From an uncultured Campylobacterales bacterium (GTDB lineage: Bacteria > Campylobacterota > Campylobacteria > Campylobacterales > Arcobacteraceae), in contig CANNFB010000001.1 of assembly GCA_947503785.1 (NCBI GenBank), positions 62,001 through 126,000 on the forward strand: a stretch of DNA of 64,000 bases. The letters are read 5' to 3'. A program made the translations under genes and the position numbers. This document shows, piece after piece, positions 1 to 64,000 of this stretch. Position 1 is the first letter of the stretch. The number at the start of each line of letters is the position of its first letter. The notes below the pieces were generated by a model, which saw nothing but the letters and a program-made list of their open reading frames with translations, did not search any database and had not been told where the DNA came from.

Positions 1-479
1 AGATTCTTTCGTGGACCAATTACAAGCAAAACTTTTTTATTAGAAGTAATACCATTTAAAGAAGCCAATGAATTATCTATATTTGAGATAAGCTCATCAG
101 CTTTTTGTTCTTTTTTAAAATACTTTCCTAAAGTTCTAATTGTATTTTTTATAGAATCTATAGTATTTGTTTTAAATACTAAAGTTTTTATATTTAAACT
201 CTTTAAATTTCGTAGTGTTTTTTCATCATAATTTTGAGCAATTACAACAGTTGGTTTTGATTGAATAATCTTTTCTAAAGATATAGTCGCATAACCACCT
301 ACTTTTTTTACCTCTTTTGATTCAATTGGAAAATCACAATATTGAGTATTAGCCACTACACTATTTCCCATACCAAGAGCATAAACTATTTCATTTATTG
401 AAGGAGTAAGAGTTACAACTCTACTCTCCCCCATTAAATTCATACAAAAAATAAAAAGTGTAAATATAAGTTTTTTCAT
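1..479 (-). CDS. Periplasmic substrate-binding protein of a corrinoid/haem-type ABC importer (BtuF-like), C-terminus beyond window
   Basis: The gene begins at ATG 477-479 and runs off the left edge, so only about the first 159 residues are visible. The start is a short hydrophobic signal peptide (MKKLIFTLFIFCMNLMGES). It is followed by RVVTLTPSINEIVYALGMG, the N-terminal signature of the BtuF/FhuD/HmuT helical-backbone binding-protein family. A later stretch with KPTVVIAQ fits the first lobe of that fold. It starts one base after the stop of the TonB-dependent receptor, so the two are almost certainly co-transcribed: the receptor brings substrate across the outer membrane and this protein captures it in the periplasm. 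Substrate (cobalamin, haem or a siderophore) cannot be settled from the visible part; cobalamin is my first guess because the receptor is BtuB-like. Confidence 0.8.
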   Translation of the reverse strand, partial: MKKLIFTLFIFCMNLMGESRVVTLTPSINEIVYALGMGNSVVANTQYCDFPIESKEVKKVGGYATISLEKIIQSKPTVVIAQNYDEKTLRNLKSLNIKTLVFKTNTIDSIKNTIRTLGKYFKKEQKADELISNIDNSLASLNGITSNKKVLLVIGPRKN

Positions 480-480
480 A

Positions 481-2295
481 TTAGAATGTAGCCTTTAAAC
501 CAACGTAAGCACTTCGTTCAGCTGTTGCATAACCATCAGTTGTTTGGTAGTATTTATTAAATACGTTATCAACTTTTAAGTATGTTGAGAATGTTTTGTT
601 AATCTTATAATTAACAACTGAATTCCAAACTGTATAATTACCAGTATGAGCAACAACATCATATGTACCATATTTATATTGGAATCTATCACCTATATAA
701 TTCCCATTTACATTGATATGAAGTTTATCAATACCATAATAATCTATACCAAATCCAAGCTCATCTTTTGCTCTTTTACCAAAATCTTTTCCTTTATTAT
801 CTTCTGCGCTTAAATGAGTATAATTTAATGAAACTAATATGTCTTCACCTAAGTTTTGTTTGTAAGTTACTTCATAACCTTTGAATGTAGATTCTCCTTC
901 AAGATTTTCATATTCTGCTGGCCAAGTACCAGAAATGTATTCAATCATATTTTTAATTTTATTTTCAAAATATGTTAATTTTAAATTCTTATACTCAATA
1001 TTTAAATCAAGAGACTTTGAAGATTCTGGTTCTAAAGTTGAAGTACCACTCAAATTACTTAATGTAGGAGCATTATATGCTGTTCCATAATTAGCAGAAG
1101 TACTTAAATCCTTCGTGAAGTTATATTTTACTCCTAATTTACCTGTAACTTTCTCATCAAAAGCATTATTATTATCATATCTTAAAGCTTGTGTTAATAA
1201 TAATTTACCAAAAGTATTGGTATTAGATAGAAAAACACCTGATGTTTGATATTTTAATTCATCAGTTATATGTTCAAAATTTTGTTTATTGGCTCCAATA
1301 ACTAAAAAACCATCATTTGAATAATTAATATTAGATTGTATTCCAAATTCATTTACTAAACTTTTTGCAACATATGTTCCTTGTACTCTATCAAATTTAG
1401 ACTGTTGAACATTAAGTTTAATATTATAGTTATCAGCATTATGGATATAATTTGCTGATTTAAAAAAATGATTTAAGTCTGATTTATTTGTTAGATTATC
1501 ACTAGTTGAATTATCATAATCATATTTATCATTAATTTTCTTATATGAAAAATTCAATTCATCATTATCACTAAGATTTAATCCTGCTTGAACAGAATAA
1601 GTATTATTGTTATAACCATCTCTATCATAACCTAATTCAGTACCTCTTTTACCATAATTAGATGAACTCTCTTTTGCTTCAAATGCACTAAACCCTTTTG
1701 ATGCATTTCTTGTAGCATTTACTTTTATATATCCTAAGTCAGTTCTATTTGATAATGTAGTTGAATATTTTCTTGTATTAAAACTTCCAGCTTCAATTAA
1801 AGCATTTCCATGAAAACCATTTTTTGCAGTTGTTGTAATAATATTAACAACTCCACCACTAGCATCAGCTCCCCAAATACCACTTTGTGCACCTTTTACA
1901 ACTTCAATTTGTTCAATATCATCTATTAATAATAAAGATAATGGAGCACCGCTCGCTCCTGCTGGTTCATTATATCTTATACCATCAACTAAAACTATTA
2001 TTCTTTTTGTGTCAATTCCTCTTATAAATAAAGAATCTAGCTGTCCAACGCCACCATTACTTGTAATATTTACACCTGCTAATGTATTTAAAGCTTCACT
2101 TACACCTGAAAAATTTCTTTCTTCAATTTCTTCTTTAGTAATAACTTCAACATTTGATGTAACATCTTTAATTGATTGAGTTGATTTAGTAGCACTTGTA
2201 ACTGTGATTTCATTTAAGTTGATTGTTTGAGCTGAGTAGATATTTGTTGCTAGTAATAAGCTCGTAACTAAGCTTGTAGTTATTTTTTTATTCAT
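481..2295 (-). CDS. TonB-dependent outer-membrane receptor, BtuB-like
   Basis: A 604-residue outer-membrane transporter. Visible parts are a signal peptide (about residues 1-21), a TonB box region (NEITVTS near residue 28), a plug domain up to about residue 155, and a long beta-barrel ending in an aromatic residue (YVGLKATF), the usual outer-membrane insertion signal. The plug contains FIRGIDTKRIIVLVDGIR and IEQIEVVKGAQSGIWGADAS. The length and plug sequence resemble the BtuB/cirA-type receptors. A haem or siderophore role is not excluded. The ATG is preceded by AGGA about 11 bases upstream. It lies between a small ORF (2318-2503) and the binding protein, all in one direction. The energising TonB-ExbB-ExbD genes are at 6098-7615. 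Confidence 0.88.
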   Translation of the reverse strand: MNKKITTSLVTSLLLATNIYSAQTINLNEITVTSATKSTQSIKDVTSNVEVITKEEIEERNFSGVSEALNTLAGVNITSNGGVGQLDSLFIRGIDTKRIIVLVDGIRYNEPAGASGAPLSLLLIDDIEQIEVVKGAQSGIWGADASGGVVNIITTTAKNGFHGNALIEAGSFNTRKYSTTLSNRTDLGYIKVNATRNASKGFSAFEAKESSSNYGKRGTELGYDRDGYNNNTYSVQAGLNLSDNDELNFSYKKINDKYDYDNSTSDNLTNKSDLNHFFKSANYIHNADNYNIKLNVQQSKFDRVQGTYVAKSLVNEFGIQSNINYSNDGFLVIGANKQNFEHITDELKYQTSGVFLSNTNTFGKLLLTQALRYDNNNAFDEKVTGKLGVKYNFTKDLSTSANYGTAYNAPTLSNLSGTSTLEPESSKSLDLNIEYKNLKLTYFENKIKNMIEYISGTWPAEYENLEGESTFKGYEVTYKQNLGEDILVSLNYTHLSAEDNKGKDFGKRAKDELGFGIDYYGIDKLHINVNGNYIGDRFQYKYGTYDVVAHTGNYTVWNSVVNYKINKTFSTYLKVDNVFNKYYQTTDGYATAERSAYVGLKATF

Positions 2296-2317
2296 TATTT
2301 TATGTTCCTAATTTTTA

Positions 2318-2503
2318 TTATATTTTATTTGTTGAATCTAAGTTTATGGGTTTTAATTCTTTTGCTAGTAATATTTTTGTTATTCTTGGTTTACTACTAT
2401 GTAAAATTGCATCAATCATGCAGTTAAAAGATTGCATTTTTTTATCAACAGTAGCTGCTAATATTCCAAAAATAGTAAAATATTTTTTTGATTTACTAAT
2501 CAT
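2318..2503 (-). CDS. Small protein of unknown function ahead of the TonB receptor
   Basis: A 61-residue ORF with the strongest ribosome binding site in this part of the window: AAAGGAGG six bases before its ATG. It ends 22 bases before the receptor start and would share its transcript. The protein is basic and weakly hydrophobic near residues 8-17, with two cysteine-free halves and no motif I recognise. It may be a real small protein, or its translation may serve to control the downstream receptor. The strong Shine-Dalgarno and operon position argue against a chance ORF; the lack of a recognised family argues for caution. Confidence 0.5.
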   Translation of the reverse strand: MISKSKKYFTIFGILAATVDKKMQSFNCMIDAILHSSKPRITKILLAKELKPINLDSTNKI

Positions 2504-2544
2504 GTATTCCTCCTTTAAAAAATTTTGTTGTAATAATTGTGGGG

Positions 2545-2550
2545 ATTATA
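2545..2550 (-). promoter_or_regulatory. Predicted sigma70 -10 box for the small ORF-receptor-binding protein operon
   Basis: TATAAT on the minus strand, about 42 bases before the small ORF start. A transcript starting near 2538 leaves a leader of only about 35 bases, too short for a cobalamin riboswitch. No clear -35 is needed in this group of bacteria, where promoters usually show only a -10 and T-rich periodicity. Confidence 0.5.
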
Positions 2551-2563
2551 TATAAAAGTAGAT

Positions 2564-2586
2564 AAAACTATTGAATCAATAGTTTT
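2564..2586 (-). terminator. Rho-independent terminator of the TauE/SafE-NosL operon
   Basis: A perfect 10-bp stem (AAAACTATTG / CAATAGTTTT) with a 3-base loop. The stop codon of the TauE/SafE-like gene lies in the stem. On the minus strand the stem ends in TTTT and a T-rich tail. Confidence 0.6.
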
Positions 2587-3295
2587 AAATATGACAGTCT
2601 AAGATAGTTTTTGTTGGATCTGTTAAGTATTCATAACCTAAATAAGCAATATAAATACCAAAACCTATTACTAAATAAGAAGCTAGTTTGATAAATAAAT
2701 CTCGTAAGTTAGTCTTTTTAAATAAACCTATAAAAAAACCAAGAGAGAAAAGTGCTGGAATTGTACTAAGTCCAAAGATAAACATTACAAGTGCACCCCA
2801 AACAGGGCTTCCTGTACTTGCTGCTGTTATTGCAAATACATAAACAAAACCACAAGGTAAAAGTCCATTTAGCATTCCAAGTAAATAAAAACTCATTAAA
2901 GAATCAGAACCTATAAGTGATTTAAATGTACTTTGATAAAGTGGAGATTTTGAACATGAATGTTCTATCATTGTAAGAAATTTAATTTTTCCCATTAAAG
3001 ATAATCCAATTAAAACCATCATCGATCCAGTTACTAGAAGTAAAATACCACTAGTTAGATTATCAAAAGTAACAACACCACCAACCAAACCAAATAATGC
3101 ACCTAAAATTGTATATGTTGTAATTCTTCCAAAAGAGTAAAGTAAATGCACAGTAGCTTGTAATTTTTTTGACCAAGTACTTTTGATTTTTGTACTAGAA
3201 TATGCAATTACAATACCTCCACACATTCCAACACAGTGCCCAAAAGAGCCTAAAAAAGCAATAGAAATGATTGTTAAAATACTAACTGTTTCCAT
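2585..3295 (-). CDS. TauE/SafE (DsbD-like) family membrane protein
   Basis: A 236-residue inner-membrane protein with about six hydrophobic segments. The N-terminal GHCVGMCGG motif (residues 20-28) and LNGLLPCGFVYVF in the second half are typical of the sulfite exporter TauE/SafE-like, DsbD_2-type family. Members occur beside copper-handling and cytochrome oxidase maturation genes. The paired cysteine motifs in membrane helices suggest metal or thiol handling. Its start overlaps the stop of the NosL-like gene (TAATG), so the two are translationally coupled and probably work on the same substrate, plausibly copper. The exact role is not shown by the sequence. Confidence 0.75.
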   Translation of the reverse strand: METVSILTIISIAFLGSFGHCVGMCGGIVIAYSSTKIKSTWSKKLQATVHLLYSFGRITTYTILGALFGLVGGVVTFDNLTSGILLLVTGSMMVLIGLSLMGKIKFLTMIEHSCSKSPLYQSTFKSLIGSDSLMSFYLLGMLNGLLPCGFVYVFAITAASTGSPVWGALVMFIFGLSTIPALFSLGFFIGLFKKTNLRDLFIKLASYLVIGFGIYIAYLGYEYLTDPTKTILDCHI

Positions 3296-3798
3296 TATTT
3301 ACCAACTAATTCTTTTCTTATATAAGGGTTTGTAAGGTTTTCACCTCTAATCATTTTTAAGATAACTTCTTCAAAGCCTATAAATTTTTCTTGTTTTTCT
3401 TCATAAGCACCAAATCCATATCCCATTGGTGTACTTTGTGTTCTACTATACCAAGCATCTCTTGCATTTATATATTTTCTTGTATCATTTGAGAAAACCC
3501 ATAAAGTAGCTTCTTTTTTAAACTTTATATTGTTGTACCATAAAATTAAACAGCCTACATCATCAAAAAACCATGTCTTTCCATCAGGAGATACAGCTTG
3601 TGCTGAGTTATCATTTTGAGTGATTGTCATTCCACATTGAGTATCTTGAAAGTGATCAAGTTTAATATTTACAGGTTGATGAGTATGGTTACCTTCGTGG
3701 ATTACAACCATTTGTTTTTTATTAGACATTGATAGAAATATTATTATTATTACAGCGATTATTATTGCGATTGTTAAGAAAGGTAAAATTTTTTTCAT
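3295..3798 (-). CDS. NosL-like membrane-anchored copper-binding lipoprotein-type protein
   Basis: A 167-residue protein anchored by one N-terminal membrane helix (about residues 5-24). The exported part carries DTQCGMTI, the Cys-x-Met metal site of the NosL family, then WFFDDVGCLILWY and YINARDAWYSRTQSTPMGYG, matching the NosL fold in which these residues surround a Cu(I) site. NosL delivers copper to nitrous oxide reductase in some bacteria, but NosL-like proteins also occur without nos genes, as appears to be the case here. It lacks a classic lipobox. GGAG lies 9 bases before the ATG, and a terminator-type hairpin sits about 30 bases further upstream (3827-3857), which could attenuate this gene. 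Confidence 0.72.
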   Translation of the reverse strand: MKKILPFLTIAIIIAVIIIIFLSMSNKKQMVVIHEGNHTHQPVNIKLDHFQDTQCGMTITQNDNSAQAVSPDGKTWFFDDVGCLILWYNNIKFKKEATLWVFSNDTRKYINARDAWYSRTQSTPMGYGFGAYEEKQEKFIGFEEVILKMIRGENLTNPYIRKELVGK

Positions 3799-3826
3799 TT
3801 ATTAAACTCCAAGGCAGGTATTATAC

Positions 3827-3857
3827 AAAAAAAAAGCTTCACAAAGATTTGTGAAGC
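3827..3857 (-). terminator. Terminator hairpin upstream of the NosL-like gene (attenuator or end of a small RNA)
   Basis: A perfect 10-bp inverted repeat (GCTTCACAAA / TTTGTGAAGC, 3836-3857) is followed on the minus strand by nine T residues (3835-3827). The orientation means that a minus-strand transcript from the 3860-4070 gap ends here, before the NosL-like coding region. There is no T-run on the plus side. Confidence 0.75.
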
Positions 3858-3948
3858 CGCATTCAAATTTTTTATAATAGTATAAAGGATACTAATCTTG
3901 TATATAATCAGTTTAGTAGGAGGATTAATCTAGCAATATCCTAAATTG
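3827..3948 (-). ncRNA. Candidate leader RNA or small RNA, about 120 nt
   Basis: On the minus strand a TATACT -10 box at 3955-3960 would start a transcript near 3948 that ends in the strong terminator at 3827-3857. Within it, AGGATA and TATCCT (3937-3942 and 3886-3891) can pair and expose a loop containing CCTCCT (3918-3923), complementary to a Shine-Dalgarno sequence. It may be a free small RNA, or the attenuated leader of the NosL-like gene that starts 29 bases beyond the T-run. There is no ORF of note inside. Confidence 0.4.
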
Positions 3949-4031
3949 TTTCGAAGTATAACAATTATTTGTTAAATATTTGTTAAATCAAGATACTTTT
4001 TATCCTATATTAGATTTTATCTAATAAAAAG

Positions 4032-4037
4032 GTATAA
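4032..4037 (+). promoter_or_regulatory. Predicted -10 box for the diguanylate cyclase
   Basis: TATAAT in the context AAAGGTATAATTAATAGC, about 40 bases before the ATG at 4076. Inferred from sequence only. Confidence 0.5.
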
Positions 4038-4075
4038 TTAATAGCTTCTTATCCCATATATAAAAAGGATAAATA

Positions 4076-5335
4076 ATGATTAATAATTTTACGTATAAAG
4101 ATATTATTTCAAATATATTTCATACTATAATATATACGATAATATTAGTTTTTACTATGATAATTTTAGTTACAGGCTATTTTATAGGTCATAAAACCTT
4201 ATTACCAATGTTTTACAACAACATGATTAATATTGTAATTAATGAATCAAAAAAAGTTTCACAACATTTAGTGAATTTTAATAATCATCTTCATCAGGAA
4301 AATGACAACCAAGAAAAAGAACACCTGTCTGAAGAATTTGAGCTTCTTAAAAAAGAGTTTAGTTTAGAAAATATCAAATATTATGACAAAAATGGAAAAA
4401 CACTCTACTCCACAGATACTTCTGAAATAAATAAAAACAATATTCACGAACATTTTAATAATGAAGTTACAAAGAAAAAAATACATTATGATTTTTTTCA
4501 AGAAGAATTTTCATACTTAAATACAAAAAAAAATTCTAAAAATATAGCAGAAATATATATTCCAATTATTGAAAAAGGTCAGTTTAACGGTGCAATAGAA
4601 GTTTTTTATGATATCACAGAGCATAGAGAGAATTTTTTTAAAATAATTAATAAAATTGAAAATGCTTATGTTTTTATTTCCATAATATTTTTAAATCTTG
4701 TGTTTATTACACTCTATTATCAGAGTATTAGCAACTTAGAGAAGAAAAAACAAGATAAAGAGATAAAGTCTTTAAATAAAAACTTAACAAAAAAAGTAAA
4801 AATAAGAACCCAAGAATTAGAAGATAAAAACAAAGAACTTGAAAGACTTGCACACTATGATTTTCTTACAGGTATTTACAGTAGATCATTCTTTTTTGGT
4901 CTTGCTTCAAAATATTTAAATACTGTAAAACGACATAATCTACCATTTCATGTTATATCTTTAGACTTAGATAACTTTAAAAAGATAAATGATACTTATG
5001 GCCATGCAGTGGGAGATAAAGTACTAGTAGAATTCACTAAAATAGTCTCTTCATATATGAGAAAAAGTGACCTCTTTGGGAGAATTGGTGGGGAAGAGTT
5101 TATTATTTGCATTCAAAATAATCAGCTTGATGGAGTAAAAATTTTAACAGAAAAAATCAGAAGTGAGTTTGAATCTAAAAAAATAATAATAAATAACAAT
5201 CAAATATCAGCTACAGTAAGTATTGGTATTGCCCAATTGAAAAGTAATGATACACTTGAAGAATTAATTGAAAAATCAGATAAAGCTCTTTATAAAGCAA
5301 AAGAACAAGGAAGAAACCAAGTTGTTGTTTTTTAG
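4076..5335 (+). CDS. Membrane-bound diguanylate cyclase (GGDEF domain)
   Basis: A 419-residue protein with two membrane helices (about residues 15-37 and 197-215) enclosing a roughly 150-residue periplasmic sensor region. A coiled-coil linker (about 225-258) leads to a C-terminal GGDEF domain. The catalytic motif reads GGEEF, an active variant. An RxxD product-inhibition site (RKSD) lies exactly five residues before it, so the enzyme probably makes c-di-GMP from GTP and is feedback inhibited. The helix-sensor-helix architecture indicates that an extracytoplasmic signal controls activity; the ligand is unknown. It is a single gene with its own promoter and no EAL domain or obvious partner nearby. 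Confidence 0.88.
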   Translation: MINNFTYKDIISNIFHTIIYTIILVFTMIILVTGYFIGHKTLLPMFYNNMINIVINESKKVSQHLVNFNNHLHQENDNQEKEHLSEEFELLKKEFSLENIKYYDKNGKTLYSTDTSEINKNNIHEHFNNEVTKKKIHYDFFQEEFSYLNTKKNSKNIAEIYIPIIEKGQFNGAIEVFYDITEHRENFFKIINKIENAYVFISIIFLNLVFITLYYQSISNLEKKKQDKEIKSLNKNLTKKVKIRTQELEDKNKELERLAHYDFLTGIYSRSFFFGLASKYLNTVKRHNLPFHVISLDLDNFKKINDTYGHAVGDKVLVEFTKIVSSYMRKSDLFGRIGGEEFIICIQNNQLDGVKILTEKIRSEFESKKIIINNNQISATVSIGIAQLKSNDTLEELIEKSDKALYKAKEQGRNQVVVF

Positions 5336-5462
5336 TTATCTATTTTTTGAAATAATACCAAAAAGTCTGAAATATCAAAATAAAGATATGATTAGATATA
5401 ATCACCACTAAAAAAATTATTGATTTAATAGGTGATATACAGATTAAAGGAGACATGAATTC

Positions 5463-6095
5463 ATGTATAAAAATAGAATATTAATGTTTGATATGGATGG
5501 AACTTTAATTGATAGTGGTTTTGCAATTACAAATACAATTAATTATGTAAGAGAAAATTTAGGATTTGAAAGATTAGAGAAAGATTATATTTTAGAAAAA
5601 GTAAATGAACCTCATATAAATGCTGCTGAGTTTTTTTATGGTACAAAAGAGTTTACACCTTTACAAACAAAACTTTTTGAAGAATACTATAATCAGCACT
5701 GTTTAACAGATTTAGTTTTATATGATGGAATTTCTGAGTTACTTTCTGATTTAAAAGGTGATTTTAGACTTGCCGTTGCAACAAATGCAAACTCAGTATA
5801 TGCAAAAAAGATGTTAGACCATGTTGGTATTGGTGAACATTTTTCTACTATTTTAGGTTATGATAGTGTTAAAAACCCTAAACCACATCCTGAAATGGTA
5901 AATAAAATATTAAATAAATATTCAATAGTAAATACAAATGCACAACTAATTGGCGATTCACATAAAGATATAATTGCAGCTACAAAAGCTGGTGTTGATT
6001 CAGTTTTAGTTAATTGGGGATTTTCAAACCATGAAAAAGATGCAATTGAAACGGTAAAAGAATTAGAAAATAAAATTTATGAAAAGTTTAAATAG
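5463..6095 (+). CDS. HAD-superfamily phosphatase, phosphoglycolate phosphatase-like
   Basis: A 210-residue cytoplasmic hydrolase. Motif I is FDMDGTLID (nucleophile Asp near residue 9), motif II is ATNANS, the motif III lysine is in KNPKPHPEM, and motif IV is IGDSHKDI. A helical cap lies between motifs I and II, as in the Gph/PGP and beta-phosphoglucomutase subfamily. The substrate is probably a small phosphate ester, but family assignment does not fix it. An AAAGGAG ribosome binding site precedes the ATG, and TATAAT at about 5396-5401 is a likely promoter. It ends only 2 bases before the convergent tonB stop. Confidence 0.82.
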   Translation: MYKNRILMFDMDGTLIDSGFAITNTINYVRENLGFERLEKDYILEKVNEPHINAAEFFYGTKEFTPLQTKLFEEYYNQHCLTDLVLYDGISELLSDLKGDFRLAVATNANSVYAKKMLDHVGIGEHFSTILGYDSVKNPKPHPEMVNKILNKYSIVNTNAQLIGDSHKDIIAATKAGVDSVLVNWGFSNHEKDAIETVKELENKIYEKFK

Positions 6096-6097
6096 CT

Positions 6098-6835
6098 TTA
6101 AATTAACTTGTATTCAATTGGTAACTGGATTGTAATATCTTTTTTAACTTTAGGAAAAGAAGATGCTGCATCTTTTACTGCGTCAATAGTGGATTTTTTT
6201 AATCTACTATGACCATTTAAAATCACTATATTATCAACTAATCCATTGCTACGCAAGGTAAATTTTATATTTACAATTCCTTGAATTTTTAGTCTTTTTG
6301 CACTTTTTGGATAACGAATGTTTTGTTTGATTTGCTTTCTAATCATTCGTAAATGCTTTGATAAATAATCTTTTTTAATATCTGTTTTTACTACTTTTTT
6401 TGGCTTTTTAGTATTCGTTGTTTTTTCTTTAACAATTTTTTTAATTACTTCTTGTTTTATAGGTTCTTTTTGTACTTGTTTTTCTATCTTTTTTACTTTT
6501 GTTTCTTTCTTTTTTATAGACTTTCTTTTCATTACTTTTTTTGGCTTTTCTATTATCTTCTTTTTTACTATTTTTTTCTTCAATATTTTCTTAGGTTTTA
6601 TCTTTTTAGGTTCTTGTTTTTTAACAATTTCTTTAATAAGCTCTTTTGGCTTTTCTACTTTTTTTTCAATCTTTGGTAGAGGTATTAATTCAATATGTTG
6701 TAAAGAGATTGTTTGTTGTAAAGTTTTTTCTTTTTTTAAAAGAATTTTTTCATCTGCCAAAACTACAAATAATGCGAAAATTACAAAAGAATACAAAACA
6801 AGTGTAATTAAAAAAGAGTTTAAATATCGTTTCAT
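6098..6835 (-). CDS. tonB: TonB energy-transducing protein
   Basis: A 245-residue protein with one N-terminal membrane helix (about residues 8-28). A very long Lys/Pro/Glu-rich periplasmic spacer follows (about 50-155), then a C-terminal TonB domain (about 165-245) with the IRYPKSAKRLKIQGIVNIKFTL signature region. It transmits the proton-motive-force energy harvested by ExbBD to outer-membrane receptors such as the BtuB-like protein at 481-2295. It overlaps exbD by 4 bases, forming an exbB-exbD-tonB operon. The spacer is richer in lysine than the usual proline-rich linker, which makes the opposite strand look like a Phe/Tyr-rich ORF; that is an artefact. Confidence 0.9.
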   Translation of the reverse strand: MKRYLNSFLITLVLYSFVIFALFVVLADEKILLKKEKTLQQTISLQHIELIPLPKIEKKVEKPKELIKEIVKKQEPKKIKPKKILKKKIVKKKIIEKPKKVMKRKSIKKKETKVKKIEKQVQKEPIKQEVIKKIVKEKTTNTKKPKKVVKTDIKKDYLSKHLRMIRKQIKQNIRYPKSAKRLKIQGIVNIKFTLRSNGLVDNIVILNGHSRLKKSTIDAVKDAASSFPKVKKDITIQLPIEYKLI

Positions 6836-7209
6836 TTTTCAGTTACAATAGAAACATTTAAATAGTCATGTTTTTTTAGCATATCTAGAATAGAAACAAA
6901 AGCTTCAAACTTTGAATCCTTATCACTATTTATATGGATAGGAGTATCTTTTGGCAAGCTTAGTATATGCTCTTGGATATTTTCAAGACCTGATATATCT
7001 TTATTTACATGTAAAGTATTATCTTTTTTTATTGTTATAACTATTTCTTTTTTTACCTTTATATCATTTGCATTATTAGCATTTGGTAGGGATACAGGAA
7101 TAATACCTTTTGATATAAAAGTTGAAGTTAATAAAACAATCGTAAGTAAAACTAATAATACATCAATAAAGGGTATTACATTTATTGAATCAAACTTCTT
7201 CAGTTTCAT
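6832..7209 (-). CDS. exbD: ExbD, TonB-system proton channel subunit
   Basis: A 126-residue inner-membrane protein with one helix (about residues 12-32) that carries the essential Asp of the ExbD/TolR family (INVIPFIDVLLVLL). A periplasmic domain follows. The ATG at 7209 has GAGAG upstream. A GTG two codons earlier at 7215 is possible but has no better ribosome site. It overlaps exbB by about 20 bases and tonB by 4, consistent with coupled translation of the complex. Confidence 0.9.
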   Translation of the reverse strand: MKLKKFDSINVIPFIDVLLVLLTIVLLTSTFISKGIIPVSLPNANNANDIKVKKEIVITIKKDNTLHVNKDISGLENIQEHILSLPKDTPIHINSDKDSKFEAFVSILDMLKKHDYLNVSIVTEK

Positions 7210-7615
7210 AATCACTCTCTAAAACTTCTGCATATCTTCCTAATATATTATAAAAAATTTGAGAGATAATAGCCACAACTAGTCCTGCAGCTGTTGCTTT
7301 TAAAGCAAGGGCTAATGAACTCATAATCTTAGCAGCTTCAATGTCACCATTTCCCATAGTAAAAAATGTAAGCATAATAGCTAATACAGTACCTAATAAA
7401 CCAATATAAGGTGAATTAGATGCAATTGTACCTATGATAGTCAAATGCTTTGTAAGAGCTATATCTAGGGACTTTTTATTTTTATAAGACGTTACATCAA
7501 CTTTTTTATAAAAAAACAATCTTTCAATAAAAAACCAAACTGAAAGAAAACTCATAAAAATCAATAATGCAATAACACCATAATCAACTAAATTCTTTAA
7601 AACTTCTATATCCAC
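7190..7615 (-). CDS. exbB: ExbB, TonB-system proton channel subunit (short form)
   Basis: A 141-residue protein with three membrane helices (about residues 10-30, 60-85 and 100-125). It belongs to the short MotA/TolQ/ExbB type common in Campylobacterota. The conserved GTIASNSPYIGLLGTVLAIM region follows the cytoplasmic loop. It forms the pentameric scaffold around ExbD. It lies 18 bases after the nfeD-like gene and may share a transcript with the SPFH/NfeD pair. Confidence 0.88.
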   Translation of the reverse strand: MDIEVLKNLVDYGVIALLIFMSFLSVWFFIERLFFYKKVDVTSYKNKKSLDIALTKHLTIIGTIASNSPYIGLLGTVLAIMLTFFTMGNGDIEAAKIMSSLALALKATAAGLVVAIISQIFYNILGRYAEVLESDYETEEV

Positions 7616-7633
7616 TTATTTATCCTATTATTT

Positions 7634-8062
7634 TTAATTCTTTTTTTCTATTGTTGCAAAGTTTTTAAAAGTTTTTATAACTATTACTTTTTCGCCTTCT
7701 TTAAAAATCGACTCATCAACTTGTCCATCAATTTCCCAATAAGTTCCTTTATAGAAAACTTTTTCATTTTTTATTTGCCCTATTCCTTTTTCATTTAAAA
7801 AATTATCTGTAATCTTTTCATCTGAACTAAGGAACTTTTTAAAGGTTCTTTTTCTTAATAGTACTAACAATAAAATTGAGATAAATGAAGCAATAGCTAA
7901 CTGCCATATTCCATCTTCAAAAGGATATAGATAAGAAATAAAAGCAGTTAAAACAAAACCTATACCAAACCAAATCAGAATAAAAGATGTAATTACTGCT
8001 TCAAAAGCAATTAAAACAATACCAATTCCTAATAAAATATAAGGATCAATTACACTAAGCAT
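7634..8062 (-). CDS. NfeD-family membrane protein
   Basis: About 142 residues from the ATG at 8062: two or three membrane helices in the first 80 residues, then a C-terminal OB-fold-like domain (GIGQIKNEKVFYKGTYWEIDG), as in short NfeD1b proteins. NfeD proteins pair with SPFH proteins in membrane microdomains. Here the start lies inside the end of the SPFH gene, supporting a direct partnership. A longer reading from 8104 would add a charged 14-residue stretch before MLSVIDPYILLG, and I reject it because the shorter form starts right at the first helix. Confidence 0.82.
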   Translation of the reverse strand: MLSVIDPYILLGIGIVLIAFEAVITSFILIWFGIGFVLTAFISYLYPFEDGIWQLAIASFISILLLVLLRKRTFKKFLSSDEKITDNFLNEKGIGQIKNEKVFYKGTYWEIDGQVDESIFKEGEKVIVIKTFKNFATIEKKN

Positions 8063-8990
8063 TATTTTTACTTTCGTTACTCGCACCTTTGAAAAAGGCA
8101 TCACCTAAAACACTTGTACTTCCAACCATTTGTGCTACTTCATAAGGTAAAATCATTTTATCAGTTGATGAACTTTCAGCAAGTGCTTTAAAAGCTGCTA
8201 CTCTATCTTTTGCAAGTAAGAACTCTGCTGCTTTTTCATTTTGAACCATTGATTCATTAATTAATCTCATTGCTTCTTTTTGTCCAGCTGCAATTTGTTC
8301 TTGTTCATATCTTTTCGCATCTGCCATTCTTTCAATTGCTTCTGCTCTTAAAATCTCTTCTTGTTTAAAACCTTCTGCTCTTCTAATAACTGCTTCTTTA
8401 TCTGCACGTGCTTTTGTTTCAATAGCTCTTTTTTCTCTTTCAGCTTCCATTTGCATATTCATAGCTCTCTCAATTTCAGCGGGAACAGAAATATCAGATA
8501 TTTCAACACGAGTTACTTTAATACCCCAGTTTGCAGCTGCGCTTCCTAATTCATTTTGAAGTTTTGCATTTAGCGATTCACGATTTGATAAAGTATCATC
8601 TAAATCCATTCCACCAATTTCAGACCTAAGTGTCGTCATTGCAAGATTTGCAATTGCATTTTTAAAATCAACTACATTATATGTAGCTTCTTTTGCATCA
8701 TCAACTTTACAAAATACAATTCCATCGATAGAAATATTTACATTATCTTTTGTAATTACTGATTGTTTTTCAATATCAACTAGTTGCTCTCGTGAAGTTA
8801 AAACAGCTCTAATAGAATCAACAACTGGAATAATTAAGTGAAATCCACCATGAAGTACTCTATTAAATTTACCAAGTCTTTCAACTAAAAATAAATCTGA
8901 CTGAGGAACAATTCTAACCCCTTTTATAATAATAACTAGTGCAAAAATTATAATTGCTACTGCGAATATTAAATTTTCTTCTATTTGCAT
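8055..8990 (-). CDS. SPFH/Band 7 membrane protein (QmcA/stomatin-like)
   Basis: A 311-residue protein with one N-terminal membrane helix (about residues 5-25), an SPFH domain (RIVPQSDLFLVERLGKFNRV onward), and a coiled-coil Glu/Ala/Arg-rich C-terminal region (about residues 175-260). It matches the slipin/QmcA group of membrane-organising scaffolds. The NfeD partner is encoded immediately downstream with an overlapping start. The likely role is oligomeric organisation of inner-membrane proteins or quality control. No protease domain is present. Confidence 0.87.
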   Translation of the reverse strand: MQIEENLIFAVAIIIFALVIIIKGVRIVPQSDLFLVERLGKFNRVLHGGFHLIIPVVDSIRAVLTSREQLVDIEKQSVITKDNVNISIDGIVFCKVDDAKEATYNVVDFKNAIANLAMTTLRSEIGGMDLDDTLSNRESLNAKLQNELGSAAANWGIKVTRVEISDISVPAEIERAMNMQMEAEREKRAIETKARADKEAVIRRAEGFKQEEILRAEAIERMADAKRYEQEQIAAGQKEAMRLINESMVQNEKAAEFLLAKDRVAAFKALAESSSTDKMILPYEVAQMVGSTSVLGDAFFKGASNESKNNA

Positions 8991-9019
8991 AATAAATCCT
9001 TTTTATATTTATAATTTAT

Positions 9020-9895
9020 TTAAAGTAAAATATTTTTTAGATTAAGTCTAAAAATATTTCCATTACTTATTGTATCTATTTTAATAGTAATCTTATTTTT
9101 ATCACAAAATTCTTTTACAATATTTAAACCTAAACCAAAACCATCATTTGAAGAATTTGATTGGTAATATCTATCAAATATTATAAGTAAGTTTTTTGTA
9201 TCAATCTTTTCACCCTTATTAAATATAGATAAAATATTATTTTCAAAAGTAATATCTACAATAGGCTTCTCTTTACTATTATATTTAATTGCATTTGAAA
9301 TAAGATTATCAATAACTTTTTCAAAACCATTAATATCAGTTAAAAGGCCAATATTTGGTAAAGTTGCCGTAATAATAGTATCTTTTTTTATATCATCAAA
9401 TTTTACAATAGAAATTGCGATTATCTCATCTAAAAAGCACTCTTGCTTTTCTATTTTATCTATCTCTTTTTTAATATTATATTCCATATCATCATATAAT
9501 TTTAAAAGATTGTTAGAGGCTTGTTTTATTCTATCTAGACGTTTCAAACTCTTTTCATCAGTGATATTTTTTTCTAAAAGTTGTGTATTCATCTTTATAG
9601 TTGATACTGGAATATTTAGTTCATGGATAGTTTCTTTTATATTTTTTTGTAAGTTATCATCACTTGTAAATAAGGGCTTTAAAATACTTGAAGTAAAACT
9701 AAGAAAGATTATAAGTGCAATGACTAATAAAGGAACTATTATATATATAAAGTTTTCTTGATTAAAGCCTAAGAATAAAATAGTTAAGTAGTTGATATAT
9801 AATACTATGATTAAAGTGAACGTAAATATTACAGAAATAGAGATGAGAAAATCTCTTTTTTTAGAATTCAACTTTGTATCCAATACCTTTAACAT
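9020..9895 (-). CDS. Membrane sensor histidine kinase
   Basis: A 291-residue kinase with two membrane helices (about residues 14-38 and 48-70) and almost no periplasmic loop between them, so the signal is probably sensed in the membrane. A dimerisation/phosphoacceptor domain (H-box IHELNIPVSTIKMN, near residue 88) and an ATPase domain follow, with the N-box NLISNAIKYNS and G-box DGFGLGLNIV. It overlaps the 3' end of the response-regulator gene by 35 bases, so the two form a coupled pair. The stimulus is unknown. Confidence 0.85.
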   Translation of the reverse strand: MLKVLDTKLNSKKRDFLISISVIFTFTLIIVLYINYLTILFLGFNQENFIYIIVPLLVIALIIFLSFTSSILKPLFTSDDNLQKNIKETIHELNIPVSTIKMNTQLLEKNITDEKSLKRLDRIKQASNNLLKLYDDMEYNIKKEIDKIEKQECFLDEIIAISIVKFDDIKKDTIITATLPNIGLLTDINGFEKVIDNLISNAIKYNSKEKPIVDITFENNILSIFNKGEKIDTKNLLIIFDRYYQSNSSNDGFGLGLNIVKEFCDKNKITIKIDTISNGNIFRLNLKNILL

Positions 9896-10520
9896 TCAAG
9901 ATACTTTCTTTTCCTAAAAGTTTTTTAATATGATTTATATATACTCGTATAGAACCTTCACTATATTCTTCATCCGTATTCCATAGTTTTGATATAATCA
10001 TTTCTTTTGTTACAATTGAACCTCTATTTTCAATAAATAGTTCTAATAAATCAGTAATTTTTACAGATAGGTTTAAATCATTATCATTATCAAAAACTCT
10101 TTTTGTTTGAGGATTGAAAGTCAAGTTTTGACTTAAAGTCACAACTTCAAACTGTTTTTTATTTCTTTTTAGTAAGGCTTTTATTCGTAAGATCAGCTCA
10201 TCTAAATCAACTGGTTTTTTCAAGTAATCATCACAACCATTTAAAAAACCTTCTTGTAAAGTATCCCTATCTTTATAAGAGGTTAGAAAAATAGAAGGTG
10301 TTTCATCTCCAGCATTTCTCAACTGCTTTAATAAATCTAAGCCGTTTATTTTAGGTACATTTATATCAAAAATATATAAATCATATTTTTTTTCATAGTT
10401 TAAATCTAAACATTGCTCACCATCAAAAGCTAAATCTACAGCAAAACCTTCTTCACTTAGAAAATCTTCTAAAGTACTAGCAAAAAGTTCATCATCTTCT
10501 AAAACTAATATATTAAACAT
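9861..10520 (-). CDS. OmpR/PhoB-type response regulator
   Basis: A 219-residue regulator. The receiver domain is residues 1-115 with acidic residues EDDE, phosphoacceptor Asp in LYIFDINVPKING (about residue 52) and Lys in DDYLKKPVD. A winged-helix DNA-binding domain follows, ending in SIRVYINHIKKLLGKESILNVKGIGYKVEF-like sequence. It is the partner of the kinase at 9020-9895. No binding site for it can be assigned from the window. Confidence 0.88.
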   Translation of the reverse strand: MFNILVLEDDELFASTLEDFLSEEGFAVDLAFDGEQCLDLNYEKKYDLYIFDINVPKINGLDLLKQLRNAGDETPSIFLTSYKDRDTLQEGFLNGCDDYLKKPVDLDELILRIKALLKRNKKQFEVVTLSQNLTFNPQTKRVFDNDNDLNLSVKITDLLELFIENRGSIVTKEMIISKLWNTDEEYSEGSIRVYINHIKKLLGKESILNVKGIGYKVEF

Positions 10521-10529
10521 ACAAATTCT

Positions 10530-10994
10530 TTACTTGAAATCTTTATAGTTTTGTCTTAAAGCCTCATAAGCTACAACTGAAACAGAGTTTGCAATATTTA
10601 AACTTCTAGCTTCATTTGTCATAGGAATAGTAATACACCCCTCTTCTCTTTTTTCTAAAATTTCAGCAGGAAGTCCAGCATCTTCTCGTCCAAAGTAGAA
10701 ATAATCTCCTACTTCGTAACTTGCTTCAAAATAGTTTCTTTTTGTTTTTGTAGTTGCAAAGAAGTGTCTATTTGAGAAAGGATTTTTTTCCCAAAATTCT
10801 TCGATATTATCATATTCTCTTACATCTAATTCAAACCAGTAATCAAGTCCTGCACGTCTAACTTCTTTTTCTGTAATATCACCAAAACCATAAGGTTTAA
10901 TTAGATGTAAAGTACAATCCATTGCAAAAGCAAGTCGTCCAATTGTTCCAACATTTCCAGGCATTCGTGGTTCTAGTAAAACTAAATTAAACAT
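10530..10994 (-). CDS. trmL: tRNA (cytidine/uridine-34 2'-O)-methyltransferase TrmL
   Basis: A 154-residue SPOUT-class methyltransferase. The N-terminus FNLVLLEPRMPGNVGTIGRLA and the knot region MTNEARSLNIANSVSVVAYEALRQ are diagnostic of TrmL (YibK). It methylates the ribose of the wobble base of tRNA-Leu isoacceptors using S-adenosylmethionine; a tRNA-Leu(CAA), a likely substrate, is encoded at 39935-40019. Its start overlaps the purU stop. Confidence 0.9.
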   Translation of the reverse strand: MFNLVLLEPRMPGNVGTIGRLAFAMDCTLHLIKPYGFGDITEKEVRRAGLDYWFELDVREYDNIEEFWEKNPFSNRHFFATTKTKRNYFEASYEVGDYFYFGREDAGLPAEILEKREEGCITIPMTNEARSLNIANSVSVVAYEALRQNYKDFK

Positions 10995-11827
10995 TATAAA
11001 ATCACCGTTTTATTACCATGAACAAAAACTTTGTCATCTAGTAACATTTGAAAAGCATCTGAAAGTACAATCTTTTCTACATTTCGTCCTGCTTTTCTCA
11101 TATCTTGCCAAGAAAAAGAGTGATCTATTCTTACTACATCTTGAGCAATAATTGGACCTTCATCTAAATCATTTGTAACATAATGAGCAGTTGCTCCTAT
11201 AATCTTAACACCTCTTTGATGTGCTTGTTTATATGGATTTGCTCCAATAAATGCTGGCAAAAACGAATGATGAATATTTAAAACTTTTTTAGGGAAAGTT
11301 TCTACAAAAGAAGGTGTAAGTATTCTCATATATTTTGCAAGTACAATAAGTTCTGGTTCATACTCATGAATCTTTTCAATTACTTTAGCTTCGTGTTCTT
11401 CTCTGTCTAAGTTGTCTGCAGAAATACAAGTAAATGGAATACCAAAGTTTTCTACTAAAGATCTCAAGTCTTCGTGGTTTGCAATAACTGCTTTAATATT
11501 TGCATTTAATTCACCATCGATATATCTAATTAATAAATCACCTAAAACATGTGATTCTTTAGTTGCTAAAATAACTACATCTTTTTTAACTTTTTTATTT
11601 AGTTTTATCTCTGCATTTTGGGGTAAAACTTCTTTTAATTCTTTAAGTAACATGTTTTGAGAGATTTTTCCAGAGATTATAGTTCTCATAAAAAACTTAT
11701 TAGTTTCTGAATCAACATATTCAGCATTTTGTTCTATATTTAAGTTATTTGCAAAAAGAACTTTTGATATATTATATACCAAACCTTTTGCATCTTCAGT
11801 ATCTATTAAAAGTATGTATTCTTCCAT
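10994..11827 (-). CDS. purU: Formyltetrahydrofolate deformylase PurU
   Basis: About 277 residues from the ATG at 11827 (MEEYILLIDTEDAKG). An N-terminal ACT domain (residues 1-75) is followed by a formyltransferase-fold catalytic domain with ILAKYMRILTPSFVETFP, NIHHSFLPAFIGANPYKQA and GATAHYVTNDLDEGPII; the Asn-His-Asp catalytic set is present. It releases formate from 10-formyl-THF, balancing one-carbon pools. A longer start at 11854 is possible in frame, but that ATG lies inside a perfect palindrome, and the shorter start has an AGGGCG-like site. It overlaps trmL. Confidence 0.9.
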   Translation of the reverse strand: MEEYILLIDTEDAKGLVYNISKVLFANNLNIEQNAEYVDSETNKFFMRTIISGKISQNMLLKELKEVLPQNAEIKLNKKVKKDVVILATKESHVLGDLLIRYIDGELNANIKAVIANHEDLRSLVENFGIPFTCISADNLDREEHEAKVIEKIHEYEPELIVLAKYMRILTPSFVETFPKKVLNIHHSFLPAFIGANPYKQAHQRGVKIIGATAHYVTNDLDEGPIIAQDVVRIDHSFSWQDMRKAGRNVEKIVLSDAFQMLLDDKVFVHGNKTVIL

Positions 11828-11842
11828 TGTCGCCCTATTTTG

Positions 11843-11875
11843 TATTATTCTCATTAAAATTTAATGAGAATAATA
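11843..11875. promoter_or_regulatory. Perfect 33-bp palindrome between malic enzyme and purU
   Basis: Half-site TATTATTCTCATTAAA, a single central base, then its exact reverse complement. It lies 16-48 bases upstream of the purU ATG and about 30 bases after the malic-enzyme stop. There is no adjacent T-run in either direction, so an operator (the GAGAAT-type arms recall iron- or nitrogen-responsive sites) or an mRNA processing/stabilising hairpin is more likely than a standard terminator. Confidence 0.55.
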
Positions 11876-11906
11876 CCATTTTATTGATTAATAGATTGTT
11901 TGAGGA

Positions 11907-13163
11907 CTATACCATGTGAGAAAGTTTTTCTCTGTATGCAGCAAGATCAAATTCTTTAACTCTTGCAACTCCTGTCTCTACTGCTGCATTAGCAACTGCA
12001 GATGATACTTCAACCATAAGTCTTTTGTCAAATGGAGCTGGAATAATATACTCTCTTCCATATTTTAAATCACCAAATAATGCAATTAAATCAGCAGTTA
12101 ATGGCTCTTTAGCTAAATCAGCAATTGCTTTTGCTGCTGCTATTTTCATAGTCATATTAATTTTCTTAGTTTGCACATCTAAAGCACCTCTAAAAATAAA
12201 AGGAAAACCAAGTACATTATTTACTTGATTAGGGAAATCAGATCTTCCCGTACCTATAATTGCTTTTGGTTTTACTTCTCTTACTTCTTCTGGGAATAAT
12301 TCAGGAGTAGGATTAGCTAGTGTGAATACAATTGGTTCTTCTGCCATTAAAGCAACTAATTCTTTAGTAAAACTTCCTGGACGAGATAATCCTAAAACCA
12401 TATCTGCATCTGTAAATGCTTCTTCCATAGTTGTAGCTTTATCTGTAACAAATTGTAATTTATATTTATTTAAATCACTTCGACCAGTATGAACAACACC
12501 TTTTGAATCACACATAATTAAGTTTTTAATACCTGATTCTTTATACATAGTTGAACAAGCAACTGCAGATGCACCAGCACCTACAACTACAACCTTCATA
12601 TCTTCAAGTTTTCTACCCATCATTTCACTTGCATTCATAAGTGCAGCTGTTGTAATAATAGCAGTTCCGTGTTGGTCATCATGCATAACTGGGATATCAA
12701 GCTCTTCAATTAATCTTTTTTCAATTTCAAAACACTCAGGTGCTTTAATATCTTCTAAATTAATCCCACCAAATGTTGGTGCAATAGCTTTTACAATATT
12801 ACAAAACTTATCAATATCAGTTTCATCAACTTCAATATCAAAAGAATCAACAGCTGCGAATTTTTTAAATAATACAGCTTTTCCTTCCATAACAGGTTTA
12901 GAAGCAAGTGCTCCAATATTACCTAATCCTAAAACAGCAGTACCATTTGAGATAACTGCTACAAGGTTTCTTTTTGATGTATATTCATAAGCTAACTCTG
13001 GATCTCTTTGAATTTCTTCACAAGGATATGCAACCCCTGGACTGTATGCTAAAGATAAATCTCTTTGTGATTCTAATTTTGTTGTTGTAGCAATTGCTAC
13101 TTTTCCTGGAGTTGGAACTCTATGATAATCTAATGCTTCATTTTTTGTAACTTTACTACTCAT
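11907..13163 (-). CDS. NAD(P)-dependent malic enzyme (oxaloacetate-decarboxylating)
   Basis: A 418-residue single-module malic enzyme of the short bacterial type. N-terminal signatures are RDLSLAYSPGVAYPCEEI and NGTAVLGLGNIGALASKPVMEGKA. The metal site region is NLEDIKAPECFEIE and MHDDQHGTAII, followed by the Rossmann dinucleotide motif VVVVGAGASAVACSTM. It decarboxylates malate to pyruvate, linking the TCA cycle to gluconeogenesis precursors. There is no C-terminal phosphotransacetylase-like domain. AAAGGAT precedes the ATG. It heads the long minus-strand directon that continues to tonB. Confidence 0.92.
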   Translation of the reverse strand: MSSKVTKNEALDYHRVPTPGKVAIATTTKLESQRDLSLAYSPGVAYPCEEIQRDPELAYEYTSKRNLVAVISNGTAVLGLGNIGALASKPVMEGKAVLFKKFAAVDSFDIEVDETDIDKFCNIVKAIAPTFGGINLEDIKAPECFEIEKRLIEELDIPVMHDDQHGTAIITTAALMNASEMMGRKLEDMKVVVVGAGASAVACSTMYKESGIKNLIMCDSKGVVHTGRSDLNKYKLQFVTDKATTMEEAFTDADMVLGLSRPGSFTKELVALMAEEPIVFTLANPTPELFPEEVREVKPKAIIGTGRSDFPNQVNNVLGFPFIFRGALDVQTKKINMTMKIAAAKAIADLAKEPLTADLIALFGDLKYGREYIIPAPFDKRLMVEVSSAVANAAVETGVARVKEFDLAAYREKLSHMV

Positions 13164-13475
13164 AATAATCCTTTAAATTTCTGCTAAATATTTATTTGTA
13201 AAAATAGTAACTAAAAGAAACTTAAATAAAATAAATATTTTAATTAATTTAATATTAAAGCATAAATTAAGGTAGTTATGTAAATTTTATGTAAGTCATA
13301 AAAATTATAAGTTTTTTTTAATCTATTTTTAAACTTAAGTATTATTATCAAATATAGAAATATTTGCCTAGACAGACTATTATATAGGAAAGTAATCAGA
13401 TAAAATATAAGTATTTTTTATAATATATAATTTAGTTATATTACATATTATAATTTTATTTAGCTTGTATTTTTT
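13164..13475. other. Gene-free AT-rich stretch between pgeF and malic enzyme
   Basis: 312 bases, extremely AT-rich. It must contain the promoter of the malic enzyme gene on the minus strand. I see many TATAAT-like strings on both strands but no convincing ORF, structured RNA, terminator with a strong stem, or repeat. Confidence 0.5.
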
Positions 13476-14144
13476 CTATAATTTTATTATTCCTGCAAAT
13501 CTTCCAGTTTTAGGATTTTTTCGATAGCTATAATGTACCTTACTTGTACATTTTGTACATATTTCGTAATCTTCAATATTAACAACTCCATTCTCTTTTA
13601 AAATTGCTTTATTTATAGCTTGTAAATCAATATTTCTTCCATCTACAAACTCTGAACCAAAAGATGTTTTTACTATATTTGATAACTCAACACTTAGTTC
13701 ATAACAACACTTTTGAATACTAGGTCCTAATGTTGCTTTTATATCTAAAGGATTAGTGCCGAAGTTTTCTTTCATTCTATTTATAGCAACTTCTACTATT
13801 TTTAAAAAAGTAGAGTTTCTTCCTGCATGAAGTGCTGCAATTACACCTTTTTCTTCGTCATGTAATAGTATTGGAATACAATCTGCAACCATTACCATAA
13901 GAGGCAAATCTTTTATATTTGTGATTAAACCATCGCAATCATCTATAATTTTTTCTGAACTAAAGTCTACTATTTGCACATTATTTCCATGTGTTTGATT
14001 CATTGAAACTAGTTTTTCATAATCATAGTTGTATTTTAAAGCTAAAGTTTTTCTATTTTTATCCACATTAGTTTTTTTATCTCCTACATGATAAGCTAAG
14101 TTTCCATCATGTATATCTGTAAAAATTGTTAATATATCTTTCAT
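13476..14144 (-). CDS. pgeF: Purine nucleoside phosphorylase / polyphenol-oxidase family protein (YfiH/PgeF)
   Basis: About 222 residues from the ATG at 14144. Signatures are MNQTHGNNVQIVD, DGLITNIKDLPLMVMVADCIPILLHD and GVIAALHAGRNSTFLKIV, i.e. the Cys/His metal-binding set of the multicopper-oxidase-like laccase domain. It ends with CTKCTSKVHYSYRKNPKTGRFAGII. Family members are linked to purine nucleoside cleavage and to correct peptidoglycan stem composition. The TTG at 14156 would add four residues, but those bases overlap the GGGAAGAAGA ribosome site. Confidence 0.85.
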   Translation of the reverse strand: MKDILTIFTDIHDGNLAYHVGDKKTNVDKNRKTLALKYNYDYEKLVSMNQTHGNNVQIVDFSSEKIIDDCDGLITNIKDLPLMVMVADCIPILLHDEEKGVIAALHAGRNSTFLKIVEVAINRMKENFGTNPLDIKATLGPSIQKCCYELSVELSNIVKTSFGSEFVDGRNIDLQAINKAILKENGVVNIEDYEICTKCTSKVHYSYRKNPKTGRFAGIIKL

Positions 14145-14234
14145 TCTTCTTCCCAAATTTTATTTATAGTTAAGTTTTTAAACTGTAGAGTAATTTCTTA
14201 TTATATAACAAAAAAAGATGAAGAAAGTAAAGCA

Positions 14235-14852
14235 TTGGAAATATTAAATAGATTTGATAAAGCAGCAGCTTTGTGGGATACAAAACCATCAAGCCTAGCA
14301 ATTGCAAAAGCATGTGTAGAGAACATAAAAAAACATATTAATCTTGAAAAAGATATTTTTATTTTAGATTATGGTTGTGGAACAGGACTTGTAGCTATTG
14401 CGTTGAGTAATGAAAAAAATATAGTTTTAGGAATGGACTATTCGCAAGGGATGGTTGATACTTTTAATGTAAAAATTAATAAATTAAACTATAACAATAT
14501 AGAAGCAATAAAGCATAATATAGATAATGAAGAATTACCAAAAGAATCATATAATTTAATAACAACAAGTATGACACTCCATCATATAGAAGATACAAAT
14601 ATGTTTATAGAAAAATGTAAGGCTGCACTTAAAGATGGTGGATATTTATGTATCAATGACTTAGATAAAGAAGATGGCACTTTTCATAGTAAACATAAAA
14701 ATGATGGAGTTTCTCACTTTGGTTTTGAAAAAGTAGAATTATCACAAATTTTAATAAACAACGGATTTAAAATAATAGATTATAAAATAGTACATATTGA
14801 TAAAAGAAATGATAAAGAATATCCTATCTTTAATATCATCGCAAAAGTTTAG
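14235..14852 (+). CDS. Class I SAM-dependent methyltransferase
   Basis: A 205-residue protein with the Rossmann SAM-binding motif ILDYGCGTGLVAIALS (residues 44-59), motif II GMDYSQGMVD and post-motif ITTSMTLHHIED, as in the Methyltransf_11/25 UbiE-like group. The substrate is unknown. The start is a TTG with only a weak ribosome site, and no in-frame ATG lies nearer to the first conserved residues. It ends 17 bases before aroE and is probably co-transcribed with it. Confidence 0.8.
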   Translation: MEILNRFDKAAALWDTKPSSLAIAKACVENIKKHINLEKDIFILDYGCGTGLVAIALSNEKNIVLGMDYSQGMVDTFNVKINKLNYNNIEAIKHNIDNEELPKESYNLITTSMTLHHIEDTNMFIEKCKAALKDGGYLCINDLDKEDGTFHSKHKNDGVSHFGFEKVELSQILINNGFKIIDYKIVHIDKRNDKEYPIFNIIAKV

Positions 14853-14869
14853 GTAGAAAAAGGTAAAAA

Positions 14870-15676
14870 ATGTCAAAAAATAAAGAAAAATTCGTAATAT
14901 TTGGAAATCCAGTTGCACATTCAAAATCCCCACAAATGCAAAATGCAGGATTTAAAAACTTAAACTATGATGCAGTTTATGAAAAACATCAATTACTTGA
15001 TGGAAGCACGATAAAAAACACTTTCTTAGAAAACAACTATCAAGGTGCAAACATCACAGTTCCACATAAAGAACACGCTTACGCAAATGCAGATGAAGTA
15101 AGAGGTTTGGCTCAAAAAATACAAGCAGTAAATACCTATATAAACGAAAATGGAAAAGTAATAGCATACAATACAGATGCACCAGGGTTTTTAAAAGCAA
15201 TTGAGTCTTTTAAAGATGTTAAATCAGTATTATTACTAGGAGCTGGAGGAACTGCAAAAGCTATTGCTCTAGCCTTACAAGAAAGGAATATAGATGTAAC
15301 AGTGCTAAATAGAAGTGAAGGTAAACTAGAGTTTTTCAAAAAAGAAAATATCACTTCATACTCTTGGGATACATTTATACCTAAAAAATATGACTTAGTA
15401 GTTAACTCTACAAGTGCAGGACTTAAAGATGAATATTTACCATGTGATAAAACACTTTTAGAAGATGTATTTAAAACAGCAGGCTTTGCATTTGATTGTG
15501 TATATGGAAAAATCACACCATTTTTAGCACTTGCTAAAGAAAATGGATTGGAAATAAAAGATGGTGAGGATATGCTTTTATATCAAGGAGTACTTGCTTT
15601 TGAATATTTTACGAAACAAAAAGTAGATGATAAGGTAGTAGAAGCCATGAGAAAAGGTTTAAAAGATAAATCTTAA
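14870..15676 (+). CDS. aroE: Shikimate dehydrogenase
   Basis: A 268-residue AroE. The N-terminal substrate site is FGNPVAHSKSPQMQNAGF, the catalytic Lys is in ITVPHKEHAY, the Asp is in AYNTDAPGF, and the NADP-binding loop is LLLGAGGTAKAIALAL. It reduces 3-dehydroshikimate to shikimate in aromatic amino acid biosynthesis. The ribosome site is AAAAGGTAAAAA. Confidence 0.92.
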   Translation: MSKNKEKFVIFGNPVAHSKSPQMQNAGFKNLNYDAVYEKHQLLDGSTIKNTFLENNYQGANITVPHKEHAYANADEVRGLAQKIQAVNTYINENGKVIAYNTDAPGFLKAIESFKDVKSVLLLGAGGTAKAIALALQERNIDVTVLNRSEGKLEFFKKENITSYSWDTFIPKKYDLVVNSTSAGLKDEYLPCDKTLLEDVFKTAGFAFDCVYGKITPFLALAKENGLEIKDGEDMLLYQGVLAFEYFTKQKVDDKVVEAMRKGLKDKS

Positions 15677-15736
15677 AGAGGTAACTAAAATTCATACTCA
15701 GAATTATAAATAATTAAACAAAAGTAAATCAGTTCT

Positions 15737-15760
15737 CTTACTTACCTAAAGTAAAGTAAG
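15737..15760. promoter_or_regulatory. Inverted repeat, candidate operator upstream of the quinone reductase-nitroreductase pair
   Basis: CTTACTT and AAGTAAG separated by 10 bases, with extra internal TTACTT/AAGTAA symmetry. It is about 50 bases before the start at 15811 and just upstream of a TATAAT at about 15783. The position suits a redox-sensing regulator of the HxlR or MarR type; the regulator gene is not visible here. Confidence 0.35.
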
Positions 15761-15810
15761 GATAATTTAAGTTTTATGAGATTATAATTCTTTTATTAAA
15801 AGGATAATTC

Positions 15811-16401
15811 ATGAGTAAAAAAGTATTAATATTAAATGGTCATCAACACTATGATGTTGTAGCAAAAGGTGAATTAACTCAGAACTATATTGATTATGCA
15901 AAGAATTTTTTTGAAGAAAATGGTTTTGAAGTAAAATACACTCATATTGAAAAAGGTTATGAAACTAAAGAAGAGTGCGAAAAGTTTCAATGGGCTGATT
16001 ATATCTTATTTCAATATCCAGTTTACTGGATGGGTCTTCCTTGGATTTCAAAAAAGTATATAGATGAAACATTTACTCAAGATGTTCACTATACAAGTGA
16101 TGGAAGAAGTAGAAGTGATGCTTCAAAACTATATGGAAGTGGTGGATTATTACAGGGTAAAAAATATATGTTATCTTTAACTTACAATTGTCCAGAGTCT
16201 GCTTTTAACAATAAGAATAGTCTATTTGATGGTTTATCTTTAGATGAAGCTCATGTTGCAGTTCATAAGACTTTTCAATTTTGCGGATTAGAGCCTTTAG
16301 AAACTTATTCTGTACATGATATTTTTAAAAGTGATTTAGATTTAGAAAAAGAATTAGGTGAATTTAAAAATATACTAACAAAAAACTTTTTAGAAAAGTA
16401 G
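15811..16401 (+). CDS. NAD(P)H-dependent quinone oxidoreductase, MdaB-like
   Basis: A 196-residue flavodoxin-fold (Flavodoxin_2) protein with LILNGHQHYD at the FMN-binding N-terminus and ILFQYPVYWMGLPWISKKYIDE, characteristic of MdaB (modulator of drug activity B). It carries out two-electron quinone reduction that limits oxidative stress, as known for the Helicobacter and Escherichia homologues. It is followed 7 bases later by a nitroreductase, suggesting a small detoxification operon. Confidence 0.85.
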   Translation: MSKKVLILNGHQHYDVVAKGELTQNYIDYAKNFFEENGFEVKYTHIEKGYETKEECEKFQWADYILFQYPVYWMGLPWISKKYIDETFTQDVHYTSDGRSRSDASKLYGSGGLLQGKKYMLSLTYNCPESAFNNKNSLFDGLSLDEAHVAVHKTFQFCGLEPLETYSVHDIFKSDLDLEKELGEFKNILTKNFLEK

Positions 16402-16408
16402 AACAATT

Positions 16409-17158
16409 ATGAATCAAATTATAAATCAGTTAAGCAAAAGAAAATCTATAAGACAATTTACAGGGGAAAGTATAAGTAAAGAAGATCTTGAACTTATTTT
16501 AAAAACAGCTCAAAGATGCCCTACTTCTATAAATGGTCAACAAATATCACTTGTATACACAAGAGATAAAGAAAAAATAAAACAAATTGCAAAAATATGT
16601 GGTGGACAAATACAAGTTGAAACAGCTGATGTTTTTATAACAATTGTTGTAGATTTTAATAGAACTAGTTTTGCAGTTGAACAAGCAGGAGAAGTACAGC
16701 AAATTGATAAGTCAGCAGAAGGTGTTTTAGTAGGTGCTGTTGATGCTGGTATTATGCTAAATGCAATTCAAATAGCAGCAGAATCACTAGGATATGGAAC
16801 TACTGCTATTGGTGCTGTTAGAAACGATCCTGAAGCTATGATTGAGTTATTAAATCTTCCTACTAAAACATTTCCAATAGTTGGAACAACAATTGGTTTT
16901 GCTACAAAAGAAGCAAACGATACTCCTTTAAAACCAAGAATTCCAGTAGAAGGCTTTGCTTTTGAAGATACTTACAATGATGAAAAAGTAAAAAATGGTG
17001 TTTTAAAATATGAAGAAGATATGAAAAAATATAGAGAAGAAAATAACATGGATTATCTTCAATCTTACTGTAAACAAACAGCAACATACTATAAAAATAT
17101 TTACTTTAGAGAAATAGCAGAAAACTACAAAAAACAAGGTTTTGTATTTAAAGATTAA
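16409..17158 (+). CDS. NADPH-dependent nitroreductase / flavin reductase (NfsA-type)
   Basis: A 249-residue FMN-dependent oxidoreductase with KRKSIRQFTGESISKEDLE and TAQRCPTSINGQQ at the FMN site. AESLGYGTTAIGAVRNDP and the C-terminal extension resemble the NfsA/FRP group. It reduces nitro compounds or quinones with NADPH. It is probably co-transcribed with the MdaB-like gene and may be induced by the same stress. Confidence 0.83.
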   Translation: MNQIINQLSKRKSIRQFTGESISKEDLELILKTAQRCPTSINGQQISLVYTRDKEKIKQIAKICGGQIQVETADVFITIVVDFNRTSFAVEQAGEVQQIDKSAEGVLVGAVDAGIMLNAIQIAAESLGYGTTAIGAVRNDPEAMIELLNLPTKTFPIVGTTIGFATKEANDTPLKPRIPVEGFAFEDTYNDEKVKNGVLKYEEDMKKYREENNMDYLQSYCKQTATYYKNIYFREIAENYKKQGFVFKD

Positions 17159-17175
17159 GAGAGTTTTTACTCTCT

Positions 17176-17871
17176 TTATAACTCTATATTTTCCTGAGTA
17201 ATTATTCTCATACTAGGAAATTCTAAAGCACAAAGTCTAGGATTTATAATCTTATCATTTGTTTTATAACAGCCTAAATCTATTGCACAACTGTATTTAT
17301 TTATTATTGGTTCTTCAAATATTGTATGTCCATAAACATTAAAAATTTCTTTGTTATCATAATCTTTATATCTACTCCAAAGTAATTGAATTTTAAAAAG
17401 GTCTTTTTCTTTTTTATTTTCTCTACGTCTTAAATTCCATCTTCTACCTACTGCTGAATGAGAAACTACTAAATATCTTCCATCTTTAGTTTTATAGTCT
17501 TTGTATTCTTTATATAAGGGTAGTTTTTTTATAAACTCTATTTGCTTATAAAACTCATCTTTTGAAGTATATGAATTAACTGTTTGTTCTCCACCTGTTC
17601 TAAAAAGCCATCTAGCTAAAGATGGGTTTTCTCTATCATTTCCTAACATAGGAGCGTGTTCTATAAAGACTTGTTCGTGATTTCCTAAAACACAATCATA
17701 GTTATTATCCATAATCAGTTTTACAACATCACAAGAATTATTTCCTCTATCTACTAAATCTCCTACAAAACATATTTTTGATTTTTCTTTATTTGGAAAC
17801 TTATCAATTAGAGCTAATAGAGTCTTATAACAGCCATGAACATCACTTATGATATAAATATTTTCATACAT
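17176..17871 (-). CDS. Metallophosphoesterase, serine/threonine-protein-phosphatase-like (PrpA/Ap4A-hydrolase type)
   Basis: A 231-residue calcineurin-fold phosphoesterase with the full metal-binding set: ISDVHGCY, GDLVDRGNN, LGNHEQV, a later VSHSAVG and VYGHTIFEE. Length and spacing match bacterial PrpA/PrpB-type phosphoprotein phosphatases and related diadenosine tetraphosphatases. The substrate cannot be told apart by sequence. It is a single gene convergent with the nitroreductase. Confidence 0.8.
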   Translation of the reverse strand: MYENIYIISDVHGCYKTLLALIDKFPNKEKSKICFVGDLVDRGNNSCDVVKLIMDNNYDCVLGNHEQVFIEHAPMLGNDRENPSLARWLFRTGGEQTVNSYTSKDEFYKQIEFIKKLPLYKEYKDYKTKDGRYLVVSHSAVGRRWNLRRRENKKEKDLFKIQLLWSRYKDYDNKEIFNVYGHTIFEEPIINKYSCAIDLGCYKTNDKIINPRLCALEFPSMRIITQENIEL

Positions 17872-17967
17872 TATATTTCTTTAATTTTGGTATTCATTCT
17901 TGTAGCCCTATTATATTATGACTGTAATAATACAATAATTAATATTATGTTGTAATCTTTTTAAATT

Positions 17968-18492
17968 TTAATAGAACTTATGAATATAATCAAGTAAGTT
18001 TATAAAGGTAATATCCTTACCTTTTTCTTGCAAAAATTCATTTAAGTACTTTTGGGCAGCGTCCATATCTTGAGTTTGTTCAATTTCTACAAGTTTTGCA
18101 TATAAAGGAGCTATTACATCAACAGCTGAATGTGAAATTGTTTTTCTATGTGCATTATAACCAATAACAGTATTTGTATCTAAATCTACTCTTGTTTTAA
18201 ATTCTGTAAATATCCAATAATATTTACCATTTTTTGCAAGATTTTTAACTACTGCATTTACATTTTTTCCAGATTGAATTCTTTCCCAAAGTAATTTAAA
18301 AATCACTTTTGGCATATCGGGATGTCTTATAATATTATGTTGTTTTCCAATTAGTTCATCTTTTGAATACCCTGAAATTTCTGTAAAGTAATCATTACAA
18401 TATGTAATTACACCTTTGGCATCTGTTTCACTAACTAAATATCTTTTATTTTCTAGTTTTATTTCTTCATTTAGAGGAATCACTTTACTCAT
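17968..18492 (-). CDS. PAS-domain redox/energy-taxis sensor, CetB/Aer-like
   Basis: A 174-residue soluble protein that is essentially one Aer-type PAS domain (residues 15-130: TDAKGVITYCNDYFTEISGYSKDELIGKQHNIIRHPDMP) plus a short helical tail. The NIIRHPDMPK segment is the FAD-binding-like region of Aer and CetB. In Campylobacter CetB works with a separate membrane receptor, CetA, in energy taxis. No CetA-like gene adjoins this one, so the partner must be elsewhere. Confidence 0.75.
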   Translation of the reverse strand: MSKVIPLNEEIKLENKRYLVSETDAKGVITYCNDYFTEISGYSKDELIGKQHNIIRHPDMPKVIFKLLWERIQSGKNVNAVVKNLAKNGKYYWIFTEFKTRVDLDTNTVIGYNAHRKTISHSAVDVIAPLYAKLVEIEQTQDMDAAQKYLNEFLQEKGKDITFINLLDYIHKFY

Positions 18493-18673
18493 TTATAATC
18501 CTTTTGTAAATTATATCTTAATAGAAAAAATATTTTATAGATAGATTACATTGATTTTATTATAAAAATATACTAGCAAAGGAATATTTATATTCTTCAT
18601 CTAGTTTATAGCAATAATTCAGTAACATATCTAAAATCTATAAAGAACAAAAAGTATAAAAGGATTATTAATT

Positions 18674-19315
18674 TTGAAAAAGAATAATAATATTAAGAAA
18701 ATATCAAATTACGCAATGGTTGGTGGTTTAGGAGCTATTTTAGTATCTGGATTAGTTGGATGTGAAGATAAATCGAATAACCAACAAAACTTCCAACAAA
18801 GTGAAGCATTTGGAAATGCAAGTCAAAGACAAGCAGCTTTTGTAGTTATCGAAGAATCAAAAGATGGTAAATATACAATTGTTGATGAATTTCCTGCATC
18901 TAAAACTACAATTGTTTTAAGAAAACCAGATGGAACAGAGAGAATTCTTACAAAAGAAGAAATTGATAAGTTAGTTAAATTAGAAGAAAGAAAAATTGAT
19001 AATGGAACATCAGGATTAACAAACCCAAATTCTGCAGAAGCTAGTGCAGGAATGGGTCTTGGTGGAGTTTTAATGTCATCAATTGCAGGAGCTATGTTAG
19101 GTTCATATATTGGAAATAAATTATTTGGTAATCAAAACTACCAAAATCAAAGAAAAGCACAATACAAATCTCCGCAAACATATAGTAAATCAAAAAGTTC
19201 TTTTTCTAAAGCAGCATCTAGTACAAATAAATCTAGTGCTTCTAAAAAAAGTGGCTTCTTTGGAAATAAATCATCAACTACTACGAAGAGAAGATCTTCG
19301 TTCTTTGGTGGTTAA
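18674..19315 (+). CDS. UPF0323-family lipoprotein
   Basis: A 213-residue protein starting at TTG, with AAAGGA about 10 bases upstream. The signal peptide ends in a lipobox (VSGLVGC, Cys near residue 29). The N-terminus NYAMVGGLGAILVSGLVGC is typical of the UPF0323 family found in Campylobacterota. A glycine-rich hydrophobic stretch (GMGLGGVLMSSIAGAMLGSYIGN, about residues 128-150) and a Ser/Lys/Phe-rich tail follow. It is probably periplasmic or outer-membrane attached. The ATP-grasp gene starts 3 bases after its stop, an arrangement I recall from Campylobacter. Function is not established. Confidence 0.8.
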   Translation: MKKNNNIKKISNYAMVGGLGAILVSGLVGCEDKSNNQQNFQQSEAFGNASQRQAAFVVIEESKDGKYTIVDEFPASKTTIVLRKPDGTERILTKEEIDKLVKLEERKIDNGTSGLTNPNSAEASAGMGLGGVLMSSIAGAMLGSYIGNKLFGNQNYQNQRKAQYKSPQTYSKSKSSFSKAASSTNKSSASKKSGFFGNKSSTTTKRRSSFFGG

Positions 19316-19318
19316 GAA

Positions 19319-20497
19319 ATGAATTTATTAAAATTAGAGCCATTAACAGATGAATACTTAGAATCAATAGGTTTTAAGTGGCATACAGATGAAGACAATA
19401 CTTCATATATTGCAAATGAAGTTGTAGAAGTAAGTGAAGATGAAGCAAATGCTTATTATGAAGCTACAAACGAACTGTATGATATGTTTTGTGAAGCTGG
19501 TGAGTATGTAATTGAAAATGACTTATTTCATGAAATAAATATTCCTTTTAACTTAGTAGAAACGATTAAAGAATCGTGGGAAAATGACGTTCATTGGCAC
19601 TTATATTCAAGATTTGATTTAGCAGGTGGACTAGATGGTAAACCAATCAAATTAATCGAATTAAATTCAGATACACCAACTTCACTTTTTGAAACAGCTA
19701 TTATTCAATGGGCTTTATTAAAAGCAAATGGATTAGATGAAGCAAGCCAATTTAACAATCTTTATGATGCATTAAAAGATAACTTCAAAAGAATCATCAC
19801 ATTAGATTCTGATATTGAAAAATTTGAAGAGTATTATAAAGACTTAGGTTGGAAGATACTATTTTCTTCAATTTCATCTTCAGATGAAGATGAAAATACT
19901 ACTAAGCTTTTACAACATATTGCAACAGAAGCTGGCTTTAATACTGACTTTGAACATATTGATAAAGTTGAGTTTAACGACGAAGGAATTTTTAAAGATG
20001 AAGAAAGCTTTGAATTTTGGTTTAAACTAATTCCTTGGGAAGATATTGCAATTGATGAGAGTGAATTAGCTCTTATTTTAGCAGAGATTATCAAAGATAA
20101 AAAAGCAATTATTTTTAATCCTGCTTATACTTTAATGTTCCAATCAAAAGGTTTTATGAAAATTCTTTGGGACTTATATCCAAATCATCCTCTTTTACTT
20201 GAATGTTCTTTTGAACCATTAGAGGGAAAAAAACAAGTTGAAAAAAGATGCTTTGGAAGAGAAGGCGCAAATACTAAAATTATAAACGAAGATGGAAGTA
20301 TTGATACTGAAACTCCGGGTGAATACGAAGGTCATAAAGCAATATATCAAGAGTATGTAGAACTAAATACAGACTCAAATGGTGTAACTTACCAAGCTGG
20401 TGTATTTTATGCTTATGAAGCTTGTGCTTTAGGATTTAGACGTGGTGAAAAGATTTTAAATAACACATCTAAATTTGTAGGTCATATTGTTAAATAA
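19319..20497 (+). CDS. Glutathionylspermidine synthase-like ATP-grasp ligase
   Basis: A 392-residue protein of the GSP_synth family (LYSRFDLAGGLDGKPIKLIELNSDTPTSLFETA; C-terminal VTYQAGVFYAYEACALGFRRGEKI). It has the ATP-grasp ligase domain only and lacks the N-terminal CHAP amidase domain found in Escherichia Gss, so it would form an amide or peptide bond without the hydrolytic counter-activity. The true substrate in Campylobacterota is unknown. It is co-transcribed with the UPF0323 lipoprotein and ends inside a strong terminator stem. Confidence 0.8.
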   Translation: MNLLKLEPLTDEYLESIGFKWHTDEDNTSYIANEVVEVSEDEANAYYEATNELYDMFCEAGEYVIENDLFHEINIPFNLVETIKESWENDVHWHLYSRFDLAGGLDGKPIKLIELNSDTPTSLFETAIIQWALLKANGLDEASQFNNLYDALKDNFKRIITLDSDIEKFEEYYKDLGWKILFSSISSSDEDENTTKLLQHIATEAGFNTDFEHIDKVEFNDEGIFKDEESFEFWFKLIPWEDIAIDESELALILAEIIKDKKAIIFNPAYTLMFQSKGFMKILWDLYPNHPLLLECSFEPLEGKKQVEKRCFGREGANTKIINEDGSIDTETPGEYEGHKAIYQEYVELNTDSNGVTYQAGVFYAYEACALGFRRGEKILNNTSKFVGHIVK

Positions 20498-20519
20498 CTA
20501 AGGTTCTCCTTAGTTATTT
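20492..20519 (+). terminator. Terminator after the ATP-grasp gene
   Basis: A perfect 12-bp stem (AAATAACTAAGG / CCTTAGTTATTT) with a TTCT loop. The stop codon lies in the left arm. Confidence 0.7.
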
Positions 20520-20707
20520 ACTTTACTTGCTCACTTTAAAAAGTAAATAAATATTTACTTTTGCTCTCTAAAATTATAAAAACTCCTAAAATTCAATTTA
20601 AATCTAATTTTTTTTAGTAAATAAAATTTTACTATTATTCTAAATGTCATACTAAGGTCATATTGCAAAGACATAATTCCACATAATTTATAAAACAGGA
20701 GTATGTC

Positions 20708-21601
20708 ATGTTAAAGACATTGTTAATGCTTTTAGGTCTTAGTTCAATTGCCTTTGCTTATACAGCAGTTAGTGAAGCAAATCAAGATTTAATTTACACA
20801 ATGCTAGCTTATGGAAAAGAAGGTAGTGTTTATTTAGATGAAGTATTTGTTGCTTTACAAACAAAACTATTTAAAAATACTTATTTAGGAATTATTGTAA
20901 TTATTCCATTAATCTTTTTAGTTCACTATCTAATCATTGGTCCAAAAAAGTTTAGTCATGAGGGAAAAAAGTATTATATATTCTCTTTGTTTAATAGAAT
21001 AATTCATGGGATGTCAGCAGTATCATTTATGGTTTTAGTACCGACTGGTTTAATTATGATGTTTGGTTCATACTTTGGTGGTGGAGAGTTCGTACGAGTA
21101 TCTAAAGAACTTCATGCAGTTTCAAATTTCTTATTTATGATAAGTGTTGTTCCTATGTTTATAATGTGGGTTAGAAATATGTTATTTACAGGTGAAGATA
21201 TTAAATGGTTTATGATTTTAGGTGGATATTTATCTAAAGAGAAAAAACCAATTCCTGCAGGGAAATTTAATGCAGGACAAAAAATGTGGTTTTGGGTATG
21301 TACAATAGGTGGTATTGTAATGATTTTCACAGGTATAACTATTTACGTTCAAGATTTAAATCTAGGTATTTTAACAATGTTTGGATTTACAAAGATTGAG
21401 ATGCTAAGATATTGTATTATCGTACATAATATTGTAGGTATGGCTATGGTTGCACTATTCTTTACTCATGTATATATGTCAATGTTTGCTATTAAAGGTG
21501 CTTTGCAAAGTATTATAAACGGGTATAAAGAAGAGGAAGAAGTTAAGATTTTACATAGTTCTTATTATAAAGAATTAAAAGAGAAAGATACTCCTAGTTA
21601 A
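20708..21601 (+). CDS. Formate dehydrogenase gamma-type cytochrome b subunit
   Basis: A 297-residue membrane protein with an N-terminal signal-like segment (residues 1-18), a helix near 60-78, and a four-helix b-type cytochrome core. Candidate haem ligands are His in LFNRIIHGMSAVSF, KELHAVSNFLF, CIIVHNIVGMAM and FFTHVYMSMF. It matches FdhC/FdnI, which passes electrons from formate oxidation to quinone. No catalytic (FdhA) or iron-sulfur (FdhB) subunit genes are next to it, which is unusual. The ribosome site is AGGAG. Confidence 0.82.
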   Translation: MLKTLLMLLGLSSIAFAYTAVSEANQDLIYTMLAYGKEGSVYLDEVFVALQTKLFKNTYLGIIVIIPLIFLVHYLIIGPKKFSHEGKKYYIFSLFNRIIHGMSAVSFMVLVPTGLIMMFGSYFGGGEFVRVSKELHAVSNFLFMISVVPMFIMWVRNMLFTGEDIKWFMILGGYLSKEKKPIPAGKFNAGQKMWFWVCTIGGIVMIFTGITIYVQDLNLGILTMFGFTKIEMLRYCIIVHNIVGMAMVALFFTHVYMSMFAIKGALQSIINGYKEEEEVKILHSSYYKELKEKDTPS

Positions 21602-22286
21602 TAGCATACTCAACAGCTTTTTGAGCATGAATAGAAGTAGTATCTAAAAGTATTACTTCTGTATCTTTTTGATGTACTAACATTCCAATTTCAGTACATC
21701 CTAATATCACAGCTTGTGCTCCATTATTAGATAAAGACTCGATTATTCGTAAATACTCTTTTTTAGAAAACTCACTTATAACACCTAAGCAAAGCTCTTT
21801 ATAAATAACATCATGAATAATCATTCTATCTTTTTTATTTGGAGTTAACACTTCTAAAGAGTATTTATCTTCTAACCTACCCTTATAAAAATCTTGCTCC
21901 ATTGTAAATGCAGTTCCTAATAATCCAACAGTTTTAATTCCTTTTTTTACTAAAACTTCTGCTGTTGCATCTGCAATATGAAGAATAGGAATACTTATAG
22001 ACTTTTCAATAACAGGGGCAACTTTATGCATAGTATTTGTGCAAATAAGTAAAAAATCTGCACCTGAAGCTTCTACATTTTTAGCTGCACTTGTCAATAT
22101 ATTAGCTGTTTCTTCCCAGTTACCTTCATGCTGTAATTTCTCAATTGGATCAAAATCTACACTATACATAGCAATTTTTGCAGAGTGTAAACCACCAAGT
22201 GAGTTTTTAACCCCTTCATTTATAGCTTTATAATATCCTGCTGTACTTTCCCAAGACATCCCGCCTAATAATCCAACTGTTTTCAT
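21594..22286 (-). CDS. Aspartate/glutamate racemase family protein
   Basis: A 230-residue cofactor-independent racemase with the two active-site cysteine motifs LLICTNTMHK (about residue 83) and VILGCTEIGML (about residue 193), and the N-terminus GLLGGMSWESTAGYY. The family interconverts L- and D-Asp or Glu, or acts on related amino acids; this YgeA-like subtype can be broad-specificity. It overlaps the preceding gene by 4 bases at the end of a seven-gene minus-strand directon, and its 3' end overlaps the convergent fdhC-like gene by 8 bases. Confidence 0.83.
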   Translation of the reverse strand: MKTVGLLGGMSWESTAGYYKAINEGVKNSLGGLHSAKIAMYSVDFDPIEKLQHEGNWEETANILTSAAKNVEASGADFLLICTNTMHKVAPVIEKSISIPILHIADATAEVLVKKGIKTVGLLGTAFTMEQDFYKGRLEDKYSLEVLTPNKKDRMIIHDVIYKELCLGVISEFSKKEYLRIIESLSNNGAQAVILGCTEIGMLVHQKDTEVILLDTTSIHAQKAVEYAIN

Positions 22287-22759
22287 GTTATATTATCTTC
22301 TTTATAGTTACGCAATTCATCCAACAATAATTCAAAACATATTTCAAGAATTTTAAGATTTTTTAAAAGTAACATTGGTTTATGTTTTAATACTGTTTCA
22401 TTATCATTTAATTCGACATTTCTTATATCTATTTCACCTTCAATTAATACAAGGTCAAATCTAATTTTATCATTTGAAAAGCTTAAAGAGATTGGTAAAT
22501 AATACTCTTTTTCATCATCACTTAAATACCAATTAGAACCTTTTTGTATCATTACATTCGGTAAGGGAGAGTTGTAAACTATACTTTCCATTGAGTATTT
22601 ATTAAAAATAATCTCTTTTAAAGTTAAAGGATTTATAAGTTCAGTATTTAAGTTTTTCTTAACTCTTTTATACATTGCTTTCCATAATAAAGAGTTAGTT
22701 TTTTTCGTTGAATCCAAATGAAATAAGGCTTCATCATCTAAGTAATATATTTTAGTCAT
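22283..22759 (-). CDS. Conserved-looking protein of unknown function
   Basis: A 158-residue soluble, acidic protein with no signal peptide or membrane helix and no motif I recognise. It lies inside a tight operon, overlapping lpxK by 8 bases upstream and the racemase by 4 downstream, which supports it as a real gene. The N-terminus MTKIYYLDDEALFHLDS and a Leu-rich C-terminus suggest an alpha/beta fold, but I do not assign one. Confidence 0.6.
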   Translation of the reverse strand: MTKIYYLDDEALFHLDSTKKTNSLLWKAMYKRVKKNLNTELINPLTLKEIIFNKYSMESIVYNSPLPNVMIQKGSNWYLSDDEKEYYLPISLSFSNDKIRFDLVLIEGEIDIRNVELNDNETVLKHKPMLLLKNLKILEICFELLLDELRNYKEDNIT

Positions 22760-23705
22760 AATTTTTTATATACTCTTTCATCATAGAGAAATCTACAATA
22801 TTTTCTATTTTAATATCTAAATCCATTAAATATAAATTTTTAATATCAAAACTTTCAAGTTTTACTAAATCTTTTCCCGTTGTTAGTATTTGATATTCTT
22901 TATACTTTTCTTTTATATCTTCTATTTCAGATTCTAAAAAAGTATGATGATCAGGATATGCTAAAAGCTTAGTATCTTTTGGCAAAAATTCTAAAAGTCT
23001 TTTTGGTTTTGAAATAGCTGTTAAAACTATAACATTTTCATTTAAAGCAACTTCTTTATCATCTTTAGTGTTTTTTTTAATAGTAATAATTCTATTAAAA
23101 TCCTTACCCTCTTTTAATTCTAAATCAGCATAAGCATATAAGCCTTTAGGCTCTCTATATCCACCACTTGGAAGACAATAAAAGTTTGTTGGTTCATTTT
23201 TTGGTCTTAATAAAATATTAAATTTTTTAATATTATATTTTGAAAAACCATCATCTAAAAACACAATTTTACATTTCAGCTCTTTTGCTTTTAAAATAGC
23301 TTTACTTCTATCTTCACTTACAATTATTGTAGCATTTGGTAAAGACTTCGCTAAAAGCATTGCTTCATCTCCACTCACACTTATATCTTCTAAAATTTGA
23401 CCTTTATTAGATATTACATATAAGCCTTTTGAAGCTCTTCCATAGCCTCTAAGAATTACACAAGCATTATCATATTTTGATGCAAGTTTTATCGCAATTG
23501 GTGTTTTACCACTTCCACCTACTATTATATTTCCAATAGAAATTACAGGTATTCCAAAATCTTTTTCTTTTGCAAAAGTACGTTTTGTTAAAATAATAAG
23601 CATATAGATAAAAGTAAGTGGGAGTAAAAGGTAAGCGATTATTTGCTGAAAAGCATTTGGAAAGAAGAGATAATCTTCAATCCATAAGTAAAGTTTTTGT
23701 TTCAA
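22752..23705 (-). CDS. lpxK: Tetraacyldisaccharide 4'-kinase
   Basis: A 317-residue membrane-associated kinase with an N-terminal hydrophobic anchor (about residues 20-40). The Walker A motif is VGGSGKTPIAIKLA (about residue 63), followed by VILRGYGRASKG, GDEAMLLAKSLP and VFLDDGFSKYNIKK, all LpxK hallmarks. It phosphorylates the lipid A precursor at the 4' position on the inner face of the cytoplasmic membrane. It sits between a DegT aminotransferase and an unknown protein. Confidence 0.92.
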   Translation of the reverse strand: MKQKLYLWIEDYLFFPNAFQQIIAYLLLPLTFIYMLIILTKRTFAKEKDFGIPVISIGNIIVGGSGKTPIAIKLASKYDNACVILRGYGRASKGLYVISNKGQILEDISVSGDEAMLLAKSLPNATIIVSEDRSKAILKAKELKCKIVFLDDGFSKYNIKKFNILLRPKNEPTNFYCLPSGGYREPKGLYAYADLELKEGKDFNRIITIKKNTKDDKEVALNENVIVLTAISKPKRLLEFLPKDTKLLAYPDHHTFLESEIEDIKEKYKEYQILTTGKDLVKLESFDIKNLYLMDLDIKIENIVDFSMMKEYIKNYD

Positions 23706-23711
23706 AGCAGA

Positions 23712-24851
23712 TTAAATCCACTCAGAAGCTACATCAATAACTTGATCACAAACATAGTTTACTTCATCGTCTGTAAGGCTTGCATACATTGGAAGTGATA
23801 GTATTTGCTGATAATTATTTAAGGCATTTGAAAATGCAGTAATTTTAATAGAATACTTAGTTTTGTAATAAGAAAGTAAGTGTAAAGGAATATAGTTAAG
23901 TCCAGTAGCAACTCCTCTTTCTTTTAAAGCTCTAGCAAAAGCATCTCTATTTCTTGATATTTTTACAATAAACTGTGTAAAGATATGTTCTTCTTTATAT
24001 GAAGGTATTTCTATATGCTTAACACCTGTTAATCTTTTTTCATAAAGTTTTGCTATTTCTTTTCTTCTTTTGATAAATTTTTCTGTTTTATTTAACTGTG
24101 CAAGTGCATAGGCTGCATCTAATTCAGATAAATCATATTTATGTCCAATATCAACTACATCATACACATAATCCAAGTTTCCATAACTATCGTAAGTAGT
24201 TGTTAATGCATGAGTTCTAAGAAGCTTAGCTCTATTTGCTATGTCTTCATTATCTGTAATAATAACACCAGATCTAGAAATCGCATATTTACTATTTGAT
24301 GGATTTGTAGAAAAAATAGTCATATCAGCTCTTAAGCTTCCAACTCTTTTCCCCTTATACATAACACCAAGTGCAGATCTACAGTCTTCAATTAAAATAA
24401 TTCCATATTTTTGAGCTATATCATAAATTCTATCTAAATCAGGAGTTTGTCCACCTACAAAAGTAATTATTGCACCTCTTAATTTTTTTGATTCATTTTC
24501 AGCCAAGGCTTTTTCAAACTTATCAACATCAATATTCATATCATCCATATTAATATCAATAAATATAGGCTCAGCATCAAAATGTCTTACAACTTCTGGT
24601 AAATTTACAAATGAATTTACAGACATTAGAATTTTATCACCTCTTTTAAGTTTTATTGCACTTAAGGCAAGATGAATAGCAGAAGTTGAAGTTGAAGTTG
24701 CAACTGCATATTTAGCACCAATAAAGGATGTCATTTTTTCTTCAAATTCAATAGCTTTTGATAAATCATCTTTTGATTCTAAAACACTTCTTATTTGAGT
24801 TAGTTCCTCATTATCTAAAGATGCTTTATATATAGCAATATCTCTTTTCAT
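23712..24851 (-). CDS. DegT/DnrJ/EryC1/StrS-family PLP aminotransferase
   Basis: A 379-residue sugar aminotransferase-type enzyme with FIGAKYAVATSTSTSAIHLALSA at the N-terminal cofactor region and LIEDCRSALGVMYKGKRVGS carrying the PLP-binding Asp. The likely Schiff-base lysine is in NPSNSKYAISRSG. The family makes amino-deoxysugars for surface glycans or protein glycosylation. Position next to lpxK fits an envelope role; the exact nucleotide-sugar substrate is open. It overlaps nadE by one base. Confidence 0.83.
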   Translation of the reverse strand: MKRDIAIYKASLDNEELTQIRSVLESKDDLSKAIEFEEKMTSFIGAKYAVATSTSTSAIHLALSAIKLKRGDKILMSVNSFVNLPEVVRHFDAEPIFIDINMDDMNIDVDKFEKALAENESKKLRGAIITFVGGQTPDLDRIYDIAQKYGIILIEDCRSALGVMYKGKRVGSLRADMTIFSTNPSNSKYAISRSGVIITDNEDIANRAKLLRTHALTTTYDSYGNLDYVYDVVDIGHKYDLSELDAAYALAQLNKTEKFIKRRKEIAKLYEKRLTGVKHIEIPSYKEEHIFTQFIVKISRNRDAFARALKERGVATGLNYIPLHLLSYYKTKYSIKITAFSNALNNYQQILSLPMYASLTDDEVNYVCDQVIDVASEWI

Positions 24852-25618
24852 TATTTTATGCTCCAGTTAATATTTGCAATTGTTGGTAATTTACCTTTAA
24901 AGGCATTTGATTTTATTCTATATTCTAACATATCTATTAATTTACTCTCAAAGCCTAAAGATACTAATTCTTCTTTGCTCTTTTTTTCATCTACTAAAAG
25001 CTTTAGAACATCATCCATTTGCTTATATGAGTAGCCAAGTTCATCTTCATCACTTTGACCTTCCCATAAATCTGCACTTGGAGCCTTTGTAAGAATTGAA
25101 TCAACAACTCCTATATATTTTGCAAATTCAAACTCATCACTTTTGTACATTTCGCCAATTGGATTAATAGCACAAGCAATATCTCCAAAAATAGTTCCAT
25201 AACCTAATAATAATTCACTCTTATTTGAAGTTCCAACTACCAAAGATCTTTCTCGTGAAGACACATCGTAAAGTACTGACATTCTCATTCTTGCAGAAAA
25301 GTTTCCAATTCTTAATTTATCTTCGTCCATATTGTTTATAAAAGATTCAACCATAGGTGCAATTGAAATAATTTCATATTTAATTTCGAACTTCTTACAA
25401 AGCTCAACGGCATGATCTGTTGAGCTTTGAGAAGAGAATTGAGATGGCATTAAAACACAATTTAACTTATCTCCAAAAACTTCTTTACAAAGTACTGCTA
25501 CAACTGCTGAATCTAATCCACCTGATAACCCAACTGTAACTTTTTCTAACCCAGATTTTTCAACTTCATTTTTTAAAAAGTCAATTAATTGTATTTTTAT
25601 ATTTGGCCAATTTATCAA
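24851..25618 (-). CDS. nadE: NAD+ synthase, ammonia-dependent
   Basis: A 255-residue N-type ATP pyrophosphatase: VGLSGGLDSAVVAVLCKEVFG is the SGGxDS P-loop, followed by VVGTSNKSELLLGYGTIFGD and the C-terminal KAPSADLWEGQSDEDELGYSY. It amidates nicotinic acid adenine dinucleotide to NAD+. It lacks the N-terminal nitrilase-like glutaminase domain, so it uses free ammonia. Confidence 0.93.
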   Translation of the reverse strand: MINWPNIKIQLIDFLKNEVEKSGLEKVTVGLSGGLDSAVVAVLCKEVFGDKLNCVLMPSQFSSQSSTDHAVELCKKFEIKYEIISIAPMVESFINNMDEDKLRIGNFSARMRMSVLYDVSSRERSLVVGTSNKSELLLGYGTIFGDIACAINPIGEMYKSDEFEFAKYIGVVDSILTKAPSADLWEGQSDEDELGYSYKQMDDVLKLLVDEKKSKEELVSLGFESKLIDMLEYRIKSNAFKGKLPTIANINWSIK

Positions 25619-25639
25619 TTATAATCCTTTATATAATAA

Positions 25640-25852
25640 TTATATCTCATCTTTTTTTGTTTTTTCATAAATCTCATCTAAATACTCTGCTGTAATAGCT
25701 GATACGTTCTGTTTTCTACCATTTAACTGATTTACAATATCTTCTAATTCTTCTTCTTGAAAATATTCAAGATAACTAGGATTAATGTCAATTACTTCAT
25801 CTTTATTAATTTTTAGTAACTCTTTAATTTGAATTATTAATTCTTCTTTCAT
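25640..25852 (-). CDS. Small acidic protein of unknown function
   Basis: A 70-residue, very acidic, predicted all-helical protein starting MKEELIIQIKELLKINKDEV. It sits 3 bases after the second BFD-like gene and 21 bases before nadE, all in one direction, so it is probably a real operon member. It has no cysteines and no motif I recognise. Confidence 0.55.
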   Translation of the reverse strand: MKEELIIQIKELLKINKDEVIDINPSYLEYFQEEELEDIVNQLNGRKQNVSAITAEYLDEIYEKTKKDEI

Positions 25853-25855
25853 TTT

Positions 25856-26086
25856 TTAATTCTTTACAAATTTATTTACAATTTCATCTAAATAAAGTTC
25901 CATTTTTTCTACACCTTTATCATGACTTGGATTGATGCAAGATTTACAACATGTACCAGCATCCGTTAACTTCCCTATTTCTTCAATAGAAGAAGCTCCT
26001 CTATCTTTTATAGCATGTATAATTTCACCTAATGTTGTGTGCTTACAAGTACAAACTTCGTATGAGTGTTGAAATTGTCTAGCCAT
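25856..26086 (-). CDS. BFD-like small [2Fe-2S]-binding protein (second of a tandem pair)
   Basis: A 76-residue protein with EVCTCKHTTLGEIIHAIKDRG and later DAGTCCKSC: the CxC...CxxC spacing of the Fer2_BFD domain (bacterioferritin-associated ferredoxin and NirB/NasB inserts). It probably carries a [2Fe-2S] cluster. It overlaps the first copy by one base. The two copies share the SYEVC(N/T)CK start but differ elsewhere, an old duplication. Confidence 0.72.
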   Translation of the reverse strand: MARQFQHSYEVCTCKHTTLGEIIHAIKDRGASSIEEIGKLTDAGTCCKSCINPSHDKGVEKMELYLDEIVNKFVKN

Positions 26087-26319
26087 TATACTCTCTCAGT
26101 TTTAATTTCATTCAATATATCTTTACAATATATTTTCTTTTTCATTTTTCCATTATCGCCTTCTTCAAAAATACAGTGTCTACACTCAGTTCCTGCAGTT
26201 GTTAAATCCTGAATATCTCTTAAAGTTGGGTTTTCCTTATCTTCTAATGCAATAATAATTTGTTCAATCGAAACATTTTTACAATTGCAAACTTCGTATG
26301 AATTATCAAAACCTAGCAT
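26086..26319 (-). CDS. BFD-like small [2Fe-2S]-binding protein (first of a tandem pair)
   Basis: A 77-residue protein with SYEVCNCKNVSIEQIIIALED and TTAGTECRHC, the same CxC...CxxC pattern as its neighbour. It has one extra Cys near the C-terminus (KIYCKDIL). The family transfers electrons or releases iron from bacterioferritin; a standalone tandem pair between a J-domain protein and NAD synthase has no function I can name. Confidence 0.7.
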   Translation of the reverse strand: MLGFDNSYEVCNCKNVSIEQIIIALEDKENPTLRDIQDLTTAGTECRHCIFEEGDNGKMKKKIYCKDILNEIKTERV

Positions 26320-27074
26320 TAGTTTCCTCTATTTTTTTTAATTAACTCATAAGCTTCATTTATCTCTTGAAGTTTTTTTGTAGCTTCGTCAATTATATTT
26401 TGTGATTCTCCACGTCCTGACATAATATCAGGATGGAATTGTTTTACTAATTTTCTATAATTTTTCTTAATAACCATATCATCATCACTAGAGTTTGACT
26501 CTAAAACTTCGTATGCATTTTCTAAAGTAAGTGCATTTGATGAAGCTTGATTTGAATAAAAAGCTTCAAAAGTATTGATTAAATTATCAAAATCTTGGCT
26601 TTTAATTTTTAGTGCATTTGCAATATCTTCTACTATCATTCTCTCAGTTTTCGAAAACTCTTTATCAATAAATGCAAGATTTAATAAATACTCCATAATT
26701 TTAACACGTTTTGCATAATCAAACTTTGTTAAAGTGTATAATCTTTGACAAATTTCTAAGGTATTATCAAAACTCTCTTTTTGTTCTTTATATAATACTT
26801 TTAGTTTTTCTCTCACTTCTTCATTATTTTCAAAATGACTTGAAATATCATTGAAGGTGTGTTTTAATAATTCTGCTTCTAATTCACATACTTTTCCATC
26901 TGCTTTTGCAACTTTAGCCATTAATGCTATTAAAAGTCCAGCTTCATGATTTAATAAATCACCATCAAAATTCTCTTTATATTTTAAATTAATGTTTTTA
27001 AACTTTTCTGTTTTATAGTTTTTTGCAATTATATATAATATAAACCCTACTATTAGTAATACAATTATTTTCAT
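26319..27074 (-). CDS. TerB/DnaJ-domain membrane co-chaperone (DjlA-like)
   Basis: A 251-residue protein with one N-terminal membrane helix (residues 2-18), a TerB-like acidic helical domain (about residues 45-165) and a C-terminal J domain (about 185-250) with the HPD motif in YRKLVKQFHPDIM. This is the DjlA architecture: a membrane-tethered J protein that stimulates DnaK ATPase. It heads the minus-strand directon and is divergent from tatB. Confidence 0.82.
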   Translation of the reverse strand: MKIIVLLIVGFILYIIAKNYKTEKFKNINLKYKENFDGDLLNHEAGLLIALMAKVAKADGKVCELEAELLKHTFNDISSHFENNEEVREKLKVLYKEQKESFDNTLEICQRLYTLTKFDYAKRVKIMEYLLNLAFIDKEFSKTERMIVEDIANALKIKSQDFDNLINTFEAFYSNQASSNALTLENAYEVLESNSSDDDMVIKKNYRKLVKQFHPDIMSGRGESQNIIDEATKKLQEINEAYELIKKNRGN

Positions 27075-27211
27075 ACTCTTCCTTAAAGTTCTAATTTCTT
27101 ATATTTTCAATGATTTTATCTAATTTTACTTGAAAAATAAATTTATATTAATTTGTCTTTTTGCTCAAATTAGATAAAATCTTACTCTTAAATATACACT
27201 GGAGTTATATA

Positions 27212-27634
27212 ATGTTTGGAATGGGCTTTATGGAAATTTTTCTAATTGCAATTATTGCAGTTATTGCACTTGGACCTGATAAATTACCAACAGCTATGGT
27301 AGAAGTAGCAAAATTTTTAAAGAAATTTAAATCAGGTATTGATGATGCAAAATCGACTTTAGATAATGAACTAAACATAACAGAAATGAAAGCAGAAGCT
27401 AATAAGTTTAAAGCTCAATTATCAGACACAAAAATGTCTATGACTAGTGATTCTAGAGTAAATCTAGGTCTTGGTGATATTATGAATGATGATTTAAAAG
27501 AAGAAAAACCAAAAATCAAGAAAGAAAAAAAGAAAAAAACTGAAAAAGTTGAAAAACCTGCACAAGTAGAAGAAAATCCAGCTAATAAATTTAAAGTTAA
27601 TTTTGACGATAAAAAGAAAGAGGACAAAGTTTAA
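27212..27634 (+). CDS. tatB: Twin-arginine translocase subunit TatB
   Basis: About 140 residues from ATG 27212, which has GGAG 7 bases upstream. One N-terminal helix (MGFMEIFLIAIIAVIALGPDKLP, with the conserved Glu and GPxxLP) is followed by an amphipathic helix and a charged tail. It forms the substrate receptor with TatC. A longer reading from 27161 adds 17 residues with no ribosome site and would place charged residues before the helix; I reject it. Its last base is the first base of tatC's ATG. Confidence 0.88.
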   Translation: MFGMGFMEIFLIAIIAVIALGPDKLPTAMVEVAKFLKKFKSGIDDAKSTLDNELNITEMKAEANKFKAQLSDTKMSMTSDSRVNLGLGDIMNDDLKEEKPKIKKEKKKKTEKVEKPAQVEENPANKFKVNFDDKKKEDKV

Positions 27635-28440
27635 TGTTTGATGATTTAAAACCACATATTGCAGATTTAAGAAAAAGGTTGATGATTTCTGCATTATCAC
27701 TTTTTGTATTCTTTATAGCATGTTTCTTTTTTTATGAACCAATTTTAAGATGGATGATGGTTCCAGTTGAAGCTGTTCTTCCTCCTGATTCAAAAATGGT
27801 TGCAGTTGAGATTCAAGAAACATTCTTCACAGCACTTAAAGTTGCATTCTTTTCAGGATTTATACTTTCACTTCCTGTGATATTCTGGCAATTATGGCTA
27901 TTTTTAGCACCAGGACTTTATGATCATGAAAAAAAGCTTGTAGTTCCTTTCGTATTCTTTGCAACACTTATGTTCTTAATGGGTTCTTCATTTGCTTACT
28001 ATGTTGTTGTACCTTATGGTTTTGAATTTCTTGTAAACTTTGGTTCGGCAGTTGTTACAATCTTACCAAGTATTGGTAAATATGTTGGCTTCTTTACTAA
28101 ACTATTATTTGGTTTTGGTATAGCTTTTGAATTACCAGTAATTACATTTTTTCTAGCAAAAATTGGTCTTGTTGATGATAGAATGTTAAAAGATTTCTTT
28201 AAATATGCAGTAGTAATTATTTTTATAATGGCATCACTTTTAACACCTCCTGATGTAATAACACAATTTTTAATGGCAGGTCCATTGATTATTCTTTATG
28301 GAGTATCGATTTATATTGCAAAAGTTTTCAATCCCGCACCAGTTGAAGATGAAGATGAACTTGATGATTTAGATGAAGAAATCGATGAAGATGAAGATTT
28401 AGATGAACAAGATTTTGACAATGAAAAAAAGAGAAAATAA
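27634..28440 (+). CDS. tatC: Twin-arginine translocase subunit TatC
   Basis: A 268-residue inner-membrane protein with six helices; HIADLRKRLMIS at the N-terminus and ETFFTALKVAFFSGFILSLPVIFWQLWLFLAPGLYDHEKK are TatC signatures. The C-terminal 35 residues are an unusually acidic Asp/Glu tail (about residues 230-262), longer than in most homologues. It recognises folded twin-arginine substrates together with TatB. Confidence 0.93.
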   Translation: MFDDLKPHIADLRKRLMISALSLFVFFIACFFFYEPILRWMMVPVEAVLPPDSKMVAVEIQETFFTALKVAFFSGFILSLPVIFWQLWLFLAPGLYDHEKKLVVPFVFFATLMFLMGSSFAYYVVVPYGFEFLVNFGSAVVTILPSIGKYVGFFTKLLFGFGIAFELPVITFFLAKIGLVDDRMLKDFFKYAVVIIFIMASLLTPPDVITQFLMAGPLIILYGVSIYIAKVFNPAPVEDEDELDDLDEEIDEDEDLDEQDFDNEKKRK

Positions 28441-28446
28441 ATATAT

Positions 28447-29469
28447 ATGTTAGACCCCTTAAAAACTTCAAGCTATGATTATTCTTTACCAAAAGAGCTC
28501 ATAGCTTCAAAACCAGTACACCCAGCAGATAGTGCAAAACTATTAGTTTATAATAGAAAAACAAACACAATCACTCACTCAACATTTAAAAGCCTTATGG
28601 ATTTTTTACCTAAAGATATATCTGTTTTTTTAAACGATACAAAAGTTATAAAAGCAAGAATATTTGGTAAAAAAGAATCTGGTGGAAAAGTTGAACTATT
28701 ATTAAATAAACCCTTGTTTATGGATAGATATTTAGTAATGATTAGAGGAAAAGTAAATATTGGAATGGTTTTATATTTTGATGAAGATATAACTGTTAAA
28801 GTATTAAAAATAAACGAAGATGGCACTAGAGTAGTAGAATTTTATCAAAATGAAGAAAAGCTAGATTTTTTAACATTAGTTGAAACTTTAAATAAAATAG
28901 GTCATCTACCACTTCCTCATTATATGAATAGAGAAGATAATGAAGAAGATAATACTAACTATCAAACACTCTTTGCTAAAAATTATGGAGCAGTTGCAGC
29001 TCCTACTGCCTCATTACACTTTACAGAAGAGTTACTAGAAAAGATTAATGATAAGTTTGATGTAAACTATTTAACACTTCATGTGGGTGCAGGAACTTTT
29101 AAACCAGTTGATGCAGAAGATATTTTAAGCCATCCAATGCATAGTGAATACTTCGAAATAGGAAGAGAAGCAAAAGAATCTTTAGATAAAGCATCAAAAG
29201 TCTTAGCAGTTGGTACTACAGTTACAAGAACAATAGAATATTATGCAAGAAAAAACATGATTGCAGGAGAATGTGATTTATTTCTAAATCCTGCAAATAA
29301 ACCTATAAAAGTTGATCATTTACTTACAAATTTTCACTTACCAAAATCAACATTGATTATGCTAATAGCGTCATTTGTAGGATTAGAAAAAACACTAGAA
29401 ATATATGAAGAAGCTATAAAAGAAGAATACAGATTTTTTTCTTATGGTGATGGAATGTTAATAATATAA
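28447..29469 (+). CDS. queA: S-adenosylmethionine:tRNA ribosyltransferase-isomerase
   Basis: A 340-residue QueA: YDYSLPKELIASKPVHPADSAKLL at the start, KESGGKVELLL, NYGAVAAPTASLHFTEELL, LTLHVGAGTFKPV and TNFHLPKSTLIMLIASFVG. It adds the cyclopentene ring of queuosine precursors to the wobble base of Tyr/His/Asn/Asp tRNAs. It starts 6 bases after tatC. Confidence 0.94.
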   Translation: MLDPLKTSSYDYSLPKELIASKPVHPADSAKLLVYNRKTNTITHSTFKSLMDFLPKDISVFLNDTKVIKARIFGKKESGGKVELLLNKPLFMDRYLVMIRGKVNIGMVLYFDEDITVKVLKINEDGTRVVEFYQNEEKLDFLTLVETLNKIGHLPLPHYMNREDNEEDNTNYQTLFAKNYGAVAAPTASLHFTEELLEKINDKFDVNYLTLHVGAGTFKPVDAEDILSHPMHSEYFEIGREAKESLDKASKVLAVGTTVTRTIEYYARKNMIAGECDLFLNPANKPIKVDHLLTNFHLPKSTLIMLIASFVGLEKTLEIYEEAIKEEYRFFSYGDGMLII

Positions 29470-29484
29470 AGAGGAATTTAAAAG

Positions 29485-30237
29485 ATGGCACATTACGTAC
29501 TATTTGATACAGAAACGACAGGTAATAAAGACGATGATAGAGTTATTCAATTTGGAGCAATGATTATTGACCAAAAAGGAAAAGTTGAAGCTTATGATGA
29601 ATTTTGTTCTACTGATGTTGGAATAAAAATTGAAGCTATGGAAGTTCATAATATTACGCCAGATATGATTGAAGGGAAAATAACTGCTACTCAAACTACA
29701 TTTTATAAAAAACTTGAAGAGTTAAACACAAGCGAAAATTATATCATTGCGCATAATATTTCATTTGATATGGGAATGATAGAAAAAGAAGGTTTTGTAA
29801 ATAATTATAAAAAACTTGATACATTAAGATGTGCAAAGCATTTATTTTCAGATCTTCCTTACCATAGATTACAGTACTTAAGATATGCACTAGATTTATA
29901 TAAAACAGAAAAAGCAGAAGCTGCTAAATTAGGTATTACAATCAAAGCGCATGATGCTTTAGGTGATGTTCTAGTGATGAAGTTATTCTTATCAAAACTA
30001 GTTGCTAAATGTAGAGAGATTTATCCTGATTATAATCCAATGGAAAAACTAGTTGAACTTACATCAACTCCTGTATATATTAAAACGTTCAAATTTGGTA
30101 AACACAAAGGTAAAGATGTAGCAGAAGTTGCTAAAGAAGACTCAGGTTACTTAAACTGGATGAGAACAAATATGGATTTAGATGAAGATTTAAAATATAC
30201 ACTAGATAAAGTTCTAGGAAGTTCAAACCCTTACTAA
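29485..30237 (+). CDS. DEDDh 3'-5' exonuclease with C-terminal DUF3820-type domain
   Basis: A 250-residue protein. The exonuclease domain (residues 1-175) has Exo I FDTETTGNKDD, Exo II IAHNISFDMGM and Exo III HDALGDVLV, the DnaQ/ExoX DEDDh set. A C-terminal segment FKFGKHKGKDVAEVAKEDSGYLNWM is the DUF3820-like motif often fused to ExoX-type nucleases. It is probably a DNA repair or proofreading-like exonuclease rather than the replicative epsilon subunit. It is in an operon with queA (15-base gap). Confidence 0.83.
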   Translation: MAHYVLFDTETTGNKDDDRVIQFGAMIIDQKGKVEAYDEFCSTDVGIKIEAMEVHNITPDMIEGKITATQTTFYKKLEELNTSENYIIAHNISFDMGMIEKEGFVNNYKKLDTLRCAKHLFSDLPYHRLQYLRYALDLYKTEKAEAAKLGITIKAHDALGDVLVMKLFLSKLVAKCREIYPDYNPMEKLVELTSTPVYIKTFKFGKHKGKDVAEVAKEDSGYLNWMRTNMDLDEDLKYTLDKVLGSSNPY

Positions 30238-30302
30238 ACTCTTCTTCTTTATAATCTCTAAACAATAAAAGAATAGAATATTTCATAATAAAAGGTTTAA
30301 TT

Positions 30303-30737
30303 ATGGAATATTCTGAAATATCTAAAAGAATAAAAGTCTATCAAATAACAGCAATTTTATCTATTTTACTAACACTTTCTGGTTTTACATATAATGTATA
30401 TAGATTAGAACAAAGTGAAATAAACTCTAATATAAGAACCTCCAGCTTTGAAATGTTAAAAGAGTTAGCCTCTTTAGAACAAATTGTTTATGCAGCTTTC
30501 TATGAAAAAGATAAGGTTTTAGGGAACCCTCGGACTGGATGGGTAAAAGTTGGAATGATTACAGATTTAAGTATTATTTGCTTTAATGAAAAAGCTATGG
30601 AATCAAAACAATTAGTTAAAATTTGGGAAAATAATTGGTCGAGTATGGATACAAATCAAGAATCAGTAGAAAAAATTGTTAAAAGTATAGATAAAGTAAG
30701 AGAAAAAATAAGAACTGTACTACAAAACTTAAATTGA
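30303..30737 (+). CDS. Membrane-anchored protein of unknown function
   Basis: A 144-residue protein with one helix (about residues 15-35) and a mostly helical C-terminal domain that contains GNPRTGWVKVGMITDLS. No family is recognised. It is an isolated gene with its own TATAAT-like promoter at about 30250. Orientation with few positive charges after the helix suggests a periplasmic C-terminal domain. Confidence 0.6.
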   Translation: MEYSEISKRIKVYQITAILSILLTLSGFTYNVYRLEQSEINSNIRTSSFEMLKELASLEQIVYAAFYEKDKVLGNPRTGWVKVGMITDLSIICFNEKAMESKQLVKIWENNWSSMDTNQESVEKIVKSIDKVREKIRTVLQNLN

Positions 30738-30811
30738 AATACCTAATTTAGGGCTTTATTATATAAGTTTCATAAAAGTTACACTATAATTTTGCAAAAA
30801 AGGTAATTTAA

Positions 30812-32149
30812 GTGAACAAATTTTCAAGAATTGGTTTTGTGCTAGCAGCTGCAGGTTCTGCAGTAGGATTAGGTAATATATGGAAGTTTCCGTATGTAAC
30901 GGGAGAATATGGTGGTGGAGCCTTTGTAATAGTCTATTTATTAGCTATTTTATTTATAGGTCTAGTTGTTTTTTTAGCAGAAGCCGTAATTGGACAAAAT
31001 GCACAAGCAAATGTTGCTACATCATTTATAGAAACTTCAAAATCAAAAAATCCCAAGTGGAAATTTGCAGGTATTATTATCATTTCAGGATTAATAATAC
31101 TATCTTTTTATTCAGTTGTTTTAGGTTGGATATTAAACTATGTATTTACCTCTTTTTCAGATTTACCAACAGATTCTAAAACTGCAGGTTTAGCCTTTGA
31201 AACATTAATATCTAAAGATATAGCTTTACAACTGTTTTATCATACTTTAATAGCTGGAACTGTTATTTATATAGTTTTAAAAGGAATAAAAGATGGTATC
31301 GAAAAGATAAATCTAATTTTAATGCCTTTATTAGGGATTATTTTATTTGGTCTACTATTATATGCCTTATCTCTTGACAGCTTTACTAAAGCTCTTAGCT
31401 TTATGTTTACACCTGATTTTTCAAAGATTGATGAAAATGCATTACTTGCAGCTTTAGGACAAGCTTTTTTTACTCTTTCTTTAGGGGTTGGTACTATTAT
31501 GACTTATTCAGCATCTCTTGATAAAGAAGTAAACTTTGTAAAATCATCAATTCTTGTAGCTATTGTAGATACTTCAATTGCAATAATTGCAGGACTTATA
31601 ATCTTTTCTTTTCTTTTTGAAGCAGGAGCACAAAGTTCAGCGGGACCTGGACTTGTATTTATTTCATTACCTGTGATTTTTTCAGGATGGGGAATATTAG
31701 GACAAGTTATTGCAATTTCATTCTTCATTGCACTTTTATTTGCAGGTATTACATCTGCTGTTTCTATGATTGAGCCATCATTAATGTATTTTATTGAAAG
31801 ATTTAATATGACAAGAAAAAAAGCCGTTGTTTTATGTGGTGGTACTTTTTATATATTAGGGATAGTTGCCCTACTTTCAATGTCTACAAAATATGGAGCT
31901 GATTTAACTTTCTTTGGAAAAAATGCTTTTGATTTAATGGACTTTATAACATCATCAATTATGATGCCACTTGCAGCAATTGTAACTTGTGTATTCTTAG
32001 GATATTATGTTGATAAAAAATTACTTGAAGAAAAGTTTTTAAAGCATACGTCTAAAACACTATTTAATATTTGGTATGTATTAGTGAAATATATTGTACC
32101 ATTTGTGATATTAATATTGTTATTGAATAAATTAGGAATTTTAAAATAA
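30812..32149 (+). CDS. Sodium-dependent transporter, NSS/SNF family
   Basis: A 445-residue membrane protein with 11-12 helices. Diagnostic N-terminal sequences are RIGFVLAAAGSAVGLGNIWKFPY and TGEYGGGAFVIVYLL, including the unwound TM1 substrate/Na+ site of the neurotransmitter:sodium symporter family. The start is a GTG with AGGTAA 6 bases upstream. Bacterial members import amino acids such as tryptophan, leucine or tyrosine; the substrate is not deducible here. Confidence 0.88.
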   Translation: MNKFSRIGFVLAAAGSAVGLGNIWKFPYVTGEYGGGAFVIVYLLAILFIGLVVFLAEAVIGQNAQANVATSFIETSKSKNPKWKFAGIIIISGLIILSFYSVVLGWILNYVFTSFSDLPTDSKTAGLAFETLISKDIALQLFYHTLIAGTVIYIVLKGIKDGIEKINLILMPLLGIILFGLLLYALSLDSFTKALSFMFTPDFSKIDENALLAALGQAFFTLSLGVGTIMTYSASLDKEVNFVKSSILVAIVDTSIAIIAGLIIFSFLFEAGAQSSAGPGLVFISLPVIFSGWGILGQVIAISFFIALLFAGITSAVSMIEPSLMYFIERFNMTRKKAVVLCGGTFYILGIVALLSMSTKYGADLTFFGKNAFDLMDFITSSIMMPLAAIVTCVFLGYYVDKKLLEEKFLKHTSKTLFNIWYVLVKYIVPFVILILLLNKLGILK

Positions 32150-32164
32150 AGAGAGAATAAAAGA

Positions 32165-32190
32165 AGTAAGCAGATTAAAATCTGCTTACT
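32165..32190 (-). terminator. Terminator between the symporter and cold-shock gene
   Basis: An 11-bp stem (AGTAAGCAGAT / ATCTGCTTACT) with a TAAA loop. The T-rich tail (TTCTTTTATTC) lies on the minus side, so it mainly ends cspA transcripts; it may act in both directions. Confidence 0.65.
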
Positions 32191-32199
32191 AAGAAAAAC

Positions 32200-32418
32200 T
32201 TACAGAATTGTAACGTTTTGAGCTTGAGGTCCTTTTTGACCTTCACCGATTTCGAAAGATACTTTTTGTCCTTCTTCAAGAGAAACTCTACCATAACCTG
32301 TGTTATTGATTTGTCTAAAGTGTACGAATACATCATCGCCACCAGTCTCTTGTTGGATAAATCCAAAACCTTTTTCACTATTGAACCATTTTACAGTTCC
32401 GTTAACTTGTTCTGCCAT
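32200..32418 (-). CDS. Cold-shock domain protein
   Basis: A 72-residue OB-fold RNA/DNA chaperone: [20 protein letters not shown] (RNP1 KGFGFI) and DVFVHF (RNP2). It binds single-stranded nucleic acid and melts mRNA structure. AAAGGA lies 7 bases before the ATG. About 185 bases of AT-rich DNA upstream separate it from the next gene and would hold its promoter and leader. No classic cold-box is evident to me. Confidence 0.93.
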
Positions 32419-32603
32419 TGCAAAATCCTTTTAATTGTAATACACCTTATTTCTAAAGTGGTCGAAAATAAAAAGTAAATACTTTTCTATGTTTCAGTTA
32501 CCCAAATTATAGCAAAAAAAAATTACAATATCAATATATTTTGGCTTTTATAGCAAAAAAAGGCAATAATTACACTTTTTATGCATAAAAATTGCATATT
32601 TTG

Positions 32604-33443
32604 CTATATTTTGATTAATTCTTTATATTCGTTATTATCGAATCTTTCTTCAAACCATGAAGGAAGTATTTGAGTTAAAAATGGATAAGTAATAAGCATA
32701 TTACAAAATACATCATATACACAAGATGCATCTTCACTTGCATATTTAACTTGAATATCAGTTAAGTTAACGTTTTCCCAGTTTGACCTAGAAATTCTTT
32801 TAGATTTTTGTAAGTTTTTATTTAGGAAAAGCAATACACTTTTTTTAGCTCCTATATCATTTGGATATGCCATTTTTGATTTAAACAATGAACCAAAATC
32901 AATACAGCATTTAGGTCTAATTCTAAACTCTTGATATAAAGCTGAGTTATCGCCATTTAGACCAATTCCAACTTTTACAATATTTCTATTTGTTAATATG
33001 TTTAATAAAGGCTTGATATTTCTAATTAGATGAACTTGAAATAAGTAACAATCTGTTGCATTAGACATTTGAATAATTGCTATGGGGCTTGGAGGAACGC
33101 CTTTTTGAAAAATTGGTTTTTGTTCTGTATCAAATCCAAGAATTTTAGAAGTACTTAAATCTAAAACTGCTTCATTTAAACCTTTTTCATCTTTGATAAC
33201 ATGAACATTTTTATTTTTCATTGTGTAATTAGGTAAGTTTTCATCTGTATAGTTATTGATATTATCTAGTTTTGTAATAAAATCAATTAGTTTATACGTT
33301 TTTTCATCAAAAGATTCTGATACATTTTCAAAAGCATTTGAAAAAGCTTTTTCTATATCTTCTCCAGCTTTCTTGCCACAAATCTTCTTTATTAAATCTA
33401 CTCTACTCTTATTTATAAATGACTCTGATATATCTATCTTCAA
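32604..33443 (-). CDS. RNase D-like DEDDy 3'-5' exonuclease
   Basis: A 279-residue protein with a DnaQ-like exonuclease fold: ILGFDTEQKP (Exo I), KVGIGLNGDNSALYQEF (Exo II) and VKYASEDASCVYDVF (Exo III with Tyr). An N-terminal helical region of about 80 residues precedes it. No HRDC domain is visible, unlike full RNase D. It probably trims RNA 3' ends or acts on single-stranded DNA. Confidence 0.78.
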   Translation of the reverse strand: MKIDISESFINKSRVDLIKKICGKKAGEDIEKAFSNAFENVSESFDEKTYKLIDFITKLDNINNYTDENLPNYTMKNKNVHVIKDEKGLNEAVLDLSTSKILGFDTEQKPIFQKGVPPSPIAIIQMSNATDCYLFQVHLIRNIKPLLNILTNRNIVKVGIGLNGDNSALYQEFRIRPKCCIDFGSLFKSKMAYPNDIGAKKSVLLFLNKNLQKSKRISRSNWENVNLTDIQVKYASEDASCVYDVFCNMLITYPFLTQILPSWFEERFDNNEYKELIKI

Positions 33444-33502
33444 AAAATCTCCAAAATTTATACTTTAATGAAATAATATCTAAAACTCTTTGAATAACAC
33501 GC

Positions 33503-34273
33503 TTAAGTTCTGTTTTTATTAAAATAGTTTTTAAAAAGTCTAAACCAACTGTTTACATTTTTAATATAATCCTCTTCACATAAGAGTTTTCGCTCTTGTG
33601 TATAATTCAATTCTTCTACAAGCTTTTTATACTTTAAAGGTGAGTTTCCATAAAGATAACATACACAATCATAATATCTTTGAATATCCAAACTATGTTC
33701 ATCTATAAAATCTTCATTAGATAAAACATGATTATTACTATAAAGCTTAAAAATATCACTTGTACTCAATAATATTTCATCCCCATTTTTGAAAAACTCC
33801 ATTAACATTACTGCTGCAAAATTATCTGCTATATCTTCTTGATTGCCAACAACAGGTAGATTATAAATTTCAATCAAAGCATGAGCTAGTTCGTGTAATA
33901 TTGTCTGCATTAAAACATCAATTGTTGCATCTTTCTTGCTAATGCCTGTTTTATCATAGTCAACTTCCTTAAAAATATTATATGTTTCTTGGTAAAAGCT
34001 ATAAGGTATTAAAATTTTATTTGTTTCATTATTATATAAAGGACCATCATTTTTTCCTATTTCTATAATAACTTTCTTTTTAATATAAAACTTTTTATTT
34101 AAAGTGTCTAATAGTATGTTTATAGAATCTGAGTTTTCAATTGTTTTTTTTATTTGTTTTTCATAGTAGTTTGACGTTTCTGAAAAACTTATCTTTATAT
34201 TATTATTTGAAAATGCAGTACTTGTTATAAGTAAAGAAAAGAGTATTATAAAAATTGATTTCTTATATAGCAT
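33503..34273 (-). CDS. Secreted DUF4344-type metallopeptidase
   Basis: A 256-residue protein with a signal peptide (about residues 1-22) and a zincin-like motif TILHELAHALIEIYNLPVVGNQEDIADNFAA: HExxH plus a downstream Glu, as in DUF4344 putative metallopeptidases. It is probably a periplasmic zinc protease of unknown target. Its start lies 32 bases after a strong terminator (34305-34340) that ends a leader with a 7-codon ORF, so expression may be attenuated. Confidence 0.72.
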   Translation of the reverse strand: MLYKKSIFIILFSLLITSTAFSNNNIKISFSETSNYYEKQIKKTIENSDSINILLDTLNKKFYIKKKVIIEIGKNDGPLYNNETNKILIPYSFYQETYNIFKEVDYDKTGISKKDATIDVLMQTILHELAHALIEIYNLPVVGNQEDIADNFAAVMLMEFFKNGDEILLSTSDIFKLYSNNHVLSNEDFIDEHSLDIQRYYDCVCYLYGNSPLKYKKLVEELNYTQERKLLCEEDYIKNVNSWFRLFKNYFNKNRT

Positions 34274-34304
34274 ATATTATTCCATTATTTTAAATTTTGA
34301 GCAT

Positions 34305-34340
34305 AAAAAAAAGGGAGTTAACAGTAGTTAAACTCCCTTT
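34305..34340 (-). terminator. Terminator ahead of the metallopeptidase gene
   Basis: A 10-bp stem (AAAGGGAGTT / AACTCCCTTT, 34310-34340) followed on the minus strand by a run of eight T (34312-34305). It lies upstream of the metallopeptidase ATG and downstream of the short leader ORF, the geometry of an attenuator. Confidence 0.72.
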
Positions 34341-34423
34341 TATTAATATATTAGGTAAACAAAACATTTGTTTACCTTATCACTACACAGTGATTTAAAT
34401 TATTATATTAGTTTGTAACAATA

Positions 34424-34447
34424 CTAAAAATGTGAAACCTTCGTCAT
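34424..34447 (-). CDS. Seven-codon leader ORF (MTKVSHF)
   Basis: ATG at 34447, GGAGG Shine-Dalgarno five bases upstream, stop TAG at 34424-34426. Such a perfect ribosome site for a 7-residue peptide suggests that ribosome position, not the peptide itself, matters, as in attenuators. There is no run of a single amino acid codon that would name the effector. Confidence 0.4.
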   Translation of the reverse strand: MTKVSHF

Positions 34448-34549
34448 TTGCACCTCCGTATTATTTGGTTACTGACATTATAACATCTTTTTAAATTAAA
34501 GTTAGCTTAATTTTAGTATTTTTTTTATAAAATAAAAAAAAGGATTTTA

Positions 34550-34720
34550 ATGTTTTTAAATACTATTAAAAATATATTTGTTAAAGAACAAATATTTGAG
34601 TGTATTATTTGGGATGGAAAAACTATGAAGTACCAAGATTTAACTCAAAAACAAATTGATAAGATGAACAATGACCCAAAATATAAAGATTGGACAATTA
34701 CTATAAAAGATGATTGTTAA
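34550..34720 (+). CDS. Small 56-residue protein of unknown function
   Basis: A short ORF beginning MFLNTIKNIFVKEQIFECIIWDG and ending WTITIKDDC. AAAAAGGA lies 5-6 bases before its ATG. It is 24 bases upstream of aat in the same direction, so it may share its transcript. An N-terminal amphipathic helix and a beta-rich remainder are apparent; I recognise no family. Codon use looks like its neighbours. Confidence 0.5.
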   Translation: MFLNTIKNIFVKEQIFECIIWDGKTMKYQDLTQKQIDKMNNDPKYKDWTITIKDDC

Positions 34721-34744
34721 TATTTATTAAGATAAAATAATATT

Positions 34745-35422
34745 ATGGAATTACTAGATATAGATGAAAAGATTTACCTTTTAGAAGAAAATAATTTTGA
34801 TTTCCCAAATTTAGAAATGATGAATGGAGATCTTATTGCAATTGGTGGAGATTTTCATCCTCAAAGATTAATAAATGCCTATAAAAATGGTTTATTCCCT
34901 TGGTTTATAGATGAAAACAATTATATCCATTGGTATAGTCCAAAGAAGAGAATGGTTCTTTATCCTGAAGATTTCAAGCTCTCAAAAAGTTTAAAAAAGA
35001 GTATTAAAAACAAAGGTTTTGTTATTAAATCTAATGAAAACTTTGAAGAAGTGATAAAAAACTGTGCAAATATAAAAAGAAAACATGAAGATGAAACTTG
35101 GATTAGTGATGAATTTATCCAAGCTTATACTAATCTTTTTGAATTAGGTTATGTTTTTTCAATAGAGTGTTATTTAGAAGATGAACTAGTAGGTGGATTA
35201 TATGGTCTTTTAATCAATGATATTTTTTGTGGAGAAAGTATGTTTGCAAAAGCAACTGATGCCTCAAAAGTAGCTTTTTATCACTTATGTAAACAAGCTA
35301 AATCAAATGGAATTAAGATGATTGATTGCCAAGTTTATAATGATCATTTAGCTTCTTTAGGTGCAAAAGAAATATCTAGAGAAAAATATTTTGATATTTT
35401 AAAGGTTAAAAATGAAAACTAA
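34745..35422 (+). CDS. aat: Leucyl/phenylalanyl-tRNA-protein transferase
   Basis: A 225-residue Aat: NGDLIAIGGDFHPQRLINAYKNGLFPWF near the start, YSPKKRMVLYPEDFKLSKSLKK, and HEDETWISDEFIQAYTNLFELGYVFSIECY, with GGLYGLLINDIFCGESMF. It attaches Leu or Phe to N-terminal Lys/Arg of proteins, feeding ClpAP/ClpS degradation by the N-end rule. It overlaps the histidine kinase start by 11 bases. Confidence 0.93.
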   Translation: MELLDIDEKIYLLEENNFDFPNLEMMNGDLIAIGGDFHPQRLINAYKNGLFPWFIDENNYIHWYSPKKRMVLYPEDFKLSKSLKKSIKNKGFVIKSNENFEEVIKNCANIKRKHEDETWISDEFIQAYTNLFELGYVFSIECYLEDELVGGLYGLLINDIFCGESMFAKATDASKVAFYHLCKQAKSNGIKMIDCQVYNDHLASLGAKEISREKYFDILKVKNEN

Positions 35423-38207
35423 ACATGATTTAAATGAACTACATAACTTTATTGAGCTTATCTCAGATTTAGTTTTTGTTAAAAATTTAAAGGGACAATA
35501 TACTCATGTAAATAAAGCATTTTTAAATTTTTTTAATAAAAAAAGAGAAGATGTAATTTTAAAAACTGATTTTGAATTATTTAAAAAAGAAAATGCCACT
35601 AAATTCAGAGAGAATGATAAGAAAATATTAGAGAATAAAATAAATATAGAAAATATAGAAGAAGAAATACTAAAAGATGATAATACTATTTCTTATTTTA
35701 CTTCTTCAAAACAAATACTTTATGATTTAGAAAATAATGAAGTTGGTTTATTTTGTGTCTCAAGAAATATAACAATTAGAAAAGAATATGAACTAATATA
35801 TGAAAATAATAAAAATCTATTAAGATACATTGCAATTGAAAGTAATTTAGAAAAAATCTTAAAAAAAATTGTTTCTTTAGCCGAAAGTTCAAATAAAGGC
35901 ACTAAATGTAGTGTTCTTTTACTAGATAAGAGTAAACAGTACTTATTAAAAGGTGCAGCTCCTAGCTTGCCTGATTTTTATAATGAAGCTATTAATGGTC
36001 TTAAAATTGGTGAAAAAGTTGGTTCTTGTGGAAGTGCAGTTTTTAAAAAACAAAGAGTTATTGTTGAAAATATTGATACTCATGAAAATTGGCAACCCTA
36101 CTTAGAATTAACACAAAAAGCAAATTTACATGCATGTTGGTCACAACCTATTATCTCTTCAAATAATGAAGTGCTTGGAACATTTGCAATATATAATAGC
36201 ATTCATAAAGCACCTTCTGATTTTGAATTAAAATTAATTTATGGATATTCAAATATTGCTTCAATTGCTATTGAAAAAGACAATACATACAAAAAAATAG
36301 TTGAAAATGAACATCAACTTACTCAATTATTTAATAATACACAAAGTGGATTAATTCATATAAATAAAGATAGAAAAATCATAAAAGTAAATAAACGTTT
36401 TGCAGATATATTTGGATATGAATCTGAAAATGAGATAATGGAAAAAGATTCAAAAGAGTTACATCTATCAAAAAAGAGTTATGAAGAATTTGGAAAGAAT
36501 TTTATTGATATATTCAAAAATAAAAAAATCTCTGATATAGAATTTCAGTTTAAGAAAAAAGATGGAACTACAATCTGGTGTGAAGTTGCAGGAAAATCTT
36601 TAGATAAAACTCTTCCTTTTGAGTTGCCAGAAGGTATTCTTTGTACAATAAATGATATTTCTTTAAAAAAATCCTATGAAATAAAACTAAGAGATAGTGA
36701 GTTATTAAATAAAAGTATACTAGAAACTATACCTAATATGATTTGGTTAAAAGATGTAGAAGGTAAATATATAACTTGTAATCATGAATTTGAAAAATTC
36801 TTTGGAGCTAAAAAAGAAAAAATTATAGGTAAGAGTGATTATCATTTCAATGATAAAAAAATAGCCGATTTATTTAGGAAAAATGACAAAATAGCAATGA
36901 ATTCACATTCTGCTGTAATCAACGAAGAATGGGTATCTTATGCATTAAATAAGAAAAAAATTTTACTAGAAAGTACAAAAAAAGCAATGCGTGATCATAA
37001 AGGAAACATTACAGGAGTACTTGGAATTGCTCATGATATAACAAAAAGAAAAAAAGAATTAGAAGAAGTAGAAAGACTAAATAAACTATCTGTATCTTTA
37101 ACAGAGTTTCAAGCTACATTACTATCATTATTTGATAAAGGAGATTCAGTACTTTTTAAATGGCAAAATAATGCTAATTGGGGAGTTGAATATATATCTA
37201 GTAGTATTACAAGATTGTTAGGTTATACAAAAGAAGATTTTTTATCTAGTAAAATTAAATATGCAGATTGTATTCATAAAGATGATTTAGATAATGTTAA
37301 AAAAGAAGTTAGTAATGCACTTGAAAATGATTTAATTCATTTCAAACATGAACCATATAGACTTATACATAAAAATGGTGAAGAAAGATGGGTTTTAGAT
37401 TATTCAGTTTTACAAAAAGATTCAGATAATAATGTTACTCATTTTATAGGTTATGTAACAGATATAACAGATCAACAAAAACAACAAGAAATTATTTTTC
37501 AACAATCAAAACTTGCCTCAATGGGTGAAATGATAGGAAATATTGCTCATCAATGGAGACAACCACTATCTATTATTTCTTCAATTGCAACAGCTTCTAA
37601 ACTTGAAAGAGAATTGGGAGTCTTATCAGATGTAGAATTTGATAAGCATATGGAAATTATAAATAAAAACACTCAATACTTATCTGAGACAATTGATAAT
37701 TTTAGGCAATTTATTAAAGCAGATAGAGAATTAAGTGATTTTAATTTATCAAGTACAATAAAAAGTTTTTTAAGTGTAATTGATAGTTCAATTGTAAAAA
37801 ATAATATCAAAATTGTGCTGGATTTAGATAATAGTATTATTTTAGTTAATTATCAAAATGACATGATTCAAGCATTTATCAATATATTAAATAATTCAAT
37901 TGAAGCCTTCGAAACAAAAGAAGAAAAGAAAAGATATTTCTTTATTAGTACAAAAAAAGAAAATGATAAAATTATTATAAAGTTAAAAGATAATGCAGGT
38001 GGAATTAGAAAGGAACTAATAGAAAGAGTTTTTGAACCTTATACTACAAGTAAGTACCAAAGTTTAGGAACAGGGCTTGGTTTAAATATTACATATAACT
38101 TTATAGTACAAGGTATGAAAGGCAAAATAACAGTTGATAATATAAACTTTACATATAAGAACAAAGAATTTAAAGGCTGCGAGTTTACTATAGTTTTTGA
38201 TGACTAA
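35412..38207 (+). CDS. Multi-PAS/GAF sensor histidine kinase, orphan
   Basis: A 931-residue soluble kinase with no membrane helix. Domains in order: PAS (about 8-125), GAF (135-290, LLDKSKQYLLKGAAPSLPDFY ... GSCGSAVFKKQRVIVENI), PAS (305-425), PAS (430-560, MIWLKDVEGKYITCNHEFEKFFGAKKEKIIGKSD), PAS (575-695), then a HisKA-type domain with H-box MGNIAHQWRQPLS-like sequence (His near 712) and an ATPase domain (N-box INILNNSIEAFE, G-box GTGLGLNI). The HQWRQPLS box is typical of Campylobacterota. There is no receiver domain, and no response regulator gene is adjacent. The signals are cytoplasmic; the GAF domain may bind a small molecule. Confidence 0.87.
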   Translation: MKTKHDLNELHNFIELISDLVFVKNLKGQYTHVNKAFLNFFNKKREDVILKTDFELFKKENATKFRENDKKILENKINIENIEEEILKDDNTISYFTSSKQILYDLENNEVGLFCVSRNITIRKEYELIYENNKNLLRYIAIESNLEKILKKIVSLAESSNKGTKCSVLLLDKSKQYLLKGAAPSLPDFYNEAINGLKIGEKVGSCGSAVFKKQRVIVENIDTHENWQPYLELTQKANLHACWSQPIISSNNEVLGTFAIYNSIHKAPSDFELKLIYGYSNIASIAIEKDNTYKKIVENEHQLTQLFNNTQSGLIHINKDRKIIKVNKRFADIFGYESENEIMEKDSKELHLSKKSYEEFGKNFIDIFKNKKISDIEFQFKKKDGTTIWCEVAGKSLDKTLPFELPEGILCTINDISLKKSYEIKLRDSELLNKSILETIPNMIWLKDVEGKYITCNHEFEKFFGAKKEKIIGKSDYHFNDKKIADLFRKNDKIAMNSHSAVINEEWVSYALNKKKILLESTKKAMRDHKGNITGVLGIAHDITKRKKELEEVERLNKLSVSLTEFQATLLSLFDKGDSVLFKWQNNANWGVEYISSSITRLLGYTKEDFLSSKIKYADCIHKDDLDNVKKEVSNALENDLIHFKHEPYRLIHKNGEERWVLDYSVLQKDSDNNVTHFIGYVTDITDQQKQQEIIFQQSKLASMGEMIGNIAHQWRQPLSIISSIATASKLERELGVLSDVEFDKHMEIINKNTQYLSETIDNFRQFIKADRELSDFNLSSTIKSFLSVIDSSIVKNNIKIVLDLDNSIILVNYQNDMIQAFINILNNSIEAFETKEEKKRYFFISTKKENDKIIIKLKDNAGGIRKELIERVFEPYTTSKYQSLGTGLGLNITYNFIVQGMKGKITVDNINFTYKNKEFKGCEFTIVFDD

Positions 38208-38839
38208 TTACGATAATTGACTTTTATCTTTTTCCCTAAAACCTTAGCTTTAGTCATCAAAACGTTTACATCTAGAAAAGCCTTTATTTGAGCTAAAGCT
38301 TCCCTATCTTCCATCTTTTTAGAAGCCTTACTTCCTTCAATAGACTTTGCAACAAAACCAATTGCTTTTTGTCCTTTTGCATGAGCTATATAAAGTGCAC
38401 GATTTAAATGAAACTTTTGAGATACAATAATATAATCATCTAAATCAAACACTTCTTTTGCTCGGACAATTGAATCAAAAGTTCTGTACCCAAAATAATC
38501 TTTTGTGATATATCTAGAAGGAACTCCTGCTTTGATTAAATCTTTGTACATACTTGTAACTTCATCATAATAGTCACTCTTATCACCAGAAACTACAATA
38601 GCATCTACTTTTTTAGCTTTCCAAAGTTTCACTGCAGCCCGTATACGATAAGTGTAAAAGTAGTTTTGTTTACCTTTACTTACATACTTAGCAGTTCCTA
38701 AAACTAAAGCTGCTTTTTTAGCTGGCACTTTTTTAATATCTTCATAAATAGAGTATTCACTATCTTGAGCATGTAAAGTAAATGTTCCTAAAAATCCTAA
38801 TAAAAACAAAGATAAAAATATATTGAGAAATTTATTCAT
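38204..38839 (-). CDS. SanA/YdcF-like DUF218 membrane-anchored protein
   Basis: About 211 residues from the ATG at 38839 (MNKFLNIFLSLFLLGFLGTF signal/anchor). The DUF218 core shows AALVLGTAKYVSKGKQNYFYTYRIRAAVKLWKAKKVDAIVVSGDKSDYYDE and IIVSQKFHLNRALYIAHAKG, which is SanA (vancomycin sensitivity at high temperature) type. It is thought to act in envelope barrier function. A longer reading to 38881 would run into the rlmF 3' end and is unlikely. It overlaps the convergent kinase stop by 4 bases. Confidence 0.82.
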   Translation of the reverse strand: MNKFLNIFLSLFLLGFLGTFTLHAQDSEYSIYEDIKKVPAKKAALVLGTAKYVSKGKQNYFYTYRIRAAVKLWKAKKVDAIVVSGDKSDYYDEVTSMYKDLIKAGVPSRYITKDYFGYRTFDSIVRAKEVFDLDDYIIVSQKFHLNRALYIAHAKGQKAIGFVAKSIEGSKASKKMEDREALAQIKAFLDVNVLMTKAKVLGKKIKVNYRN

Positions 38840-38858
38840 AATTTTAAAGTTCTTATAT

Positions 38859-39818
38859 TTACTTGTTTTTAAACCATTCATTTTGCTCTTCTTTTGTAAG
38901 AAAAGTCCAGATTATAATTCGACTAATCTTTTGCCCATGTTGCATTTCTATTGTGTCATACGAAACTGGTTTGATTGAATCTAATGCATCATAAATAAAA
39001 TCAAGGTTATCTTTTTTTGAAACTATTGTTGTAAACCAAAAACAGTTTTTAGCATATTTTTTACTCTGTTTTATCATAGCTTTTACAAAAGCAACTTCTC
39101 CACCTTTACACCATAATTCATTGTTCTTTCCACCAAAGTTTAAAGAAGCTTTTTCAATTACAGTTTTTGTAAGGTTTTGAACTTTTCTTTTACTTCCAGC
39201 TTGTGCTTCCTTTTGTGACTTATGAAAAGGAGGATTACATAGAGTAAAATCAAATCTATCATCTTCTTTTATAATTCCTGTAAAAATACTGTCATGATTT
39301 AGTTGTAATCTACACTCAATATTTCCTTTTAAAGAAGGATTAGATTCAATAATCTTTTCTGATGATTCAATAGACTCTTTCTCAATATCACTACCTACAA
39401 AAGACCAATCATAAACACTATTTCCAACAATAGGATAAATACAATTTGCACCAATACCAATATCTAAACCTTTTATAGTCTTTCCTTTTGGAATTTTCTC
39501 ATCATTAAACTCAGCTAATAAATCAGCAATATAATGAAGATAATCAGCCCGTCCAGGAATTGGAGGACAAAGATAACCATCAGGGATTGCCCATTTTTTA
39601 ATACCATAGAAATGCGCTAATAAGGCTTTATTTAAAGTTAATACAGCCTCAGAGTTTGCAAAATCAATTGATAATTCATCATATTTGTTTTTAGCTACAA
39701 AATCACCAAGTTTTGGCAAGCTTTTGATTAGCTCAGGAAAATCATATCTTTTATTATGTGGATTACGTGGATGCAATCCTTTTTTGTGTTTTTTATATGC
39801 CATATTATTTATCTTCAT
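38859..39818 (-). CDS. rlmF: 23S rRNA (adenine-1618-N6)-methyltransferase
   Basis: A 319-residue RlmF: KKGLHPRNPHNKRYDFPELIKSLP at the N-terminus, KTIKGLDIGIGANCIYPIVG (SAM motif I) and DFTLCNPPFHKSQKEAQAGS (catalytic NPPF). It methylates A1618 of 23S rRNA. The start is ambiguous: ATG 39818 or the in-frame ATG 39803 (MAYKKHKKGLHPRN), neither with a strong ribosome site; the shorter form would match the usual family N-terminus equally well. Confidence 0.9.
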   Translation of the reverse strand: MKINNMAYKKHKKGLHPRNPHNKRYDFPELIKSLPKLGDFVAKNKYDELSIDFANSEAVLTLNKALLAHFYGIKKWAIPDGYLCPPIPGRADYLHYIADLLAEFNDEKIPKGKTIKGLDIGIGANCIYPIVGNSVYDWSFVGSDIEKESIESSEKIIESNPSLKGNIECRLQLNHDSIFTGIIKEDDRFDFTLCNPPFHKSQKEAQAGSKRKVQNLTKTVIEKASLNFGGKNNELWCKGGEVAFVKAMIKQSKKYAKNCFWFTTIVSKKDNLDFIYDALDSIKPVSYDTIEMQHGQKISRIIIWTFLTKEEQNEWFKNK

Positions 39819-39934
39819 AGTTAATTTTTTTGTATTGTACTATCATCTTGCTAATTGTGAGTTAATCTATAAAATATATCTTGTTTTTAAAGTAACTATT
39901 TAACTTGATATAGTAATATATCATCAGTGTAATT

Positions 39935-40019
39935 GCCCGCGTGGAGAAATTGGTAAACTCAGTTGATTCAAAATCAACCGCTTCACGGCTTACCGGTTCG
40001 ATTCCGGTCGTGGGTACCA
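39935..40019 (+). tRNA. tRNA-Leu (anticodon CAA)
   Basis: 85 nt including the encoded CCA. Acceptor stem GCCCGCG pairs with CGTGGGT, with discriminator A. The anticodon stem GTTGA/TCAAC encloses loop TTCAAAA, so the anticodon is CAA, decoding UUG. The long variable arm (CGCTTCACGGCTTA) and GGTTCGATTCC T-arm fit a class II leucine tRNA. Confidence 0.95.
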
Positions 40020-40113
40020 CTTACATACACTATTTTACTTTCAGTAAATCTATACTATAATATTTAAAATTATTTTTAAAATATTTCAACTTATAAAAAG
40101 GATATAGAAACTT

Positions 40114-40680
40114 ATGATTAAGACAAAAATTCTATTATTAATACTAATCTTCGTATCTTCAGTAGCTACTGCTGCAACTAATTATGTTTCAGATAACTTA
40201 CACACTTTTATGCACTCAGGTCCTGGTACTAAATATAAAATTATTGGTAGCGTTAATACAGGTGAGCATATTAAAATTATTCGAAAAGATTCTAATTTCA
40301 CACTAGTAAAAGACTCAAAAGGTCGTAGTGGTTGGATTAATTCTAAATATGTTTCTAATCAAGCAGGTTTAAAAGAACGTTTACCAAAGCTTGAAAATGA
40401 ACTTACACAATTAAAAATACAATTAGATGAATATAAAGGAAACTTAGACTCAAGAGGTAGTCAGGTTTCTAACTTAGAAAATACAAATTTAAAATTAAAG
40501 AAGCAATTAGAAGAAATTCAAGCACAAAATGATGAATTAGAATCAAAACTTGATACAAAGAAAAATGATTTATTAATGCGTTGGTTCAGCTATGGTGGAA
40601 TGGTTGCTGGTGTTGGTCTTCTTTTAGGACTTATTATCCCTTATTTAATTCCTAAACGTCGTAATAAAAGCCGCTGGTAA
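40114..40680 (+). CDS. SH3-domain signal-transduction-type membrane protein (TIGR04211/YgiM-like)
   Basis: A 188-residue protein with a signal peptide (residues 1-21), a bacterial SH3 domain (about 25-85: YVSDNLHTFMHSGPGTKYKIIGSVNTGEHIKII ... GRSGWINSKYVS), a coiled coil (about 90-150) and a C-terminal membrane helix (about 160-178) followed by a basic tail. The SH3-coiled coil-TM order matches the TIGR04211 family. It probably binds cell wall material in the periplasm. Confidence 0.8.
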   Translation: MIKTKILLLILIFVSSVATAATNYVSDNLHTFMHSGPGTKYKIIGSVNTGEHIKIIRKDSNFTLVKDSKGRSGWINSKYVSNQAGLKERLPKLENELTQLKIQLDEYKGNLDSRGSQVSNLENTNLKLKKQLEEIQAQNDELESKLDTKKNDLLMRWFSYGGMVAGVGLLLGLIIPYLIPKRRNKSRW

Positions 40681-40684
40681 GTAA

Positions 40685-41077
40685 GTGTCTATTTATACTT
40701 TACAATCTCTAGCTGGTGGATTTTTAGATGAAGATTTAGAACATTTTAATAAATATTTTGATGATTGGTGTATTCAATTTGAGAGTTATGAAGATGCTAA
40801 AGATATAGTACAAACTCTTGAAAATGAAGAAGCTATAGATATTGTTGAAATAACACCATTGAGCTATCCTAAATATTTTTTCTCAACTTTAAAAGGTACT
40901 ATTTATACAACACGACAAATTGAAGATAAAATCATTTGTGTTGTAGAGCCATATATGGGTTCGAGTTTCAAAATCGCTGTATGTGATCTTAAAACAAGAA
41001 GAGTACAACTATCAAAAACTAGCTATAAAAGTATTCCAAGTGTTGAAGGTGCTTTTGCTAGTTTTACTAGCGAGTAG
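40685..41077 (+). CDS. Protein of unknown function
   Basis: A 130-residue soluble protein starting at GTG, 4 bases after the SH3 protein stop. It is acidic in the first half and has TLKGTIYTTRQIEDKIICVVEPYMGSS in the second. No family is recognised. The tight spacing suggests translation coupled to the SH3-domain gene. No signal peptide is present. Confidence 0.55.
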   Translation: MSIYTLQSLAGGFLDEDLEHFNKYFDDWCIQFESYEDAKDIVQTLENEEAIDIVEITPLSYPKYFFSTLKGTIYTTRQIEDKIICVVEPYMGSSFKIAVCDLKTRRVQLSKTSYKSIPSVEGAFASFTSE

Positions 41078-41131
41078 CTATCAATTTAAATTATCAGATA
41101 TAATACTTCAGTTTATCTACAAGGCAAAATT

Positions 41132-41932
41132 ATGGCATTACAAAAATGGGAAATATTCCAAGATGAAGCAACAGATTTTTTAAATAATTATTTTAATGCT
41201 AATTTTTCAATGGACGGCGGTTTAGACGCAACAACATCTTATATAACAGTAAGAAAAGGTATTCAGCTTCGTACAACTATTGAAGCAAAATTTGCTTCAA
41301 CTCAAGCAGGACAAATTGTACTCGAATCAGAGAATAAAAAATTTAGCTTTTGCGATAAAAGTAAAAATGAATCAAATAAATATACAGATGAGATAATAAA
41401 ATATTTAAATAAAAACTATTCATCATTTGCAGGAACAAATACTGCGAATATTCATGTAAATATTTCTAATAATATACTTTTTAACTGGGTAAAAACAATT
41501 TATGAAGATAAAAATGTTGAGTGGATTATATCTTCACAAAAGTTCAACAAGTTAACTTTAAAAGATTTACTTTTTATTCCAATAAACGAAATAGAAAACT
41601 ACTTTGATATTAGCCTAGTATTTAGAAGAAAGAAAACCGGAAATACACATATACCAGGTAAAGACATAATAGATTTCAAAGAGCAGTTAGATGAAACAAC
41701 AAAAAACTACAAAATCAAAAAAACTGATAACAAGTACTTGTTAACTACTAGTTCAAGATTATCTGATTTTAATATTGGTAGTAAATATTTAGTAAGTATG
41801 ACAAATGTGGATTGTGAGTATTATGTAAAGAAAAAAGACATAAACACTAACCCTAATATTATGTTTCAACTAAACTTAAAAGATAATATAGAATTTAAAG
41901 GTGAGCTTTTCAAAAAGATTTTTGATTTATAA
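41132..41932 (+). CDS. Protein of unknown function with a possible PD-(D/E)XK nuclease signature
   Basis: A 266-residue soluble protein. In the N-terminal 65 residues, MDGGLDATTSYITV (candidate metal-binding Asp near 33) is followed about 20 residues later by TIEAKFASTQAGQIVLES: an E-x-K with a trailing Gln, the pattern of PD-(D/E)XK restriction/repair nucleases. The rest is alpha/beta with FDISLVFRRKKTGNTHIPGKDI and no family I recognise. It has AAGG before its ATG. It is at the left end of the accessory region that holds the toxin-antitoxin and Septu-like genes. Assignment as a nuclease is a motif-level inference only. Confidence 0.5.
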   Translation: MALQKWEIFQDEATDFLNNYFNANFSMDGGLDATTSYITVRKGIQLRTTIEAKFASTQAGQIVLESENKKFSFCDKSKNESNKYTDEIIKYLNKNYSSFAGTNTANIHVNISNNILFNWVKTIYEDKNVEWIISSQKFNKLTLKDLLFIPINEIENYFDISLVFRRKKTGNTHIPGKDIIDFKEQLDETTKNYKIKKTDNKYLLTTSSRLSDFNIGSKYLVSMTNVDCEYYVKKKDINTNPNIMFQLNLKDNIEFKGELFKKIFDL

Positions 41933-41941
41933 TTTTAGAAG

Positions 41942-41993
41942 GAAGTGTCAATTGGGACAAAACAAGTGTATATTCTGTCCCTAAAATTTCTTA
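41942..41993 (+). repeat. Dispersed imperfect-palindromic repeat, copy A
   Basis: GGGACA (41954-41959) and TGTCCC (41976-41981) flank a 16-base centre. About 40 of 52 bases match copy B at 44743-44795, including GTATAT(T/C)CTGTCCC. It lies between two convergent genes. The form resembles REP elements mobilised by RAYT transposases, though no such transposase gene is in the window. Confidence 0.5.
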
Positions 41994-42755
41994 TTTTTTA
42001 TACTGATATTTTGATATATTACTTTGATATAATTTAAACTTGATGTTTATATTTGATTCTTTTGACTCTAAGCCTTTAATATCACTTTGTTTACGTTCAA
42101 AAATATATTTATATTTATTTTGTTTTTCTGCAATACGTAAAGTACTCTGCTCTAAATCTATATCCAAACTTTTTTCAGGTTTTATTAATACAACATTTGA
42201 TTGAAAAGAATTGATTTTAAAGACATTGTATGGAAGTTTTATAAAACATTTTGATTGTTTTATATTTAAAATACCTTTTTCATTTAGTACAGTGGTATCT
42301 TTACTACAACTATACATTAAATTTTCATTTTTAGAAGCGTAAAAGACCGCTTTTACTTGTTTAAGATTTACTGCACTTATATTTGAAACTTCAATCCAAG
42401 GTTCTTTAGTTTTACCATCAATAGTTTCACTTGTAAATATAGAATAATCAAAATCATCTGAAGTCAAAGAATTAAAAAGAAAGATACTTCCAAAGATCAA
42501 TATCATAAATATAGCAACTATAGAAAAAAGAATCTTTACTGTTTTTGATTTTGTTTTTGTTTTCTTGATTGGCATATCTTCTAAATATGAGCTTGCTAAT
42601 TCTTCTGGTGTTCCAAACTTTTCAACTAATGTTTCGCCATTTGCACCACTTTCATCAATATAACTTTCTATTTCTTTGATAATCTGATTTTTGGTATCAG
42701 TATCTAAATCTTTTAATAGCTTTTTTAAACTTTTTAAATAATTTTCATTTTTCAT
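41991..42755 (-). CDS. HAAS-domain (DUF1700-like) membrane protein paired with PadR
   Basis: A 254-residue protein. An N-terminal HAAS/DUF1700-like helical domain (residues 1-62: MKNENYLKSLKKLLKDLDTD ... LVEKFGTPEELASSYLED) is followed by a membrane helix (about 72-92) and a beta-rich extracytoplasmic domain with two Cys. In Gram-positives such proteins sit next to PadR regulators and serve as their partner; here too padR is immediately upstream (1 base). The extracytoplasmic domain is unknown. Confidence 0.7.
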   Translation of the reverse strand: MKNENYLKSLKKLLKDLDTDTKNQIIKEIESYIDESGANGETLVEKFGTPEELASSYLEDMPIKKTKTKSKTVKILFSIVAIFMILIFGSIFLFNSLTSDDFDYSIFTSETIDGKTKEPWIEVSNISAVNLKQVKAVFYASKNENLMYSCSKDTTVLNEKGILNIKQSKCFIKLPYNVFKINSFQSNVVLIKPEKSLDIDLEQSTLRIAEKQNKYKYIFERKQSDIKGLESKESNINIKFKLYQSNISKYQYKK

Positions 42756-42756
42756 T

Positions 42757-43095
42757 TTATATCTCCTTTAATTTTGAAAAACTGTTTTCATGTGCTTCAT
42801 AAGACTCAAGTAAAAAAGGCAAAATCTTTTTTCCTTTAGTACTTATTTCATATACTCTTTTAGGGTGACCCTTTCCATCTGGAATATTCCATGTAGAATT
42901 TAACCATCCATTTTGCTCCATACGGTTTAGCAAAGGATAAAGAGTACCTTCCTTGATTACCAAATCAAACTCTTTCAAAAAATTTATCAATGCTAGACCA
43001 TGCATTGAACCTTTTTTTGACAAACTTAAAAGTGTATAAAGTTCGATATAACCTTTTCTAAACTGCGTTAACCATTTTTTATATTCATCATCCAA
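42757..43095 (-). CDS. PadR-family transcriptional regulator
   Basis: A 112-residue winged-helix protein: KKGSMHGLALINFLKEFDLVIKEGTLYPLLNRMEQNGWLNSTW ... GKGHPKRVYEISTKGKKIL, the short PadR-s2 type. AGGAG precedes the ATG. Upstream, a perfect 27-bp palindrome overlaps the promoter, indicating autoregulation. Its partner is the HAAS-domain membrane protein downstream. Confidence 0.88.
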   Translation of the reverse strand: MDDEYKKWLTQFRKGYIELYTLLSLSKKGSMHGLALINFLKEFDLVIKEGTLYPLLNRMEQNGWLNSTWNIPDGKGHPKRVYEISTKGKKILPFLLESYEAHENSFSKLKEI

Positions 43096-43121
43096 AATTT
43101 ACTCCTGTGAAAGTATATCAT

Positions 43122-43148
43122 ATTTTACTTTGTATTACAAAGTAAAAT
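43122..43148. promoter_or_regulatory. 27-bp perfect palindromic operator of the PadR operon
   Basis: Half-site ATTTTACTTTGTA, one central base, and its exact reverse complement. A minus-strand TATACT (43112-43117) follows 4 bases later, so the palindrome covers the spacer/-35 region and would block RNA polymerase when bound. It is 27 bases upstream of the padR ATG. Confidence 0.75.
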
Positions 43149-43317
43149 GTATTACAGATAGATATATTATATATAAGTATGCATATTAATTTGTTGACTT
43201 AGTTATTGTGGAGCAGTTATTGGTATTGATATTTTAGGGCTTTGAACTGTTTTTAAGTAGTGTCACAAATAGAAAAGATATATTGAATATTGAGATATAA
43301 AGTAGAATTAAATAGAT

Positions 43318-43351
43318 AAAAAAAGGGACAGTTAAAAAACTGTCCCTTTTT
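43318..43351 (-). terminator. rpsU terminator (bidirectional form)
   Basis: A perfect 13-bp stem (AAAAGGGACAGTT / AACTGTCCCTTTT) with an AAAA loop, 19 bases after the rpsU stop. T-runs occur on both sides (seven on the minus side). Confidence 0.85.
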
Positions 43352-43369
43352 ATAGATTGAATTAAGATA

Positions 43370-43582
43370 TTATAATCTAGATTCGTATTTTCTAAGCATG
43401 TGAAGTTTTTTAAGCATTTTCTTCTTTGCATTAATTTTTTGTTTTTTCTTAATCTCTGTGTTTGGTTCAAAAAATCGTCTAGCTCTAGTTTCTGTAACAA
43501 TAAGATTTCTATCACATTGTTTTTTAAACTTTCTGTATGCTTCGTCGAAAGACTCATTTTCTTTTACTTTAATACCTGGCAT
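43370..43582 (-). CDS. rpsU: 30S ribosomal protein bS21
   Basis: A 70-residue basic protein: [20 protein letters not shown] and [23 protein letters not shown] are bS21 signatures. It is part of the 30S head/platform near the anti-Shine-Dalgarno end of 16S rRNA. It is monocistronic with a strong terminator. A core gene in the middle of otherwise accessory DNA. Confidence 0.95.
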
Positions 43583-43677
43583 TATAAATGTACCTACTTT
43601 TTTTAGATTTTAGGTATGCACTATATGCAAATTTTGCTTAATTTTAACTTTGTAAGTGTATATCTTATAAAGTAAAG

Positions 43678-43775
43678 CAGTAAACAATAAATGTAATAAC
43701 TACCTAAGCTAACATATAGCGTGCTTACTTGTAGTAATTGTTTAAATAGTTAAAGGGGCTTATTCCCTTTTTTTA
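43678..43775 (+). ncRNA. Candidate structured small RNA, about 98 nt
   Basis: A plus-strand TATAAA at about 43666-43671 would start an RNA near 43678. It folds as nested stems: TAAACAAT/ATTGTTTA (43681-43688 with 43737-43744), ACTAC/GTAGT (43699-43703 with 43731-43735), TAAGC/GCTTA (43705-43709 with 43723-43727). A terminator follows: AAAGGG/CCCTTT (43752-43770) and a T-run. It is antisense to nothing annotated; rpsU lies divergently to the left. No ORF of note is inside. Confidence 0.5.
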
Positions 43776-43784
43776 TAATTTAAA

Positions 43785-43910
43785 CTAAGCAACAATACCT
43801 TTAGCTTTTACAATATTTCCAATGGCTTGAAACAATTCATCCATATCACCATCTTCAAGAGATTCATTCTCATTAGCCTTCTATTCGTTAACTTTATTAG
43901 AGGCATTCAT
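43785..43910 (-). pseudogene. Broken small ORF of unknown origin
   Basis: Reading from ATG 43910 gives MNASNKVNE, an in-frame TAG, then KANENESLEDGDMDELFQAIGNIVKAKGIVA and a stop. The frame either side of the single stop is continuous and biased like coding sequence, so a 42-residue protein seems to have been inactivated by one base change. Alternatively a shorter product starts at an internal codon. Family unknown. It lies between the predicted small RNA and higA. Confidence 0.4.
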
Positions 43911-43989
43911 CTTTTCAAATCAAAGTAACTTTTTAGATATCAGTTACTTGTTTATTTTGTTTTAATACAGGGGAGTTAACCAAAAAACT

Positions 43990-44265
43990 CTACACTATTT
44001 GTATCTTTAACTCTTTTCCTAATATATTTGCAAAGTTTTGTAAAGTAGATAGTCTTATATCTTGAGCATGATTTTCTATTCTTGATATTGCAGATTTTTT
44101 TGTATGAAGTTTAAAAGCTACCTCTTCTTGTGTCATACCAGTATCAATTCTTGCTTGTTTTAACATTTCACCTATTTTAAACTCTTCATAACCTTTGTCA
44201 AAATTTTCGGCAAACTCTTTGTCTAATTTTTTTCTTTTTTCTATGTACTTTTGTAAATCACTCAT
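43990..44265 (-). CDS. higA: HigA-type antitoxin (XRE helix-turn-helix)
   Basis: A 91-residue protein with a C-terminal HTH_3 domain: [51 protein letters not shown]. It overlaps the toxin gene by 8 bases and follows it, the toxin-first order typical of higBA. It neutralises HigB and represses the operon through the palindrome at 44611-44628. Confidence 0.88.
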
Positions 44266-44602
44266 TTTCTAAATACTCCCTTTTTCTTCTTTGTGCTAAA
44301 TCAATTTCACTTGTAGAAGTCTTTTGATCTTTTTTTCTAAAAGCATTAGTCAAAATGACTAAACACCCTTTATCTTCAAAACCAAGAAACCTAAAGTTGT
44401 TACTTCCATATTGAACTCTTACTTCAATAATATCATCAGTATTTACAAGTTTTTTATAAAACTTAGTAGATACATTGTGTGATTCTTCAATAAGCTGTAA
44501 AACCCAAGTAATCTTCAATATTTCTTTCTTAGATAATGAATCTATGAAATCCTCAACCGGACATTTACCTGATTTTGTTTTATAGAAAATTATCTCTTTC
44601 AT
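44258..44602 (-). CDS. higB: HigB/RelE-superfamily toxin (Gp49-like)
   Basis: A 114-residue protein starting [23 protein letters not shown], with [38 protein letters not shown] and [29 protein letters not shown]: the Gp49/HigB fold with the Lys/Arg-rich C-terminal active surface. It is predicted to cleave mRNA on the ribosome. No truncation is seen, so the pair should be active. Confidence 0.88.
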
Positions 44603-44610
44603 TGTTTTAT

Positions 44611-44628
44611 GTTAACATATATGTTAAC
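44611..44628. promoter_or_regulatory. 18-bp perfect palindromic operator of higBA
   Basis: GTTAACATATATGTTAAC, a perfect palindrome starting 8 bases upstream of the higB ATG. It is the natural binding site for the HigA dimer and would overlap the -10/start region. Confidence 0.75.
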
Positions 44629-44740
44629 TTTTGTCAATTTATTCATAATAAAACCTTTTTATAAGATTTATGATTATATAAAGTTTTTTTAGGTTTGTTT
44701 TGTTTTATTGCAGATTGTAATATTATTGATTATTTATAAG

Positions 44741-45013
44741 ATGAAGCATCAATTTGGACAAAATAATTGTATATCCTGTCCCCACAATTTTTTAAAGCAT
44801 GGAACAATAGTATTAATTAAAAGATTTTTATTATTTTGGGCCTTAGGCACAATTCCTTATCTTAGTATTATTGCTTATACAGGTTCTATTAGCCAAACAG
44901 ATAATCCAATGCCTGCAATTTATGCGGCAGTGTTTGTGACAGCTACCTTTAGCTTAGCATGGCTATATTTTATGAAAAAGAATAAAAATAAAGTAATAAA
45001 AGAAATCAACTAA
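44741..45013 (+). CDS. Small two-helix membrane protein, start within a repeat
   Basis: About 90 residues from ATG 44741, with two helices (about residues 28-48 and 60-80) and a basic tail KKNKNKVIKEIN. The first ~18 codons (MKHQFGQNNCISCPHNFLK) are the translation of repeat copy B, so the original N-terminus was probably replaced or the gene truncated by the repeat. There is no good ribosome site. It could be a remnant. Confidence 0.35.
   Translation: MKHQFGQNNCISCPHNFLKHGTIVLIKRFLLFWALGTIPYLSIIAYTGSISQTDNPMPAIYAAVFVTATFSLAWLYFMKKNKNKVIKEIN
44743..44795 (+). repeat. Dispersed imperfect-palindromic repeat, copy B
   Basis: Matches copy A at 41942-41993 in about 40 of 52 bases; the TGGACA...TGTCC(C) arms and the GTATAT centre are conserved. 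It lies downstream of the divergent higBA operon and inside the start of the small membrane protein ORF. Confidence 0.5.
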
Positions 45014-45053
45014 AGTATTAATATATTCATATTCAGGGGTGTAACTTTTAAAA

Positions 45054-45335
45054 CTAATCTCTATGCATAATTTCTATTAAGTGATATCCAAATTTAGTCT
45101 TAATTGGACCATGAAGTATATTTAATTCTTCTGTAAATACAATATTATCGAACTCTTTAACCATTTCACCTTCGCAAAAAGTGCCTAGGTTTCCATTTTC
45201 TTTTTTAGAAGAACAGCGAGAATATTTCCTTGCGGCTTTCTCAAATGTAAATGTACCAGAAAGAATTTCTTCTTTAACTTTGTTTGCTATTTTAATATGT
45301 TTAACTAAAATATGTCGAGCAGTAGCTTTTGCCAT
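45054..45335 (-). CDS. Parvulin-type peptidyl-prolyl cis-trans isomerase
   Basis: A 93-residue single-domain parvulin: TARHILVKHIKIANKVKEEILSG, FEKAARKYSRCSSKKENGNLGTFCEGEMVKEFDNIVF and GPIKTKFGYHLIEIMHRD. This is the cytoplasmic PpiC type with no signal peptide. It catalyses prolyl isomerisation in folding proteins. It is monocistronic. Confidence 0.92.
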   Translation of the reverse strand: MAKATARHILVKHIKIANKVKEEILSGTFTFEKAARKYSRCSSKKENGNLGTFCEGEMVKEFDNIVFTEELNILHGPIKTKFGYHLIEIMHRD

Positions 45336-45435
45336 TTGATTCCTTACTATCTTTAACTGTCACTTGTTTATTAGGTGAACATTATAGTCAAAATAATTAT
45401 AATAAAAAGAAATAACAATCGATTACCCCAAATAG

Positions 45436-45517
45436 GTCATGTAAATATGTATGTTAAAATTAGAAGTACTGTATCCTCGGAACTCTTAAAAGTCGCAATT
45501 TATGACCTGACCCCTTT
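45436..45517. repeat. Possible repeat with RAYT/REP-like end sequence
   Basis: AGGTCAT near 45436 and ATGACCTGACCCC at about 45502-45514 form an interrupted inverted repeat. The string AATTTATGACCTGACCCC resembles the ends of REP elements seen beside Y1-type transposases in other bacteria. It lies just downstream of the HNH gene's stop. Boundaries are approximate, and no second copy is in the window. Confidence 0.3.
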
Positions 45518-45561
45518 ATTCTTTACATAAGGATTATCATATATCAAAATCTAATATAACT

Positions 45562-46539
45562 TTATACCACTATGTTTTTATACAAATCTTTTTTTAGTTT
45601 ATATAATAATTCTCTTTTTTTATTCATAAATTCATATTCATAAAAAACTATTTTCTTAACATCAAAACTAGATAACCCAACAGTATGTTTTGCAATATCA
45701 TTAATTTTTGATTTTCTATACTTTCTATTTTTATCAATTATATTTTTTAAAACTTCTGTATGCCCTGCATATAACTCTTGTATTAAAAAAGTATCTAAGT
45801 GCATTTTATATTCTGGTTTAGATACTAAATATTTATAATTTTTTATATAAATTTTATTTAAATAAATATCATAATCAAACTCTATTTCATCAAATATCTT
45901 TTGTGGAGGATATATCGAGGCTTTGTAAAAATCTTCATCATTTTTTGCTCTTTGATTACAAAATAAGCAAGAAGGAACTAAGTTTGATAATGTAACTGAG
46001 AGAAAAGGGTACCTCGATTTTGGGTAAAAGTGGTCTAAATCAGGTGTAATCATTTTTGAACCTTTTTTAGCTTCTATTACGTTTATATAACTTCGGTAAC
46101 AATACGGGCAAATATTAATATTTGTTTCTTCAATAACTCTTTTTCCATGAATACTTCTAAAGTTTTTGTACATATTGGAATATTTTTTTATTATGAATTT
46201 TTTTATTGTTTTGACTTTTTCATCATTACAGTTTTTACTAATATCACATACTGTTTTTTCATTAGTATTTATAAAAATATCTCTACTTTTTTCTCCAAAT
46301 TTAGCAATTAATGATTTGAAAAAAAATTCAATAGTATCACTATTTTTTTCATAACTTGAAAGAAATGTATTATTCGATAAAAATCCTTTTTCTTCAAATG
46401 ATAAATTTTCTAGAAACTCCTTAGTTTCTTGATGAATAGTTAAATAATCATTCTCTTTCAATATTTTATTAGTATCATAAATTTTCTTATTAAAATATTT
46501 TAATAATTCAACCTGATATTCTTTTTTTATATTAACCAT
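45562..46539 (-). CDS. HNH endonuclease of a Septu-like defence pair (PtuB-like)
   Basis: About 325 residues from ATG 46539 (GTG 46548 is an alternative). A zinc-HNH nuclease core lies near residues 144-200: NICPYCYRSY, then PDLDHFYPKSRYPFLSVTLSNLVPSCLFCNQ, i.e. two CxxC zinc knuckles bracketing the catalytic DH and the Asn. A helical N-terminal region precedes it. This matches the HNH proteins partnered with AAA ATPases in Septu and in some retron-linked modules. It overlaps the ATPase gene by 8 bases. It probably degrades DNA or tRNA after phage sensing; no reverse transcriptase gene is present. Confidence 0.75.
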   Translation of the reverse strand: MVNIKKEYQVELLKYFNKKIYDTNKILKENDYLTIHQETKEFLENLSFEEKGFLSNNTFLSSYEKNSDTIEFFFKSLIAKFGEKSRDIFINTNEKTVCDISKNCNDEKVKTIKKFIIKKYSNMYKNFRSIHGKRVIEETNINICPYCYRSYINVIEAKKGSKMITPDLDHFYPKSRYPFLSVTLSNLVPSCLFCNQRAKNDEDFYKASIYPPQKIFDEIEFDYDIYLNKIYIKNYKYLVSKPEYKMHLDTFLIQELYAGHTEVLKNIIDKNRKYRKSKINDIAKHTVGLSSFDVKKIVFYEYEFMNKKRELLYKLKKDLYKNIVV

Positions 46540-48562
46540 TACGTTCACTTACATAATTAAACATTTTTTGAAGATGTTCTTGTATAACCTCTTCTCCAAT
46601 ATTGTTAATTATTAGATTTACTTCTTTGTAAAAATCTTCTAATGATTTATAAATAACTTCTAAATATTTATTATCATTGATTTTTTTAAATTTTTCATTT
46701 TCAATAAATTCATAAATAAATTCTTTTATATCTTTCAATAAAACTTCATTCTCTTCTTCTTTATTATCTGTTTCATACATTAAGTCAAAAAAATCTCTTA
46801 ACATAAAATAGTTTTCTTCATTATCTGCTTTTTTTATTGCATATAAAACATATAATATTTCGGATAATTCTTTTATAACTTCTTCGCTAAATGAACCAAT
46901 AGTATTACTAACATAAAAATCATCCTTGAAAATGTCAAATATATTACCCCCAAATGTTTTTGAACTCACACTTTCTTGTCCAAGATATATAATATTTTCA
47001 TCATAAATATCACTTACAACAAAGGGTGAATGAGTCGCTATTACAAATTGAAATTTTTTTGTATTATCTTCATATGTAAAAAACTCATTAAGTTGTTTTA
47101 TAAAATTTCTTTGCCATTCTGGATGAAGATGTAACTCAACTTCATCAATTAAAATTAAATACGTTTTATTTTTAACATTATCATAACTACTATCTTCGGC
47201 CTGAATTTCATCTAATTCTTTTATTCTTCCTAAAATATTTGCGAAATATGATAATAATGTTTTTTCACCAGAACTTAATCTAAAATAGTTAAGACTATTC
47301 CCATTTTTTATTAAATTCATCTCAAATTTAATATTTTTTTTTCTTGTTAATAATTTAATTATTCTTAATGTTTCTAAGAATTCTCCTGATTTTACTATTT
47401 CCTTTAAATATTCATCATTATTAAAATTATTAATATTTAACAATAACTCTTTATTTATAAATATATCTTTTAATAAATAATAAGTCTTAGGTAATACTAA
47501 TTGTTTAACTTCTTTTGGAGTTTTAATATCTTTAATAAAATTATATATACTATCTATAATATTAATAGATAATTCACCTGTTAAATCTTTTTCTTTTTTT
47601 ATTACCTTATCTAATAAAAAAATAAACTTTGATTTACTATCTAATTTAAGATTTTTCAATATTAATTCTTTAAAGAAGAAATCATCTATCTTTTCAGATT
47701 TAAGTTCAAAAGATAATTTATCTTCTAATTCAAGATATAATTCTTCTGTAAAAAAAGACTCTATTAAGGAAGGGTATTCTTTTTTAAGTTCTTTAAAACT
47801 TGGAAGTTTAATATTAAAATAGTACTGTTCATTTTCAACATTAATATTTATACTTCCATATTCATATCCTAAATTGTTAAACATAACCTTTGATTTTTTA
47901 TTTAATAAAACTGAAATTAAATTCATTAAAGTCATATATTCATATGTAGTTTCATCATTTTCAATTTGTTTTGTACCAATATATTTTAATCTTTTTTGAT
48001 AATGTATTTTTTTAGCTGAAGAAGCACCTGATAATTGAGTTTTTAATAAATCATATATCCTATCAAAAGGAGAAAGACTATGAAAGATTATATTAAATTG
48101 ATAAGGTAACACAGAATATGCATATTCTGTGTTAGAAATTAATAAATCTTTATCATTTTGATTCCAAGTATTTTTATAAATATCTATACTTTCCCTATCA
48201 AGAAAAAGATTCCAGTTTTTTGAATTATGATAATAGGTTTGTATTAAAAATTCATTTTTCTCTTCATCATAAAAAAGTAAATGAATTTTATTAACTAATT
48301 CTTCTCCATCAAGATTCCATAGTAGTGGGGCAATAATAAGTTCAAAAAATGTTGTTTTACCTATTCCATTCTTACCAACAATGCAAGAAATATTGCTCAA
48401 ATTATTATTGAAGGGATGATGATAATTACCATTTGTTTCTAATTCAATTTTTTTATTACCTCTGGGAATAAATTTTTTAACAATAAATTCTCTATCAAAA
48501 TAATATCCACCCGCTTTTATATGTTTATAATCTTCTTCAATATGAATATATAGTAACTTCAC
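46532..48562 (-). CDS. AAA/ABC-type ATPase of a Septu-like defence pair (PtuA-like)
   Basis: A 676-residue SMC/ABC-like ATPase. Walker A is IVGKNGIGKTTFFE (about residues 62-75), the signature motif RLSSGEKTLLSYFANI is near 430, Walker B is LILIDEVELHLHPEWQ near 471, and the switch His region is ATHSPFVVSDIYDENII near 510. A long helical insert lies between Walker A and the signature, and there is a 120-residue helical tail after the ATPase. No TOPRIM domain is seen, so it is not an OLD nuclease. The start is GTG with AAAGGAG 5 bases upstream. The HNH gene follows with an overlapping start. Upstream is a decayed fragment of sbcC. Confidence 0.75.
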   Translation of the reverse strand: MKLLYIHIEEDYKHIKAGGYYFDREFIVKKFIPRGNKKIELETNGNYHHPFNNNLSNISCIVGKNGIGKTTFFELIIAPLLWNLDGEELVNKIHLLFYDEEKNEFLIQTYYHNSKNWNLFLDRESIDIYKNTWNQNDKDLLISNTEYAYSVLPYQFNIIFHSLSPFDRIYDLLKTQLSGASSAKKIHYQKRLKYIGTKQIENDETTYEYMTLMNLISVLLNKKSKVMFNNLGYEYGSININVENEQYYFNIKLPSFKELKKEYPSLIESFFTEELYLELEDKLSFELKSEKIDDFFFKELILKNLKLDSKSKFIFLLDKVIKKEKDLTGELSINIIDSIYNFIKDIKTPKEVKQLVLPKTYYLLKDIFINKELLLNINNFNNDEYLKEIVKSGEFLETLRIIKLLTRKKNIKFEMNLIKNGNSLNYFRLSSGEKTLLSYFANILGRIKELDEIQAEDSSYDNVKNKTYLILIDEVELHLHPEWQRNFIKQLNEFFTYEDNTKKFQFVIATHSPFVVSDIYDENIIYLGQESVSSKTFGGNIFDIFKDDFYVSNTIGSFSEEVIKELSEILYVLYAIKKADNEENYFMLRDFFDLMYETDNKEEENEVLLKDIKEFIYEFIENEKFKKINDNKYLEVIYKSLEDFYKEVNLIINNIGEEVIQEHLQKMFNYVSERNG

Positions 48563-48592
48563 TTTACTCCTTTTTTAATATACTTAATCCTA

Positions 48593-48690
48593 ACTGTTCT
48601 TTTATAGTATGAAAAGCTTCTAGTATTTCTAAACGTCTGGCTTAATCTTGACTTCCAAAAATTTCATCAAAAGCTAAGAACCCTAGACTT
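48593..48690 (-). pseudogene. Decayed fragment of sbcC (Walker B region)
   Basis: About 98 bases closely match the intact sbcC at 51741-51840 (roughly nine in ten bases). Read on the minus strand it gives LAFDEIFGSQD, an in-frame TAA where sbcC has Glu, then RRLEILEAFHTIKEQ. It covers the Walker B/D-loop segment of SbcC (about residues 735-767 of 789) and nothing else. It lies directly between the three-gene higher-GC block and the Septu-like ATPase, marking a duplication or replacement boundary. Confidence 0.85.
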
Positions 48691-48703
48691 ATTTTAAATA
48701 AAA

Positions 48704-49033
48704 CTAATCAGCAAAATTCTTTTGAATATATTCTAATGCATCAATAATAGTTCCATCAAATTCAGATGATAATTTTTCACCTGCTCCATCATCAATAAAA
48801 GCTTCAAATTTACAGAACTCATTAAATCTGACATCTTCTTTAGCTATATTTATATTTTCTTGCTCAATAGTTGCATCAAATAAATAAACAATTTTTTTAT
48901 CAATTGTTTGTCTAGCTATTGAAAAAATTTCTACTTCAAATTCTGGATACAAGGCATAATCAGATAAGGTTTTTAACTTTATCTCCCAATCATAATCTTT
49001 ATAAATTTTAATACTAAACTTTCTTTCTTGCAT
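48704..49033 (-). CDS. Protein of unknown function
   Basis: A 109-residue soluble acidic protein (MQERKFSIKIYKDYDWEIKL ... DGTIIDALEYIQKNFAD), 12 bases after the CsgG-like gene. No motif is recognised. Its base composition is nearer to the AT-rich neighbours than to the two genes upstream of it. Confidence 0.5.
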   Translation of the reverse strand: MQERKFSIKIYKDYDWEIKLKTLSDYALYPEFEVEIFSIARQTIDKKIVYLFDATIEQENINIAKEDVRFNEFCKFEAFIDDGAGEKLSSEFDGTIIDALEYIQKNFAD

Positions 49034-49045
49034 TAACTTATTTCC

Positions 49046-50236
49046 TTATTCAATGTTCATTTTCTTTTGTAAGATTTTAATCTCATCTTTACTTGAATGT
49101 CTAATATTGATAGAAAAATCAATATCTGGGTCTTGCAGTCCGTCAAGTGGTGGTATGAGAAAACTTTCCATTGTCACCTTGCCTCCACACTGCACATCTT
49201 TGGGTGTACCTGGATAATCATACAAACTTTTCCATATATCCATCTCTTTGTTATTCTTACTTTCACTTCTGAAAAGTGTTGCCATATCATTAACTTTACC
49301 CAACATTTGTTTTGCTATTTCAGGTATTTTTTCCTTGTATTTTTTACTATTACGGTAGATACCATTTTCTCTCAAACTACCCCATGTAAAAGATAACTCT
49401 TTGTCTGATGATGGAAGATTTACATAGATCTTTGTATCATCCTCAAAACCCCAACCTTCATCTTCAGATTTCAATATGTCTTGTCCACCCATATTGTTTA
49501 TGAGTTTGTCTTCTTTTTCTATCTCATACTGACAACTGTCCATATTGAGCTCGTATTTTTCTCTGTGTATTTTACGTGTCGATTTTGCATCTACATGATA
49601 CTGCACGATATTTGCATTCTCTGCATCTATATAGACATAATAAGTATCTTTGTCTTCCTGATAACTTTCTAAATCTTTATTGATGCCACGATATTTTTCA
49701 ATAACTTTTACTTTTGTGCTAGTTTTTTGAGAAGTTGTAACTGTATAATAAGGTTCTCTACACATCTGCTTTGCTAGTGATCTCGATGCCTCTTCTATCA
49801 CTCTCCAATAATTCGTACCAACATGTAATCCTGAAGCCTTTGCCTGAGCTACCACATTACCCTGACGATCTTCAATCCTCAGATTTACTGTCACTCTACC
49901 CTGCTTTAAAACTGAGTTTCCTTTTACCAAATGGGTTGCTGCTATATGATTAGATATTAACCTGTTAGAAGGATCAATATAATCGCTAGAAGAGAGTTCA
50001 ATCTCCTCATTTATTGCTTCCATCACCCTAGGGTCTTCTGTTGCCGTTACTATATATGAACAACGTGACTGAAACAAAGTAGTAACAACAATATCCATTA
50101 GGGCTCTATCTGGATAGCGCATACCCACAATACTAAAGTCAGCAGGATTGTAACCAATTGCTACTAGTTGACTTGAGGAAGCCTCCAAAACATTTACACT
50201 GTATATAAGTAACAATCCTAATATTAATTTTTTCAT
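49046..50236 (-). CDS. Secreted protein with CsgG/LpoB-like N-terminal domain
   Basis: About 396 residues from ATG 50236 (MKKLILGLLLIYSVNVLEAS signal peptide; four extra residues upstream are unlikely). Residues 25-150 (DRALMDIVVTTLFQSRCSYIVTATEDP ... NHIAATHLVKGNSVLKQGRVTVNLRIEDRQGNVVAQAKASG) have the alpha/beta pattern of CsgG, LpoB and TolB-N-like domains that probe outer-membrane or periplasmic partners. The second half is acidic with no match I recognise. GC content is visibly higher than in neighbouring genes, suggesting transfer. It starts one base after the preceding gene's stop. Confidence 0.5.
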   Translation of the reverse strand: MKKLILGLLLIYSVNVLEASSSQLVAIGYNPADFSIVGMRYPDRALMDIVVTTLFQSRCSYIVTATEDPRVMEAINEEIELSSSDYIDPSNRLISNHIAATHLVKGNSVLKQGRVTVNLRIEDRQGNVVAQAKASGLHVGTNYWRVIEEASRSLAKQMCREPYYTVTTSQKTSTKVKVIEKYRGINKDLESYQEDKDTYYVYIDAENANIVQYHVDAKSTRKIHREKYELNMDSCQYEIEKEDKLINNMGGQDILKSEDEGWGFEDDTKIYVNLPSSDKELSFTWGSLRENGIYRNSKKYKEKIPEIAKQMLGKVNDMATLFRSESKNNKEMDIWKSLYDYPGTPKDVQCGGKVTMESFLIPPLDGLQDPDIDFSINIRHSSKDEIKILQKKMNIE

Positions 50237-50237
50237 C

Positions 50238-51479
50238 TTACTTCCCAAAGAGACCCCTTAACATTTTTTCAGCATCTTTTACTTCTTTTGTACTTCCTTC
50301 ATTTTGTGAAGAACCACCAAATAAACCTCCAAGAGATTTCAATGCATCATCTGCTGTAGCTTTTGATTTTTTAACAGGAACAAACTTACTTAAATCAAAT
50401 ACAGCTTTTGAAAACGCTACTAAATCCACTTTATCATTTCCAGTTGTTGTCATGGTTACCATGGCATTTTTAAGTCGAATGTCCATGGCATCATGTTTAG
50501 ACTTTTTTAGATATGCAGCCTGATAACGATTCCCTTGAATCTTCCCTTTCTTATAGTTCTGTATCTCCATATCATTGATTCTATATTTTGCAACAATTCC
50601 TTTTTCATCTTCCACATTAATAGAAAGATTGATATGAATGTAGGAATCACCTTTTTGATAAATAGCATTTTCAGTTTTCATCTTCATCATATTTAGGCAA
50701 GTAGCACTTGAAAGCTGTTTCCAACCATTGGCTTCAGATTTTAGCATTCCTAAGAGCTGTTGTGCTTCTCCATGAGATCCGACTACGGGACAAAGAGGTG
50801 GTTTTTTTACAGAAACTTCTGTTTTTTTATCTATGTCCATACCAGTAGGTAAAGTATACACAGAGTCAGAAATGTCCGCATCGTCAAACTTCACCAACTC
50901 CATACCCTCAAAAGCTATGGTTACATATCCTTTCTCAATATTCATAAGTGCAGAGAGTCCATCATCTTCTTCTACACTTCCTTCAGTAAATTGCCTCATA
51001 ACATTCATATACTTATGTACTGCATCTACCACTTTCTTATCGTCTGTAACAACTAAATCTAACTGTTCTTTTGTACCCTCTTCTTCATACTCAACTGTCC
51101 AAACCTGACCTTTGATGCCTGCAACAGTTTTATTTTCACCTTTTTTAACTATTTTAAAATCAGGTTCTTGAGATTTTTCTTCCAAAACTTCTTCTGACAT
51201 ACCACCATATTTAGCAGACATCTGTTTCATCTGTTCCAGCATGACATCCATATCCATATAATTGGTCTTCCCACCTTGCTTCATCACCATATAACGTTTA
51301 TCACCAAGCAGTAACTGAGATGATTGTTCACCTGCACCACCTGTTGTAATCATCACATGTTGTGCATCCTTATACTGTACAAGCTGATTTATGTTGTCAT
51401 CCATTTTATACTCTAATGTAAAGTCTGCCCATAACATCGAACTCAGTAACCCTGTCGCTAATATTATTTTTGCTTTCAT
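50238..51479 (-). CDS. Secreted protein of unknown function (DUF4412-like features)
   Basis: About 413 residues from ATG 51479, with AGGAG 5 bases upstream; an upstream extension to 51575 lacks a ribosome site. The signal peptide is MKAKIILATGLLSSMLWA. The mature protein is rich in short beta segments with LLLGDKRYMVMKQGGKTNYMDMD and VAGIKGQVWTVEYEEEGTKEQLDLVVTDDKKVVDA, reminiscent of DUF4412 outer-membrane-associated proteins. The C-terminus carries GGLFGGSSQNEGSTKEV. Base composition is clearly higher in GC than the surrounding genome. Confidence 0.5.
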   Translation of the reverse strand: MKAKIILATGLLSSMLWADFTLEYKMDDNINQLVQYKDAQHVMITTGGAGEQSSQLLLGDKRYMVMKQGGKTNYMDMDVMLEQMKQMSAKYGGMSEEVLEEKSQEPDFKIVKKGENKTVAGIKGQVWTVEYEEEGTKEQLDLVVTDDKKVVDAVHKYMNVMRQFTEGSVEEDDGLSALMNIEKGYVTIAFEGMELVKFDDADISDSVYTLPTGMDIDKKTEVSVKKPPLCPVVGSHGEAQQLLGMLKSEANGWKQLSSATCLNMMKMKTENAIYQKGDSYIHINLSINVEDEKGIVAKYRINDMEIQNYKKGKIQGNRYQAAYLKKSKHDAMDIRLKNAMVTMTTTGNDKVDLVAFSKAVFDLSKFVPVKKSKATADDALKSLGGLFGGSSQNEGSTKEVKDAEKMLRGLFGK

Positions 51480-51669
51480 TGTTTCTCCTGTAGGTATTAC
51501 TTCATATTTTAATTTATCCAGTACACTACCATTAAACAAGTCAAAGATTGTTCTATAATTTTGATATTTGTACAAGTAAAAGCATTGAAAAAATTGGATG
51601 ACTCTTTGTAATTAACATCGGTACCCTTCTCTTAAATTATATAATAAGTAATTTAAATAAGTTATTATT

Positions 51670-54039
51670 TTATAATTCAACAATACTCTCAAACATCTCT
51701 TTTACTTCAATCTCATGACTTATCAAAAATATTTGTCGATACTGTTCTTTAATAGTATGAAAAGCTTCTAGTATTTCTATACGTCTGCTTTCATCTTGAC
51801 TTCCAAAGACTTCATCAAAAGCTAAGAATCCTATAGTACTTGTACCACTTAACTCTGTTAGAGTTTTAGATATGGCAATACGTAGTACTAAGTTTGCTAG
51901 GTCTATTTCTCCACCTGAGAATCTCTCGATTGGGTATTTTTTACCTTCATCATAGATATAGAAATCAAAATCATTTGATACTTCTATATGCTGGTATTTG
52001 CCTTTTGTGATTATTGAATACATTGACGATGCGAAGCTTGATATTCTTGGAGCTATTTTTGCATTTAGTTTTGTTTTAAAATCCCCTAGGCTTAGTTTGA
52101 TTTTTTCATAGTCTAATAAATCATCTTTTTTGATTTGTACTTTTGATAGTTGTTTATTATTATCATCTAGGGATTGTTGGATAGTTTGGATTTGACCTTG
52201 GATTGTGGCTATTTGTACTTTTAGATTATTTAAAACTGTTTGTTTTTCTTCTTTCTCTTTTTTAACCTCAGCAAACTTTTTATCTTTTTCTTTATGTTTT
52301 ACCTCATCGTAGTCTATAGCTTTATATTCTAATTCTAAGTCATTATATTTAGTACTTAGGCTTTCTATTGTTTGATTTGTAATTTTAAGCTCATCTTTTA
52401 TCTTATCTAGACGTACTAGCATAGTTTCTAAACTTAGTACATATTCATACTTTGATTTTAACTCTTTTTGTTTTTCTATTTGGCTTTCATGAAATGAACT
52501 ATTATAAGTGTATTGTTCTAGTTTTGCTAATTCTGTTTTGTTTTTGATTCCATGTTTTTTAATCTTTTCAAAGTGTTCTTCTTCTTGTATAAAATCTCTT
52601 TTCTTACTCTCTATTAGATTAACTCTCTTAGATAGCTCAAAATGTTCATGGTTTATCTTCTTAAAAAGCTCTTCATGTTCTTCTCTTTGTTTTAATATAC
52701 TTTCTAGTTCTTTTTTTGCTTTTTGGATTTTGTCTTTTTTTGTTTGCTTTATAGTACTTTCTAGTGAGTCTAATACCTTATCATACTCATCTCTCAAAGG
52801 TCTAGTGCAAGTTGGACAATTTGAATCTCTTCCAAGTTCTTTTATAGTCTCTATTTGCTTCTTTGTATTTGCTATTAGCTTATCTTCACCTGCTATTTCT
52901 TGAACTAGTATTTTTTCTTCTTTTTGAATTGCATATATCTTTTGCTTTAGTTCTTCAATTTGTTTTTCTAGTTCTTCTTCTTTTTGTATTAACTCTTTAT
53001 GCTCTTTTGTCTCTTCTTTTAATAAATCAACTTTATGTTTTGATTTAAGATATTGTTCTCTTAAACTAGTTTGCTCTAAAGTTAATCCCTCTTTTCTTAT
53101 ATGATGTCCTTTTAAGCTCTCCTGCTCTTTTAGAACATCATGCAAGGAAATGTATTCTTCTTTTATACTTTGTAAGCCTTGTAGCTCTTCTTGCCTTTTT
53201 ACTAGTGTATTTACATCTTCATTTAATTTACTTTGGTTTCTTATATGCGAATTTATACTATTTTGTAAAAGCTCACACTGTGATGCATAGTTTTGTTTCT
53301 TCTCTTTAGTACTTTGGTGTATTTTTAACTCTTCTTGTATTTGTACTTCTTCTAGTTTTAAACTATTTACTTCTTTAGCTCTTTGTATAGACTCTTTTTC
53401 ATAATCTTCTTTATTTACAGTGTATTGCTCTATATGCTCTTTCTTTATATTTACCTCATCCAAACTTAGTAATACTTCTGCAAAAGCTGTGATTTCTCGC
53501 TTTAGGTCCCTACTTTGTTTTATAAGTAAGTCTTCTATAAAATCTATCTTTTCTAATCCTAATAACTTCCTAATCATTTTCTTTCTATCTTCAGGTTTTC
53601 TAGTACTTAGGTTTGTTAATTCTTTTTGTGAAGCAAAGAGCGTATGTAAGAAAGCATCCTTACTCATCTTTGTTAAAGATACTATAGAAGCTGTTACTTC
53701 TTTTGCACCCGTTGTTATAAGTTCATTTTCTTTATAAAACTTTGCATTTGCACTTAAAGCTTTTCCTCTAAACTCTCTACTTACTTTATACATAACACTT
53801 TCAAACTCAAACTCTAGCTCTACTAGTACTACATCTTTTATACTTGCGTTAGAATTTCGTATTACTTCTTTATAGCCTTTATTTTTAAGCTCTCCATATA
53901 GTGCAAAAAGTATTGCTTCAAAGATAGTTGATTTTCCACTACCGTTTTTTCCTACTATTCCAATAAGCCCTTCTTGAAACTCTAAATAGTAATTTTCATA
54001 TCTTTTAAAGTTCTCTAGTTTTAGATTAAGCAGAATCAT
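51670..54039 (-). CDS. sbcC: SbcC, DNA double-strand-break repair ATPase (Rad50-like)
   Basis: A 789-residue SMC-like protein: Walker A IVGKNGSGKSTIFEAILFALYG (residues 29-50), long coiled coils, and a zinc hook CPTC (in DSNCPTCTRPL, about residue 415). The signature is ERFSGGEIDLANLVLRIAISK and Walker B is FLAFDEVFGSQDESRR. It is short compared with Escherichia SbcC but typical of this phylum. With SbcD it cleaves hairpins and protein-blocked DNA ends. It overlaps sbcD by 14 bases. A decayed copy of its Walker B segment lies 3 kb downstream at 48593-48690. Confidence 0.92.
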   Translation of the reverse strand: MILLNLKLENFKRYENYYLEFQEGLIGIVGKNGSGKSTIFEAILFALYGELKNKGYKEVIRNSNASIKDVVLVELEFEFESVMYKVSREFRGKALSANAKFYKENELITTGAKEVTASIVSLTKMSKDAFLHTLFASQKELTNLSTRKPEDRKKMIRKLLGLEKIDFIEDLLIKQSRDLKREITAFAEVLLSLDEVNIKKEHIEQYTVNKEDYEKESIQRAKEVNSLKLEEVQIQEELKIHQSTKEKKQNYASQCELLQNSINSHIRNQSKLNEDVNTLVKRQEELQGLQSIKEEYISLHDVLKEQESLKGHHIRKEGLTLEQTSLREQYLKSKHKVDLLKEETKEHKELIQKEEELEKQIEELKQKIYAIQKEEKILVQEIAGEDKLIANTKKQIETIKELGRDSNCPTCTRPLRDEYDKVLDSLESTIKQTKKDKIQKAKKELESILKQREEHEELFKKINHEHFELSKRVNLIESKKRDFIQEEEHFEKIKKHGIKNKTELAKLEQYTYNSSFHESQIEKQKELKSKYEYVLSLETMLVRLDKIKDELKITNQTIESLSTKYNDLELEYKAIDYDEVKHKEKDKKFAEVKKEKEEKQTVLNNLKVQIATIQGQIQTIQQSLDDNNKQLSKVQIKKDDLLDYEKIKLSLGDFKTKLNAKIAPRISSFASSMYSIITKGKYQHIEVSNDFDFYIYDEGKKYPIERFSGGEIDLANLVLRIAISKTLTELSGTSTIGFLAFDEVFGSQDESRRIEILEAFHTIKEQYRQIFLISHEIEVKEMFESIVEL

Positions 54040-55159
54040 TATTACTCTCCTCGTATATAGAGAAAAGCTCTTTTACTTTTAACTTTAATCTATCATTCTC
54101 TTTCTCATCTTTTACATCTTCTTTTATATGCTCTAAAAAGTAATCCTCTAAAGATAAGGCTTCTATATCATCTACACTTACGTCATTAGTGTTTGCTTTA
54201 AACTCTCTTTTTATACTAACACTCATAGCATCAGCAAACAATTCTTTTATCTCTTTATTTGATATATCAATAGATTGTAAAGCTGTTAGATTTATTAGTT
54301 TTACTTCTACTATGGCATCTTTAGTATCAGCTGTGTCTAAATCTAAAATTGAGCTTTCATAATTTTTACAATCTATTTGCTTTTGCCGTATAGGTCTTAT
54401 ATCTATTTGTTTATACTCTATATGTAAGGTATTTAATAAATCATCTTCTATAGTAAGTACGATAAAACCCTTTTCATTTCTTTTATCATTTAAACTTGTA
54501 CGCTCTAAACTACCTGAATAGTATACATTCTCATGCTTTCCTACAGAACCAAAACCATGCCAATGTCCAAGTGCTACATAATCCATCTTAGAAAAAATGT
54601 ACTCTTTGTCTGTTGGATATACCCATTCTCCAAACTCTTGCATCAAATACCAAGCTCCAACGCTACAATGTAACATCATGATATTTTTCTTTGTATTATC
54701 TATATTTTCTTCACAAAGTTCTATTTGAGATTGGGCTATTGTGTCATCATTCATATGAGGAAGGGTATGAAATACTATATTATCAAACTCTATTTTTTTG
54801 TATTGTTGGCTGTATGAAACATGGATATTTTTAAAGTTCTCAAATATCTTTAAAATAGGAGAACTAAGATTTGTTCGTGGAGTTGAGTGATTACCTGCTA
54901 TTAGAATAAAAGGAATATTTAAAGCATCTATTTCATTAAATTTTTCAAGGGCATAAGTAATAGCTCTGTTACTAGGACTGCTTCTATGGAATAAATCGCC
55001 TGTATGAATTATATAATCAGGTTTAATTTTTTTGATTTGTTCTACTACTTGAGAAAAAGCATCATAAAAATCTGCTTCTCTTTGATTTATATTATTTTCA
55101 TTTAGAATATCTAAGTCGTTATACCCTAGGTGAGTATCACTAAAGTGTAGTATTTTCAC
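54026..55159 (-). CDS. sbcD: SbcD, DNA repair nuclease (Mre11-like)
   Basis: A 377-residue calcineurin-fold nuclease with KILHFSDTHLGYNDLD, YIIHTGDLFHRSSPSNRA, FILIAGNHSTPR, MMLHCSVG and VALGHWHGFG: all five phosphoesterase motifs. It forms the Mre11-Rad50-like complex with SbcC. It is divergent from thiZ with only a 55-base shared promoter region. Confidence 0.92.
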   Translation of the reverse strand: MKILHFSDTHLGYNDLDILNENNINQREADFYDAFSQVVEQIKKIKPDYIIHTGDLFHRSSPSNRAITYALEKFNEIDALNIPFILIAGNHSTPRTNLSSPILKIFENFKNIHVSYSQQYKKIEFDNIVFHTLPHMNDDTIAQSQIELCEENIDNTKKNIMMLHCSVGAWYLMQEFGEWVYPTDKEYIFSKMDYVALGHWHGFGSVGKHENVYYSGSLERTSLNDKRNEKGFIVLTIEDDLLNTLHIEYKQIDIRPIRQKQIDCKNYESSILDLDTADTKDAIVEVKLINLTALQSIDISNKEIKELFADAMSVSIKREFKANTNDVSVDDIEALSLEDYFLEHIKEDVKDEKENDRLKLKVKELFSIYEESNNDSA

Positions 55160-55214
55160 TTTTTCCCTTTTTTCAAGCTTTTGTTTTTAGTTTTTTTATT
55201 ATACTATTATATCT

Positions 55215-55958
55215 ATGAACAACAATTTTATAGCCAAAATACAAAACCTAAACCTTGATTTTAAAGGTAAAAATTTATTTAAAAATCTAAACTTTAATAT
55301 CTGTGAAAACAAAAACACTGCCTTACTTGGAAGCTCAGGAGTTGGAAAGTCAACTTTACTTAGGTGTATTGCTGATTTAGAAATTGAGAATATCACAAAT
55401 GGAAATATCGTATTAAAAGAAGGTGTTAGTATAGCTTGGCTTAGTCAAGAAAACTCACTATATCCTTGGCTTAGTATTTTAGATAATGTTCAACTATATC
55501 ATCATCTAAGAGGAAGTAAAACTAAGCAAACTTTACAAAAAGCAAAAGAACTTTTGAGCCAAGTAAATATGTCTGAACATCAAAATAAAAAAACTTATGA
55601 GCTTTCAGGTGGACAAAAACAAAGAGTAGCATTAGCTAGAACACTTATGCAAGAAGCAAATCTTATTTTGATGGATGAACCTTTTTCTGCTTTAGATGCA
55701 ATTACAAAAATTCAACTACAAGATTTAACTTGTCAGTTATTAAAAGATAAAACAGTTGTACTAGTAACTCATGACCCACAAGAAGCTATAAAACTAGCAA
55801 ATCATATTTATATTTTAAAAAATCAACCAGTTATTTTAGAAGAAGTAGCTTCCTTAGAAGGAGCTTTACCTCATAAACTATCAAATGAAAAACTATGGAA
55901 TTTACAAGAAGAGCTAATATCTAAGCTTTTAGAAAATGATAAAGGAAGTAAGATATGA
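55215..55958 (+). CDS. thiZ: ABC transporter ATPase for thiamine precursor uptake (ThiZ-like)
   Basis: A 247-residue ABC ATPase: Walker A LLGSSGVGKSTLLR, signature ELSGGQKQRVALARTL, Walker B LILMDEPFSALDA, and H-loop VLVTHDPQEAIKLA. It is of the nitrate/taurine/NMT1-type subfamily. It pairs with the permease ThiX (overlapping start) and, in all likelihood, with the ThiY binding protein encoded after the riboswitch. It is read from the short sbcD-thiZ intergenic region rather than the riboswitch promoter. Confidence 0.83.
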   Translation: MNNNFIAKIQNLNLDFKGKNLFKNLNFNICENKNTALLGSSGVGKSTLLRCIADLEIENITNGNIVLKEGVSIAWLSQENSLYPWLSILDNVQLYHHLRGSKTKQTLQKAKELLSQVNMSEHQNKKTYELSGGQKQRVALARTLMQEANLILMDEPFSALDAITKIQLQDLTCQLLKDKTVVLVTHDPQEAIKLANHIYILKNQPVILEEVASLEGALPHKLSNEKLWNLQEELISKLLENDKGSKI

Positions 55959-56701
55959 AAAAACTTCTAAAAGTATTACTACCAATTTCATTTTTACTTA
56001 TTTTGTGGCAAAGTGTTATTTTAATTTTTGATGTACCACATTATATGCTACCACAACCAAAAGATGTATTCCTTCAACTAATAACACAATATAGTTTACT
56101 TTGGGAACACACTCAAACTACACTTTTAGAAATAGTTCTAGGAATAATAATTGGTACTATTTTTGGTCTAGGTTCTGCTTTTACCTTGCTTTACTTTAAA
56201 AGAATTGAGAAGTATTTACTTCCAATACTTGTAATCTCTCAGGCAATTCCTGTATTTGCAATAGCACCGCTTTTGGTTTTATGGTTTGGTTATGGAATGG
56301 CTTCAAAAATTGTTATGACAGTAATCATCATATATTTTCCTATTACAACTGCTTGTTATGATGGACTTAAAAATACACCAAAACAGTGGCTTCAACTAGC
56401 GCATACATATAAACTAACTCCTCTTCAAACTTTATTTAAAGTACGATTTAAAGCAAGTTTACCTTCTTTGGCTTCTGGACTTAAAATAGCAGTTTGTATA
56501 GCACCTATTGGAGCAGTTATTGGAGAATGGGTTGGTTCTTCAAAAGGTCTTGGCTATCTTATGTTACATGCAAATGCAAGAATGCAAATTGATTTGATGT
56601 TTTCTGCACTTTTTATACTAATAGTTCTTACTTTAAGTCTTTATTTTTTAACAGATTATTTAACAAAAAAGTTTATACCTTGGGCTTCACATTTACATTA
56701 A
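55955..56701 (+). CDS. thiX: ABC transporter permease for thiamine precursor uptake (ThiX-like)
   Basis: A 248-residue membrane protein with about six helices and the BPD_transp_1 domain; the EAA-like loop is near LAHTYKLTPLQTLFKVRFKASLPSL followed by GLKIAVCIAPIGAVIGEWVG. It is of the SsuC/ThiX type, matching the ThiY solute-binding protein downstream. Its stop is 12 bases upstream of the -35 of the riboswitch promoter. Confidence 0.83.
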   Translation: MKKLLKVLLPISFLLILWQSVILIFDVPHYMLPQPKDVFLQLITQYSLLWEHTQTTLLEIVLGIIIGTIFGLGSAFTLLYFKRIEKYLLPILVISQAIPVFAIAPLLVLWFGYGMASKIVMTVIIIYFPITTACYDGLKNTPKQWLQLAHTYKLTPLQTLFKVRFKASLPSLASGLKIAVCIAPIGAVIGEWVGSSKGLGYLMLHANARMQIDLMFSALFILIVLTLSLYFLTDYLTKKFIPWASHLH

Positions 56702-56713
56702 GCTTATGTTAAA

Positions 56714-56742
56714 TTGACTTAAACTCTTTTTTGTGATAAGAT
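56714..56742 (+). promoter_or_regulatory. Sigma70-type promoter of the tenA-thiYMDE operon
   Basis: -35 TTGACT (56714-56719), 17-base spacer, -10 TAAGAT (56737-56742). It starts RNA near 56749, just ahead of the TPP riboswitch. Confidence 0.65.
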
Positions 56743-56756
56743 TTATTTTTTAATGC

Positions 56757-56838
56757 ATAGGGAGCTTATTTATGGGCTGAGAGGAAGTTTAAAACTTCGA
56801 CCTTTGAACCTGATCTAGGTAATTCTAGCGTAGGGATT
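56757..56838 (+). promoter_or_regulatory. TPP riboswitch (THI element)
   Basis: Conserved cores are present: GGGCTGAGAGG (pyrimidine-binding T-loop arm, 56774-56784), a short P3 arm around GAAGTTTAAAACTTC, and ACCTGATCTAGGTAATTCTAGCGTAGGGA (pyrophosphate-binding side, about 56808-56836). It binds thiamine pyrophosphate and controls tenA and the genes after it. A hairpin with a pyrimidine-rich tail at 56871-56900 is a likely expression-platform terminator. Confidence 0.95.
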
Positions 56839-56870
56839 TGTTTTTACAAATGTATTTTTATACTTCAAAT

Positions 56871-56900
56871 TTTGTCTATTTTAGACAAACTCTTCCTTCT
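56871..56900 (+). terminator. Riboswitch expression-platform terminator (predicted)
   Basis: TTTGTCTA / TAGACAAA with a 3-base loop, then CTCTTCCTTCTT. It lies between the TPP aptamer and the tenA ribosome site (AAAAGGAG). The tail is pyrimidine- rather than T-only, so efficiency is uncertain. Confidence 0.45.
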
Positions 56901-56925
56901 TATGTTATAAGTTAAAAGGAGAGAT

Positions 56926-57579
56926 ATGACTATTACACAAAAACTTATCAAAAATTCCAAGCCATATTGGGATGACTATATTAAACATGAGTTTGTACAA
57001 AAACTAGCTAATGGAACACTTGAACTTAAAAATTTTCAACACTATTTAAAACAAGATTATATTTATCTATTTCATTATTCAAGAGCTTTTTCACTAGCTA
57101 TGTACAAAAGTGAAAATTTTGAGCAAATGAACTTTTCAAGACAAGCTTTAAATTCTATATTAGATGAAATACAATTACATATAAACTATTGTAAAGAGTT
57201 TGGAATAGATGAAAAATCAATCTATGAGCAAAAAGAATCTCCAGCTTGCATAGCCTACACTAGATATGTACTTGATTGCGGATTAAGTGGAGATTTAACT
57301 CAACTTTATGCAGGGTTAATACCTTGTTTTGTGGGTTATGCAAAAGTTGCTGATTATATAAATCAAAATAATTTAAGTGAAAAAAACAATCCATATCAAT
57401 CTTGGATAGATATGTATTCTTCAAAAGAGTATCAAGAAGCAGCAGAGAGCGCAACACAATTTTTTGAAGAACTTTGCAAAAACTTATCAAAAAAACAAAT
57501 GAAAAGAATACAAGATATTTTCACAACAGCCACTCGTATGGAAATATCTTTTTGGCAAATGGGTTTAGACCTATCATAA
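56926..57579 (+). CDS. tenA: Thiaminase II / aminopyrimidine aminohydrolase TenA
   Basis: A 217-residue all-helical TenA: KHEFVQKLANGTLELKNFQHYLKQDYIYLFHYSRAF, and GDLTQLYAGLIPCFVGYAKVAD with the active-site Cys (in LIPC). It hydrolyses aminomethyl-HMP from degraded thiamine to HMP. It is the first gene after the TPP riboswitch and the natural partner of ThiXYZ, which imports the formylaminopyrimidine precursor. Confidence 0.92.
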   Translation: MTITQKLIKNSKPYWDDYIKHEFVQKLANGTLELKNFQHYLKQDYIYLFHYSRAFSLAMYKSENFEQMNFSRQALNSILDEIQLHINYCKEFGIDEKSIYEQKESPACIAYTRYVLDCGLSGDLTQLYAGLIPCFVGYAKVADYINQNNLSEKNNPYQSWIDMYSSKEYQEAAESATQFFEELCKNLSKKQMKRIQDIFTTATRMEISFWQMGLDLS

Positions 57580-57607
57580 ATATAAAAATATAAGGAAAAT
57601 AAAAATT

Positions 57608-58555
57608 ATGAAAAAAATAATATCAAAAATATCGCTTAGTTTAATACTTTTATCTTCAACTGCCTTTGCAGATAAAGAAAAGGTGAGTTTACTTTTAGAC
57701 TGGTTTGTAAATCCAGACCATGCAGCAATTATTATAGCCCAACAAGAAGGTTTTTTTGAAAAAAACAATCTTGAAGTACAGATTATAGAACCAGCAGATC
57801 CATCAATGCCTCCAAAACTTGTAGCTGCAAAAAAAGCTGATTTAGCAGTTAATTATCAACCACAACTTCAAATGCAAGTAGCTCAAGGTTTACCTTTAGT
57901 TCGAATAGCTACACTTGTAAACTCTCCACTTAATAGCTTAGTAGTTTTAAAAGACAGTGGAATAAACAAAATAGAAGATTTAAAAGGTAAAAAAGTTGGT
58001 TACTCTGTTAGTGGATTTGAAACTGCATTATTAGACTCTATGTTAAAATCTGTAAATTTATCAGCAAAAGATGTGGAACTTATAAATGTAAATTGGTCTT
58101 TATCACCTTCATTGATGAGTAAACAAGTTGATGCAGTTATAGGTGCTTTTAGAAACTTTGAATTAAATCAATTAAAAATAGAAAAGCAAGAGGGAATTGC
58201 ATTTTTTCCTGAAAACTATGGAGTTCCAAAATATGATGAACTTATAGTTGTAGCAAATAAAGAAAATGCCTCAGAAGAAAAATATAAAAACTTTGTAAAA
58301 GCTTTAAAAGAAGCTACAAAATACTTAAATGAAAACCCTAAAAAATCTTGGGAAGCTTTTGTAAGTTATAAGCCAAAAGAATTAAATAATGAACTAAATC
58401 GTCTTGCATGGAATGATACTTTGCCATATTTAGCACAAAATCCTGCTACTTTTAACAAAGATGTTTATAAACAAATGGCTATTTTTATGAAACAAAATAA
58501 ACTTATCAAGACAATACCAAATTTAGATGAATATGCTCAAGAAATAATAAAATAA
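57608..58555 (+). CDS. thiY: Thiamine-precursor binding protein ThiY (NMT1/THI5-like)
   Basis: A 315-residue periplasmic protein with a signal peptide (residues 1-21, ending STAFA). The NMT1/THI5-like domain shows SLLLDWFVNPDHAAIIIAQQEGFFEKNNLEVQI, LAVNYQPQLQMQVAQGLPLVRIATLVNSPLNSLVVLKDSGI and GKKVGYSVSGFETALLDSML. It captures formylaminopyrimidine-type thiamine breakdown products for ThiXZ. It is under riboswitch control, while thiZX sits upstream of that promoter. Confidence 0.88.
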   Translation: MKKIISKISLSLILLSSTAFADKEKVSLLLDWFVNPDHAAIIIAQQEGFFEKNNLEVQIIEPADPSMPPKLVAAKKADLAVNYQPQLQMQVAQGLPLVRIATLVNSPLNSLVVLKDSGINKIEDLKGKKVGYSVSGFETALLDSMLKSVNLSAKDVELINVNWSLSPSLMSKQVDAVIGAFRNFELNQLKIEKQEGIAFFPENYGVPKYDELIVVANKENASEEKYKNFVKALKEATKYLNENPKKSWEAFVSYKPKELNNELNRLAWNDTLPYLAQNPATFNKDVYKQMAIFMKQNKLIKTIPNLDEYAQEIIK

Positions 58556-58564
58556 AGGTAATAG

Positions 58565-59359
58565 ATGCAATCAAATAATTTAGAAAAACTAAGAGAAAAT
58601 AGTCCATTAATACATAATATTACAAATATAGTTGTAGCAAATTATGTAGCAAATGGTTTATTAAGTCTTGGCTGTTCACCTATTATGTCAAATGCTATTG
58701 AAGAAATGGATGAGTTACCTGCTATTTGTCAAGCTTTGGTTATAAACATAGGAACACTAACAGCTGAACAAGTAAAATCTATGATTAAAGCTGGAATTAG
58801 TGCAAATAAAAATAATATACCAGTAGTATTAGACCCAGTAGGAGTTGGAGCTACAACATTTAGACAAGAGACGGTAAAAACTCTTTTAAGTGAAATAAAG
58901 TTTGATTTAATCAGAGGAAATATAGGTGAAATTGCACACTTAGCCCAAGTAAATTGGAATGCAAAAGGTGTTGATGCAGGAACTGGAGAAGCAAATTTAT
59001 CACAAATAGCTAAAGATGTGGCTTTAAAATATAATTGTATCGTTGCTATTAGTGGAGAGATTGATTATATAAGTGATGGAAGTAAAGTAGCAAAAATAGA
59101 CAATGGAACAGCACTTTTTCCAAGAATCACTGGTTCAGGTTGTCTTTTAAGTGCAGTTTGTGGAGCATTTTTGACTTTAGATGATAATAATTTTGATCTT
59201 ACTTTAAGTGCTTGTACATCTTATGCAGTTGCTGGACAAATTGTAAAAGAAAACTTAAATGATAATCAAACTGGACAGTTCTATATTGGCTTACTTGATA
59301 GTTTGGCAAACATAGATGATAAAACAGTAGAAAAATATGCAAAAATTAGTTTTGACTAA
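58565..59359 (+). CDS. thiM: Hydroxyethylthiazole kinase
   Basis: A 264-residue ribokinase-fold enzyme: SPLIHNITNIVVANYVANGLLSLGCSPIMSNAIEE, VVLDPVGVGATTFR, LIRGNIGEIAHLA and ITGSGCLLSAVCGAFL (anion hole and catalytic Cys/Asp region). It phosphorylates salvaged 4-methyl-5-hydroxyethylthiazole. Indicates a salvage-only thiazole route in this locus. Confidence 0.93.
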   Translation: MQSNNLEKLRENSPLIHNITNIVVANYVANGLLSLGCSPIMSNAIEEMDELPAICQALVINIGTLTAEQVKSMIKAGISANKNNIPVVLDPVGVGATTFRQETVKTLLSEIKFDLIRGNIGEIAHLAQVNWNAKGVDAGTGEANLSQIAKDVALKYNCIVAISGEIDYISDGSKVAKIDNGTALFPRITGSGCLLSAVCGAFLTLDDNNFDLTLSACTSYAVAGQIVKENLNDNQTGQFYIGLLDSLANIDDKTVEKYAKISFD

Positions 59360-59380
59360 TATATCAAGAAGGAAAAAATC

Positions 59381-60199
59381 ATGAGTAAAGTAGCACAAAC
59401 TTTAAGTATAGCAGGTTCAGATAGTGGTGGAGGTGCAGGAATTCAAGCAGATTTAAAAACCTTTCAAGAAAGAGGTGTTTTTGGAACAACAGTAATTACA
59501 GCAATTACAGCACAAAATACTACAGGTGTATTTGATATACATCCTATACCACTAAAAACTATACAGTCTCAACTAAAAGCTATTGCAGATGATTTTAATA
59601 TTAAAGCCTTTAAAGTTGGTATGTTAGGAAGTGCAGAAGTTATACAATGTGTAGCAAAAAGTATTAAAGATTATGATTTTGGATATTTTGTTTTAGATCC
59701 AGTAATGATATCAAAAGGTGGCGCAGCACTTTTACAAGAAAATGCTATAACTGCTCTTAAAGAAGAACTTATACCACTTTGTGATGTAATAACTCCTAAT
59801 TTACCTGAAGCAAAAGCTTTAACAAATATTGACATAAAAGATAAAGAAAGTGCAAAAAAAGCAGCTTTAATCTTACAAGAAATGGGAGCTAAAGTTGTAG
59901 TTATAAAAGGTGGTCATACAAATAATAGTACAAGTGAGATTTGTGAAGACTGGATATTTACACAAGATAAACAATTTACTCTAAGCTCACCTAGATTTAA
60001 TACAATTCAAACACATGGAACTGGTTGTACTTTTAGTGCATGTATAACTGCCCAATTAGCAAAAGGAAATAGTATAAAACAAAGTATCGTTTTAGCAAAA
60101 GAATTTATAAGTGCAGCTATTAGTAATCCTTTAAATATTGGTTCAGGACATGGTCCAACAAATCATTGGGCATATTCTTTAAAGCAAATAGATGCTTAA
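59381..60199 (+). CDS. thiD: Hydroxymethylpyrimidine (phosphate) kinase
   Basis: A 272-residue ThiD: LSIAGSDSGGGAGIQADLKTFQERGVFGTTVITAITAQNT, VLDPVMISKGGAALL, VITPNLPEAKALT and THGTGCTFSACITAQLAKG. It phosphorylates HMP to HMP-PP using ATP. It overlaps thiE by 8 bases. Confidence 0.94.
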   Translation: MSKVAQTLSIAGSDSGGGAGIQADLKTFQERGVFGTTVITAITAQNTTGVFDIHPIPLKTIQSQLKAIADDFNIKAFKVGMLGSAEVIQCVAKSIKDYDFGYFVLDPVMISKGGAALLQENAITALKEELIPLCDVITPNLPEAKALTNIDIKDKESAKKAALILQEMGAKVVVIKGGHTNNSTSEICEDWIFTQDKQFTLSSPRFNTIQTHGTGCTFSACITAQLAKGNSIKQSIVLAKEFISAAISNPLNIGSGHGPTNHWAYSLKQIDA

Positions 60200-60851
60200 T
60201 ATTAAAAATATGATGCAAGTCTATTTTATAGCAGGGACTCAAGATTGTCTTCATTTAGGAAGTAAGCCTGATGAAAATCTACTTTTTATTTTAGAAGAAG
60301 CTTTAAAAAATGGTATTACCTGTTTTCAGTTTAGAGAAAAAGGTAAAAATTGCTTAGAAGACAAAGCAGAAATTCTTAAGTTAGCAAAGAAAGCTCAAGA
60401 ACTTTGTAAAAAGTATGACGTTCCTTTTTTTATAAATGATGATGTAAAACTTGCTTTAAAATTAAATGCCACAGGTATTCACATAGGACAAGATGATAAA
60501 GAAGTAAGTGAAGTTATAAAGCAAATAAAAGGAAAACTTTTACTTGGTTTATCTACTAATACTTTAAAACAAGCAATAACTGCAAATGATATAGAAGGTA
60601 TTGATTATTTTGGTGTTGGACCTATATATGAAACAACTTCAAAAAGTGATGCAAAGCAAAGTGTTGGTTTAGAGTTAATCAAAAGTATAAGAAATAAAAA
60701 TATTTCAAAACCTTTAGTTGCTATTGGTGGAATAACCGAGTTAAATGTAAATGATATTTTAGAAAGTGGCTGTGATGGAGTTGCTATCATTTCTGCTATC
60801 ACAAAATCAAAAAATATAGAGCAAACAATAGTAAACTTAAAAGGTAAGTAA
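60192..60851 (+). CDS. thiE: Thiamine-phosphate synthase
   Basis: A 219-residue TIM-barrel ThiE: ITCFQFREKGKN, VPFFINDDVKLALKLNATGIHIGQDDKEV, LLLGLSTNTLKQA, DYFGVGPIYETTSKSDAK and LVAIGGITELNVNDILESGCDGVAIISAI. It joins HMP-PP and HET-P to thiamine phosphate, completing the salvage route set up by TenA, ThiD and ThiM. Confidence 0.94.
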   Translation: MLNIKNMMQVYFIAGTQDCLHLGSKPDENLLFILEEALKNGITCFQFREKGKNCLEDKAEILKLAKKAQELCKKYDVPFFINDDVKLALKLNATGIHIGQDDKEVSEVIKQIKGKLLLGLSTNTLKQAITANDIEGIDYFGVGPIYETTSKSDAKQSVGLELIKSIRNKNISKPLVAIGGITELNVNDILESGCDGVAIISAITKSKNIEQTIVNLKGK

Positions 60852-60852
60852 A

Positions 60853-62058
60853 GTGAAAGAGTTTTTAAAGAATTTTGGCCCAGGTATTATTATGGCATCG
60901 TCTGCTGTTGGTGGCTCACATATTATAGCTTCAACACAAGCTGGAGCATACTATGGTTATCAATTAGCCTTATTTATTATTATTGTGAATTTATTAAAAT
61001 ATCCATTTTATAGATTTGCTTTTGATTATAGTACTATTCATAATAAAACCCTACTTCAAGGTTATAGCGAAAAAGGGAAAGGCTATTTATGGGTGTTTTT
61101 AGTTTTTAATGCCTTTGCAACAGTTGTAAATGTAGCAGGAGGAACACTACTTAGTGCAGTTTTATTAAAAATGCTAATACCACTTGATTTATCACTACAA
61201 GTTTATAGTATTTTTGTACTTCTTTCTTATTTATTAATACTTTATTATAAACAATATAAAGCCTTAGATAGTGTATCAAAAATCATCATGCTATTTCTAA
61301 GTATAACTACTGTTGTAGCTTTAATTCTAGCCTTTACTCAAACAAGTGCAACACCAGTGGATTTTATAGAACCAAATCCCTTTCAGTTAGCAGCAATTCC
61401 ATTTTTAATAGCACTTATGGGTTGGATGCCCTCACCTATGGAACTTAGTGTTTCAGCTTCTATTTGGGTAGTTGAAAAAAATAAACTAGATCCTGAATAT
61501 AAAAAAAGAAGACTCATTGACTTTAACGGCAGTTATTTAGTAACTATAATCTTGGCTTTAATGTTTATGTCTTTGGGTGCTTTAGTTCAATATGGACAAG
61601 ATATAACACCTCTTAGTGGTGGGAAATTTATCAATCAATTTATTGATATGTATGCTATTAGTATTGGAGAATGGTCAAAAGGATTTATTACTTTTGTTGC
61701 TTTTATTTGTATATACGGTACAACAATAGTTGCAGTTGATGGTTACTCAAGATGTAATCATCAAAGTATTGCTTTACTAAAAGATAAAACAACACAAGTT
61801 TTTTCACATAAAGCTTTACAATACTCTATGCTTTTTACAACTACTGTAGCATTTTTTGTAATACAATTTTTTAGTTCTTCAATTGGAAAAATGATACCTT
61901 TTGCAATGACTGCATCATTTTTATCAGCACCTGTATTTGCATACTTAAATTATAGTTTATCAAAGCAATATGAAAAACCAACATGGCTTACACTTTTAGC
62001 ACTTGCTGGACTTGTATATTTAGCTTCTATGGTTGTAGTTTATTTTATATTTTCTTAA
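60853..62058 (+). CDS. Nramp-superfamily transporter in the thiamine operon
   Basis: A 401-residue membrane protein with about 11 helices. The start FLKNFGPGIIMASSAVGGSHIIASTQAGAYYG is the TM1 motif of the Nramp/APC fold, with Ser/His where classic manganese transporters have the DPGN metal site (here AVGGSH). A later ALMGWMPSPMELSVSASIWVVEK replaces the canonical TM6 metal motif. It begins with GTG 1 base after thiE and is the last gene of the riboswitch-controlled operon. That location and the altered metal site suggest transport of a thiamine-related molecule rather than Mn2+/Fe2+; this is inference. It is not CytX (NCS1 family). Confidence 0.75.
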   Translation: MKEFLKNFGPGIIMASSAVGGSHIIASTQAGAYYGYQLALFIIIVNLLKYPFYRFAFDYSTIHNKTLLQGYSEKGKGYLWVFLVFNAFATVVNVAGGTLLSAVLLKMLIPLDLSLQVYSIFVLLSYLLILYYKQYKALDSVSKIIMLFLSITTVVALILAFTQTSATPVDFIEPNPFQLAAIPFLIALMGWMPSPMELSVSASIWVVEKNKLDPEYKKRRLIDFNGSYLVTIILALMFMSLGALVQYGQDITPLSGGKFINQFIDMYAISIGEWSKGFITFVAFICIYGTTIVAVDGYSRCNHQSIALLKDKTTQVFSHKALQYSMLFTTTVAFFVIQFFSSSIGKMIPFAMTASFLSAPVFAYLNYSLSKQYEKPTWLTLLALAGLVYLASMVVVYFIFS

Positions 62059-62071
62059 GTAGAATAAAGAA

Positions 62072-62728
62072 TTAAACGAAGTTCTTGATGGAAGTTTTTC
62101 CATCTTCTACTTTGTATACTCTATTAGCTATTTTTTCGCAATCACTCAAATCATGTGTAACCATGATAGTAAATAGCTTTCGTTTTTTTGAAATATCTTT
62201 TACTAACTCAAGCATTTTTTCTCTAGTACTTAAGTCTAATCCTGTAAAAGGTTCATCTAAAAGTAAAATTGGTTTTTTTCTTATAAGTGATCTAGCTAAA
62301 GCAACTCTTTGACTTTGTCCACCTGAAAGTGTTGAAGCTAGTTTATCTTCAAAACCTTCTAGCCCTACTTCTTTTAAAATCATTTTTGCTTCTTCTATCT
62401 CTTCTTTTTTGGGTTTTATAGAAGTACTAATACCTAAAAGTACATTTTTAATAACACTTAAATGCTCAAAGGTATTGTATTTTTGAAAAAGAGTAGTTAG
62501 TGGTCTAGCTTCTGCACTTAAAGTACTGATTTCAACATCATTAAGAGTTATACTTCCACTTAGAGGATTTAAAAAACCTGCTATTAAATCTAATAGTGTT
62601 GATTTACCACTTCCACTTTGACCTATGATTCCTACAATTTCATTTTCTTTTACAAATAAAGAAAAATCATAATCATTTTTTATATTATTCTCTTCATAAC
62701 TATATTTTAGATTGCTAATATTAAGCAT
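62072..62728 (-). CDS. thiQ: ABC transporter ATPase, ThiQ-like
   Basis: About 218 residues from ATG 62728, with AAGGA upstream: Walker A IIGQSGSGKSTLLDLIAGF, Q-loop LFQKYNTFEHLSVIKNVLLG, signature TLSGGQSQRVALARSL, Walker B PILLLDEPFTGLDLSTR and H-loop MVTHDLSDCEKIA. The short length and QKYNTFEHLSV fit ThiQ, with an iron (FbpC-like) importer as alternative. A longer reading to 62770 would lie inside the permease gene. It converges on the thiamine operon. Confidence 0.78.
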   Translation of the reverse strand: MLNISNLKYSYEENNIKNDYDFSLFVKENEIVGIIGQSGSGKSTLLDLIAGFLNPLSGSITLNDVEISTLSAEARPLTTLFQKYNTFEHLSVIKNVLLGISTSIKPKKEEIEEAKMILKEVGLEGFEDKLASTLSGGQSQRVALARSLIRKKPILLLDEPFTGLDLSTREKMLELVKDISKKRKLFTIMVTHDLSDCEKIANRVYKVEDGKTSIKNFV

Positions 62729-64000
62729 TGTTTTTCCTTGTAAAAATTCTTGGTAAAAGTATAAAAACACTTAGTGTTAAAACAAGAAGTATCAAAGCTA
62801 CTCCTGCACCATCTTTTGTTTGATATGAACCCATTAGACTATAAAGATACCATGGTAGTGTTGTAATTTCGTCACTTCCAAATAAAGCAATTACTCCTAA
62901 ATCTCCTAAGGAAAGACAAAAAGAAAGTGCAAAAACATAGAGAACTGATGACTTTAGATATGGCCATTCACAATACAGCCATCTTTTACTTCCTTTTAAA
63001 TTTAAAGAAAAGGAAAGCTTGTCATATCTTTGAGCAATATTTAACATAGGTGGATAAAGGATTGAAAGTGCAAAAGGTAATGACATCAAAATATTTGCAC
63101 ATAAAACTGCTCCAAAAGCCCAAAGGGATAATGGAGCTTCAAACTTTTGTGAAAATAGGAAAAAGCCTAATCCTAAAATAAGTGAAGGAATTGCTAAGTA
63201 TATATTTCCAGAGAAAGCTATTAGGATATTTATAAAACTTCTTGTTTTTGATTGTTTTATTCTATGCTTAATATTAAAGTTTCTTCTTGTATCACTAATT
63301 AAAAGAGCAAATAGAACTGTTAATATACTAGAAACTGTAGCTATTACTAAACTTGTAAGAAGTGATTTTAAAAACACCTCATCAGTAAAAATTCTTTTAA
63401 AATCAGCACCTAAACCATCTACAACAATAGAGATTAGAGGTAAAACAAAAACAAGTGTTGAAAAAGTAATTATAAAGATTTGAAAAGCTTTTATTTTTTT
63501 TGTTTCACTCCAAGGAATATGAGTAGTACTTGTTTTGATATTTGAAATACCTGCTTTAAAATTAGCAGATAGAAAAACTAAAACTATTGTAATACTAAGC
63601 TGTATCAATGCTAATTTTAAAGCCAAAGGTATATCAAAATCAAGTCTTACTGCTTCATAAATAGCAACTTCTAAAGTGTTATATGAAGGTGAACCTCCAA
63701 GTGTTAGTACTATTGCAAACGAGGTAAAACATAATAAAAGTATAGTTGAAGAAATACTTCTTAGAGAAAGTTTTATTGCTGGATACTCTATAAGTCTAAA
63801 TCGTTGAAGTACAGAGAAGTTTAAACTTTTTGCTAGTTTATATCTCTCTTTAGGAATAGATTCAAACACATGTAATAAACTTCTTGCTGCAAAAGAGGCA
63901 TTTAGATATACATGAGCTATTAAAATACCTCCCAATCCATAAATAGAGTTTTCAAAAGAGTAATCGAAAAGATATAAAAGCGTTCTATTTAGCCAACCAT
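62721..64000 (-). CDS. thiP: ABC transporter permease, ThiP-like (5' end beyond window)
   Basis: At least 426 residues, still open at the right edge: sequence upstream of the first available start (GWLNRTLLYLFDYSFENSIYG) is in frame and conserved in the family, so the gene continues. It has two BPD_transp_1 permease halves, with GLGGILIAHVYLNASFAARSLLHVFESIPKERYKLAKSLNFS in the first and SIGNIYLAIPSLILGLGFFLF-like helices in the second. This matches ThiP (thiamine/TPP importer) or the related ferric FbpB; the thiamine neighbourhood favours ThiP. It overlaps thiQ by 8 bases. The binding protein should lie to the right of the window. Confidence 0.78.
   Translation of the reverse strand, partial: GWLNRTLLYLFDYSFENSIYGLGGILIAHVYLNASFAARSLLHVFESIPKERYKLAKSLNFSVLQRFRLIEYPAIKLSLRSISSTILLLCFTSFAIVLTLGGSPSYNTLEVAIYEAVRLDFDIPLALKLALIQLSITIVLVFLSANFKAGISNIKTSTTHIPWSETKKIKAFQIFIITFSTLVFVLPLISIVVDGLGADFKRIFTDEVFLKSLLTSLVIATVSSILTVLFALLISDTRRNFNIKHRIKQSKTRSFINILIAFSGNIYLAIPSLILGLGFFLFSQKFEAPLSLWAFGAVLCANILMSLPFALSILYPPMLNIAQRYDKLSFSLNLKGSKRWLYCEWPYLKSSVLYVFALSFCLSLGDLGVIALFGSDEITTLPWYLYSLMGSYQTKDGAGVALILLVLTLSVFILLPRIFTRKNNA

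Follow-up and report, generated by a model that had tools for sequence, protein, structure and literature searches.

Type II restriction enzymes that occur without a methyltransferase are expected to be toxic, and their existence is treated as a standing puzzle (Ershova et al. 2012, PMC3488263). Solitary HpaII-like enzymes of Bacteroides, which have no methyltransferase and are conserved across species, are described there, mutation of the active site and a changed function are considered for solitary enzymes, and restriction-modification (R-M) systems with separated components are taken as known. A further kind is that of the modification-dependent enzymes, represented by BisI, with families of active relatives (PMC4926085).

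The gene studied here lies in a window of 64,000 nucleotides, this being the whole stretch of DNA that was analysed, from the genome of an uncultured Arcobacteraceae bacterium (G000 below). It occupies positions 41132..41932 on the + strand, and its identification rests on the open frame and on homology to HhaI. The translation gives 266 aa without interruption, in which residues 29-36 read GGLDATTS and residues 49-61 read TIEAKFASTQAGQ. This confirms the reading frame and the two motifs on which an earlier note had based its suggestion of a PD-(D/E)XK nuclease; the opposite strand in the same register contains many stops. It is noted that no Pfam or NCBIfam family matches the protein up to E 1, and the remark in that note that the protein belonged to no recognisable family was thus a fair one. 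With the PDB sequences, the sole match up to E 10 is R.HhaI (6uke), with a phmmer E-value of 2.2e-27 over residues 5-254. The PADLOC model REase_II matches the window protein with E 5.8e-28, and it matches all 15 proteins of our alignment A1, among them an enzyme from genome G193, which is of the same order and another family. The AlphaFold2 model of the window protein is weak, with a mean pLDDT of 60.9 and values below 50 at residues 25-59; even so, fold comparison recovers HhaI, by Foldseek with E 1.3e-14 and TM-scores of 0.66/0.67 as the sole match with E <=0.001, and by VIA-align with Z 16.1 and an rmsd of 4.1 over 236 aligned residues, all other rows having Z <=4.0 (PDB rows with Z <5 were set aside). 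From the sequence and the predicted model together, the homology of the window protein to HhaI can be regarded as safe. The caution that such short motifs may arise by chance is answered by the alignment of residues 5-254 with R.HhaI and by E51, A52 and K53 being unchanged in 15 sequences. Our preferred reading, to which we give about an even chance of being right, is that the gene encodes a former restriction enzyme of the HhaI type (GCGC), which has lost the Asp of its active site and has been kept for a predicted non-cleaving, DNA-binding role.

Relatives of the protein are present in 17 of the 104 Arcobacteraceae genomes searched (G000 counted), which belong to 6 of the 20 genera, and the other 87 are without the gene; among named public records, those of Poseidonibacter lekithochrous and P. 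ostreae are two examples that contain a relative. The wider searches covered samples of the class and of the phylum, besides the Arcobacteraceae and the family of G193. In the class and phylum samples (3 of 397 and 2 of 396 genomes with a relative), G193 and G423 are the only genomes with a relative besides that of the window itself, and in the family of G193 a relative occurs in G193 alone (1 of 153 genomes). One scan of genome contigs gave 10 loci. Plasmid and phage records contain no relative of the window protein or of HhaI at E 1e-3, and viral contigs gave no relative with HhaI or the alignment as query, in a search whose pattern step reaches limited distances.

In the HhaI structure of Horton et al. 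from 2020, the enzyme is said to be a monomer with the motif SD-X11-EAK, and from this motif we take Asp34 to be its catalytic Asp. The HhaI sequence fits the motif, having S33-D34, then 11 residues and then E46-A47-K48. When the window protein is aligned to HhaI, S36-Y37 is followed by 13 residues and then by E51-A52-K53 (codons at 41282..41290, +), and the motif is incomplete: the EAK is present and the Asp position is held by Tyr37 (codon at 41240..41242, +). The Asp of GGLDATTS, Asp32 (codon at 41225..41227, +), which had been put forward as the catalytic one, aligns with HhaI Asp29 and lies five residues ahead of the catalytic position; moreover, it is replaced by His in 2 of the 17 carriers (G009 and G008). 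Among the 17 carriers, residue 37 itself is His nine times, Tyr seven times and Phe once (in G458); HhaI and the G193 enzyme, the two Asp-bearing references compared, have Asp.

E51, A52 and K53 are invariant in the 15 sequences used for the selection analysis despite synonymous codon variation, and the EAK together with Gln61, the conserved Gln after it (codon at 41312..41314, +), is unchanged also across all 18 rows of the comparison of HhaI, the G193 enzyme and the solitary proteins. Among the 16 solitary sequences, 113 of the 266 columns are invariant (G008, with a run of N in its frame, was excluded from this position comparison, as it was from the dN/dS calculations and the trees). HhaI and the G193 enzyme have 124 positions in common. 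The 16 solitary sequences all retain 35 of these and all lack another 62, and at the remaining 27 they are divided. With half of the shared positions changed and the EAK kept, the solitary proteins make up a separate lineage, and with those 62 positions gone the GCGC specificity may be gone as well. From the unchanged EAK and the choice of aromatic residues at position 37, we argue that the old active site would still do something, be it DNA contacts, a structural role or an altered chemistry.

The same residues count against our preferred reading to some extent, because the EAK and the Gln would not be needed in a purely structural relic, so that some chemistry may remain. An acid from elsewhere, Asp32 or the residue at position 28, which is a clade-specific Asp or Glu, may also fill the site, in a region (residues 25-59) where the predicted model is poor. 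The main rival explanation is that of a modification-dependent (Type IV / IIM) or re-targeted nuclease with a rearranged site that cuts only modified or foreign DNA and acts as a lone mobile defence gene. Such an enzyme would need no methyltransferase, and it would fit the retention of the EAK and Gln61, the acid at residue 28, the patchy occurrence in 17 of 104 genomes and the defence-type genes nearby in the window, with BisI as a precedent (PMC4926085). However, the Phe at position 37 of G458 is not able to bind metal, the two carriers mentioned above have His in place of Asp32, and the protein, with 266 aa versus the 258 aa of HhaI, shows no added reader domain. We consider this rival unlikely, though not to be dismissed.

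We now turn to the methyltransferase that an active GCGC enzyme would be expected to have beside it. No match to PF00145, the C5 DNA methyltransferase family, was found at E 0.001 in 12 of the 17 carriers, G000 among them, the 12 being made up of 8 of 11 carriers plus G423 plus G454, G459 and G469; in G000, the PF00145 search thus gave no linked cognate methyltransferase, by which a type II R-M system is recognised. Of the three single-contig carriers, G009 and G423 are without PF00145 and G444 has one match, about 685 kb from the gene, and it is only in G444 that a match lies on the contig of the solitary gene at all. The other four carriers with a C5 methyltransferase (G005, G039, G049 and G458) have it on contigs other than that of the gene. 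Note also that some carrier assemblies are incomplete (G004 88%, G008 86% and G025 74%). A weak PF01555 match in G000, considered as a candidate methyltransferase, proved to be PrmA and was rejected.

The frequency of the presumed target was also determined. In G000, 81 GCGC sites are seen versus 80 expected over 424 kb, and in the window 10 are seen versus 9.1 (Markov) or 12.0 (shuffles) expected; in 400 kb of the carrier G009 and of the non-carrier G003, the numbers are 53 versus 72 and 76 versus 90, respectively. With GCGC not avoided and PF00145 not found, an active GCGC cutter would face unprotected targets in G000, an argument that weakens if the specificity has changed. As a separate observation, GATC is depleted in carriers and non-carrier alike, with observed/expected ratios of 0.25 in the window and, for sampled stretches of the genomes, 0.37 in G000, 0.46 in G009 and 0.41 in G003. 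The proposal of a restriction-like PD-(D/E)XK nuclease stands as to the superfamily, through the homology to R.HhaI, while an active GCGC restriction nuclease in the window genome is not supported, in view of the residue at the Asp position, the PF00145 result and the GCGC counts.

One could nevertheless suppose that the protein still acts as a restriction enzyme, at GCGC or at an altered target, in a separated R-M system where protection comes from a methyltransferase encoded elsewhere in the genome or in some other way. Separated R-M systems are on record (PMC3488263), 5 of the 17 carriers do have a C5 methyltransferase, PF01555 is above its cut-off in 1 of the 11 carriers searched for it (G057), and the contigs of the gene in G039, G049 and G458 are short enough to hide a neighbour. 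On the other hand, the 12 carriers without PF00145 include the single-contig G009 and G423, the match in G000 is to PrmA, and the Asp position is lost. In addition, among the 10 of 16 carrier methyltransferase matches that were compared, 9 align locally with the M.HhaI-like enzyme of G193 at 24-36% identity and one gives no alignment at 1e-5. Taken together, these points make the separated arrangement improbable.

If neither the catalytic Asp nor the partner gene is present, and 87 of the 104 family genomes do without the gene, it might be thought that what is left is a decaying relic without function. The frame, however, is open with no internal stop in 17 of 17 carriers (that of G008 containing the run of N), and the median dN/dS among 15 sequences is 0.24 by NG86 (105 of 105 pairs) or 0.15 by YN00 (93 of 105 pairs). 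The solitary gene is under purifying selection. A promoter-like box is also retained: all but one of the 17 carriers have TATAAT at -32 to -34, the copy in the window being a -10-like box at 41099..41104 (+), 33 bases 5' of the start codon, with a putative promoter function. Between it and the gene, AAGG at 41121..41124 (+) may serve as a ribosome-binding site, and a similar site is seen in most of the upstream stretches viewed. On the open frames and the dN/dS values we reject the relic, which we judge very improbable indeed.

With regard to the same upstream region, GCGC abuts the TATAAT, 36-38 bases 5' of the gene, in 5 of the 17 carriers, namely G005 (L007), G004 (L011), G454 (L055), G423 (L056) and G444 (L057), and the remaining 12 have no GCGC within 300 bases upstream of the gene. 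This could be a trace of autoregulation or could be due to chance, and we take it as a lead only.

Based on our preferred reading, that of a former HhaI-type enzyme kept for non-cleaving DNA binding, the following pathway can be proposed from the sequences. An ancestor of the HhaI type (GCGC) would have become separated from its methyltransferase, and in its active site an aromatic residue (His, Tyr or Phe) would have taken the place of the metal-binding Asp. The protein has retained the fold of HhaI, the strand with the EAK and the conserved R-x-K-K-x-G stretch; its gene has a promoter-like box of its own, has since been maintained by selection and occurs in varied chromosomal settings. The solitary protein is then predicted to bind DNA, perhaps at GCGC or at a site that has drifted from it, without ordinary double-strand cleavage, and to act by occupancy, whereby it would shield sites, regulate, or interfere with incoming DNA.

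The settings of the gene do indeed vary. The neighbours differ among the 15 regions compared: in G000 and G001 the gene is preceded by a 130-aa gene, five regions have a YaeQ gene and the rest have other genes; in G458, too, a YaeQ-like start was read by eye upstream. Regions with differing neighbours have in common the ORF, at most some 60 bases 5' of it (in G459 just a few) and at most some 30 bases 3' of it. The similarity extends further in pairs whose neighbours are the same, for example G000-G001, G039-G049, G023-G057, G008-G009 and G004-G423. Because intergenic DNA diverges fast, the lack of shared flanks says little when taken alone, and the differing neighbour genes say more. All 10 genomes of the genus have the upstream 130-aa gene, but it is followed by the HhaI-like gene in no others than G000 and G001.

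The surroundings in the window, described earlier as rich in defence-type genes, do contain such genes, although the relatives of the gene occupy other settings. A candidate defence pair at 45562-48562 (-) consists of an ATPase at 46532-48562 (-), with PADLOC matches to a PtuA-type model (4.6e-30) and to PDC-M62A (2.7e-27), and an HNH-like protein at 45562-46548 (-), with a match to PDC-M62B (2.4e-31); the NCBIfam models of PtuA and PtuB match the pair far below their cut-offs. A toxin-antitoxin-like pair at 43990-44602 (-) is formed by a Gp49-like protein (44258-44602) and an HTH_3 protein (43990-44265). Five of the 15 regions compared have an ATPase gene (roughly 360 aa; AAA_23, slightly below the Pfam cut-off) close to the solitary gene, at 8173-9258 (-) in L040 and with similar genes in L053, L026, L029 and L030; ATPases of the same type were recognised by eye in G002 and G006, both of which are without the solitary gene.

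Synonymous distances suggest that the gene has been transferred between genera. For G049-G025, which are of different genera, dS is 0.23 for the gene versus 1.15 for recA, and for G469-G039 it is 0.21 versus 0.94; the four pairs with the lowest ratios are all between genera, with dS of 0.21-0.25 versus 0.94-1.15. The case for transfer rests on these distances, and against it count the generally lower dS of the gene (a median gene/recA ratio of 0.59 over 120 pairs of 16 carriers) and the low values within genera (0.36 for G423-G454 at the lowest). Within genus g1 the ratio is 0.89-2.60. In the AU test, neither g15 (p 0.154) nor g1 (p 0.432) was rejected as a single clade, and the topology is no proof of transfer. 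We may go a step further and suppose a mobile, non-cutting site-occupancy factor that spread as a single gene between Arcobacteraceae genera, a proposal that we regard as conceivable but rather doubtful. If it is true, a dead binder of the GCGC type would be useful in itself, for instance if it kept restriction of the HhaI or HinP1I type away from the sites of its host or blocked incoming or phage DNA.

Finally, we compare the solitary protein with the known systems. With R.HhaI (6uke) it shares homology over residues 5-254, the fold, the EAK and the Gln, and a similar length (266 versus 258 aa); it differs in having 31% identity, a replaced Asp34, no methyltransferase beside it and an EAK spacing of 13 rather than 11. 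In the R-M pair of G193 (L036), the endonuclease, of 259 aa, is 29% identical to the window protein and 52% to HhaI and, unlike the solitary proteins, keeps both SD and EAK. A C5 methyltransferase gene (best PDB match M.HhaI, 3.1e-45) comes first, and the gene of that endonuclease starts two bases beyond its end; a second C5 methyltransferase gene is found on the far side of the endonuclease gene, on the opposite strand. The HpaII-like solitary enzymes of Bacteroides are of a different enzyme family, and the main text of PMC3488263 contains neither "HhaI" nor "Arcobacter"; in the literature searched, with partial coverage, no report on HhaI homologues in Arcobacter and no description of the solitary clade were found. 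A solitary restriction enzyme with a mutated active site is nevertheless a known kind, active-site mutation and changed function being listed in that paper among the explanations for solitary enzymes (PMC3488263). The clade described here, which has lost the same catalytic acid and is still open and under selection, would offer a likely answer to the puzzle of the solitary enzymes that is readable from sequence, and the proposed repurposing is directly testable against a homologue, HhaI, with solved structures.

Follow-up and report, generated by a model that had tools for sequence, protein, structure and literature searches.

A divergent PDC-M62 ATPase-HNH gene pair in an uncultured Campylobacterales bacterium, a probable two-gene immune module on a sister branch of Septu

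The closest experimentally described relatives of the locus reported here are Septu type I systems, which consist of the ATPase PtuA and the HNH nuclease PtuB, and the PtuAB effectors of type I-A retrons (Ec78/Eco7 and Ec83/Eco4). In the Septu system of E. coli, PtuA residues K43 and D316 and PtuB residues H75 and N91 are all required for immunity, and tRNA-Tyr is cleaved during infection (PMC13096335); relatives of PtuAB also act against phages (PMC13096335, PMC11555353). Similarly, Retron-Eco7 PtuAB depletes tRNA-Tyr. Two candidate systems catalogued in PADLOC, PDC-M62 (PDC-M62A and PDC-M62B) and PDC-M01, are likewise ATPase-HNH pairs, and the nuclease core of PDC-M01 is similar to that of the pair described below. 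DefenseFinder often labels PDC-M62 loci 'Septu' (203 coinciding calls in the Bacillus cereus group, PMC11811056), implying that this kind of locus is already known. The open-access literature that we searched yielded no phage assay or experimental study naming PDC-M62.

The 64,000-nucleotide stretch analysed here (the window) encodes, on its minus strand, an ABC/SMC-type ATPase (PDC-M62A/PtuA-like; 46532–48562, 676 residues from a GTG start) and an HNH nuclease (PDC-M62B/PtuB-like; 45562–46548, 328 residues from a GTG start). An alternative ATG start of the HNH gene at 46539 gives a protein of 325 residues; the overlap between the two genes is 17 nucleotides with the GTG start and 8 nucleotides with the ATG. 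The initial annotation, which did not give the strand, had reported an overlapping ATPase-HNH pair at these positions; its coordinates are confirmed, and every motif that it named (Walker A, signature and Walker B in the ATPase; CPYC, DLDHFYPK and the CLFCNQ core in the HNH protein) is present.

All features of the pair lie on the minus strand. The ATPase has a Walker A motif, GKNGIGKT (residues 63–70, 48353–48376), an ABC signature, LSSGE (residues 429–433, 47264–47278), a Walker B motif, LILIDE (residues 469–474, 47141–47158), and an H-loop, THSP (residues 510–513, 47024–47035), followed in the C-terminal region by an IGE motif (residues 655–657, 46592–46600). In an alignment of 17 homologues, G63, N65, G66, G68, K69, S430, G432, D473, E474, and H511 are invariant. 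In the HNH protein, a first presumed zinc-ligand pair (C147 and C150) is provided by CPYC (46099–46110), the presumed catalytic H173 lies in DLDHFYPK (from residue 170, 46018–46041), the HNH asparagine N189 (45982–45984) lies within NLVP, and a second presumed zinc-ligand pair (C194 and C197), together with N198, is located in CLFCNQ (from residue 194, 45952–45969); these seven residues are invariant in an alignment of 24 homologues. Both genes are under purifying selection (dN/dS about 0.16–0.29 against homologues of 50–67% identity, with dS near saturation), which argues that the pair of reading frames has not arisen by chance. Promoter and terminator scans gave results near the shuffled expectation.

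Comparison with PADLOC models places both proteins in PDC-M62. The HNH protein matches PDC-M62B with E=2.4e-31 (residues 38–325 on positions 26–322 of 328), while its best PtuB model reaches 4.2e-8. The ATPase matches PDC-M62A with E=2.7e-27 (residues 1–568 on positions 1–534 of 601); several PtuA models equal or slightly outscore PDC-M62A on this protein (4.6e-30), with matches limited to the ATPase core. The window proteins therefore match PDC-M62 over most of their length, and gene order, motifs, and proportions are alike (the ATPase profiles of the family span about 600–685 positions). The PDC-M62B and PDC-M62A models also match all 24 HNH and all 17 ATPase homologues. However, the scores of the window pair (1e-31 and 1e-27) are far below those of core members (best 1e-87 and 1e-150), which positions it at the edge of the family, and its identity to most PDC-M62 members is ~20–29%. 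The search against defence-system models, proposed as a check in the initial annotation, thus returned PDC-M62 together with PtuA/PtuB, and no housekeeping family was matched.

The layout of the window pair resembles that of Septu type I, in which an ATPase with Walker, signature, and H-loop motifs is likewise encoded upstream of a zinc-HNH nuclease. The PtuA residues K43 and D316 (Walker A/B) correspond in role to K69 and D473 of the window ATPase, and the spacing between H173 and N189 (16 residues) is equal to that between H75 and N91 of PtuB. In contrast, the window HNH protein is roughly 100 residues longer, and the ATPase comprises 676 residues versus about 465 in PtuA (8ee4). Fold searches with the ATPase model (mean pLDDT 66) gave Septu PtuA as the best match (E. 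coli PtuA hexamer, 8sux, Z 13.8), alongside 8ee4 and retron PtuA (Z 13.4–13.8), with AriA and Rad50/SMC heads trailing (Z 11–13; AriA and Rad50 at 12–13); the margin is small, so the match is indicative of fold class more than of family. The HNH model matched no solved fold in a PDB fold search, a negative that is uninformative given the weakness of the model (mean pLDDT 64); its best-predicted stretch is part of an N-terminal helical region (about residues 60–120). By profile, the HNH core aligns with that of the type I-A retron nuclease 9n69_F (E=1.5e-5), with the H and N residues in register.

Trees of the ATPase and of the HNH protein (both from quick searches, with midpoint rooting) have three branches in common, PtuAB1, PDC-M01, and PDC-M62, with the window clade falling in PDC-M62 (SH-aLRT support for this branch 95 in the ATPase tree and 89 in the HNH tree). 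Constraining the HNH window clade to group with PtuB1 was rejected (AU p=0.00023), so that classical Septu (PtuB clade) membership is rejected for this protein, and grouping with PDC-M62 was compatible with the data (AU p=0.59). PDC-M01 forms a separate branch from the window pair in both trees, and its member in this genome is shorter (HNH 281 residues, ATPase 500 residues). Within PDC-M62, the window clade has three members (the window pair and the loci L064 and L065) on a long stem branch.

These placements bear on the proposal that the pair has a divergent architecture and may be a distinct subtype. An ATPase tail of about 120 extra residues had been noted; a stretch of ~60 residues before the IGE motif (about residues 580–645) is indeed specific to the window clade, except that one other member, L033, also has an insert there, whereas the C-terminal IGE is conserved family-wide. 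The long N-terminal extension of the HNH protein is real, but it is a trait of the whole PDC-M62 family, the PDC-M62B profiles of which span 328–401 positions. The pair lies outside classical PtuAB, as proposed, but within an already catalogued group, and the label of distinct subtype is largely a matter of naming: the window pair is best regarded as a diverged representative of a candidate defence family that is already on record, and not as a new system.

The two genes are consistently found together. An ATPase reading frame lies directly upstream of the HNH gene in 40/40 homologous loci inspected from related genomes, the junction being nearly always overlapping or abutting, mostly with an overlap of a few nucleotides. 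When relatives, viral contigs, and PtuAB loci are taken together, 80 of 83 HNH reading frames are paired with an ATPase; of the other three, L082 is a stub of only 825 bases, L088 is cut by the end of its contig, and L097 is a weak match. Two homologous loci considered as orphan HNH genes (L043 and L063) were rejected as such on inspection, an ATPase being found in each. Homologues that lack the partner gene had been put forward as an observation that would speak against a two-gene module; the partner is consistently present, and this strict pairing, together with the profile and fold matches, backs the description of the pair as a Septu-like ATPase-HNH module. Departures from the usual arrangement were seen at two loci. 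At L052, the ATPase reading frame is split, and it is separated from the HNH gene by two small genes (6798–7461, minus strand) that by eye look like a toxin-antitoxin pair of the nucleotidyltransferase-HEPN kind. At L026 (4332–5824, plus strand), the ATPase reading frame is in two pieces (404 and 87 residues) beside an intact HNH gene, reflecting either a frameshift or a pseudogene.

The window pair has few close homologues. A pattern scan of an 84,980-species collection, a method that reaches close relatives only, found two loci, L064 and L065, the ATPases of which are 60% and 50% identical to that of the window pair. More broadly, one PDC-M62B model matches 49 of 298 sampled genomes of the phylum. 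Single-sequence queries of viral contigs with the window HNH protein recovered no close relatives, and distant relatives were recovered there by profile query.

The pair occupies a slot of variable content, the flanks of which are also present in the congener G003. They comprise, on one side, a Gp49-like (DUF891) and HTH gene pair of HigBA-type toxin-antitoxin-like character (43990–44602, minus strand) and, on the sbcC side, the region through a gene for a 109-residue protein (48704–49033); other genes lie between these flanks in G003. The GC content of the module is 21%, versus 27.5% for the window. Just upstream of the ATPase start, a 93-bp remnant of the 3' end of sbcC with one in-frame stop (48593–48685, minus strand) is 91% identical to the organism's own sbcC (51741–51833) and 95% identical to that of the congener; it is probably a scar left when the module was acquired. 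The variable slot, the AT-richness, and the sbcC remnant together indicate acquisition by recombination. Beside the slot in G003 is an SMC-like ATPase-type reading frame (L078:4773–5846, minus strand), possibly another defence gene. In the window itself, a plus-strand gene (41132–41932) encodes a 266-residue protein matching a PADLOC type II restriction enzyme model (5.8e-28); it is an orphan, with no evident DNA methylase gene adjoining. Elsewhere in the genome, contig C5 carries a second PDC-M62-type pair (L141:4395–7932), consisting of a 797-residue ATPase, about 320 residues of which form an additional N-terminal region, and a 383-residue HNH protein, about 4 kb from an integrase gene, and contig C17 carries a third ATPase-HNH pair, of PDC-M01 type (L142:5123–7471; E=3e-202 and 9e-96).

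We considered whether the pair might be the effector half of a type I-A-like retron with its reverse transcriptase and ncRNA encoded elsewhere. The solved structures nearest to the window ATPase in sequence are mainly PtuA of Septu and of retrons, and largely the latter, and NCBIfam models for retron PtuA (ATPase) and TIGR02646/PtuB (HNH) match the pair below their cut-offs. The initial annotation, however, had noted that no reverse transcriptase is nearby, and this extends to the whole genome, which gives no RVT_1 match under a search that does detect it in control genomes; nor does any Rfam family reach its gathering threshold in 43000–52000, although the relevant ncRNA may be absent from Rfam. 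The retron reading is accordingly rejected as highly improbable. Only slightly better placed, and still very unlikely, is a role as a housekeeping DNA repair ATPase-nuclease pair of the SbcCD/Rad50 kind. The ATPase fold is of SMC/Rad50 type, and the true sbcC (intact) and sbcD are just 3 kb from the pair; against this, HNH homologues are patchy, occurring in 53 of 150 related genomes with none closer than about 36% identity, the congener has different cargo between the same flanks, the profiles indicate defence families, and homologues are present on provirus and plasmid contigs.

The last of these observations would also fit a module directed mainly against plasmids or other mobile elements, or serving in addiction, and not against lytic phages, as would the two further related pairs in the genome, one of them near an integrase. 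Since the known PtuAB relatives target phages (PMC13096335, PMC11555353), we regard this as improbable. A further proposal, that the three-member clade, with its tail insert and helical HNH N-terminal domain, has a trigger or target different from that of PtuAB and deserves its own PDC-M62 subtype, is somewhat less improbable but still unlikely.

We favour the view, with a probability of roughly 0.8, that the window pair is a complete and probably functional two-gene PDC-M62 immune module on a sister branch of Septu (PtuAB). On the basis of the PtuAB mutant data and the equal H-N spacing (173–189 versus 75–91), we infer a PtuAB-like machine with an anti-phage role. With ATP, the SMC/ABC-type ATPase would form dimers, which might assemble further into larger oligomers, and this scaffold would keep the HNH protein bound and inactive. 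A cue arising from infection may then alter the nucleotide state or the assembly, whereupon the zinc-HNH nuclease (H173/N189) would cut phage or nicked DNA, or host tRNA; this nucleic-acid cleavage would block phage production, perhaps with cell death. The analysis itself shows the gene pair with its motifs, its family and strict pairing, the fold class of the ATPase, and the variable slot; a complex of the two proteins, its trigger and substrate, and an activity against phages are proposed. PDC-M62 is widespread in the phylum, and its status as a sister branch with the same catalytic layout as Septu makes a direct test straightforward, one that could reveal if cleavage of DNA and of tRNA, as described for various PtuAB systems, is shared by the remainder of the ATPase-HNH group.
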